Of a DNA stretch of 34,060 nucleotides, positions 1-34,060 are shown in pieces. The notes under the pieces were generated by a model. That model saw nothing but the letters and a program-made list of their open reading frames with translations, did not search any database and was not told the origin of the DNA. A program made the translations under genes and the position numbers. The DNA comes from Bacteroidota bacterium (lineage in GTDB: Bacteria; Bacteroidota; Bacteroidia; CAIKAF01): assembly GCA_016866335.1 (NCBI GenBank), contig VGMT01000025.1:1-34060 (forward strand), given 5' to 3'. Numbering within the stretch: the stretch's first letter is position 1; every line of letters starts with the position of its first letter.

Positions 1-48
1 CCCATGCCCAAACATTCCTGCATTCCTAGCTGCATTTTCCTTGGCTAT
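1..48 (+). repeat. Degenerate copy of the 87-bp repeat family (R2)
   Basis: This stretch carries the R2 hallmark of ATGC, CAAACATTCCTGCATTC and a GGCT-like end in the same order as the unit beginning at 30801. It is diverged and probably cut by the window edge. It lies just downstream of the T9SS cargo gene. It is a weak match judged by eye. Confidence 0.45.
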
Positions 49-120
49 TTTAGACCATTGAATTATGCCCCGAACGGGCCCCATACCTACAACGGTACGC
101 GAATGGCCAGAAATCTATTT

Positions 121-2019
121 TTATTTCACCACCAAGCGCCGTATCCAATGCCCAGCAGTACCGTTTCCGCGAAGCATATAGGTGCCGGCAGGCAAGGAAA
201 TGCCAATGCGGCTTTCTTGGCCGCTTTCCACCTGTTCTGTCCACGCTTGAACGCTTCGGCCTGAAAGGTCATTTAAGCTCATTTCCCATTGTCCACTTAG
301 TCCGCCGGGCCAGCGAATATGTATTTCGCGGCTTGCAGGGTTGGGGTACAAAACGATGTTGTTTTGCAGCCAAGAATCCATGCCGGCATCGCCAAAGGTG
401 ATCACATTTGAGGTGTCGCCGCAACCAAACGAATTGGTGGCAATTAAGGCATAATTCCCGCTTTGGGTTGGGGTTAAATTGGCAACACTGCCCAAGGGAG
501 GTGCAATGGGGTTCCAGCTGCTACCATTCCAAAAAATCCATTGGTAAGTCCACGTTCCACTTAGGTTTGAACTTAAAACTCCGTTGTTCAACGATATGCC
601 TACGTTCGGAAATCCGGGAGGGGTGCTGGGTTGAAATATCAGGTTGGTGTCGCCGCTCCAAGTAAAGCAACCCGTTGCAGGATCAATAATTTTTACCTTG
701 TAATTGCCTGCTGTCAAGGCATAATAAAACGCGGCAGCCGTACTCACCAAAACGGTGTCGTCTTGGTACCATTCATAGGAAAAGCCTGGATAAACCTCCA
801 ATCGAACAGAATCGCGCTGGCAGGCGGTAGTGCCCGGTGCAACCGAAAGCAGGCTAAAGGGTGGAGTTGAATTTACCACCAAGGTGTCTGGACTTTGAAG
901 AACAAAGGCTGTTTTTTGCATTGTATACGAAAACGACAAGCCATTTTGGTTGAAACTTTGAACCACAGGGACGTTGTACTGCTGAGCAGAGGGTGTGGTG
1001 AGGGGAATAAGGTAACCGCCCGTTTGGTCGTTGTAGCAGTTGTCGTCGTTCCCATACAATCCCCCATCTGAATCCATTATTTCAACCGACAAAGGGCCAT
1101 TGGTTACGGGTAGGTTGATGTTCCATGTATGCGGTGAACTGCCTGGGGGAAAATTCACTTGGTTGCTGTTGGTGGTTAGCAGCAGATTTCCACCTGCATC
1201 CAACACCCTTAGGTACAAATCTGGGTGGTCTCCAAAAAAGGGAATATCGGTGCAATTCACAGTATTAACCGTGAGCGACTGTAAGAAAAAGGGCAAGGTG
1301 TCGATAACAGCCTGATAACTAATCAGGTAGTTTCCACCCATACCATACACATTCGGAGCTGGATTCTCGGCATTGCTGGTTAATCCGTTTCCAAAGTCCC
1401 AGCTGTATTGATAGCCCAAATTGTGCGGGCCAGGCTGATACCCATTCGAGGGATTTTGGTTGGTAAATTGCACGGTTAAAGGAGCGCAACCTGTGGAAGG
1501 CGAAAAGCTAAAACCGCTGTTGCCACCCACCGGTGGCAATACCACCAAATCGATGGTAAATATTTCGTTGCCGGCCTGGGCACCGAACGGGGTTTGTACC
1601 GTCCCTTTGGTATCGATGGTTAAGGTGTAGGTTCCAGGAGCAGCCAAGGGCGTTCCACAAAACCGAATGCAAGCAAAGGTGCCGTTCGGGAACTGACTTG
1701 GGAAATAGGTGCAGTTGCTTGGTGTACATTCCCAATTGATGCCAAAAGGCAAGCCGCTGATGCTCAATATTTCAAACTTTAAGAAATCAACCCAGCTGAA
1801 CAAACCTCCCGATTGAACGGTCGCATCTACCTGCTTGGGAAGAAAAAATGTCATGGTGTCTTCGTAGGCTTGGCCAGAGGTTGCGGTATCCATGTAATTT
1901 GGACAGGGCCCGTTGCTGCCTTGGCACAAAACGGTGTTGGGAACGCAACCCGGACATTGGGCCTGAGCCTTGAAACCTAGTGCAAACAAAAGAATTACAA
2001 TAAGGTATAGGTTTTTCAT
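121..2019 (-). CDS. Secreted PKD-domain protein with type IX secretion C-terminal sorting domain
   Basis: This is a large extracellular or surface protein exported by Sec and then by the type IX system. I chose the ATG at 2019, giving 632 residues, because it opens directly with a signal peptide (MKNLYLIVILLFALGFKAQA, cleavage near AQA/Q). The ATG at 2055 adds 12 residues without signal character and would overlap the upstream cysQ gene. A PKD-like module lies around residues 175-240, with the core YSWDFGNG and the APLTVQF strand typical of the fold. Ig-like segments follow. The last 75 residues form a type A sorting domain: LYPNPASREIHIRW, a middle DLSGR motif, then LPAGTYMLR and a basic end (RRLVVK). 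The PKD and sorting-domain calls are strong; no substrate or adhesive role can be read. It is the last gene of the minus-strand block, 32 bp after cysQ. Confidence 0.88.
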   Translation of the reverse strand: MKNLYLIVILLFALGFKAQAQCPGCVPNTVLCQGSNGPCPNYMDTATSGQAYEDTMTFFLPKQVDATVQSGGLFSWVDFLKFEILSISGLPFGINWECTPSNCTYFPSQFPNGTFACIRFCGTPLAAPGTYTLTIDTKGTVQTPFGAQAGNEIFTIDLVVLPPVGGNSGFSFSPSTGCAPLTVQFTNQNPSNGYQPGPHNLGYQYSWDFGNGLTSNAENPAPNVYGMGGNYLISYQAVIDTLPFFLQSLTVNTVNCTDIPFFGDHPDLYLRVLDAGGNLLLTTNSNQVNFPPGSSPHTWNINLPVTNGPLSVEIMDSDGGLYGNDDNCYNDQTGGYLIPLTTPSAQQYNVPVVQSFNQNGLSFSYTMQKTAFVLQSPDTLVVNSTPPFSLLSVAPGTTACQRDSVRLEVYPGFSYEWYQDDTVLVSTAAAFYYALTAGNYKVKIIDPATGCFTWSGDTNLIFQPSTPPGFPNVGISLNNGVLSSNLSGTWTYQWIFWNGSSWNPIAPPLGSVANLTPTQSGNYALIATNSFGCGDTSNVITFGDAGMDSWLQNNIVLYPNPASREIHIRWPGGLSGQWEMSLNDLSGRSVQAWTEQVESGQESRIGISLPAGTYMLRGNGTAGHWIRRLVVK

Positions 2020-2051
2020 ACGTAGTGTGTTGGTATTCAAAAGTACACTTT

Positions 2052-2852
2052 TCAATCTAAGGTTGTTCCTGCCAAGGCTAAAAATCCAGGCATTGAAATG
2101 TGGGGTAGGTTATAGCATAGCGGTTTTCGGCTGTCAAGTTCCAGCATTTTTCCTCCTGCACCTAAAACCAACGCGTGTCCGGCGGCAATATCCCAAGCCG
2201 ATAAGCGGTGGCTTCTGGGGTAAAAATCGGCTTTGCCACTGGCCACAAAGGTGAATTTTAAGCTGCTGCCTACCTTTAAAATATGCAGGGGCTTCCCTTT
2301 GGCCAATTCTTGTTCCCAATTATCCAGGTTTTCTCTGAAGTCGGAACGGCTGCCCACCAAACTAGGGCTGTGTATGGATGCTTTGGGTTTAACCTGGGGC
2401 TTTTGGGGGTTCCATATCCACTCTTGGTCCATGGGCCAATGCCATAAACCAAAATGGGGGCCGCCCAGCCAAGCACCGGCTTCTTCGCCTTGGTACGCGG
2501 GGGCAATGAGCAGGCCTAAAATGGGAATACCATCTTGAATCAGAGCTACGTTTAGGGTGAACATTCCATTTCGGGCTACAAATTCTTTGGTTCCATCAAT
2601 GGGGTCAATCACCCAGCAGGTAGAAAAATCCTGCTTAGCATCAAACTCTTTTTCTTCGGAAACAATAGGCAAGCCAAACTGTTGAAGTCCCTCTTGAAAC
2701 AATCGGTCGGCTTCTTGGTCGGCTAAGGTTAAGGGACTGTCGTCGGCCTTAAACTGAACCGAAAATTCCTGAAGGTATATGTCCAATACCCGATTTGCTG
2801 CCTTTCGGCCTAAGGCCAAAAGGGCATTGATGTTACTTTCGTTCAAATTCAT
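2052..2852 (-). CDS. cysQ: 3'(2'),5'-bisphosphate nucleotidase CysQ (inositol monophosphatase family)
   Basis: This is a magnesium-dependent phosphatase that removes the 3'-phosphate from PAP or PAPS during sulfate assimilation and PAP recycling, in the cytoplasm or at the membrane. The 266-residue length suits the family. Visible family motifs are the early metal ligand region with SEEKEF (about residues 65-70), the hallmark DPIDGTKEF (about 83-91), and the C-terminal WDIAAGHAL motif near residue 220 that binds metal and substrate. The GTKEF form of the second motif favours CysQ over plain inositol monophosphatase. Its start overlaps the end of the upstream amidohydrolase-like gene by 20 bp, which suggests co-transcription. 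No other sulfate-assimilation gene is in the window. Family is certain; the exact substrate is inferred. Confidence 0.9.
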   Translation of the reverse strand: MNLNESNINALLALGRKAANRVLDIYLQEFSVQFKADDSPLTLADQEADRLFQEGLQQFGLPIVSEEKEFDAKQDFSTCWVIDPIDGTKEFVARNGMFTLNVALIQDGIPILGLLIAPAYQGEEAGAWLGGPHFGLWHWPMDQEWIWNPQKPQVKPKASIHSPSLVGSRSDFRENLDNWEQELAKGKPLHILKVGSSLKFTFVASGKADFYPRSHRLSAWDIAAGHALVLGAGGKMLELDSRKPLCYNLPHISMPGFLALAGTTLD

Positions 2853-4029
2853 CTTTCAGGGTTTCCTGTCGGCCTTTTAGGGGGATTTCAATACCCTGCG
2901 ACCATGCTTTTATCATGTTGAACCCCAATGCCTCGAGCGGGCTGCCTTGGCAGGCAAAAAAACTGGCTTCTTTACCTACTTCAAGGCTGCCAATTTGATG
3001 GTCTATTCCAAGAATGCGGGCAGGGTTAAGGGTAATTAAGGGTAAAATGTCTTTTTCTTCAAACCCAACGCGTTTAAGGGTGCCTGCCATAAAACCCAGG
3101 TTTCGTCCTCCCATGGCCTCCATGTCGCCTTCGTAATCTAAGGCCATTAAAAGCCCGGCTTGGCTCATTTTTTGAACGTCCAGCCAACGCTGTTGAGGTT
3201 GGGCATGGTAAAAGGGAGGCAGTTCCCAAATTCGGCTTGCCACCAAGGCTTGTTTTTCGCGGACCAAGTCAGCGGTTAAGGCTTCGCAATCTCGGCATTC
3301 CAGCACCGCTATTTTCACCTTGGGCCAAGGCCTAAAAAAGTCCATTGCATTTTGCCAATCTGAGGCTGAGCGCACGTGCAGCATTGTTTTTTCCTGACCC
3401 TGAATGATGCGCCTTAAGGCACTGAATTGCTGTCCTTCTCGGCCGGCTTCGGCTTGACTTAGCATGGCGTAAAGCTGTTCCTTTACTGGGATATTTTCCT
3501 TTCGTTCACTAGGCCAATGCATGTGCATTCCTGTATGCGCCTTTACCAGGGAGTTGGTCCAGGGTTTTCCGTCTAATCTAAGCACCGAGGAGCTCCCTGC
3601 CAGCATTCCATATCGGGGACTCACCTCGGCAAACAGTACTCCGTTCTGCCTTAAGGTTGGAAGAATCGACGAGGCCGCATTAAAGGCGATATGCCCTTCT
3701 ACTTCGGGAGTAAAATTGCCAACCTCATCAAAGTCTAAAGTGGCCCGAACTGCATCGATTTCGGTTAGGCCAACCACCGTGTTCATTAAAATGAACCCGG
3801 GATACAGGTTCCAGCCTTTACCATCAATTAGAGTTACCTCGGGCGAAAGGGTATAGGGCTCGCCTGAATTCAAATCTACAACGGCGGTTATTTTTCCTTG
3901 CTGCACCTGCAAAAGGCCTTCTTGAATAACCTGCCCATTCCCAATGTGGAGTCTGGCATTTTTAATGGCGAAGCTCCCTTGAGCCAAGGCCGTGGCCGTT
4001 ACAAAAAGGCTAAGGATTAAGGTCTTCAC
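2833..4029 (-). CDS. Degenerate amidohydrolase-family secreted protein
   Basis: The fold is recognisable as amidohydrolase. There is an N-terminal beta-rich segment (SFAIKNARLHIGNGQVIQEG), then a barrel, and the C-terminal signature LITLNPARILGIDHQIGSLE followed by VGKEASFF. I prefer a GTG start at 4029 (398 residues) because it leads straight into a signal peptide (VKTLILSLFVTATALAQ) and overlaps the upstream gene by only 20 bp. The ATG at 4080 would overlap by 71 bp. The metal-binding HxH that should follow YPGF is absent, since the sequence reads YPGFILMNTVVGL. Catalysis of the usual type is therefore unlikely. It probably pairs with the larger amidohydrolase encoded just upstream; tandem pairs of this kind recur in Bacteroidota, from memory. 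Substrate unknown. Confidence 0.8.
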   Translation of the reverse strand: MKTLILSLFVTATALAQGSFAIKNARLHIGNGQVIQEGLLQVQQGKITAVVDLNSGEPYTLSPEVTLIDGKGWNLYPGFILMNTVVGLTEIDAVRATLDFDEVGNFTPEVEGHIAFNAASSILPTLRQNGVLFAEVSPRYGMLAGSSSVLRLDGKPWTNSLVKAHTGMHMHWPSERKENIPVKEQLYAMLSQAEAGREGQQFSALRRIIQGQEKTMLHVRSASDWQNAMDFFRPWPKVKIAVLECRDCEALTADLVREKQALVASRIWELPPFYHAQPQQRWLDVQKMSQAGLLMALDYEGDMEAMGGRNLGFMAGTLKRVGFEEKDILPLITLNPARILGIDHQIGSLEVGKEASFFACQGSPLEALGFNMIKAWSQGIEIPLKGRQETLKDEFERK

Positions 4030-6925
4030 AATGGTAAGATTTAAAGGTTTTGTAGGGCCGCTCTTCTGGTTTTTCTCCATTAGAAATGGCTTTTAATAAG
4101 ATAGGGCCAAGCCGTTTTGTTTCGGCTTCGTTCCGTTTAAGCATGCGGCTGTGCCTTTCCAGTGTAAAGTAGTCGAAGCCCTCAATCCAAGTGAATTCAG
4201 GCACCGAGGCTGCCATCATTGGGTGGCCGTTCCATAAAACCAAATCGGCATCTTTTCCCAGTTCTATGCTGCCCACTTTTTTGTCGATGCCCAGCATTTT
4301 TGCTGGATTTAGGGTAACCATGTTCCAGGCTTCCACTTCCGATATGTTTCCATACCTCACCATTTTAGCGGCCTCCAGGTTCAGGCGTGTTCCCATGGCT
4401 TCGTCGTCGGAATTTAAGGCGGTTATGATTCCGGCCTTGTGCATTATGGCTGCATTATAGGGGATAGCATCGTTCACCTCGGCTTTGTAGGCCCACCAAT
4501 CAGAAAAAGTGGATCCTGCCGCTCCGTGGGCAGCCATTTCTTTAGCCACTTTGTATCCTTCCAACACATGGGTAAAGGTTCTTATTTTAAAGCCCATGGA
4601 ATCGGCCAGCTGCATCAACATCAATATTTCGCTGCTTACATACGAATGGCAGGTGATGTTTCGCTTTCCGGCAAGAATCTCGTTTAAGATTTCGTAGCGC
4701 AACGAAGGAGGCCCGGGTTCTGGGTTTTTGGCCTTTAAAAACTGTTCCCGAATAAAGGTTTGTACCCCCAGCCGGGTTTGTGGATAGCGTAGGGTAAACC
4801 GCTCGCCCCAGTTCGATTGTTTAACATTTTCGCCCAAGGCAAATTTATTGAAGGCAGGAGCTTCGGGCATCAGCATGTTTGAGGCAGATGCACCCCATTT
4901 CATACGGATTAAGGCCGATTGGCCGCCGATGGGGTTGGCTGATCCATGCAGCAGTTGGGTGGCTGTTACCCCCGAGGCCAACTGCCGGTAAATGCCAGGA
5001 TCGCTGGGATTTAATCCGTCTTTCATGCGCACCTCGGCCGAAATGGCCGAGCCCGATTCGTTCACCCCATTGCGCAAGGCAATATGGGAATGTTCATCAA
5101 TAATGCCCGCCGTTAGATGCTTGCCTTTCCCATTTATTTCCATCGTCCCTTTGGGAACGGTCAGGTCTTTTCCTAATCCAGCGATTTTGCCCTTTTTTAT
5201 GTACACATCGGTTTCAATCACCGCAGCGGGCTGCCCCGTCCAAACCATAGCCGATCGCACCACCAGGTCTTTTTGTTCGGGTTGATCGTTGGCCGAATAG
5301 CCAAAAGCATGAAATGGACGGTAAATTTCCACTGAAATTTCCGGGTTTTTGTTTTGGCTTTCTTCGGTTTTGTTTGTTTGGTTGTTCAGAATTTCAACGG
5401 AATAAGGTATGCTGTTCACAGCGCCAAAAGCATCTAAAAAGGTCAATTCAACCTGCAAAGACGATAGGCCTGCATACCACCTTGGGAAATAGAGTCGATT
5501 TTCGCTCTTTGGCCATTCAAAAATCAGACTGCCCCCGGCTTCCGTTTCCGGCTCTATTTTTTTCCCAGCTACCTCAATAAAGGCTTTGCCCCCCGTTTCT
5601 GTGTACACAAACGCCAAGGAATCTAGCTCAACCTGTACAGGTTTAAAATTTAGGGTTCTGCGTTCCGCCGATGCAATAAGGGGCAGGTATTCTCCTTCTA
5701 AAACGATTCCTTCGGTTTGCAGCCCTTGTTCATGACCAAGGGGATTTGCGGTTATGATTAGGCCGGCTCGAAACCCCGGCTCAATTTTGCCTATTTTTTT
5801 TTCGAGTCCCAACCAGGCCGCGGGTTGGGTAGTCAAGGCCGATAGCAATTGGTCTGTGCTCAAACCATGCCGCAAAAATTCATGGCATATTTTATCAAAT
5901 CCTTCGGCTTTTTCGCCTGGATTTAAGGCCAGTTGAATGCCACGGGCAACTAGGTTTGCCGGAATAGCATAGCGTTGTTCCCAACGCTTCAATTCCATTA
6001 GGTCCGTTCGGGCCAACAGTATGGGGTCGCGCACCTCAGGCACCGAAGGCATTTCGCAATGAAACAGAATTCGGTCGCCTTTACTTAAATCGGCATTGTC
6101 CAATTCATAGGCTTCCCCATAATCCACAAAAACCAAATTTCGGTTCGGCAAAAGTTGTTTCCAAAGGGGGATATCCCAGGCCGAAGGGCTTTGAACAAAG
6201 TGTGGCCTGGTTTTGGCAGCGTTGTAGGGGTCCAACGAACGGCGGTGGCGCTGGTATTCCGGATGAGATTCCGCATATTGGGCGTCCACCAAAAACTGCC
6301 GCAAGGTTGCCGCCGCACCCGGCAAGGAACTAGGGTAATCTTGTTTCGATTGACCTTTGTTGAATGAAAATCCCAAAGCGGCCTCGTACATCAGGGGTTC
6401 AGGAACGGCACGCGGCCCGCCCAAGCTCATGGCCGGAAAACGACCTTGAATAAGTCCTTCGTCTAAAACCGGAACCGCATATCCAAACCCCGCTTTCCAC
6501 CAGGTTTTCAGCTCCTCTCCATTTGGAGTCCAGTGGTTCCCTGACCACCGTTCGGCATGCACCGCATCGTTCGGCCAAAACAGCAAAGCTTCTTTTTGTG
6601 ATTCGGGATTCGGCCCGGGGTCGTACTCCGTTTTTTCCAAATTCATTCCGGTGCTAAAGTGGGCATGAACGAATGAGGCATACACATGTCGGTTTCTTCC
6701 GTCAATTTTAAGGGAGCGCAGGGTGTCTTTAGGAGCCGTTCCAACATACGTAATTTGGCCGGCAATCACCAAAACAGAGGCATTTTCCAGGGTGCTTCCA
6801 GGGGCGGTATGCACCGTGGCGCCCTGAATCCAAATTCGATTGGCCGATTTTGGCCCAATGGCAGGTTGCTGCGCCAGCAGCCCCAGTGTGGTTGTTAGCC
6901 CTAGAACAAAAAAATACATCCGCAT
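4010..6925 (-). CDS. Large two-module amidohydrolase (imidazolonepropionase-like), secreted
   Basis: This 971-residue protein has an N-terminal signal peptide (MRMYFFVLGLTTTLGLLAQQ) and so probably acts in the periplasm. It contains two amidohydrolase modules. The first (about residues 25-430) keeps an HAH at about residue 90 but otherwise looks degenerate, for example ALNPG where an active enzyme has its late aspartate. The second (about 570-945) is well preserved. It has GIIDEHSHIA with the HxH near residue 612, a TCHSY histidine near 757, HVLEGY near 786, a SDDEAMG aspartate near 840, and the C-terminal TLNPAKMLGIDKKVGSIELG. This matches metal-dependent hydrolases acting on cyclic amides or dipeptides. 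It is first in the minus-strand operon, upstream of a degenerate paralogue. The substrate cannot be told from sequence. Confidence 0.87.
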   Translation of the reverse strand: MRMYFFVLGLTTTLGLLAQQPAIGPKSANRIWIQGATVHTAPGSTLENASVLVIAGQITYVGTAPKDTLRSLKIDGRNRHVYASFVHAHFSTGMNLEKTEYDPGPNPESQKEALLFWPNDAVHAERWSGNHWTPNGEELKTWWKAGFGYAVPVLDEGLIQGRFPAMSLGGPRAVPEPLMYEAALGFSFNKGQSKQDYPSSLPGAAATLRQFLVDAQYAESHPEYQRHRRSLDPYNAAKTRPHFVQSPSAWDIPLWKQLLPNRNLVFVDYGEAYELDNADLSKGDRILFHCEMPSVPEVRDPILLARTDLMELKRWEQRYAIPANLVARGIQLALNPGEKAEGFDKICHEFLRHGLSTDQLLSALTTQPAAWLGLEKKIGKIEPGFRAGLIITANPLGHEQGLQTEGIVLEGEYLPLIASAERRTLNFKPVQVELDSLAFVYTETGGKAFIEVAGKKIEPETEAGGSLIFEWPKSENRLYFPRWYAGLSSLQVELTFLDAFGAVNSIPYSVEILNNQTNKTEESQNKNPEISVEIYRPFHAFGYSANDQPEQKDLVVRSAMVWTGQPAAVIETDVYIKKGKIAGLGKDLTVPKGTMEINGKGKHLTAGIIDEHSHIALRNGVNESGSAISAEVRMKDGLNPSDPGIYRQLASGVTATQLLHGSANPIGGQSALIRMKWGASASNMLMPEAPAFNKFALGENVKQSNWGERFTLRYPQTRLGVQTFIREQFLKAKNPEPGPPSLRYEILNEILAGKRNITCHSYVSSEILMLMQLADSMGFKIRTFTHVLEGYKVAKEMAAHGAAGSTFSDWWAYKAEVNDAIPYNAAIMHKAGIITALNSDDEAMGTRLNLEAAKMVRYGNISEVEAWNMVTLNPAKMLGIDKKVGSIELGKDADLVLWNGHPMMAASVPEFTWIEGFDYFTLERHSRMLKRNEAETKRLGPILLKAISNGEKPEERPYKTFKSYHCEDLNP

Positions 6926-6958
6926 GCTGCGAAGATAAATAAAGCTTTTTCGTTTTTG

Positions 6959-7099
6959 GGCGGCAGCCGGGCTTTCTGAGCTACTCCGCAGTTGCCAAAG
7001 GCTGGCCCAGCTGGTTTGCGGGGGCTCCTAAAGTCGCCTCCGCACCTAGCGGGCCAGGCTTCGGCACCCTTGCGGGGTAGCTCTGTCAATCCCTGCCGC
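6959..7099 (+). repeat. R1 hairpin element, copy A
   Basis: This is a 141-bp GC-rich element between divergent genes. It begins GGCGGCAGCCGGGCTTTC, ends GTCAATCCCTGCCGC, and has the invariant core GGCTCCTAAAGTCGC at 7023-7037, which is its exact centre. The left arm (GTTGCCAAAGGCTGGCCC) is nearly complementary to the right arm (GGGCCAGGCTTCGGCACC), so the element can fold into one long imperfect hairpin. It is closest to copies D and E. Confidence 0.85.
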
Positions 7100-7121
7100 A
7101 GTCTCGTGGCGGTTTGCCATG

Positions 7122-7154
7122 TTGCCGACAAACTGCCCAATTTTCTTACCTTTG
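7122..7154 (+). promoter_or_regulatory. Bacteroidota-type promoter for the ACMSD-like gene
   Basis: TTG at 7122-7124 is followed 22 bp later by TACCTTTG at 7147-7154, a full match to the TAnnTTTG -7 box. The start codon at 7158 lies only 3 bp past the box. The transcript would then begin at or next to the ATG, giving a leaderless or nearly leaderless mRNA. Confidence 0.6.
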
Positions 7155-7157
7155 GCC

Positions 7158-8171
7158 ATGCTGAAAATCGATATGCATACCCACTTGCTGCCGGAGCATA
7201 TTCCCGATTTTTCGGCCGAATTCGGCTATGGTGGGTTTATTCGACTGCACCACCACAAAAAGGGCGCCGCACGCATGATGAAGGGCGATACCTTTTTTCG
7301 CGAAATCCAAGAAAATTGCTGGAATCCTGAACTGCGCATAAACGAATATGCCCAATTTGATACTCAGGTCCAGGTGGTTTGCACCGTCCCCGTTATGTTT
7401 AGCTATTGGGCCAAACCCAAAGACACGCTTCGGGTGGCCGCTTTTTTGAACGACCATCTGGCCCAGATTCAAAATCAATATCCTAAACATTATGTTGGCC
7501 TGGGAACCTTGCCCATGCAAGATACCAACCTAGCAATTCAAGAGTTGCGCCGTTTAAAAGAAGAACTGGCCTTGCCGGGCATTCAAATTGGCTCCAACAT
7601 CAACGACATAAACTTGGGCGACGACCGCCTTTTCCCTATTTTTGAAGCCTGTGCCGATTTGGGAATGGCTGTACTTGTTCACCCATGGAACATGTTGGGC
7701 CAAGAACACATGTCAAAATATTGGTTGCCTTGGCTGGTTGGAATGCCGGCCGAAACCGCCAGAGCCGCCGCCAGCATGGTTTTTAGCGGCCTGTTTGAAC
7801 GCCTTCCCGCCTTAAGGGTCTGTTTTGCCCATGCCGGGGGCAGTTTTATTCCTACCATCGGTCGTTTGGAACATGGTTTTCATTGCCGCCCCGACCTGGT
7901 AGCCATCGATAATCCAATCAATCCCCGCAATTCGTTCGGACGCTTTTGGGTCGATTCGATTACCCACGACGCCGACCTTACCCAATACATTCTCGATAAA
8001 ATAGGTCCCCAAAAAATGATGCTGGGCTCCGATTATCCCTTCCCTTTGGGCGACTTAGAAATTGGAGCGTATTTGGAGTCTATGCCCTTGACCGATGCAG
8101 AAAGGGCGCATATTTACCATGGCTCCGCCTTGGAATGGTTAAACCTTTCAGCCGAAACTTTTTCCCTATGA
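7158..8171 (+). CDS. 2-amino-3-carboxymuconate-6-semialdehyde decarboxylase-like amidohydrolase (ACMSD)
   Basis: This 337-residue zinc enzyme of the amidohydrolase-2 family is the length expected for ACMSD, which decarboxylates ACMS in the kynurenine branch of tryptophan breakdown. I chose ATG 7158 because it starts MLKIDMHTHLLPEH, placing the metal-binding HTH pair at residues 7 and 9 as in the family. Other hallmarks are the VHPWNMLG histidine near residue 174, FAHAGGSF near 223, and LGSDYPFPLG near 290, a close match to the ACMSD signature. No other kynurenine-pathway gene is present. A related decarboxylase (for example of resorcylate type) is possible, but the DYPFPLG string favours ACMSD. 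It has its own promoter, and its TGA overlaps the next gene's ATG. Confidence 0.85.
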   Translation: MLKIDMHTHLLPEHIPDFSAEFGYGGFIRLHHHKKGAARMMKGDTFFREIQENCWNPELRINEYAQFDTQVQVVCTVPVMFSYWAKPKDTLRVAAFLNDHLAQIQNQYPKHYVGLGTLPMQDTNLAIQELRRLKEELALPGIQIGSNINDINLGDDRLFPIFEACADLGMAVLVHPWNMLGQEHMSKYWLPWLVGMPAETARAAASMVFSGLFERLPALRVCFAHAGGSFIPTIGRLEHGFHCRPDLVAIDNPINPRNSFGRFWVDSITHDADLTQYILDKIGPQKMMLGSDYPFPLGDLEIGAYLESMPLTDAERAHIYHGSALEWLNLSAETFSL

Positions 8172-8617
8172 TGCTGCTTCGCCTTTTTCTGTTCTTTTCA
8201 CTTTTTTCGATGCTGGCTTGCAAAACCGGAAGTTCTGCGGCTAGCCCCGACCCACTTCCAACCACCGGTCGCAAGCCTTCTTGCGGAGGCGGATGGATTA
8301 TGGACAACGGACTGTTTAACACACCCGGATTTGCCCTTAACATCGATACCGCCTACTTAGATGGGCGCTGTTTGGTGGTAGATGTGCGCCGCAGTGGCGG
8401 CTGTGGCACCGTTTCGGTCGATTTAATTTGGAACGGATCCATGATGAAATCCATGCCGCCCCAAGTTCCCTTGCGCTTGTTGGGTAGGGGTGAAGACCCT
8501 TGCCGGTCAGAGGTGCGCCAACAATACCGTTTTGAAATATCGACCTTGAACAACGGTCAGCCCTTGGTAATTCAGTTGCAAGGCTGGAAAGTGCCCTTGC
8601 ATTTTGGCCAACCCTAA
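8168..8617 (+). CDS. Small lipoprotein of unknown function
   Basis: I do not recognise the family. The ATG at 8168 overlaps the stop of the preceding gene (ATGA), indicating translational coupling. It opens a lipoprotein signal, MMLLRLFLFFSLFSMLAC, with Cys18 as the probable lipidated residue. The mature part of about 131 residues has a low-complexity linker (KTGSSAASPDPLPTTG) and then a compact beta-rich domain. That domain contains several cysteines (PSCGGGWI, DGRCLVV, SGGCGTV, EDPCRSE) that could form disulfides in the periplasm. Coupling to the ACMSD-like gene may only reflect operon packing. The start and the lipoprotein call are well supported; function is open. Confidence 0.75.
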   Translation: MMLLRLFLFFSLFSMLACKTGSSAASPDPLPTTGRKPSCGGGWIMDNGLFNTPGFALNIDTAYLDGRCLVVDVRRSGGCGTVSVDLIWNGSMMKSMPPQVPLRLLGRGEDPCRSEVRQQYRFEISTLNNGQPLVIQLQGWKVPLHFGQP

Positions 8618-8634
8618 AATTTTGGGCATTGCCC

Positions 8635-8666
8635 TTGACAAATCCCCTGCGAATTGGCTATCTTTG
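8635..8666 (+). promoter_or_regulatory. Bacteroidota-type promoter for the PIF1-like helicase
   Basis: TTG at 8635-8637, in the context TTGAC, is separated by 21 bp from TATCTTTG at 8659-8666, a perfect TAnnTTTG -7 box. The helicase ATG follows 40 bp downstream, leaving a short AT-rich leader with no clear Shine-Dalgarno sequence, as is common in this phylum. Confidence 0.65.
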
Positions 8667-8706
8667 AAAAGCAGGGCATCAACAACACGTTTATATTTAT
8701 AGTTCA

Positions 8707-10941
8707 ATGATTACAGGGGCGGAAGATCCAGGCAGAATTGCCGAATTTTTTGTGAATCAAACCGGAAGGCATGTGTTTTTGACCGGAAAGGCAGGAACAG
8801 GAAAAACCACGTTTTTGCACCGAATTAAAGCCAATCCCCCTAAGCCTTTGCTGGTTACAGCCCCTACCGGCATTGCGGCATTGAACGCCGGTGGAGTAAC
8901 CTTGCATTCCCAGTTTCAGCTACCCTTAACCGGATTTATTCCGGCCCAGCGCGACATGGTGGTGATGGGCGCCCTGGCCTTTGAAACCCAATCTACCCTG
9001 ACCCGACGAATTCGGCTTTCGGCCCTGAAACGAAAAGCCATTCGCAGCGCAGATTTATTGGTTATTGACGAGGTGAGTATGCTGCGTGCCGATACCTTAG
9101 ATGCCATTGACCAGGTTTTGCGTTGGGTTCGGAAAAGCCGGCAAACCTTCGGAGGTATGCAAGTGCTTTTTATAGGAGATTTAATGCAGCTGCCCCCCGT
9201 TGTTAAAGACGAAGAATGGGAAGTATTAAGGGGCTATTATCCCGATGGATTGTACTTTTTTCAGGCCCATGCCCTGCGCGAAGAACCACCGGTGCACATT
9301 GAACTGACCAAAATATACCGGCAAACCGACCCCGATTTTGTGGCTCTTCTGAACCGACTTCGGTACAACGAGCCTACGCCTGCCGACATAGAACGGCTAA
9401 ACCAACATTTTAATCCGAATTTCACACCCGATTACTCGGAATCGTACATTACACTGACCACCCACAATTGGATGGCGGCCCGAATGAACGAGCAAGAACT
9501 GCGTGCCATTCCCGAAGAGCCTTACGTGTACCCTGCTTTTGTAAAGGGCGAATTTCCGGAAAGCATGTATCCTTGCGATCCCAAACTGGTGTTGAAAGAA
9601 GGAGCTCAGGTGATGTTTATTAAAAACGATTTTAGTGGCGAGGGGCGGTACTACAACGGAAAACTGGCGAAAGTGTATTCCCTGTCAAAAAATAGCGTGT
9701 ACGTAAAAACCGAAGATGGCTTGCGGCTTGAGGTAGAACCCCACGTATGGGAAAACATCAGGTACAGCGTTGACAACGCTACCGGCAGCATACGGCAAGA
9801 AGTTATTGGAAGCTACACCCAATTTCCCCTGCGTTTGGCCTGGGCCATCACCATCCACAAAAGTCAAGGTTTGACCTTTGAGCGGGCCATTTTAGATGTG
9901 AACAATATTTTTGCCTCTGGACAAAGCTATGTAGCCTTATCGCGCCTAACCGGATTGCAGGGCTTGGTGCTGTTGTCGCCCTTTCCGAATCGGGGCATTG
10001 AAGTGCCCAAAACCTTGACCGAATTTGAGCAGGGCAGGCCCGATTCCGAAAGCTTGAAGCACATGTTTGTGGAGGCCTCTGCTGCCTATGCTCTGAATTT
10101 GGCCATGGGCTCGTATTCTTTGTTGGGTTGCATCCGCGAAATTCGAGATTTCCGTGAAGCCGCCGAAGAAGCCGCCCATTCTGAAGGCTATGCCTTGGGT
10201 AGCCGCTTGTTGGAAACCTTGTATCCGCTTCAAGAGGTGGCCGAACGCTTTCAGCAGCAACTTAGAACCCATTCAAGGCAAGGCATAAGTGCTGCCTTGT
10301 TGGAACGGCTTCAGGCGGCCGAAGGCTATTTTTTGCCTCCTTTAATAAAAGTCAACAGCGAATTGTACCGAGCCATTCAGCAGCCTAAAAAACTAAAAAA
10401 GGTGCTGAACGAAGCCGAATCGCTGGATCAGGTGCTGTTTTCGCAAATACGGAACATGCAGCGTTGCCGATGCATTGTAGAAACCGTATTGAGCCAAGCT
10501 CCCATAGACGAAGATCGGTTGAAAGCTATTTTGCAGCCAGAATGGAGAAAAACCTTGGTTGCTCAAGGGGCAGGGTCAAAAGAAAAGAAACCGGTCGAGG
10601 CCAAGCCGAAACAGGCTCCCAAGCCCAAGGGCGAAACCGTAATGGAAAGTTTGAATTTGTATTTGGAAGGAAAAAGTATTGCTCAGATTGCCAGCGAGCG
10701 GGGCTTTGTAGAATCAACCATTTGGAACCATTTGGCCAAGGCTGTGGTGGCGGGGCAATTGGCCGAGCAAGACTTGTTTATTACCCCCGAACAGCGGAAT
10801 TGGCTCAGCATAGCCTACCAGAACAAAGAGCTGGATTTAACGGCCTTAAAGCAAGCCATGTCCGACCAGCCTGAATTCCACGTGGTTCGAGCGTTGAAAA
10901 CCATTGTGTCGGCCGGCGACGTGGCAGAGGAAAAGAAATAA
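8707..10941 (+). CDS. PIF1-like superfamily 1 helicase with C-terminal RecQ-type HTH domain
   Basis: This 744-residue protein begins with a nucleotide-binding domain. Walker A is GKAGTGKTT at residues 27-35, followed by APTGIAALNAGG. Walker B is LLVIDEVSM near 117-125, and FIGDLMQLPPV is the motif III region typical of PIF1/RecD-type SF1B helicases. Motifs V and VI are visible as ITIHKSQGLTFERAILD and YVALSRLTGLQG (about 380-420). A helical middle region is followed by a basic, proline-rich linker (about 615-635). A compact HTH follows (SLNLYLEGKSIAQIASERG, about 637-690), resembling the helix-turn-helix seen at the C-terminus of RecQ proteins. Role: DNA unwinding in replication or repair. 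It is transcribed alone from its own promoter, and a hairpin repeat follows its stop. Confidence 0.88.
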   Translation: MITGAEDPGRIAEFFVNQTGRHVFLTGKAGTGKTTFLHRIKANPPKPLLVTAPTGIAALNAGGVTLHSQFQLPLTGFIPAQRDMVVMGALAFETQSTLTRRIRLSALKRKAIRSADLLVIDEVSMLRADTLDAIDQVLRWVRKSRQTFGGMQVLFIGDLMQLPPVVKDEEWEVLRGYYPDGLYFFQAHALREEPPVHIELTKIYRQTDPDFVALLNRLRYNEPTPADIERLNQHFNPNFTPDYSESYITLTTHNWMAARMNEQELRAIPEEPYVYPAFVKGEFPESMYPCDPKLVLKEGAQVMFIKNDFSGEGRYYNGKLAKVYSLSKNSVYVKTEDGLRLEVEPHVWENIRYSVDNATGSIRQEVIGSYTQFPLRLAWAITIHKSQGLTFERAILDVNNIFASGQSYVALSRLTGLQGLVLLSPFPNRGIEVPKTLTEFEQGRPDSESLKHMFVEASAAYALNLAMGSYSLLGCIREIRDFREAAEEAAHSEGYALGSRLLETLYPLQEVAERFQQQLRTHSRQGISAALLERLQAAEGYFLPPLIKVNSELYRAIQQPKKLKKVLNEAESLDQVLFSQIRNMQRCRCIVETVLSQAPIDEDRLKAILQPEWRKTLVAQGAGSKEKKPVEAKPKQAPKPKGETVMESLNLYLEGKSIAQIASERGFVESTIWNHLAKAVVAGQLAEQDLFITPEQRNWLSIAYQNKELDLTALKQAMSDQPEFHVVRALKTIVSAGDVAEEKK

Positions 10942-11002
10942 GGAAGAATATTGGTTTAAGACGTTTTTGTGCTTTCGCAAGTTTAATGGGGCCAGGCCAC
11001 CC

Positions 11003-11146
11003 GCGGCCCGGATAGAGCAGGGTAGCGCGCAGCAACGGCGGCCCAGGGCAGCGTGCGCCGGCAGGGCGACCTTGGGAGCCACTGCGGGCCCACTGCTGCC
11101 CAGGGCGCCGGGGCGCGTACTACCCGCGATAGCCGGAAAAGCCGCC
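11003..11146 (-). repeat. R1 hairpin element, copy B (most diverged)
   Basis: This 144-bp GC-rich element lies between the convergent helicase and DUF4292-like genes. On the minus strand it starts GGGCGGCTTTTCCGGC and carries the core GGCTCCCAAGGTCGC at its centre (11066-11080 on the plus strand). Its two arms, around GCAGGGTAGCGCGC and GCGCGTACTACCCGC, are complementary to each other but unlike those of other copies. It could act as a two-way terminator here. Confidence 0.75.
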
Positions 11147-11157
11147 CAAAATTGGAA

Positions 11158-11973
11158 TTATTTGCCCCCAAATTCGCTTAAATTGAAGCGCGGATAGGCG
11201 TCGGGAACCGTGAAAGGGAAGTCGAACGGGCCCTGCAATTGAACCCGCTGCATGTCCAATACAATGGAGATGTCTTTGCCGTTGGCTTGGGTAGAAATGC
11301 TGATTTTTCCGGGCCACAATTGCTTGTCGATGGGGTGGTAGCCTGTGAATTCCATGCGGATGCGCTGCTTTTCGGCCGAACGAACAATCAGGCTTTCGCT
11401 TAAACGGCCTAAGCCAAAAAAGCGCAAACGTTGTCCGTCAACTTGGTTGCTTTCGGGCTCCTCCATTCGACCAAAGGTGCTCAGAACCGTTTCGTTATCG
11501 GCCTGAAAGGCCGAAAAACGGTCTCGGGATTGAAGCAAAAAAGGGTAACCCCAAACAATGTTTTGAAGTTCAGCCAAGCCGCTTTCTGGGCCTAGCCAAG
11601 CGGTGGCCTGCCGAACCGAACCCCAGTAGTATTTTTTGTTTAACAGGTCCAAAACCTGGGCCGTATCGTTGACAATGATGATGCGAAATACCTCGATAAT
11701 GGCAATGTCGGGTTTGATTGACAGCCAAATAAGGCTGTCGTTGCGCATGCGCAGCCTACCTTTGGCGGCAAAGCGCTCATCGCCCACCCGAATGTCGGCG
11801 TTAAATTTGGCTTCCAACCAGTCCCATTCTGGGCGGTTGCTTAGCAAGGAATCGAATTGTTTTTGTATGGCTAAATTCGCCTCGTTCATTTCCTGCAAAG
11901 GCTTTCGGGCCTTTGGAGCAACGCAGCTAATGCACAGAACCAAGACCATCATAAAGCCAAAACGCATGCTCAT
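11158..11973 (-). CDS. DUF4292-like lipoprotein
   Basis: This 271-residue outer-envelope lipoprotein has a signal ending in a lipobox (MSMRFGFMMVLVLCISC, Cys17). The body fits the Bacteroidota DUF4292 family: an early strand pair around FNADIRVGDERFAAKGRLRM, then the hallmark NDSLIWLSIKP, and a later VLDLLNKKYYWG stretch. It resembles the LolA/LolB fold group by pattern, but its role is not established. The ATG overlaps the TGA of the upstream TPR gene (ATGA), so the two are translationally coupled. From memory, nucleotidyltransferase, TPR protein and DUF4292 in this order is a conserved arrangement often followed by a murein hydrolase activator; that gene is missing here and a hairpin element follows instead. 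Confidence 0.8.
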   Translation of the reverse strand: MSMRFGFMMVLVLCISCVAPKARKPLQEMNEANLAIQKQFDSLLSNRPEWDWLEAKFNADIRVGDERFAAKGRLRMRNDSLIWLSIKPDIAIIEVFRIIIVNDTAQVLDLLNKKYYWGSVRQATAWLGPESGLAELQNIVWGYPFLLQSRDRFSAFQADNETVLSTFGRMEEPESNQVDGQRLRFFGLGRLSESLIVRSAEKQRIRMEFTGYHPIDKQLWPGKISISTQANGKDISIVLDMQRVQLQGPFDFPFTVPDAYPRFNLSEFGGK

Positions 11974-13661
11974 GGAATTTCAGACAAAGATGATAGTTTA
12001 TCTTGAAGGTGCCCTATTAGCAGAGGCTGAAATTGAATGGCTTTTTGGTAGGCGGTAAGGGCCGATTTTTTCTCGCCCATAGACAGCAGGGCATCGCCCA
12101 GCCATTCAAGGGCAATGCTTTCGCTGTTCCCAGTGCTTTCAAGGGCTTGGAGCAAGGTGGTTTTTAATTCGGCAGACCCGCCCTTTCGCGATTGCAGCAG
12201 CCACCGGGCCGAACGGACCAATAGGGTTTCGCCTTGTTTTTCGGCAAAGGTCAGTAGGTCGTTTTGAATTTGGGAATCGGTGCCCGACGTTAAAAAAGAA
12301 AGGTAAATACGAAGTTGAACCAAATCGGCATCGTAGCCCACCAAATCCAAGCCTCGGGTAATTTCGGTCTGAGCCCGGTCGTATTGATGCAATTCTGCGT
12401 AGGCGATGGCCTTTTCTTGAAAGAATTTTAGCCGCTTGCTGGCATCGGATGCGCTTAGGTACACCTCCCCGCTTTTTAGCTGTTCTAAGGCCGTTTCATA
12501 TTGTCCGTTTTTATTCAAAGCCAACCCAAAATACAGGTAGGCTCCAGCGTTAGCGGGGAACAATTCGGCCATTTTTTCGGCGGTTTTCAGGGCTTGCTTC
12601 CACTCCCGTTGGAGCAATTCCAATTGGATTAACTGAAAGTAAACCTTTTGGTTGGGTGCCGCCGAGGCCAGGTGCCGCCGAAACCAAAATATGGCCGTAT
12701 CTATTTTCCCTTCGCACAGATACACGTCGCCCAAGGTCGAAAAAGCAATGGGGTCTGCACCGTGCATGCGTTCTAAAATCTGCCCCATTTCCCAGACTTG
12801 CTTTCGGTGGCGTTCGGTTTTTGCCCCCTCGTCAATCATTGCTTTTAGTATCGCAATTTTGTAGGCAACCGAAACCCCCTCTTGATTAAAACCGCACCTA
12901 AGGGCGGCTGTAGCCGAATCCAACAGCCCTTGCTTTTCCATAAGCTTGGCCATGGCGAAATGCACTTTTTCGTCGTCGGGGTGTTCAGCGGCGAGTTTTC
13001 TATAACAGGATTCCGATTTCTTCCATTGCATAGAAATTTCATATGCTTCGCCCAAGGAACCCAACACCAAAGCACTGCTTGGAAATTGATGCTGCAGTTT
13101 TTCAATGGCTTTTTGGTATTTTTTAGGTTGTTTTATACTGCGGCAGCGTTTCAATTCCATTCTCAGGGCATCGGCTTGGTATTCGGGTTGCTGAATAAAC
13201 CGTGCTATCCATTGGTTCAACTTTTTTTTGTTGTTCAACCCAATCCAAATTTCAGCGGCCTCAATGGCTTGTTCAAAATCATTGTTCCGGTCAAAAAGCC
13301 TCATTTTCAGTTCGGCAGCTTCCGCATTCCTGTTTACCCTTTCCAACAAATCAATCAGGGAATACATAAACCAGGGTTCGTTGGGCTGCAGGCTCAAGGC
13401 TTTTTGAGCAAAAGGCAGAGCCATATCGGGATTTTTTTCGCTAAGCAGGCGGGCAACTTCGTGCGGGGGGGCGGCCTCTTGAGGGTATTTGGTGCACAAT
13501 TCCAAATACATGTCTAAGGCTTGGCGGTGGTTTTGCAGTATTTTCTGGGTGGTAGCGTCGTAAAAGGCCTGTTTAAAGGCCACTTGAGCTTCGGTTTCCT
13601 GTGCCTGAAGGCCTAGGGCCAAAAAGCAGAGACAAATGGCAGCATATAAATTAGCCCTCAT
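11970..13661 (-). CDS. Exported tetratricopeptide-repeat protein
   Basis: I chose the ATG at 13661 (563 residues) because it opens a clear signal peptide (MRANLYAAICLCFLALGLQA, then QETEAQ). The ATG at 13703 adds 14 residues without signal character. The rest is almost wholly helical repeats. TPR-like pairs with the spaced A, Y and P pattern are visible, for example ALDMYLELCTKYPQEAAPP, AQKALSLQPNEPWFMYSL, AEKMAELFPANAGAYLYFG and YQKAIQFQPLL. TPR proteins of this sort serve as periplasmic or outer-membrane scaffolds. The gene overlaps the nucleotidyltransferase upstream by 11 bp and the lipoprotein downstream by 4 bp, so the three form one operon. No catalytic domain is seen. Confidence 0.85.
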   Translation of the reverse strand: MRANLYAAICLCFLALGLQAQETEAQVAFKQAFYDATTQKILQNHRQALDMYLELCTKYPQEAAPPHEVARLLSEKNPDMALPFAQKALSLQPNEPWFMYSLIDLLERVNRNAEAAELKMRLFDRNNDFEQAIEAAEIWIGLNNKKKLNQWIARFIQQPEYQADALRMELKRCRSIKQPKKYQKAIEKLQHQFPSSALVLGSLGEAYEISMQWKKSESCYRKLAAEHPDDEKVHFAMAKLMEKQGLLDSATAALRCGFNQEGVSVAYKIAILKAMIDEGAKTERHRKQVWEMGQILERMHGADPIAFSTLGDVYLCEGKIDTAIFWFRRHLASAAPNQKVYFQLIQLELLQREWKQALKTAEKMAELFPANAGAYLYFGLALNKNGQYETALEQLKSGEVYLSASDASKRLKFFQEKAIAYAELHQYDRAQTEITRGLDLVGYDADLVQLRIYLSFLTSGTDSQIQNDLLTFAEKQGETLLVRSARWLLQSRKGGSAELKTTLLQALESTGNSESIALEWLGDALLSMGEKKSALTAYQKAIQFQPLLIGHLQDKLSSLSEIP

Positions 13662-14658
13662 GCGTGGAATAATCGCCCAGAGAGTAATTCCCAGCTTTTC
13701 CATTTAAACGGGCATGGTTGCCAATCATGGAATCGCTAAGCACCACATTTTGCACCGATGTATGCTCTTGAACAATGCTGTTTTTTAGCACCGAACGGCG
13801 AATATGGCTATGCGCCCCAATCGAGGCATGGGGTCCCAGCACAGATTGTTCAATCCGGGCACCGGCTCCAATGTAGCAAGGCGGAATAATGATCGAGTCG
13901 ATAATTTGGGCATCGGTTGAAACCAGGGTTTCCCGCCGTTGAATCAGTTCCAGCATGCGCTGGTTGGTGTACACGGTAGCGTCTTTGTTGCCGCAATCCA
14001 ACCATTCGGTAACCGCACCGGTTGCCCAACGAGCTCCCTGGGTGCGCATGTTTTCTAAGGCATCGGTTAGCTGGTATTCGCCCTTGGTTTTCAGGTCGTT
14101 GTTCAGCAAATATTCAATTTGGGTTTTGAGCCCCAGCCCGTTCTTTACAAAGTAAATTCCAATAATGGCCAGGTTTGAAACAAAGGTGTTGGGTTTTTCA
14201 ACCATTCCGTTGATGTAGCCTTCAGAATCCAACGTTACCACCCCAAAGGCCGAGGGGTCTTCAACTTCTTTCACCCAAATAATCCCGTCCTGTTGTACGT
14301 CCATTTTAAAATCGGCCGAAAACAAGGTGTCGGCAAAGGCAATAACCGTTGGGCCTTCTAAGAATTCTTGGCCGCAATACACGGCGTGGGCGGTGCCCAA
14401 GGCTTCTTCTTGATACCGAATGTGGCCGGTGGCACCTACCTGAGCTGCTGTTTCAAGCAAGCGTTGTTCCACGTCTTCCCCAAAATGCCCGGTTACAAAA
14501 ACAATGTTGTCGATTCGGTCTGGGCACACCCTTGCAATGTCTTCAACCAGCCGTTGAACAATGGGTTTTCCGGCAATGGGAATCAAGGGTTTTGGAATGG
14601 TAAGGGTATGTGGCCGCATGCGTTTGCCCATACCGGCCATGGGAATTATGATGTTCAT
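13651..14658 (-). CDS. Sugar-phosphate nucleotidyltransferase with C-terminal left-handed beta-helix
   Basis: This enzyme makes an NDP-sugar from NTP and a sugar 1-phosphate for cell-surface glycan synthesis. The start at 14658 (335 residues) puts the Rossmann strand first: MNIIIPMAGMGKRMRPHT, then IPKPL (residues 22-25). This gives the pyrophosphorylase signature GxGxRxxPxT and PKP. YQEEALGTAHAV and FADTLF (the metal aspartate) follow, then VEKP near residue 165 and WLDCGNK. From about residue 250, hexapeptide-type turns form a left-handed helix (IGAGARIEQSVLGPHASIGA, then more), as in glucose-1-phosphate thymidylyl- and mannose-1-phosphate guanylyltransferase relatives. The exact sugar and nucleotide cannot be fixed. 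It is first in the three-gene minus operon. Confidence 0.87.
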   Translation of the reverse strand: MNIIIPMAGMGKRMRPHTLTIPKPLIPIAGKPIVQRLVEDIARVCPDRIDNIVFVTGHFGEDVEQRLLETAAQVGATGHIRYQEEALGTAHAVYCGQEFLEGPTVIAFADTLFSADFKMDVQQDGIIWVKEVEDPSAFGVVTLDSEGYINGMVEKPNTFVSNLAIIGIYFVKNGLGLKTQIEYLLNNDLKTKGEYQLTDALENMRTQGARWATGAVTEWLDCGNKDATVYTNQRMLELIQRRETLVSTDAQIIDSIIIPPCYIGAGARIEQSVLGPHASIGAHSHIRRSVLKNSIVQEHTSVQNVVLSDSMIGNHARLNGKAGNYSLGDYSTHEG

Positions 14659-14754
14659 TTGAGCGTTTTCCGAGTCAATCAAACCACAAATTTAATAAAT
14701 TGAAGGAATGGGGGCTTGCCTAAGGTTTCGGCCTTTTTCATTGGATTGCATGGG

Positions 14755-14850
14755 CCGATAAATTAGCCAGGAATGCAGGAATGGCTGGGCATGTGGAGCC
14801 AGCAACTTGGTCGTAGATAAATTAGCCAAACAAACCTTGGGCGCTATAAT
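14755..14850 (-). repeat. Single inverted copy of the 87-bp repeat family (R2)
   Basis: Read on the minus strand, this segment matches the tandem unit at 30801-31112. It contains both GATAAATTAGCCA boxes, the GAATGCAGGAATG motif, the CTTGGTCGTAGATAAATT part and AACCTTGGGCG in the same order. It lies in the 301-bp gap between the divergent nucleotidyltransferase and membrane-protein genes. No gene is seen in that gap. Confidence 0.7.
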
Positions 14851-14909
14851 CGACCCAAGGAAATGCGCGGGGCTCGGTCGTTTTCGGTTGTTTTAACCTG
14901 TACTGCCTT

Positions 14910-14942
14910 TTGTTAGGTATTTTTTCAGAATGCTTACTTTTG
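14910..14942 (+). promoter_or_regulatory. Bacteroidota-type promoter for the orphan membrane protein
   Basis: TTG at 14910-14912, then 22 bp, then TACTTTTG at 14935-14942, which fits TAnnTTTG with the same spacing as the promoters at 7122 and 8635. It lies downstream of a possible ATG at 14930 and so favours the ATG at 14960 as the true start. Confidence 0.5.
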
Positions 14943-14959
14943 TTTTTTATGGTGCACTT

Positions 14960-15754
14960 ATGAATGCGCGTATTAATGCCTTTTTATCGGTTGTGTTAAC
15001 CTTCGCGGCTGCCACATGGCTGTGGTCGGTTTGTTCTTATTTTTTTCTTGATTTTTTGAAATTGCAACCTGGTTTTGCCTGGGGTTCGGTCAATATACCG
15101 GCCGGAAATGCAGCTCAATTATCGGGTTCGGGCGCTGTTGGGTACTTTATAATGGCTCTTTTGGGTTTGCCTGTGTTGGATTTGGTTTTGGGATTGCTGG
15201 GCCGAAGCATCCGCGAAACGAACCATCCCCTACGTCCGGTTTTGATGTATTTTAGGGTGTTGGCATGGACTTGGCCTGGTGCGTTTTTGGGAAGCGCCTG
15301 GAACAAAGGCGGATTGGTTTCTAATGTACTGCAAGGCATGGGCTTAGGCCCCGATTTCTCCTTGATATTTTTGTTGCTTGGTTTTTCTATGTCAATGGTG
15401 GCAGGCATTTTGCTGGGCAAGGAAATGCTTCAGTTGAGCAACAGCGCAACCCTTTTGCAGACCAATATGGGTAAGGCGCGTATTGCGTTTCGGCATCAGG
15501 CCTTGCCCTTTCTTGTGCTGGCAATAATGGCTTATTACATGGGTAGGCGCAACACGGACCACCTGTTTTTTTGGTGGGCAGCGTTCACTGCCTTGGGCAC
15601 GGTAGGCAGTTCCCTGGCCCTGAGCTTTGGAATTGGTTCAGAAAAGCCGTCGGTGTATAAAAACTCTGTTTTTTACAAAATAGATTACCGTATTTTGGTT
15701 TTTGGGGTAGCGGCTTTGGGCTCATTTGTTCTGCTGTTTTTCAAATTGATTTGA
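14960..15754 (+). CDS. Polytopic membrane protein of unknown function
   Basis: I do not recognise this family. The 264-residue product has about six hydrophobic segments: near residues 6-30, 58-78, 96-115, 130-150, 180-197, 205-225 and 240-264, some of them weak. No metal-binding or catalytic motif stands out. The start at 14960 (MNARINAFLSVV) is preferred over 14930 because a good -7 box overlaps the first few codons of the longer form. It stands alone, with repeat R2 before it and R1 copy C after it. Base composition is like the core genes, unlike the AT-rich block that follows. Confidence 0.7.
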   Translation: MNARINAFLSVVLTFAAATWLWSVCSYFFLDFLKLQPGFAWGSVNIPAGNAAQLSGSGAVGYFIMALLGLPVLDLVLGLLGRSIRETNHPLRPVLMYFRVLAWTWPGAFLGSAWNKGGLVSNVLQGMGLGPDFSLIFLLLGFSMSMVAGILLGKEMLQLSNSATLLQTNMGKARIAFRHQALPFLVLAIMAYYMGRRNTDHLFFWWAAFTALGTVGSSLALSFGIGSEKPSVYKNSVFYKIDYRILVFGVAALGSFVLLFFKLI

Positions 15755-15787
15755 CCTTTTAAAGGAGTTTTCTGTAAGAATGATTTG

Positions 15788-15928
15788 GGCGGCAGCCGGG
15801 CTTTCACCGTTTGTCCGCGGTGGCCGTGTTTGGGCCCAGCCGGCTTGCGTGGGCTCCTAAAGTCGCCTCCGCGCCTGGCGGGCCCAGCCACGCCCACCTT
15901 GCGGGCAACCCGGTTCAATCCCTGCCGC
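15788..15928 (+). repeat. R1 hairpin element, copy C
   Basis: This 141-bp element begins GGCGGCAGCCGGGCTTTC and ends TTCAATCCCTGCCGC, with the core GGCTCCTAAAGTCGC at 15852-15866 in the exact centre. The arms (GGTGGCCGTGTTTGGGCCC and GGGCCCAGCCACGCCCACC) are complementary to each other, yet differ from those of copies A, D and E. It starts 34 bp after the stop of the membrane-protein gene. Confidence 0.85.
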
Positions 15929-16469
15929 AGCGCGCCCTGCCTAGAACAATGTTCCGATTCCAATTAGGGCATGTGGGTCCAGGCCCCCGACCACTACTTC
16001 GATGTAGAATCAGCGCAGTTTTAACATAATAAATAAAAACCTACTCAAAACCTACCCAAAGGCATTGGGCCCTCTTTTTCGACCCAGATCAAACTTAGGC
16101 CAAAACGAACAATCCAAAGGGTGGGGAGCTAGGACCTTGAGCGTTCAGGTAAAAGGGTAACCCCAAAAGCCCTAAGTGTTCATTTGAAAGAGTGATTCTA
16201 TGTTTGTGCAAATGTGAGCAACGCTAAACCTAGGCTCTCACTTTATGCATTTAGTTATTGAAGGCTTTCTTTTGACGATTTGTTAAAAATCAGTACATTT
16301 AATATCACGCATTAAGCCTTCGCCTATATAACCAAAGCGGCAGATTGGGGAGGTTTAATAGGGGGTATAAATGAGTTGCGCTCAAGGCTAAATGACGATA
16401 ACCAAACAAAAATTGACTGTCTGAAAGCATAAAAATCCTAATTCAAAGAACGATTAGACAACAATAAAA
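15929..16469. other. Gene-free stretch before the toxin-antitoxin cluster
   Basis: No convincing gene, RNA or terminator was seen in these 541 bp. Composition drops from GC-rich next to the repeat to AT-rich near the PIN toxin. It may hold decayed coding sequence and the promoter of the toxin operon, but no clear TAnnTTTG box with spaced TTG was found. Confidence 0.5.
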
Positions 16470-16934
16470 GTGAAACAACGATTATATATAGACACATCCG
16501 TTTTCGGTGGTCATTTTGACGAAGAGTTCAAAGACCATACTATTCCTCTTTTTCACAGAATTAAAGATGGAGAATTTATTGTTATTTACTCGACAGTTAC
16601 TCAGGACGAACTTGAAAACGCACCCGAAAAAGTAAAAGAACTTGTAAAAAGTCTCAGAGCTGACCTGACAGAGTTCATTGAAACAACAGAGGAAGCTATT
16701 GACTTGGCGACCGAATACATTTCTGAAAATGTTGTGGGACAAACAAGTTATGCAGACTGCTTACACATAGCTTTAGCGACAATAAACCGTGCAGACTTTT
16801 TGGTTAGCTGGAACTTCAAACACATAGTAAACCTTGAAAGAATAAGAGGCTACAACTCTATCAATATTAAAAACGGCTATAAGCAATTAGAAATACGTTC
16901 ACCAAGAGAATTTGAAAAATATGAAGACGACTGA
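16470..16934 (+). CDS. PIN-domain toxin (VapC-like RNase)
   Basis: This 154-residue protein fits the PIN nuclease fold. Acidic active-site candidates are Asp8 (LYIDTSVFGG), Glu47 (TQDELENAP), Asp96 (SYADCLHIALA) and Asp109 (RADFLVSWNF), in the usual order for VapC-type RNases that cleave tRNA or mRNA. The DTSVFGG opening and DFLVSWNFKHI ending match a PIN subgroup known from Bacteroidota and cyanobacteria. The start is GTG at 16470; no in-frame ATG would keep Asp8. A 50-residue basic or helical protein follows with a 14-bp overlap and is the likely antitoxin. AT-rich composition differs from the neighbouring core genes, which suggests acquisition. Confidence 0.85.
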   Translation: MKQRLYIDTSVFGGHFDEEFKDHTIPLFHRIKDGEFIVIYSTVTQDELENAPEKVKELVKSLRADLTEFIETTEEAIDLATEYISENVVGQTSYADCLHIALATINRADFLVSWNFKHIVNLERIRGYNSINIKNGYKQLEIRSPREFEKYEDD

Positions 16935-17073
16935 AAAAACATTTGACGCTGTAAAATTTATGCGTCAACAGCGGGATAAACTGAGTGAGAAGTTATCTAA
17001 GATGACAAAAGAAGAAATTTTAGAATACTTCAAGAAACGCAATGCACAGACGACAATAAAGCCCAGTGCATAA
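16921..17073 (+). CDS. Small probable antitoxin partner of the PIN toxin
   Basis: This 50-residue product starts MKTTEKTFDAVKFMRQQRD and ends KPSA. Its start overlaps the PIN gene by 14 bp, so the two are co-translated, in toxin-first order. The pattern KTFD-VK-MRQ...L..MTKEEILEYFKKR matches, from memory, the tiny partner proteins seen next to PIN toxins of this subgroup. It would fold as helices, with a C-terminal EEILEYFKKR helix likely to bind the toxin. There is no recognisable DNA-binding domain, so self-repression is not obvious. Confidence 0.75.
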   Translation: MKTTEKTFDAVKFMRQQRDKLSEKLSKMTKEEILEYFKKRNAQTTIKPSA

Positions 17074-17083
17074 TAGCGCGCAA

Positions 17084-17133
17084 GCGTCATAGCCCTGCCC
17101 CCGCTTATACGGGGCAACACAGGGCTACGATCG
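17084..17133. other. Nested inverted repeat downstream of the PIN module
   Basis: An outer pair TAGCCCTG (17090-17097) and CAGGGCTA (17120-17127) encloses an inner hairpin CCCCG-CTTATA-CGGGG (17099-17114), with looser pairing outside. No T-run follows, so a simple terminator is doubtful. It could be an RNA hairpin or a recombination site. Confidence 0.5.
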
Positions 17134-17439
17134 CCTACACGCAAAAACGTTACGGGCATGTTAAACAGACATAGCAAACAAAAGTCCATAATACGGGTTT
17201 GACAAAAGTTACGGATCAGTGCTACGCAAACATATTTGTGTTAAGTCAACCTTTGGGTATCCGCATCAATCCCGCAGTTTCGGGATGGTGAAAATCGCCA
17301 CCTTCGCCAAGCATTTGCCATATCGGAGTTTGGTCCGCTTACAGAAAAGGAAATACGCGAATGCAAACGTGTAAACCGTGAAACATTTCCTGATTAAAGG
17401 GCAGCTGCAAACACACCTCAAACCGTCCTAAACCCGCGC

Positions 17440-17535
17440 ATTTAACACTTAAAACTATCTTGCGCCGGGTTGCTGTAGTGCGAATAAAATGAGCAACTAT
17501 GACTGGCAATTGGGGTTGAAATGGAGTTGTTAGAC
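17440..17535. other. Imperfect palindrome with attC-like layout
   Basis: The outer pair is TTTAACACTT (17441-17450) with AGTTGTTAGA (17525-17534). The inner pair is GTTGCT (17469-17474) with AGCAAC (17492-17497). The outer boxes fit the loose RYYYAAC and GTTRRRY forms of integron attC sites, and the length near 95 bp is in range. No integrase is present. This is suggestive only. The rest of the 533-bp gap 17074-17606 shows no supportable gene. Confidence 0.35.
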
Positions 17536-17606
17536 GAACTGACGTTTGTGGCAATGGCCCGTTTGCAGGCACTTAAAAAGATTATTGAAAATCTTATATT
17601 TACGTT

Positions 17607-17900
17607 ATGAATTTAGACAACTCGACTTTAGACGCAATCAAGGAATACTTTAGAACTCGACCCGTTCTTAAAGCATATTTGTTTGGTTCTTATGTGAGGG
17701 GACAAGCAGACAACCATAGCGATATTGATATTTTAGTCGACTTGGATTATTCTCAAAGAATCGGTTTGGGATTCGTTCAGATGCAAATTGATCTTGAGAA
17801 AATGCTGAAAAAGAAGGTAGACCTAGTCTCTTCAAACAGCCTTTCAAAATATATAAAGCCACTAGTTGACAACGAAAAGAAACTGATTTATGCGCGGTAG
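17607..17900 (+). CDS. MNT-domain nucleotidyltransferase (MntA-like antitoxin), first copy
   Basis: This 97-residue minimal nucleotidyltransferase carries the GS-x10-DxD motif intact as GSYVRGQADNHSDIDILVD, the catalytic signature of MntA. In type VII systems MntA adds AMP to its HEPN partner and so silences it. The C-terminal half (IGLGFVQMQIDLEKMLKKKV then DLVSSNSLSKYIKPLV) is typical. Its stop overlaps the start of the next reading frame, a HEPN gene that is frameshifted and truncated. It therefore appears to be an antitoxin without a working toxin, unless it acts on the second HEPN encoded 450 bp downstream. AT-rich. Confidence 0.88.
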   Translation: MNLDNSTLDAIKEYFRTRPVLKAYLFGSYVRGQADNHSDIDILVDLDYSQRIGLGFVQMQIDLEKMLKKKVDLVSSNSLSKYIKPLVDNEKKLIYAR

Positions 17901-18071
17901 ATTAGGAGATGTTGCTCGATTGAAACACATCCTCGATTCAATTGTCGAAATAGAATCCTATCTAATAGACACTGATTATGAAGCATTCTTAAAAATTCAA
18001 TGATGAGATTTGCTTGCACCTATTTGCAAAATGCTCAAGGCCCTGAACAACTAAAAAAAGTGTATCTTTAA
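17890..18071 (+). pseudogene. Frameshifted and truncated HEPN toxin remnant
   Basis: From the ATG at 17890 the frame reads MRGRLGDVARLKHILDSIVE and on to YEAFLKIQ, then stops at 18001. That is the usual opening of a HEPN (DUF86) toxin. Moving one frame over near 17992 restores the family sequence KNSMMRFACTYLQ, after which it diverges and stops at 18069-18071. Normal members run about 110-115 residues with a late RxxxxH motif, which is absent here. The gene therefore has a frameshift and has lost its catalytic half. It overlaps the upstream MNT gene by 11 bp, as an intact pair would. Confidence 0.8.
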
Positions 18072-18074
18072 ATA

Positions 18075-18356
18075 ATGATAACTCCACAACAGGAAAATAT
18101 AATTAAAACTGTTACCCAAAGGGTTAAGCCTACTTTTATTGGGGTGTTCGGCTCTTATGCTCGTGGAGAAGAGCATGAAAAGAGTGATCTTGATATACTT
18201 ATCGATTTTGAAATGAAGGTTGATCTTCTTGAGTTAATTGGGTTGGAGCAAGAACTTTCTGAACTACTTGGTATCAAGGTAGACCTGGTTACTTTGCGCT
18301 CGGTAAATGCATCCCTAAAGCCATTTATTGAATCGGATTTAATCAGGTTGGTTTGA
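18075..18356 (+). CDS. mntA: MNT-domain nucleotidyltransferase (MntA-like antitoxin), second copy
   Basis: This 93-residue protein has an intact GS-x10-DxD motif, GSYARGEEHEKSDLDILID, needed for transferring AMP to the HEPN partner. The tail (LIGLEQELSELLGIKVDLVT) follows the family pattern. Its TGA overlaps the TTG start of the HEPN gene, so antitoxin and toxin are coupled in the standard order. The start codon lies 4 bp after the HEPN remnant. TATCTTTA at 18063-18070 resembles a -7 promoter box, but no spaced TTG element is clear. It differs enough from the first MNT gene to be a separate acquisition or an old duplication. Confidence 0.9.
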   Translation: MITPQQENIIKTVTQRVKPTFIGVFGSYARGEEHEKSDLDILIDFEMKVDLLELIGLEQELSELLGIKVDLVTLRSVNASLKPFIESDLIRLV

Positions 18357-18700
18357 AAAAAGATCCAATTATTTATATAGAGCACATCGATTCATGCATT
18401 TCCAGAATAAAAGAATACACGGAAGGGATTGATGAAGATGGTTTTTTAAAGAACAATCTGATTCAAGACGCCGTAATCAGAAACTTTGAAATCATTGGTG
18501 AAGCAGCTAAAAAGTTAAACGATGATTTCCGTGCAAAGTACTCAGAAATTGAATGGAAGAAGATCGCAGGGATGAGAGATAAATTAATCCACGATTATAT
18601 AGGCGTTGACCTTTGGGCTGTATGGGGAGTTGTGGAGAATATTATTCCTACACTTAAAACTCAAATTGAAGATATTATTAAGAAAGAAAAAGGCCTCTAA
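18353..18700 (+). CDS. hepT: HEPN-domain toxin (HepT-like RNase)
   Basis: This 115-residue HEPN (DUF86) protein has the R-x4-H-x-Y motif complete in GMRDKLIHDYIGVD. The Arg and His form the RNase site, and the Tyr is the residue modified by MntA in characterised type VII systems. The upstream part (DAVIRNFEIIGEAAKKL) is the usual core helix. The start is a TTG overlapping the stop of mntA. All key residues are present, so this pair is probably active, unlike the broken HEPN just upstream. No further gene is evident in the 204 bp that follow. Confidence 0.9.
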   Translation: MKKDPIIYIEHIDSCISRIKEYTEGIDEDGFLKNNLIQDAVIRNFEIIGEAAKKLNDDFRAKYSEIEWKKIAGMRDKLIHDYIGVDLWAVWGVVENIIPTLKTQIEDIIKKEKGL

Positions 18701-18904
18701 CAGCAACCAAGTGCCAGCCTAAATCTTTCGTCGAAACAACAAATAGATTTTAAAGATTACGTTTTATCTTCGGAATAATGATCTTGTGAAAGGCGGTCCG
18801 ATCGCCTGGCACGCCAACCGTCAGACCATTCTGCACCCCCGTAACCCCTCAATTGTTCTTAAAATTCAGGCTGTATATGGCCGGACCTCCAAACTGCGCC
18901 AAAA

Positions 18905-19828
18905 CTAAGCCGATTGCGGCTGCTCCGACAGGTGTTTTTCAAACCGGTTGTGAATCAATAAAATAAGTAGGCCAAACAGAATTCCAGCCACAATCAAGGC
19001 GGTATTCAGCAAGCCGGTAACCGAAAACGAAATGCGAAGCAAGATGGTCGAAATAACAAAGCCCGAATTTCGAATCACCTTGTGGAATTCATCGGTGTGG
19101 AAAAATGAAAAAAGCAATAAAATCACGTCGGCAAAGATCAATACCGTGAAAAACTGCTCGAAAAAAATGTTGTTGATGTTTTTAAACGAGAGCAAATCGC
19201 TGCCCGTGGCTGGAATCAACCCCAAAGCCCAATGCCCAAAAGAATACACAGCTAACACCAAAAACAAAGGCACCAAAGCGGTGGCAATGGTCTTTTTTAA
19301 TCGAATAAACCGCTGTACAGATTCAACCTGCAACCCTCCTTCAGGAATGCGGGCATAGCGCCGACGGCTTTGTACATTGAACAAATAAATCAAAAAGAAT
19401 AGCACAATCGAAGTAAGTAAATCGTAGGTAAACTGAAGGTCGTAGTTGCTTTTAAACCAGTCGGAGGTGAGCGAAAGGTTCGATAAATCCTTGAACAAAC
19501 GCCGAATAACAATTAGAGTAATAATCTCGTATTGCTTGCTGATGTAGGTAGTAATGGATTTGGGCAGGTAGTAAATCAACAAATAAACCTCATACAGCAG
19601 AATAAACGAAAAGGGGGTATAAATGGCTGCGATGGGATTGCTAAGCAATTCAGCCCCGCCGGGCAGAGAAACCCAACCCCATTGAACCAAATAAATCAGA
19701 GCCAAATGAATTAAAAAAGAAACAATAGCAATGCTTAGAATGGCTTTTTCGCCCCGAATTCGAGCCGAATCGGACAGCAATTTGTTGTGGGCTAGGTGCA
19801 AGAAGCTGGGACGGCCAGTTTGGTTCAT
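18905..19828 (-). CDS. Polytopic membrane protein of unknown function
   Basis: I do not recognise the family. The 307-residue product has a soluble N-terminus of about 28 residues and then six to seven hydrophobic segments, near residues 30-50, 68-88, 135-150, 183-203, 228-245, 258-275 and 278-292. Two charged cytoplasmic stretches stand out: VIRRLFKDLSNLSL and the basic loop NVQSRRRYARIPEGG. The paired helices are faintly reminiscent of ion-channel or transporter proteins, but no selectivity or transport motif is seen. The start MNQTGRP overlaps the stop of a possible small upstream frame (ATGA). It is transcribed away from the accessory block. Confidence 0.7.
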   Translation of the reverse strand: MNQTGRPSFLHLAHNKLLSDSARIRGEKAILSIAIVSFLIHLALIYLVQWGWVSLPGGAELLSNPIAAIYTPFSFILLYEVYLLIYYLPKSITTYISKQYEIITLIVIRRLFKDLSNLSLTSDWFKSNYDLQFTYDLLTSIVLFFLIYLFNVQSRRRYARIPEGGLQVESVQRFIRLKKTIATALVPLFLVLAVYSFGHWALGLIPATGSDLLSFKNINNIFFEQFFTVLIFADVILLLFSFFHTDEFHKVIRNSGFVISTILLRISFSVTGLLNTALIVAGILFGLLILLIHNRFEKHLSEQPQSA

Positions 19829-20040
19829 TTTTTATTGATACTGAGAGTATAACATTCGGAAACCCATAAAGTTCGGCGCCACTCCGATTGGGAGTTCAGA
19901 AGCGGGTTGGCCATTCGAATGAAAAAGCTCAAAGCAAGCGCCGCGATTAAAAAAATCAAGGCAAAAATCCAGCAGGGAATTTGAAAAAACGGCTCCGCAA
20001 CCGCCCCAACGCCGCCCGCGGCAGGGATTGACGAAGCCAC
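19825..20040 (-). CDS. Possible small membrane protein, start inside a repeat
   Basis: This doubtful 71-codon frame is reported because its TGA overlaps the next gene's ATG (ATGA). It also encodes one strong membrane segment (IPCWIFALIFLIAALALSFF) followed by a polar tail ending SINKK. The only start is a GTG at 20040, inside R1 copy D, so the first eight or so codons come from the repeat. Either the repeat has replaced the original 5' end of a small gene, or the frame is chance. Confidence 0.3.
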   Translation of the reverse strand: MASSIPAAGGVGAVAEPFFQIPCWIFALIFLIAALALSFFIRMANPLLNSQSEWRRTLWVSECYTLSINKK

Positions 20041-20162
20041 CCCGCAAGGTTGCCGAAGCCTGGCCCGCTCGGTGCGGAGGCGACCTTGGGAGCCCCCGCA
20101 AACCAGCTGGGCCAGCCTTTCGGCAACCGCGGAGTAGCTCGGAAAGCCCGGCTGCCGCCACC
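19996..20162 (-). repeat. R1 hairpin element, copy D, with shared flank
   Basis: The 142-bp element proper is 20018-20159. It has the core GGCTCCCAAGGTCGC (plus strand 20080-20094) at its centre and complementary arms. Together with a 22-bp flank (CGCAACCGCCCCAACGCCGC and two more bases), the 167-bp block matches 27071-27237 at all but two positions by my reading, in the same orientation. Confidence 0.88.
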
Positions 20163-20293
20163 CTAAAAGTTCTTTAAAGTCCAGCTGAAATTAACCAGAT
20201 AAAAAGGCCTAAAACCGCGGCACACCTTTGAGGCCGCGTTGCCAAAATGAAGCTGCTTAGAAAAAATGATTGAAATTTGCATAAAATAAGCAC

Positions 20294-20797
20294 ATGAATG
20301 AGATTGCCTTCACCAAAGTGAAATTGCCCTTCGGCTGGCTAGGAAACATGGCTCCCTACCCTATTGCCTACAGGGATAAAACGTGGAGAACCACCGAAGC
20401 TCTTTTCCAAGCCCTACGCTATGAAGATGAAGAAATTCAGGAGTTGATTAGAAAAGAGGCCTCGCCAATGGGATGCAAATTTCGGGTAAAAGCCATTGTA
20501 AAGGATTTAACCCAAAGGGGCGAAATGCATAAGCGGGTGGTTGAGCCATTATCAAAACAAGATTTGGAAAACATGGAGCTCTGCATCCGGCTCAAAGTCC
20601 AACAACATCCCTTTTTATTGAAGCAGCTGCTTTTGACCCGTGATTTGCCGATTTACGAGGACGCCACTTCTCGGGGAAAAAGAGGTTCTAACCTATTTTG
20701 GGGTGCCATGAAAACCCCCGATGGCTGGATAGGTGAAAATGCGTTGGGGAAAATTTGGATGAAGGTTAGGGAAGAGGAGGCAGGGAAAAAACCCTGA
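20294..20797 (+). CDS. NADAR-family protein (YbiA-like ADP-ribose-linked N-glycosidase)
   Basis: This 167-residue protein matches the NADAR fold. It opens with FGWLGNMAPYPIAYRDKTW, continues TTEALFQALRYEDEEI and ends with NLFWGAMKTPDGWIGENALGKIWM, the family's conserved N- and C-terminal motifs. Members hydrolyse the glycosidic bond of riboflavin intermediates, and some remove ADP-ribose from guanine in DNA, counteracting DarT-type toxins. No DarT-like gene is visible next to it. Other candidate roles are metabolite repair or NAD-linked defence. It starts the AT-richer accessory block just after R1 copy D; the next gene lies 184 bp downstream. Confidence 0.85.
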   Translation: MNEIAFTKVKLPFGWLGNMAPYPIAYRDKTWRTTEALFQALRYEDEEIQELIRKEASPMGCKFRVKAIVKDLTQRGEMHKRVVEPLSKQDLENMELCIRLKVQQHPFLLKQLLLTRDLPIYEDATSRGKRGSNLFWGAMKTPDGWIGENALGKIWMKVREEEAGKKP

Positions 20798-20981
20798 AAA
20801 ACCAAGGCTAAGCCCTGTTTTTTTGGGGAGCACGACTCCCAACCGACTGCAATTGGAAAAACGGAGCTAGGATGTATTCGGGTTAACCCAAAAATTTAAA
20901 TACATTCGAGTTTATGGTGTATTCATTCAAGTAAGTACCCAGGCCGCTTCCGCGGCGTAGCCTACAAACAAGTTAAATACC

Positions 20982-21893
20982 ATGTTAGACTTTATTGGAG
21001 ATATTCACGGACATGCCGATAAATTGGAGGCCTTGCTTCAAAAAATGGGGTATGAAAAACAAAACGGAACCTATAGGCACCACGAAAGAAAAGCCTTGTT
21101 TCTTGGAGACTACATTGACAGGGGCCCTAAAATCAGAGAGACGCTTGAAATAGTAAAAGCCATGGTGGACGAAGGGCATGCCACGGCCTTAATGGGGAAT
21201 CATGAATACAATGCCATATGCTTCAATTTTGAGGGGAAAAAGGGCGGACATCTTAGGAAACATTTAATAAAAAACATCGTACAGCATTACGAAACCCTTC
21301 AGCAGTTTCATGGAAGTCAGGGTGAATACGCGTATTATTTAGACTGGTTCAAGACATTGCCATTGTACGTAGAAACAAATGAATTTAAGGCCGTTCATGC
21401 GTGCTGGGACAACAAACACATTGGTTTGTTAAAGCATACATTAAACGAAGGTCGGCTTACCGACGATTTAATTTACCAATCTGCAATGGAGGGAAGCGAC
21501 TTTTATAATGCCGTAGATCAAACCCTGAAAGGGAAAGAACTAACCATGCCCAATGGTCTGCATTTTTTCGATAAAGAAAAAAACAAAAGAACGGAGATAC
21601 GAATAAAATGGTGGGAAGACCCGACAAAAATGACCTACAAGGCCATTAGTGTCGAAAACTTAGAAATGTTACCTGAGACGCCTATCCATTTAGGGGAATT
21701 AACCTCGCTGGACTTTTACCCAACCCATGAGAAAATCGTTTTTTTTGGGCATTATTGGCTTAACGGGCAGCCCGAATTTTACAAGCACAACATTTGCTGT
21801 TTGGACTACAGCGTCGCCAAAGGAGGCAAACTTGTGGCCTACCGATTTAATGGGGAAGGCCAATTGGATGCGAACCACTTGGTGTATGTTTGA
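20982..21893 (+). CDS. PPP-family metallophosphatase (calcineurin-like)
   Basis: This 303-residue phosphoesterase has the PPP metal-site motifs in order: DFIGDIHGHADKLEALL (GDxH, Asp7 and His9), LFLGDYIDRGP (GDxxDRG near residues 41-47) and LMGNHEYNA (GNHE near 72-75). A later FFGHYWL histidine is near residue 255. Such enzymes cleave phosphoserine or phosphothreonine, diadenosine tetraphosphate (ApaH-like) or RNA-end phosphates. The insert between GNHE and the final motifs (about 130 residues) is longer than in ApaH, so I call the family only. It lies between NADAR and the metalloprotease; a functional link with NADAR is possible but unproven. Confidence 0.85.
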   Translation: MLDFIGDIHGHADKLEALLQKMGYEKQNGTYRHHERKALFLGDYIDRGPKIRETLEIVKAMVDEGHATALMGNHEYNAICFNFEGKKGGHLRKHLIKNIVQHYETLQQFHGSQGEYAYYLDWFKTLPLYVETNEFKAVHACWDNKHIGLLKHTLNEGRLTDDLIYQSAMEGSDFYNAVDQTLKGKELTMPNGLHFFDKEKNKRTEIRIKWWEDPTKMTYKAISVENLEMLPETPIHLGELTSLDFYPTHEKIVFFGHYWLNGQPEFYKHNICCLDYSVAKGGKLVAYRFNGEGQLDANHLVYV

Positions 21894-21983
21894 GGGTGAA
21901 AATGAAAAAAACAAGCCGAATTGAGACAGTTGAGGATTTACAGGATTAATAAGAAAAAATAAATCTAATAAAACTAATTAATA

Positions 21984-22955
21984 ATGGAAGTAGAACACAA
22001 AATGAGACAAATGGAAATAGAGTTAACAGAATTGTTAATTCAAATTTTCAAAGACCATGGCTGGGAAATCGATAACCTGCCCTCTATTTATGATTCAGAT
22101 GAAACACCTGTCGAAAATCAAGATTGGGATTTTGATCGTTTTTTAGGCGTTTATGAACAAACAAACGGCACTTGGTGTGATGTTGGCAAGGTTATTTTAT
22201 ATCCGAAAAATATTGAAAAGGTAGCAAAGGCATTTTATGAACACGACCAACTATTAAACGTTAATAAAGGGCAGAATAAAAACCTAAAAGAAGGTGAGGT
22301 ATTCCAAAAATCAAACCTGCTTGTATTTCTGCAAGAAGGAGGAAGAACGCCCGATTATGGGGTTAAACTTGAAGACGCGATTGATTTCTTAACGGCAATT
22401 GTGTTAATTCACGAGCTCACCCATTGGATGATTCATTGGAATAGAGATTTTAATGGTATAGCATTAAAATGCAATTTTAATTATGACAATGATGAAAATA
22501 AAAAATTTCACGAAGGTATTGCCCAGTATTTCACAGATAATACCATTAGAAAATTGGGGATTGAAAAAATGATTGCTTTGTTCGAATTTTTAAAACAAAG
22601 GCAATCAAATCCGTACAGGGTTTTTGAAGAATTGAAAACGGATTTGGATGGACACGAGATTAATGTTGCATGTGTTTTCACCGCTTTGGGGGTATGTTGG
22701 AATAATAATTTTAATCAGTTATTTAATGAATTAAAAAACTATAATTATCTCTCGGTACTTTATTTTCCTGAAAATCATCAAAATTCTTATCCAAAAATTG
22801 TTCAAAAAGAGCCCGCCATTGATCAGGCTAAAATAATCGATTGGTGGTACATTAAACCATTCTCAGAATCCAATATTTTTTTGTACGATTACTTTGATCC
22901 TGAGAATAAGTCGAAATATAAAACACGTTATAATTCAAGAAAATTTGGAATTTAA
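21984..22955 (+). CDS. Putative zinc metalloprotease (HExxH), soluble
   Basis: I do not recognise a named family. The 323-residue product has the zincin motif HELTHW (His143, Glu144, His147) within VLIHELTHWMIHWNRDF. Thirty residues later it has FHEGIAQYF (Glu177), a plausible third zinc ligand in the gluzincin arrangement. There is no signal peptide or membrane segment, so it acts in the cytoplasm. The N-terminal part is acidic and helical, and the C-terminus is rich in aromatic residues. The next gene, a GIY-YIG-like nuclease, begins 12 bp after its stop, so the two are almost certainly co-expressed. Strong AT bias marks both. A protease that processes or regulates a partner nuclease is an inference. 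Confidence 0.75.
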   Translation: MEVEHKMRQMEIELTELLIQIFKDHGWEIDNLPSIYDSDETPVENQDWDFDRFLGVYEQTNGTWCDVGKVILYPKNIEKVAKAFYEHDQLLNVNKGQNKNLKEGEVFQKSNLLVFLQEGGRTPDYGVKLEDAIDFLTAIVLIHELTHWMIHWNRDFNGIALKCNFNYDNDENKKFHEGIAQYFTDNTIRKLGIEKMIALFEFLKQRQSNPYRVFEELKTDLDGHEINVACVFTALGVCWNNNFNQLFNELKNYNYLSVLYFPENHQNSYPKIVQKEPAIDQAKIIDWWYIKPFSESNIFLYDYFDPENKSKYKTRYNSRKFGI

Positions 22956-22966
22956 ACTTCAACATT

Positions 22967-23761
22967 ATGATACTAAAACATCCTCCAGTTATTGACTCAA
23001 ACGGCATCCTTTCTAAAAATCCATTCAACGACTTTGACCCATCCAATCCTGCGCATTATCCCCAAGGAGCGGGAGTTTACATCTATGGCATTAAAGTGGA
23101 AATTGATCGCGAAACAAAATTTGTTCCACTCTGCGTGGGAGAAAGTTCAAACCTAAGAAAACGAATATATAACGATCATTTTCAGGGGAAATTCTTAACT
23201 AACCATAATAATCTTACCGCAACTCAACCAAAGACCATTAAGGAAAGGAAAGAGCTTTGGGATTTTTCAAAAAAATCTATGAGCATATTAGAAATATCCA
23301 AAATATACTGTGATTTGCGGATGTATATGGAGGTCAATAAAGGAAAAAAAAGAACTACTAGAGAACACATGTTGAAAATAAATCAATTGAAATATCTGAT
23401 TTACTTTCAAAACGAAAATTTCTTTAACGCGAAATATGGCCATGCTCACCAAATGAATCATAAAAACATTTCTGCATCAGAAGCATGCCAGTTATTCCCT
23501 TCAAGCAACCTTCAAATAAGTCCAACCTTAGCCAACTTTGTTTCCAATTTCTATTTTGTCTATGCTGATGACATGGATGCTGAAATAGCAAATCTCTCGA
23601 ATCCAGAGGATCGCTTGAATATTGAAGTAAAACTCAACCAAGCACTAATTGATAAATATGGGCTTTACACCACTGCGGATAAAAAAAGAAAAGGCCGAGA
23701 TTTTGCTGTTGATTTTGATTTTTCATTAATCGAAAAGAAAATGGTCAACCTCACCATTTAA
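22967..23761 (+). CDS. GIY-YIG-like endonuclease
   Basis: This 264-residue protein shows the GIY-YIG pattern in its first third. GAGVYIYGIKV (residues 34-44) stands for the GIY strand and FVPLCVGESSNLRKRIYND (52-70) for the YIG strand with the catalytic Arg region. The second motif reads CVG rather than YIG. The remaining domain is helical and charged, with a basic patch KGKKRTTREH (about 125-134) and KKRKGRDF near the end. A late acidic residue that could hold the metal is in NIEVKLNQALIDKYG. The family assignment rests on motif reading alone. It forms a tight pair with the upstream metalloprotease. It has no targeting signal and is AT-rich. Confidence 0.7.
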   Translation: MILKHPPVIDSNGILSKNPFNDFDPSNPAHYPQGAGVYIYGIKVEIDRETKFVPLCVGESSNLRKRIYNDHFQGKFLTNHNNLTATQPKTIKERKELWDFSKKSMSILEISKIYCDLRMYMEVNKGKKRTTREHMLKINQLKYLIYFQNENFFNAKYGHAHQMNHKNISASEACQLFPSSNLQISPTLANFVSNFYFVYADDMDAEIANLSNPEDRLNIEVKLNQALIDKYGLYTTADKKRKGRDFAVDFDFSLIEKKMVNLTI

Positions 23762-23880
23762 AATCCCAATTTACTCCAAACACCGCCCATTTGCCTTTGA
23801 TTGTTTTCTGATTTTTTGATACATCAATGGAATGCAATTGCCCTCACAACATCCGCATTGTTTGATCAAAAGACCTTATT

Positions 23881-26109
23881 TTGCAATCCTTGAATGCCTT
23901 TACCCATTATAACTTCCCAGCCAAGGTTAGAAAGTTCGCCATCCAAAAGGCGTCTTTAAAGGTATTTATTGCCAAATATGAAGGAATTGTACCTTGGTCA
24001 AAAGGGATTAAGAACGAAGCCGACCTAACAGCGTACATCGCACAGCAGTTGCTGCCCGCGTTGTATTCCCGTTGTTCCCTTTTGGGAGATATTCATAAGG
24101 AAAAGACCTACTTTGTTAAAGCCAATCATGTGGATTTAGAAAACCATTACAGAACGGCTCTGGAGCAGGAAGCTAACGAGGTGGCATTGTTGAGGGAACT
24201 TGAAAAACATCAAGGAACTGCTGCTGCCGTTGCCGAATTATGCCGTCAAATCAACCAAAAGAAAAGCGATGCATTTCAGCTTTGGATTAAGCTTATGTCC
24301 AAGCATTTTCAAGATGACCCTGCCTTTGTGTTTCTAATGCTGCATCCCATTTTCCAGACATCCCCTTTTGGTTCTAGGCGGATTCTAAGTGAACCTAGCC
24401 TAAGCATACTACAGTGGTTGCACCTTCAACTTGAAAAAGAAAGCATTTACCCAGGATTCAATCTAAGCAAACTTTACTTCATAAAAGAAGCTTTTGGAAT
24501 TTCTGAAATTAAAAGAAACGGCTGGCAAATGATTCCTAGGGGTCGGAAAAATTCAAGAATGCTTTGTGCTGCTGCGCGTGGAAGTGGTTGGTGTGTTGCC
24601 TCCTATAGCATGGCTCAATTTTACCTGGAAAGGTTTTCTTTTTACATCCTTTGGTCCGACAGCAAACCGAAGGCGGCATTGCGCGTATCTAATAAAACCG
24701 TTTACGAATACGTTGGAGTAAACAATTCATTTCCAGAGGAATGGATGCACGACATTTCTTTATTCTGCTCGGAAATGGATTTGAACTATACGCCAGAAAC
24801 TTCCATTTCCTTTGAAAACAAAGACATTAATTGGTGGAAAAATCGGATTCGATACTGGCCGTTGGCCTACAACCAAATGCCGGAAGAAATAAAAATACGT
24901 TTCGGGAAAATTAATCGCGTTGATTTATATTCTTTGGTCACCTTTTTTTCTACCTCTGAAATAGAAAAAAAGGTTAACATCAAATTTGAGTTTGAGGATT
25001 ATTTTGAAATAATCACCCTTTACCCGGAACTCTATACATCAAACATTCAGTGGGAAGGCTCAATTGAAGAAACAGAGGCGCTGAAGGTTGCTTGGCTTCA
25101 ATCCTGGATTGGTAAGCTAACCCATCAAGCCTTTACCCTGGCAGAAATCAATGCCATGCCAGAAGAAGTAAAAAAAACAAAGGCTTTTACAGATTGCATT
25201 GGGCAACTCTTCGAATCGCATATTTACCGTAAACTTATCCGGATTCCAAAGTCCCGTGATGAGCGGGCGTATCCATTAAAAATGGACGACCTACTTCCTT
25301 ACGAAGAACACGAACCAATCGGCCAAACCTATAGCAGGGCAGCTATGGTTTTAATTCAAAATCAAACCACCGAATTCGGAGACCGTATTTTTCCAGATTT
25401 TTTAAACAGTAGAAGCGATTTTAATGAAATAAGACAACAAGCCTGGGCAAAAGCCCTGGAGGCTCGGCCTAGTTTGCGCCTGGCACTCCCACAAGATCTT
25501 GCCTCACTCAAAATGTTTGCATTTAAGAAAGTCCGCTACCCTGCTTTGAAGGTAAAGGATTACTGCCGTAAATTAAAAGAAAAACCCTGGATGCTCGACA
25601 GCAAAACAGGAGGGATCCCAGCTGCCTTCAAGCAACAAGAGATAGCTTTAAAGGCATACCTAACAGGCTGGGATGCCATTATTAGAAAAAACCCTCATAG
25701 GTTATGGGTTCAGTTTGGCCGTTTCGGAAGCAGAACGTATTTACCGTCAGCTGCCTTAAGGAACAAACAAATCGTAGATGCTTTTTTCTATGGATTTAAA
25801 ACAGCCATGGCAAAAAAAACCGACCCATGGAAGTCGCTTACCCCAAATACCCGCTCCAAACCAGAAATTGCATTGGCTTTTCTGATGGCTATCCACAACA
25901 GCAACAAGCCATTACTTAAAAAGAGGTACTTCGTTGAAAATTCGGAAGTGCTTGAACACCTCCCCGACGGAGAAATTAAGGATATCATCAAGAAAACAAT
26001 CAAAATTGGAGCCAACTTTTTTTTTCAGGCTTTTATGGAAAACAAATTGCCGCTTTCAAATCCCTTTTCAGACTTTACAATTGATTTAGAACAAGCAAAC
26101 CTTGCCTAG
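23881..26109 (+). CDS. Large uncharacterised protein with a PcfJ-like WCV patch
   Basis: The function of this 742-residue, largely helical protein is unknown. Its most telling segment is near residues 232-290. GSGWCVASYSMAQFYLERFS is followed by a strand, KPKAALRV and EYVGVNN. This is the order seen in PcfJ-like proteins (C-V, Y, then a G/N-containing strand), which occur on plasmids and phages. The other regions show no catalytic motif that I can name. The start is uncertain: no in-frame ATG occurs near the front, so I use TTG at 23881; another TTG lies at 23890. TTATTTTG just before and across the first codon looks like a -7 box, so the message may be leaderless. There is no signal peptide. 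It is the largest gene of the accessory block. Confidence 0.7.
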   Translation: MQSLNAFTHYNFPAKVRKFAIQKASLKVFIAKYEGIVPWSKGIKNEADLTAYIAQQLLPALYSRCSLLGDIHKEKTYFVKANHVDLENHYRTALEQEANEVALLRELEKHQGTAAAVAELCRQINQKKSDAFQLWIKLMSKHFQDDPAFVFLMLHPIFQTSPFGSRRILSEPSLSILQWLHLQLEKESIYPGFNLSKLYFIKEAFGISEIKRNGWQMIPRGRKNSRMLCAAARGSGWCVASYSMAQFYLERFSFYILWSDSKPKAALRVSNKTVYEYVGVNNSFPEEWMHDISLFCSEMDLNYTPETSISFENKDINWWKNRIRYWPLAYNQMPEEIKIRFGKINRVDLYSLVTFFSTSEIEKKVNIKFEFEDYFEIITLYPELYTSNIQWEGSIEETEALKVAWLQSWIGKLTHQAFTLAEINAMPEEVKKTKAFTDCIGQLFESHIYRKLIRIPKSRDERAYPLKMDDLLPYEEHEPIGQTYSRAAMVLIQNQTTEFGDRIFPDFLNSRSDFNEIRQQAWAKALEARPSLRLALPQDLASLKMFAFKKVRYPALKVKDYCRKLKEKPWMLDSKTGGIPAAFKQQEIALKAYLTGWDAIIRKNPHRLWVQFGRFGSRTYLPSAALRNKQIVDAFFYGFKTAMAKKTDPWKSLTPNTRSKPEIALAFLMAIHNSNKPLLKKRYFVENSEVLEHLPDGEIKDIIKKTIKIGANFFFQAFMENKLPLSNPFSDFTIDLEQANLA

Positions 26110-26224
26110 GCTAAAAAAAATCATAAACCAGTAAACAAGCGGATGTAAGGCGAACAATCCCTTTTTAATTTCAAGCAGGTTTGCCTGTTCCTCATTGCCT
26201 TATTTTCTCCACATTCCTTTTTGG

Positions 26225-26247
26225 GTGCCTTTTATTAGTAAAGGCAC
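26225..26247. other. Perfect 8-bp stem hairpin
   Basis: GTGCCTTT, a 7-base loop and AAAGGCAC form a perfect stem 115 bp after the stop of the large protein gene. No clear T-run follows on either strand, so intrinsic termination is only possible. The rest of the gap 26110-26358 shows nothing else. Confidence 0.4.
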
Positions 26248-26358
26248 TAAACCTAGCCCGCTTTTCGTTTTACATATTATAACCCTGAGAACCTGATTTT
26301 CCGGTTAACAGAACCAAATCAAGTATCTCATGGCTGATGTAAACCAAAACTGAGCAGC

Positions 26359-26706
26359 ATGCAAAAATCAAAAGAAGAATTGCGGGCCGAAATCGAAGCA
26401 GACTTTAAAGGCAATTACGAGGGCATTGGATTGATTCTGTTTTTGAATGCGCTGGTAAAAATTATGCATACCCGAACCGGTATTTTTTTCGCAACAAGCA
26501 TTGTTCCCTACACCGTTGGGGGCTGTCTTTGGTATATGCACCAAAGACCTTTTCTTCTGTGCCTAATTGCAAGCATGACCGGCCACCTTGTTGCTTATTT
26601 TATTGTTATGGTTCTTAGCCCGGACTTGGACCAAGACTACACCTTCTTCAACGATTACGAGGAGATTTTAAAAGAGCTGAAAACAAAAGGTGGCAAAGGA
26701 GTATAA
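26359..26706 (+). CDS. Small membrane protein of unknown function
   Basis: This 115-residue protein has a charged N-terminus (MQKSKEELRAEIEADFKGNY) and two to three hydrophobic segments: GLILFLNALVKIM, FFATSIVPYTVGGCLWYM and FLLCLIASMTGHLVAYFIVM. It ends in an acidic and then lysine-rich tail. I recognise no domain. A second small membrane protein follows after 41 bp, and the two could work as a pair. Composition suits the accessory block, and they lie just before R1 copy E. Confidence 0.65.
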   Translation: MQKSKEELRAEIEADFKGNYEGIGLILFLNALVKIMHTRTGIFFATSIVPYTVGGCLWYMHQRPFLLCLIASMTGHLVAYFIVMVLSPDLDQDYTFFNDYEEILKELKTKGGKGV

Positions 26707-26747
26707 ATGGGGACCAATCCAATTCCACCTCTATAAAGTACAACACC

Positions 26748-27014
26748 ATGCGCATTCTTCATTTTTACCTAAGGCACTACCTCGCTTTTCACCATATTTC
26801 TACGATTTTAATTTGGCTTGTCGTTTTTAAGGCAGGAAATATTGATGTTGTTGGCCTACATTCATTGCCGCTTCAGGTTTTATTTCTTGCAGTTTGCTTC
26901 ATTGCAACTGAATCCATTTTGAGGTATTTAAAAATGAAAGAATGCGTCGAGATAGAATTGATGAAAATTCAAACCAAGACTAATAGTCAAACGCAAACGT
27001 ATAAAAAGGCTTGA
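26748..27014 (+). CDS. Small two-helix membrane protein
   Basis: This 88-residue product has two hydrophobic segments (YLAFHHISTILIWLVVF and LPLQVLFLAVCFIATESIL). A polar C-terminal tail follows, rich in K, T and Q. It is not recognised. The N-terminus is rich in His, Tyr and Arg, with no export signal. It is probably co-transcribed with the preceding small membrane protein. It is the last gene before the repeat that ends the block. Confidence 0.6.
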   Translation: MRILHFYLRHYLAFHHISTILIWLVVFKAGNIDVVGLHSLPLQVLFLAVCFIATESILRYLKMKECVEIELMKIQTKTNSQTQTYKKA

Positions 27015-27070
27015 GCCATTTTCCTTAATCTAAAACATCGAGTTTAAAGCTGCCCAAAGCAAACCAACCA

Positions 27071-27237
27071 CGCAACCGCCCCAACGCCGCCCGCGGCAGG
27101 GATTGACGAAGCTACCCCGCAAGGTTGCCGAAGCCTGGCCCGCTCGGTGCGGAGGCGACCTTGGGAGCCCCCGCAAACCAGCTGGGCCAGCCTTTAGGCA
27201 ACCGCGGAGTAGCTCGGAAAGCCCGGCTGCCGCCACC
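27071..27237 (-). repeat. R1 hairpin element, copy E, with shared flank
   Basis: The element proper is 27093-27234, with its core at 27155-27169 in the centre. It differs from copy D at two positions over 167 bp, including the 22-bp flank, and lies in the same orientation. Together they bracket about 6.9 kb. It lies between the small membrane gene and the surface-glycan operon. Confidence 0.88.
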
Positions 27238-27261
27238 ATTAAAAAATCCTAAAAGGCTATG

Positions 27262-27269
27262 TATCTTTA
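27262..27269 (+). promoter_or_regulatory. Probable -7 box for the surface-glycan operon
   Basis: TATCTTTA fits TAnnTTTG except at the last base and lies 4 bp before the ATG at 27274, the same close spacing as at 7147. No convincing TTG element lies 21-22 bp upstream, so support is partial. Confidence 0.35.
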
Positions 27270-27273
27270 GCCC

Positions 27274-29103
27274 ATGAAAACATGGCTAACCTCGCGACCT
27301 GCGGCCTTGTTGCTCAGCGCTTTGCTGCTGATTGCCGCCGGAATTAAGTCTTTTTCGGTGATTGGACTGGCCGACAGGCCCGCCGAAGGCTACGATGAAA
27401 AAATGTGGACCAGCGCCTCGGTGTCCTCTTGGGCCATGTTTGCCAAAGGCCATGTGCGGCAGCCGAATGCCCTCGACAATTGGTTCCCAACCTACGCCTG
27501 GGAAAACAAGGTGGACGTGTTTACCGGCGAAAAATGGGCCCAATTCTCGCCCGATACCGTGAAATTTCCCTACGATTATGTTACGCTGAAATCGGAAAAC
27601 AAGGGCTACAGCCAACTGGTTAAATACGATACCCTGGCCTTTCCGCGCAGCGATTACCAATGGTTCGACAATGCCCTGTGGACTTTTGGCTGGAAAGCCC
27701 CCAATCTGGGAAAATTCCTTATGGGCGCCTGGATTTACGCCCGCTGCGCTGCCGTAAACCCCAACGGGTATTTTAAGTTTGAAACCCCAGAAGGCAAGCC
27801 CAGCAGCGCCCCTTTTGCCTATTCGCCCAGCGAGCAAATTTACGCCGCCCGCCAAGTGAACGCTCTGTTTACCTTTGGCACCTTTGCCCTGTTGCTTTGG
27901 ATTGGCTTCTTGCTGAAACAACCCCTGGCCGGTGCGCTGGCTTCGCTGCTGCTGCTGTTCAACACGGCCTTTTTCGACGTGCACACCGCCGTGGGCCTTG
28001 ACTCTTTCGTGGTGTTTTTCTCTCTGCTCTCGTTTGCCCTTTTCTTGAAATGGCAGGCGGCTTTTGCCTCGAAATCGGCTCTTAAATTCCAACTGTTGTG
28101 GTCGCTGGGGCTGGGGCTCAGCCTGGGCGCCGCCGTTGCCTCAAAGCTAAACGGAGCCATGGCCGTTGTTTCTACCCTACCCATATATGCCTATTTGCTG
28201 TACCGGGTTTGGAGCGACAAAGCCCAGCTAAAAAATCTGCTGATGGGCGGAGGCATTTCAGCCGGCAGCATGCTGCTGCTGTTCATTGCCCTAAACCCGC
28301 AAATACGGCCGCAGCCCTATGCCCGAAGCAAAGCCATGCAGCAATCGGTGGATGGCTACTTTGAAAAACGGGCCACTGCCCTGACCATTGATTCGGCAAG
28401 CAAACGCATAAATTTGTTGTTCAATGCCTTGAATCCGCTGCTTCAGTCGGGACAACTGACCCGCGAAAACGCCGAGCGCCTGGCCGGGCAACTAAACGGG
28501 ATTGGTACCCGCATGAAATCGGACGAAACAGCCGGCCGACTAACCGAAACCATCGATGCCCACTGGAAAAGCATGATGGAAGTGCAAGGGGACTTAGAAA
28601 AACGTGTTCCAGACAGCAGCTACGGTGGCAAGACCTTTTACAACTGGGTGGCCATTAAAAACAACTTTGCTCCGGCCTTTGAACTGACCGTCCGCCGCAT
28701 TTGGATACGCAGTTCAACCGAAGAACGGTATTACGGCAGCCTGGGAAGTTGGCTGAATTTTCCGTACAACCCCTTGGATTTGCTGCTGCTGCTGGCTGGA
28801 TTGGGTTCCGTGTACTGGCTGCGCCGACGCTATACCGGTGCGCATGCCCTGGCGGCCGTTTCGCTTTTGGTGGCTGCCGCCCTAACCATGTACGGAAACA
28901 TCAACTTTTTGTGGCAAGACTGGACCCGCTATTTTACTCCCTTGTTGCCTTGGGCAGGTTTGCTGGCCGGCTTGGGCCTAAGCGCCTGGTTGCTGCCGGA
29001 ACCCGTTGGCAAAGAAACCGGCAAAGCAGCTCTAGCAAAAGTTCAATCAAACCCCAGCTCCCAAAAATCAGGCAGCAAACAAGGAAAAAACACAAAGAAA
29101 TGA
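27274..29103 (+). CDS. PMT/GT39-like membrane glycosyltransferase
   Basis: This 609-residue integral membrane protein has about ten hydrophobic segments. The first spans residues 8-32, and the acidic pair follows in the first periplasmic loop (AEGYDEKMW, Asp41-Glu42), as in GT-C glycosyltransferases using lipid-linked sugars. A long periplasmic loop occupies about 50-190. A second soluble stretch near 350-480 contains FNALNPLLQSG and a basic HWKSMMEVQ helix. Hydrophobic helices close the protein, with a lysine- and serine-rich cytoplasmic tail. Function: transfer of a sugar from polyprenyl phosphate to protein, lipid A or glycan; the acceptor is unknown. It is coupled by ATGA to the methyltransferase gene. 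Confidence 0.78.
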   Translation: MKTWLTSRPAALLLSALLLIAAGIKSFSVIGLADRPAEGYDEKMWTSASVSSWAMFAKGHVRQPNALDNWFPTYAWENKVDVFTGEKWAQFSPDTVKFPYDYVTLKSENKGYSQLVKYDTLAFPRSDYQWFDNALWTFGWKAPNLGKFLMGAWIYARCAAVNPNGYFKFETPEGKPSSAPFAYSPSEQIYAARQVNALFTFGTFALLLWIGFLLKQPLAGALASLLLLFNTAFFDVHTAVGLDSFVVFFSLLSFALFLKWQAAFASKSALKFQLLWSLGLGLSLGAAVASKLNGAMAVVSTLPIYAYLLYRVWSDKAQLKNLLMGGGISAGSMLLLFIALNPQIRPQPYARSKAMQQSVDGYFEKRATALTIDSASKRINLLFNALNPLLQSGQLTRENAERLAGQLNGIGTRMKSDETAGRLTETIDAHWKSMMEVQGDLEKRVPDSSYGGKTFYNWVAIKNNFAPAFELTVRRIWIRSSTEERYYGSLGSWLNFPYNPLDLLLLLAGLGSVYWLRRRYTGAHALAAVSLLVAAALTMYGNINFLWQDWTRYFTPLLPWAGLLAGLGLSAWLLPEPVGKETGKAALAKVQSNPSSQKSGSKQGKNTKK

Positions 29104-29825
29104 AGAGGATAACCCTGTTTTTTATACGCAAAATTAAAGCCTTGTTTATGCTGTTTCACCTGCATGTGCTGGTGGAACCCTTTACCGGCGCCCTGCTGAA
29201 TTTGGTGTACCTAAGCAAAATGTCGGCCTGGCGGGCCAAGCAAGGAAAATTGGCCCTGAACGACTTTTATTCGGCCCACTACCGCTACGACAACCGGCAG
29301 CGCCTGCATCGGCATTTAATGCAAAGCCAAGAACTGTCGGGCCCCATAACCTACCTGGAATTTGGTGTGGCGCGGGGCGAATCCTTCCGCTGGTGGGTGG
29401 AATTCAACCAGCATGCCGAATCAACCTTTCATGGCTTCGACACCTTCACCGGATTGCCCGAAGACTGGAATGTATTTAAAAAAGGAGACATGAGCGCGGG
29501 CGGGCAGGTTCCCGACATTACTGACCCCCGCATCACTTGGCATGCGGGCTTGTTTCAAGAAACCCTGCCTCCCTACTTGGCCCACATTCCAAAAACTGGC
29601 CGCCGCGTGGTGCACCTGGACGGAGATTTATACAGTTCGGCCTACTACGCCATGAACATGCTGGCGCCATACCTGCAGCCCGGCGATGTTTTAATTTTTG
29701 ATGAATTTGGGGTTCCTACCCATGAATTCAAAGCCTTTACCGAGTTTTTCGCGAGCCATTACAGGGGCTACGAAGTGCTGGGGGCCGTGAACAACTACCT
29801 GCACCTGGCGGTGCGGCTAACCTAA
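29100..29825 (+). CDS. TylF/MycF-like SAM-dependent methyltransferase
   Basis: I use the ATG at 29100, which overlaps the preceding stop (ATGA), giving 241 residues. Longer forms of this frame run inside the glycosyltransferase gene and are not credible. The SAM-binding motif I is TYLEFGVARGESFRWW (Glu87-Phe-Gly). GFDTFTGLPEDW follows, then the metal-binding VHLDGDLYSSAYYAM (about 171-185) and DVLIFDEFG (about 196-204), all typical of macrocin O-methyltransferase relatives. Likely role: methylation of a sugar in surface polysaccharide. Neighbours (glycosyltransferase before, heptose kinase 6 bp after) support this. An N-terminal hydrophobic stretch of about 25 residues suggests membrane association. 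Confidence 0.85.
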   Translation: MKRITLFFIRKIKALFMLFHLHVLVEPFTGALLNLVYLSKMSAWRAKQGKLALNDFYSAHYRYDNRQRLHRHLMQSQELSGPITYLEFGVARGESFRWWVEFNQHAESTFHGFDTFTGLPEDWNVFKKGDMSAGGQVPDITDPRITWHAGLFQETLPPYLAHIPKTGRRVVHLDGDLYSSAYYAMNMLAPYLQPGDVLIFDEFGVPTHEFKAFTEFFASHYRGYEVLGAVNNYLHLAVRLT

Positions 29826-29831
29826 GAACCC

Positions 29832-30746
29832 ATGAAGCCGGTTACCGTACATGTATTGGGCGATGTGATGTTGGACCGCTACCTGATTGGGCGGACGGAT
29901 CGGATTTCGCCCGAGGCGCCGGTGCCCGTGGTTCAGGTATTGCAACGCAAAGAACAACCGGGCGGAGCCGGAAATGTAGCGGCCAACGTGGCAGGCATGG
30001 GGGCTAAATGCGTGTTGTTCGGCCTGCTGGGCCAGGATGCCGAAGGGCAAACCTTGAACGCCCTGCTGCACGATTTGGGCGTGGATTTTAGGCCTTTGGT
30101 TTGTGCCGACCGCCCCACCACGCATAAAACCCGAATTGTGGCCGGAGGTCAGCAAATGCTGCGCCTGGACGAAGAAGAAACAACCGAACTGCAAGACCCG
30201 CAGGGCCTGATCAATCTGCTTCAAACCGCTGATTTTTCGGGCGTTTGGATTGTGTCCGATTACGCCAAAGGGGCTTGTCATCCTCAGGTTTTGGAATACC
30301 TGTATGGGCGGTGTAGGCAAGAGGGCGGCAGCTGCCTGACCGATCCCAAGCATTCCGATTGGAGCCGGTATGCCGGCAGCAGCTGGATAAGTCCAAACTG
30401 GAAAGAGCTCTGCGCCCATTTGGGCCAGGAATGGCCTTTGGGGGAAGACACTGTGGCCCAGGCCATGGCCTTAGCGGCCAAAAGCACCGACATACCGCAT
30501 GTATTGGTAACCCTAAGTCAGTTGGGAATGGCCTATTGGCATTCCGGCGATTTGCTGCGGATTCCAACACAGGCACAAGAGGTATTTGATGTAAGTGGGG
30601 CCGGCGACACCGTGGTTGGAGTGTTGGCTGTGGGGCTGGCTCAGGGATTGTCAACGGAATCGGCTTTGCGGCTGGCAAATCGGGCCGCGGGAATGGTGGT
30701 GGGCAAAAAAGGGACGGTGGCCATACGGCGGGAATGGTTGGTGTAG
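29832..30746 (+). CDS. rfaE1: D-glycero-beta-D-manno-heptose-7-phosphate kinase (PfkB family)
   Basis: This cytoplasmic kinase phosphorylates D-glycero-D-manno-heptose 7-phosphate at C1 in ADP-heptose synthesis for lipopolysaccharide core. The 304-residue protein matches the N-terminal half of HldE only; the adenylyltransferase half is absent, so this is the single-function form. Signatures are GDVMLDRYLIG (residues 10-20) followed by RTDRISPEAPVPVV, then GGAGNVAANVAGMGA. Close to the end is the PfkB anion hole VSGAGDTVVGV with the catalytic Asp near residue 259. The partner rfaE2 is not in the window. It begins 6 bp after the methyltransferase stop, completing a three-gene surface-glycan operon. 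Confidence 0.88.
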   Translation: MKPVTVHVLGDVMLDRYLIGRTDRISPEAPVPVVQVLQRKEQPGGAGNVAANVAGMGAKCVLFGLLGQDAEGQTLNALLHDLGVDFRPLVCADRPTTHKTRIVAGGQQMLRLDEEETTELQDPQGLINLLQTADFSGVWIVSDYAKGACHPQVLEYLYGRCRQEGGSCLTDPKHSDWSRYAGSSWISPNWKELCAHLGQEWPLGEDTVAQAMALAAKSTDIPHVLVTLSQLGMAYWHSGDLLRIPTQAQEVFDVSGAGDTVVGVLAVGLAQGLSTESALRLANRAAGMVVGKKGTVAIRREWLV

Positions 30747-30800
30747 GGGCGAAAAAGGCGAGAGTAAAAAGGGGGTTTGGGTAAAAACACGTTGGGAGGT

Positions 30801-31112
30801 GTAGCCAGGCCATGCGCAACCATTCCTGCATTCGTGGCTGAATTATCGGCCAAGGTTGGTTTACCTAATTTATCCACGACCAGGTTTGTAGCCAGGCATG
30901 CGCAACATTCGTGCATTCGTGGCTAATTTATCCGCGTCTAGGTTGGTATGGCTAATTTATCCACGACCAAGTTTGTAGCTAGGCATGCGCAACATTCGTG
31001 CATTCGTGGCTAATTTATCCGCCCAAGGTTGGTATGGCTAATTTATCCACGACCAGGTTTGTAGCCAGGCATGCGCAACATTCGTGCATTCGTGGCTAAA
31101 TTATCCGCGTCT
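30801..31112 (+). repeat. Tandem array of the 87-bp repeat (R2)
   Basis: Three full units start at 30801, 30888 and 30975 (87, 87 and 86 bp), and a partial one at 31061. Each begins GTAGCCAGGC, continues ATTCGTGCATTCGTGGCTAA and holds two copies of GGCTAATTTATCC. The first unit is the most diverged. It lies after the heptose kinase gene, in a 630-bp stretch with no gene. Confidence 0.9.
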
Positions 31113-31154
31113 CCGTGGTCAAAAATTTAAAAATCGATAACGTGGCATAAAACG

Positions 31155-31175
31155 GCGAGGGGCTGCACCCCTCGC
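31155..31175. other. Hairpin with perfect 8-bp stem
   Basis: GCGAGGGG, a 5-base loop and CCCCTCGC form a perfect stem. A second weaker one follows 10-30 bp later (GCCCC and GGGGC, then TTTC). This may terminate the upstream operon, though it is 410 bp from its end, or be part of a further intergenic repeat. Confidence 0.4.
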
Positions 31176-31376
31176 TAATGTATTGCGCCCCTTCATATGC
31201 GGGGCTTTCATAGCGAAATTGGCTTGACTTGGCATTTTGCCAGGGTGGGTCCAAAATCAAACGGATATTTTTGTTTTAATTCCCAACTCAGCTTGGCTTC
31301 AGGCCCAATCGCCCTCAAATCGGTTTGAAGCTTCTGCATTCAAGTTCAACTCATGAACATTCTATACCTTTAACCC

Positions 31377-32015
31377 ATGCACATGTTTTTTACCCGTACC
31401 CTCCTCGTCCTTTTGCCCCCTCTGTTGGCCCTATCCCTCAACGCCCAATCCCTACAATCCAATTCCAACAACGAATTAATTCAAGGGAATGATTACCTGG
31501 CCTCCAATGCCCTTGAAGACCGTATCACCGGCAACCAAGGCAAAAACAGGGTCGAACCCCCAACTTGGAAAACATCCCAAATCGGCGCATACTCCCTTGA
31601 ACACCCTGCCGATTGGACCCTGCAACAACCCGGACAAATGGGCACCCTGTTTACCTTGTTGTCTCCCCTGGAATCGCCCGACGACGCCTTCCACGAAAAC
31701 CTCAACGCCATAGAACAAGACCTCAAGGGCATGGGAATAACCTTAGACGCCTACATTGAATTGACCGAACAGCAAATACAAACCTACATCACCAAGCCCA
31801 GTGTTTTGGTCAGCCGAAGGGTAAAAAAGGGCAAAAACGAGTACCATCAATTGGTGTACACCGGAATACAGGGCAAGTATTCCCTGCGCTTTGAGCAGTA
31901 CGTCTGGCTGCTAAACGAAAAGGCAGTGGTGCTGACTTTTACCGGCGAAAAGAGCAAGGCCGAACAGTACGCGGCGCTTGCCACTCGGATTTTGGGCTCG
32001 TTCACCCTCCCCTAA
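31377..32015 (+). CDS. Secreted PsbP/DUF1795-like protein
   Basis: This 212-residue exported protein has the signal peptide MHMFFTRTLLVLLPPLLALS and a cleavage site at NAQS. After a polar linker of about 45 residues, the domain begins at YSLEHPADWTLQQPGQMGTL. It runs through NAIEQDLKGMGITLDAYIEL and ends with a strand pair (YVWLLNEKAVVLTF then AALATRILGSFTLP). This is the pattern of PsbP-like and DUF1795/DcrB proteins, which bind ligands or help envelope assembly. The ATG at 31377 follows TACCTTTA (31365-31372), a near match to the -7 box with the short spacing typical here; ATG 31383 is an alternative. Confidence 0.75.
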   Translation: MHMFFTRTLLVLLPPLLALSLNAQSLQSNSNNELIQGNDYLASNALEDRITGNQGKNRVEPPTWKTSQIGAYSLEHPADWTLQQPGQMGTLFTLLSPLESPDDAFHENLNAIEQDLKGMGITLDAYIELTEQQIQTYITKPSVLVSRRVKKGKNEYHQLVYTGIQGKYSLRFEQYVWLLNEKAVVLTFTGEKSKAEQYAALATRILGSFTLP

Positions 32016-32039
32016 CCCGGGCCTAACGGCCCTCACCCT

Positions 32040-32372
32040 CTAATGCGCATGAAACCGCGCATGCTGAACCTCTGCCACAAAGCTGTGGTAGTACCGGTAC
32101 CAAGTCGATCTCCCCAATTCCTTGGCCTTCTGATGCACCGGATGCGCAGCCCAATTCTGAATGGAAGCCATATCGGCCCAATAACTTATAAAGGTGCCCC
32201 GCCCCTCCTGCTTCATGCTCTCATAGCCCAAATATCCAGGCATACGCTGCACCAATGCAAGGGTTTCAGCATCATACTCCGCATATCCTTGCAGGTTTTC
32301 CGACAAAAAATAATTAAAAATTGAAGCATAAAAAGGCGCCTGAGGCGGCGCATCTGCAAGCCATTGAATCAT
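32040..32372 (-). CDS. ABM-type small protein (antibiotic biosynthesis monooxygenase fold)
   Basis: I start at ATG 32372, giving 110 residues (MIQWLADAPPQAPFYASIFN). The frame stays open to 32690, but that extension translates R1 copy F and is not credible. The body follows the dimeric ferredoxin-like ABM pattern: YAEYDAETLALVQRMPGYLG, then GRGTFISYWADMASIQNWAAH and PVHQKAKELGRSTWYRYYHS. Members include small monooxygenases and heme-degrading or stress proteins, so the exact reaction is open. It is a single gene in the antisense direction, facing the PsbP-like gene across a 24-bp gap. Confidence 0.78.
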   Translation of the reverse strand: MIQWLADAPPQAPFYASIFNYFLSENLQGYAEYDAETLALVQRMPGYLGYESMKQEGRGTFISYWADMASIQNWAAHPVHQKAKELGRSTWYRYYHSFVAEVQHARFHAH

Positions 32373-32438
32373 TGCCGTTCCATTTTCGTTTGGTTCCACA
32401 AGGTACAGATTTTCCAGGGGTGTTTTTTTGAAAAGGGG

Positions 32439-32580
32439 GGCGGCAGCCGGGCTTTCCGGGCAAGTCCGCGGCCCGAAGCGGGGCAGTGCAGGCCCCGCAG
32501 TAGCTCCTAAAGTCGCTCTGCGGGTCGCTGCCTGCCAGCCGCTCCCGGCCTTGCGGGCTTGCCTCGTCAATCCCTGCCGC
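32439..32580 (+). repeat. R1 hairpin element, copy F
   Basis: This 142-bp element has ends GGCGGCAGCCGGGCTTTC and GTCAATCCCTGCCGC. The core AGCTCCTAAAGTCGC lies at its centre (32502-32516). The arms (CCGCGGCCCGAAGCGGGGCA and the facing right arm) are complementary but share little with other copies. It begins 67 bp upstream of the ABM gene's start, in the promoter zone of that minus-strand gene. Nothing else is seen in 32581-32803. Confidence 0.83.
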
Positions 32581-32803
32581 GGTGGCCTGAACCGCCTCAG
32601 GGTCGCCGAAAGCAAACAAGTAGGAAAAAATAATATTGACCTTAAATTCAGCTCCAAACAAAAAAAACAAGCCTCAGGGATAAATCCCAATTTAAATTTT
32701 TGTAGCGAAAAAACAACTAAGTACAGAAATATCCTATAATAAAATTTTTTAAACGAGTGATTTGAGGTTACTAATTATAAATTTTTATAGAGGGAAGAGG
32801 GGG

Positions 32804-33799
32804 TTATTTATTTAAAAAAATAAGTGGCTTATAAATTCTTGAAATCGCTTCGTATTCCTCCTGGCTAAGAATACCCAAATCAAGTAGTTCCTTAGCTTCT
32901 CGGAGTTTTTTAATGGCATCTTTTCTATTTCGATTAGTTTCGGCTAGGGCTACTTTTCCTTTCAATTTATTTGAAAACCCAAGAAAATACTCACGCCTAC
33001 TAACCCAAATAAAAAAAATTAGCCAAAACATAGTAGGGAGAGAAAATGTGTAAAAAGCAGAAGCAAAAAGAAATCCTTCACGATTTGATTTAACTTCTGG
33101 AACGTAAGTTTGAATATAAAGAACATATGAATAGGTGCATAATGCTAGGATTGAAAAAAAAACTGAAATATAAAATAGAATTTTATCTGCCGCAAGTTTA
33201 AAAAAATGATGATTTTCCCTTTTTTTATGCAAAACCGCCCCAAGAAAAAAGATAGCAAGTGCCCCACAAGGCCAACCCAATAGTAGATCCTCCATTTCAA
33301 AGGGTCCATAATCATAATAACTATCAAATTGTATACTTAAATAAAAAACAAGTATAACAATTAGGGAAGGGACTAAAACGGTAAGCAAAGTGTTAACATA
33401 AAAGGGCATACCAAAAGTCAGCTTGTTCAATTCTTGATATAAGGCCCATTCTATATAGATTGTCGTTATAAATAGTGGCAACCAAAGCAACAATAAAAAT
33501 GATGCATTAAAAGAAAAATCAGAATCAGTGTGGAATAAAAACAAATGAGAAAGAGCGCTAAAAATCAGCGGGGTAAATATTATTAGAAAAAGTTTAAAAA
33601 GAGGAATACGCACAATCTTATTGTTCGGCAATCCTGGGTTGGTATCTTCTTCAACATCTTTTACCGTATCGCTTTTATTATTGACTAAATTGTTGATATT
33701 TAAGTCCCCCTTTCTCTCCCTTATTAGAAGAGTCGCTGCCCAGCTTACTACTGCCAACACTAAAATTACTATAAATAAAGACGCAAGAGAATCGTTCAT
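32804..33799 (-). CDS. Membrane protein with SHOCT-like C-terminal tail
   Basis: This 331-residue AT-rich membrane protein is not recognised as a family. One hydrophobic segment opens the protein (residues 5-25), followed by a polar loop. Then come about six more segments, near 69-92, 98-118, 134-156, 176-192, 210-230 and 248-268. The last 40 residues carry the SHOCT-like motif KKLREAKELLDLGILSQEEY then EAISRIY, a short two-helix module often found at the ends of membrane or secreted proteins. There is no signal for enzymatic activity. Its low GC content contrasts strongly with the glycan operon and suggests transfer. Confidence 0.72.
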   Translation of the reverse strand: MNDSLASLFIVILVLAVVSWAATLLIRERKGDLNINNLVNNKSDTVKDVEEDTNPGLPNNKIVRIPLFKLFLIIFTPLIFSALSHLFLFHTDSDFSFNASFLLLLWLPLFITTIYIEWALYQELNKLTFGMPFYVNTLLTVLVPSLIVILVFYLSIQFDSYYDYGPFEMEDLLLGWPCGALAIFFLGAVLHKKRENHHFFKLAADKILFYISVFFSILALCTYSYVLYIQTYVPEVKSNREGFLFASAFYTFSLPTMFWLIFFIWVSRREYFLGFSNKLKGKVALAETNRNRKDAIKKLREAKELLDLGILSQEEYEAISRIYKPLIFLNK

Positions 33800-33994
33800 T
33801 TGAGCTATTTTGAAAAAATATAAGGACTAGGCTTCAAATTTAATTGCCATTTTTGTAAAGCCAAAATTTAAAAAATCACATTTTGCTAAATTGGTTCGCC
33901 TTAACCTTAAAAAGTTGAATCAAAACCATAATAGCCTCTGCAACTCCAGTCACCAACCCCAGCAAAACATACCCCAGGTGCGGGGCAGATTGCC

Positions 33995-34002
33995 TACCTT
34001 TG
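33995..34002 (+). promoter_or_regulatory. -7 promoter box for the edge gene
   Basis: TACCTTTG matches TAnnTTTG exactly and precedes the ATG at 34018 by 15 bp. No TTG lies at the usual 21-22 bp upstream. It supports a transcribed gene starting at the right edge. Confidence 0.4.
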
Positions 34003-34017
34003 TGAAAATTTACGCCC

Positions 34018-34060
34018 ATGTCATTAGGTTTTTCTAAAGTATTTCCCGCTTACAACGAAC
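34018..34060 (+). CDS. Start of a gene cut by the window edge
   Basis: Only 14 codons are visible, reading MSLGFSKVFPAYNE. The VFPAYNE string is what the first strand of a family 2 glycosyltransferase looks like, but 14 residues cannot prove it. A good -7 box stands 15 bp before the ATG. Confidence 0.45.
   Translation, partial: MSLGFSKVFPAYNE

What the first reader, a model, noticed from the sequence alone, without database searches (positions are those of the whole stretch)
21984..23761. Tight metalloprotease plus GIY-YIG-like nuclease pair
A soluble HExxH protease with a plausible third ligand is followed after 12 bp by a nuclease-like gene with a variant CVG second motif. Both are strongly AT-biased, in an accessory block. 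Pairing a protease with a nuclease is a logic used by several defence and abortive-infection systems. I know of no described system with this exact pair, but cannot search.
Basis: partly seen in the sequence, partly recalled or inferred. Interest (0 to 1): 0.62.

Follow-up and report, generated by a model that had tools for sequence, protein, structure and literature searches.

The report
NADAR-linked metallopeptidase with swappable partner genes
A bacterial metal-dependent protease gene, followed 11 bases later by a nuclease-like gene, belongs to a previously unnamed protease family that repeatedly sits beside genes for removing ADP-ribose from nucleic acids, which hints at an undescribed bacterial conflict or defence gene cluster, although the protease-nuclease pair itself is not conserved.

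Summary
Both genes are real and tightly spaced (11 bp). The first is a soluble HExxH protein. The zinc motif H143-E144-x-x-H147 and a downstream Glu (E177) are invariant in 11 aligned relatives, a gluzincin-like signature. The second has a convincing GIY-YIG N-terminal half (GVY...CVG..SNLRKR). Profile support for that half is weak, the canonical catalytic Glu is not located, and both structure predictions failed. The pairing is not conserved: none of the other 16 zincin loci found has a GIY-YIG gene next to the zincin. What recurs is different. In a 200-genome panel of a related family, 6 of 16 zincin loci lie within 1.7 kb of a NADAR (ADP-ribosyl-guanine hydrolase) gene, where 0.07 are expected. 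The window itself carries NADAR, a Pnkp/PrpE-like phosphatase, the zincin, the GIY-YIG gene and a 742-aa protein whose four other relatives each lie within 0.2 kb of a NADAR gene. Zincin relatives also sit by SIR2-like, NucS-like, IetA-like, SLOG and restriction-modification genes. Best reading: an accessory NADAR-linked conflict cluster in which a regulated zincin has exchangeable partners, here a nuclease-like one. That the zincin activates the nuclease is plausible but untested.

The parts
20294..20797 (+). NADAR (YbiA-like ADP-ribosyl hydrolase) gene, 167 aa
   Evidence: Pfam PF08719 E 8.4e-13, above cut-off; 45-47% identical to NADARs beside zincins in other genomes
20982..21893 (+). PPP-type metallophosphoesterase, 303 aa, nearest the phosphatase domain of Pnkp and PrpE
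   Evidence: Pfam Metallophos E 1.4e-15; NCBIfam bacter_Pnkp partial match E 5.9e-22 and PrpE 2.6e-17, both far below the equivalog cut-offs
21984..22955 (+). Zincin, 323 aa, no signal peptide seen by eye; member of a newly delineated family
   Evidence: 47% identical full-length relative in L005; 16 of 200 panel genomes carry the family
22410..22424 (+). HELTH, residues 143-147 (zinc ligands H143 and H147, catalytic E144)
   Evidence: invariant H143, E144, H147 in A3; sequence
22512..22514 (+). E177, putative third zinc ligand in HEGIAQ
   Evidence: invariant in A3
22967..23761 (+). GIY-YIG-like nuclease candidate, 264 aa
   Evidence: weak Pfam GIY-YIG E 0.039; fragmentary relative L006; local match to an annotated GIY-YIG protein, 45.8% over 24 aa
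23072..23080 (+). GVY, residues 36-38 (first GIY-YIG motif)
   Evidence: conserved in L006
23132..23164 (+). CVGESSNLRKR, residues 56-66 (second motif and candidate catalytic Arg66)
   Evidence: VGES.NL.KRI conserved in L006; aligns with IGKSINLKKR of an annotated GIY-YIG protein
23881..26109 (+). 742-aa protein of unknown fold, NADAR-linked family (TTG start as listed)
   Evidence: 28-30% identical to 4 proteins of 750-851 aa (A4), each within 0.2 kb of a NADAR gene

Best explanation
The window holds an accessory, probably horizontally acquired NADAR-linked conflict cluster (NADAR, Pnkp-like phosphatase, zincin, GIY-YIG-like protein, 742-aa protein). NADAR most likely strips ADP-ribose from guanine bases or small ADP-ribose products, acting as the reversing or immunity arm. 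The zincin is a cytosolic gluzincin-like metallopeptidase that is the regulated executioner or processing enzyme of the locus. The slot next to the zincin takes different partners in different genomes: a small 123-146 aa protein, a NucS-like nuclease, a SLOG protein, or an IetA-like AAA ATPase nearby. Here the partner is the GIY-YIG-like protein, most simply a nuclease effector that the zincin cleaves or otherwise controls. Shown: family, motifs and co-location. Inferred: NADAR activity, zincin substrate, nuclease activity and the defence role.
For: Zincin within 1.7 kb of NADAR in 6 of 16 panel loci (expected 0.07, naive P about 1e-11) and again in the window. L062 was fetched for its NADARs and only then found to carry a zincin. 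Genome-level co-occurrence is 9 seen against 2.6 expected, P 1.2e-4. The 742-aa relatives lie beside NADAR in 4 of 4 other loci. N-terminal extensions on some zincins (L055, L062) are shared or found stand-alone elsewhere. Zincin L096 sits between a SIR2-like gene (E 1.6e-9) and a NucS-like gene (PADLOC PDC-S11 E 1.2e-114), gap 43 bp to the latter. IetA-like AAA genes sit near the L059, L093 and L095 zincins. A very distant zincin, L097, lies inside a type I restriction-modification operon. The zincin and nuclease are absent from the 15 nearest genomes apart from one very distant zincin in G011. NADAR antitoxin function is published (PMC11125620).
Against: Some of the six co-located genomes are close relatives, so independent events number perhaps three or four. 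Ten of 16 panel zincins are not beside a NADAR. No ADP-ribosyltransferase is recognised in the window. Zincin control of the nuclease is unsupported by conservation. The catalytic Glu of the GIY-YIG domain is not located. No fold was confirmed. There is no phage, plasmid or viral-contig relative of the zincin or nuclease. No experiment was possible.
Confidence: 0.42

Rival explanations
1. Dedicated two-gene system: the zincin is the activating protease of a gated GIY-YIG pro-nuclease, as trypsin-like and caspase proteases are for MBL-fold nucleases in Hachiman, AVAST and canu loci.
For: 11-bp gap and same strand; second case of a zincin directly followed by a nuclease gene (NucS-like, L096, gap 43 bp); published mechanism for other protease-nuclease pairs (PMC12799240).
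Against: No other zincin has a GIY-YIG partner; the nuclease relative L006 has no zincin upstream, its downstream side being lost at the contig end; the catalytic Glu is unassigned.
Confidence: 0.2
2. Accretion: an AT-rich accessory island of independently acquired genes, so the protease and nuclease are neighbours by chance and act separately (for example a lone restriction-type nuclease and a housekeeping-like peptidase).
For: The pair is not conserved; the region also holds toxin-antitoxin-like genes and dispersed repeats; other intergenic gaps in the block are 90-184 bp.
Against: NADAR, zincin and the 742-aa family recur together in L055, and zincin-NADAR proximity is far above chance; the 11-bp gap suggests co-transcription.
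Confidence: 0.28
3. Peptide-processing module: the zincin cuts C-terminal tails of partner proteins and of itself to release a signal, like the zincin and FxSxx-COOH precursor pairs of actinobacterial conflict systems.
For: In 5 NADAR-linked loci the zincin is followed at once by a small protein; zincins and small proteins share [KR]F[GC] tails; precedent in PMC7159879.
Against: The motif was chosen after inspection; the window has no small protein and its GIY-YIG protein lacks the tail; no radical-SAM partner seen.
Confidence: 0.1

Closest known systems
Nuclease-protease pairs of Hachiman, AVAST, Lamassu, DRT and canu loci (PMC12799240)
   Same: a protease gene next to a nuclease gene in accessory or defence settings; exchangeable modules
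   Different: there the protease is trypsin-like or a caspase and the nuclease is MBL-fold, and the pair is recurrent; here zincin and GIY-YIG-like, seen once
DarT1-NADAR and YarT-YbiA toxin-antitoxin systems (PMC11125620)
   Same: NADAR of the YbiA type in an accessory locus
   Different: no ADP-ribosyltransferase recognised in the window; zincin and 742-aa protein are not described partners in the papers found
Zincin and FxSxx-COOH peptide-processing systems of VMAP and FtsH ternary conflict systems (PMC7159879)
   Same: zincin-like metallopeptidase next to a small diverging protein with a conserved C-terminal tail, in conflict gene clusters
   Different: different tail, no radical-SAM gene, different phylum and partner set; homology of the zincins not tested
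IetAS
   Same: AAA ATPase (IetA-like by PADLOC profile) near a protease gene in the L059, L093 and L095 relatives
   Different: from memory the IetAS protease is subtilisin-like; here a zincin; the window has no AAA gene
Pfam GIY-YIG (PF01541) and LEM-3-like GIY-YIG (PF22945)
   Same: GVY and xVG...NLxxR motifs
   Different: below family cut-off; longer motif spacing; catalytic Glu not located

Membership tests
Zincin (HExxH metallopeptidase), gluzincin-like | HExxH motif conserved among divergent homologues | tested here: met
   H143, E144, H147 invariant in A3, 11 sequences
Zincin (HExxH metallopeptidase), gluzincin-like | conserved downstream Glu as third zinc ligand | tested here: met
   E177 invariant, 30 residues after H147
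Zincin (HExxH metallopeptidase), gluzincin-like | zincin fold | tested here: inconclusive
   AlphaFold2 pLDDT 35.8; only single relatives touch Zincin_1 (E 5.6e-4) and MPTase-PolyVal (0.088)
GIY-YIG nuclease | GIY and YIG motifs with downstream Arg | tested here: met
   GVY36-38, CVG56-58, R66; kept in L006, aligned with annotated GIY-YIG proteins
GIY-YIG nuclease | score above the family cut-off | tested here: not met
   14.7 bits against 22.6
GIY-YIG nuclease | catalytic Glu after the motifs | tested here: inconclusive
   no Glu at the expected place before ..LIYFQNENFFN; several Glu elsewhere
GIY-YIG nuclease | GIY-YIG fold | tested here: inconclusive
   AlphaFold2 pLDDT 34.7
Protease-activated nuclease pair | recurrent adjacency of the same two families | tested here: not met
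   0 of 16 other zincin loci have a GIY-YIG partner next to the zincin
Protease-activated nuclease pair | protease cleaves and activates the nuclease | not testable with these tools
   needs purified proteins
NADAR (YbiA) | profile match above cut-off | tested here: met
   49.3 bits against 35.1 for window 20294-20797
DarT-NADAR or YarT-YbiA toxin-antitoxin | adjacent ADP-ribosyltransferase | tested here: not met
   none of the neighbouring window proteins scanned matches an ART family; an ART-like reading of genes in L059-L062 is by eye only and had no profile support

The most novel reading that the evidence does not exclude
A new conflict system built round NADAR and a regulated zincin, in which the zincin activates or releases exchangeable partners (small protein, NucS-like nuclease, GIY-YIG nuclease), linking nucleic-acid ADP-ribosylation to proteolytic switching.
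Probability: 0.2. Interest if true: 0.8.

Novelty: new variant of a known kind. Interest (0 to 1): 0.5.

Why it matters
NADAR enzymes are widespread and most bacterial ones are stand-alone with poorly understood roles (PMC11125620). A protease family that recurrently sits beside them, with partners that change from genome to genome, would make one of those roles directly testable. It would also widen the protease-nuclease pairing logic from trypsin-like and caspase enzymes to metallopeptidases. None of the papers found in the library searches describes NADAR paired with this zincin family or with a GIY-YIG gene.

Tried and rejected
Conserved zincin-GIY-YIG pair: rejected, no second case. Mobile cassette bounded by the 173-bp direct repeats at 19996 and 27071: not special, since the repeat occurs at about 40 places in the genome. 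742-aa protein as a divergent PcfJ: profile comparison gave probability 0.3%, so only an eye resemblance; true PcfJ genes do lie beside other NADARs. R.HinP1I relation of the nuclease: Pfam E 0.0073, below cut-off, treated as chance. Nuclease against two other GIY-YIG proteins by hhalign: uninformative, profile too shallow. Solved-structure sequence searches: nothing useful. Viral, phage and plasmid searches for zincin and nuclease: nothing. Small protein fused at the end of the L062 zincin: not supported by profile. Structure prediction: both models too poor to search; the prediction tool's stated list of allowed sources did not include loci from whole-genome searches, so the richer zincin alignment was not submitted.

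Full report
OBSERVATION. Two + strand ORFs lie at 21984-22955 (323 aa) and 22967-23761 (264 aa), separated by 11 bases. Both are AT-rich (GC 0.324 and 0.350) inside a region of 0.32-0.49 GC running from about 16 to 27 kb, between flanks near 0.5. Neither passes a cut-off in Pfam, NCBIfam, PHROGs or PADLOC, and neither has a useful sequence match in the PDB.

THE PROTEASE. The only close relative found in 84,980 species genomes by pattern scan is L005, 47% identical over the whole length. A two-sequence profile then found eight divergent members in 200 genomes of the family of L005's host, and an eleven-member profile (A3) found 16 in the same panel. Invariant positions are L72, I77, L141, H143, E144, H147, W148, E177, A180, Y211 and L217. 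H151 is nearly invariant but absent in L052. The fold was not confirmed: AlphaFold2 with two sequences gave pLDDT 35.8.

THE NUCLEASE-LIKE GENE. The GVY and CVGESSNLRKR motifs are kept in one fragmentary relative at a contig end (L006). That fragment's three weak plasmid matches include two genes annotated as GIY-YIG nucleases, and one of these aligns with the window protein over ETKFVPLCVGESSNLRKRIYNDHF at 45.8%; both have Pfam GIY-YIG signal, one above cut-off. The N-terminal half is therefore probably a GIY-YIG domain. The catalytic Glu could not be placed, so activity is uncertain. Single-sequence AlphaFold2 failed.

IS THE PAIR CONSERVED? No. L005 has no GIY-YIG gene beside its zincin, and its genome shows none of this nuclease (the latter without a positive control). 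None of the other zincin neighbourhoods has one in the partner position. In a 395-genome class sample the nuclease was found outside its own genome only as the L006 fragment, plus three marginal matches judged chance, and in none of the phylum sample beyond its own genome.

WHAT RECURS INSTEAD. The zincin neighbourhoods L053-L057 contain NADAR genes, as does the window at 20294-20797. I searched NADAR (PF08719) in the same 200-genome panel: 32 genomes were above the cut-off. Six of 16 zincin loci have a NADAR within 5 kb (observed distances 0.4-1.7 kb) against 0.07 expected, naive P about 1e-11. Genomes with both number 9 against 2.6 expected, P 1.2e-4 (one search printed a wrong NADAR-positive genome count, corrected there). 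The genomes are related, so these P values overstate independence; at least three locus types are distinct (L053/L054; L055; L056/L057; L062 perhaps a fourth). L062 was fetched for its three NADARs and only then found to encode a zincin. The window's 742-aa protein has four relatives (28-30% identity), all within 0.2 kb of a NADAR gene. L055 holds zincin, small protein, UDG-like gene, NADAR, 851-aa relative and NADAR together.

PARTNERS OF THE ZINCIN. Directly behind the zincin lies a 123-146 aa protein in L053-L057, a NucS-like PD-(D/E)XK gene in L096 (gap 43 bp; PADLOC PDC-S11 E 1.2e-114), and the GIY-YIG-like gene in the window. Before it lies a SLOG/DprA-like gene in L005. An IetA-like AAA gene is near it in L059, L093 and L095. 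A very distant member, L097, sits inside a type I restriction-modification operon. A SIR2-like gene precedes the L096 zincin. Some members carry extra N-terminal regions; the roughly 90-aa region before the zincin in L055 is shared with L062 (sequence), and the outermost region of L062 resembles a stand-alone gene in L061. Nucleic-acid repair enzymes recur near NADAR: the Pnkp/PrpE-like phosphatase in the window and an ATP-dependent-ligase-like gene in L053. NADAR association with RNA repair has been noted before (PMC9503650).

MECHANISM. Shown: genes, motifs, family, co-location. From published knowledge: NADARs remove ADP-ribose from guanine and act as antitoxins (PMC11125620); proteases can activate partner nucleases in phage defence (PMC12799240); zincins process small partner proteins in some conflict systems (PMC7159879). 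Inferred: the zincin is a regulated cytosolic executioner or processing enzyme of a NADAR-linked conflict cluster, with exchangeable partners, and here the partner is nuclease-like. I put 0.42 on this, 0.28 on chance accretion, 0.2 on a dedicated protease-activated nuclease pair and 0.1 on tail processing.

COMPARISON. It works like known protease-nuclease pairs at most by analogy; it fails the recurrence test for that class. It is not a DarT-NADAR or YarT-YbiA module as far as tested, since no ART is recognised in the window. I rate it a new variant of a known kind, interest 0.5.

Noticed in passing
window 19996-20168, 27071-27243; diverged copies 15787-15930, 32433-32582: GC-rich dispersed repeat of about 145-173 bp, about 40 places in the genome including several in this window; two 98% identical direct copies flank the accessory block.
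   Followed up: partly
window 30847-31112: Three tandem copies of an 86-93 bp unit, 86-95% identical to the reference copy.
   Followed up: no
window 16470-18700: Toxin-antitoxin-like genes: a PIN-like ORF at 16470-16934 (by eye), a solitary MNT nucleotidyltransferase at 17607-17900, and an MNT-HepT pair at 18075-18700.
   Followed up: partly
L063 4067-6477, L065 3292-5550, L067 3950-6157, L069 6011-10141: PcfJ-like genes recur beside NADAR genes in the panel; in three loci the gap is under 0.25 kb.
   Followed up: partly
L059 2252-2896, L060 6517-7161, L061 10824-12029, L062 9963-11180, L092 5467-6111, L093 4843-5487: A 214-405 aa family with a WHVT...GL motif that looks ADP-ribosyltransferase-like by eye, near NADARs or zincins; no Pfam or PADLOC support.
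   Followed up: partly
window 21984-22955; L005 8001-8933; L053, L054, L055: Zincins and the unrelated small downstream proteins share a C-terminal [KR]F[GC] tail; motif chosen after looking.
   Followed up: partly
L067 6509-7279: A LEM-3-like GIY-YIG gene (Pfam 48 bits) lies about 350 bp from a NADAR gene on the same strand.
   Followed up: partly
L100 7953-8450: A 595-kb uncultured phage encodes a NADAR 49% identical to the window's; none of the other profiled families is nearby.
   Followed up: yes
L097 2955-3929: A distant zincin-like gene sits inside a type I restriction-modification operon, with a weak Peptidase_M13 match.
   Followed up: partly
L058 9603-10385: ADP-ribosylglycohydrolase gene (Pfam E 6.8e-32) about 3 kb from a zincin relative.
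   Followed up: no
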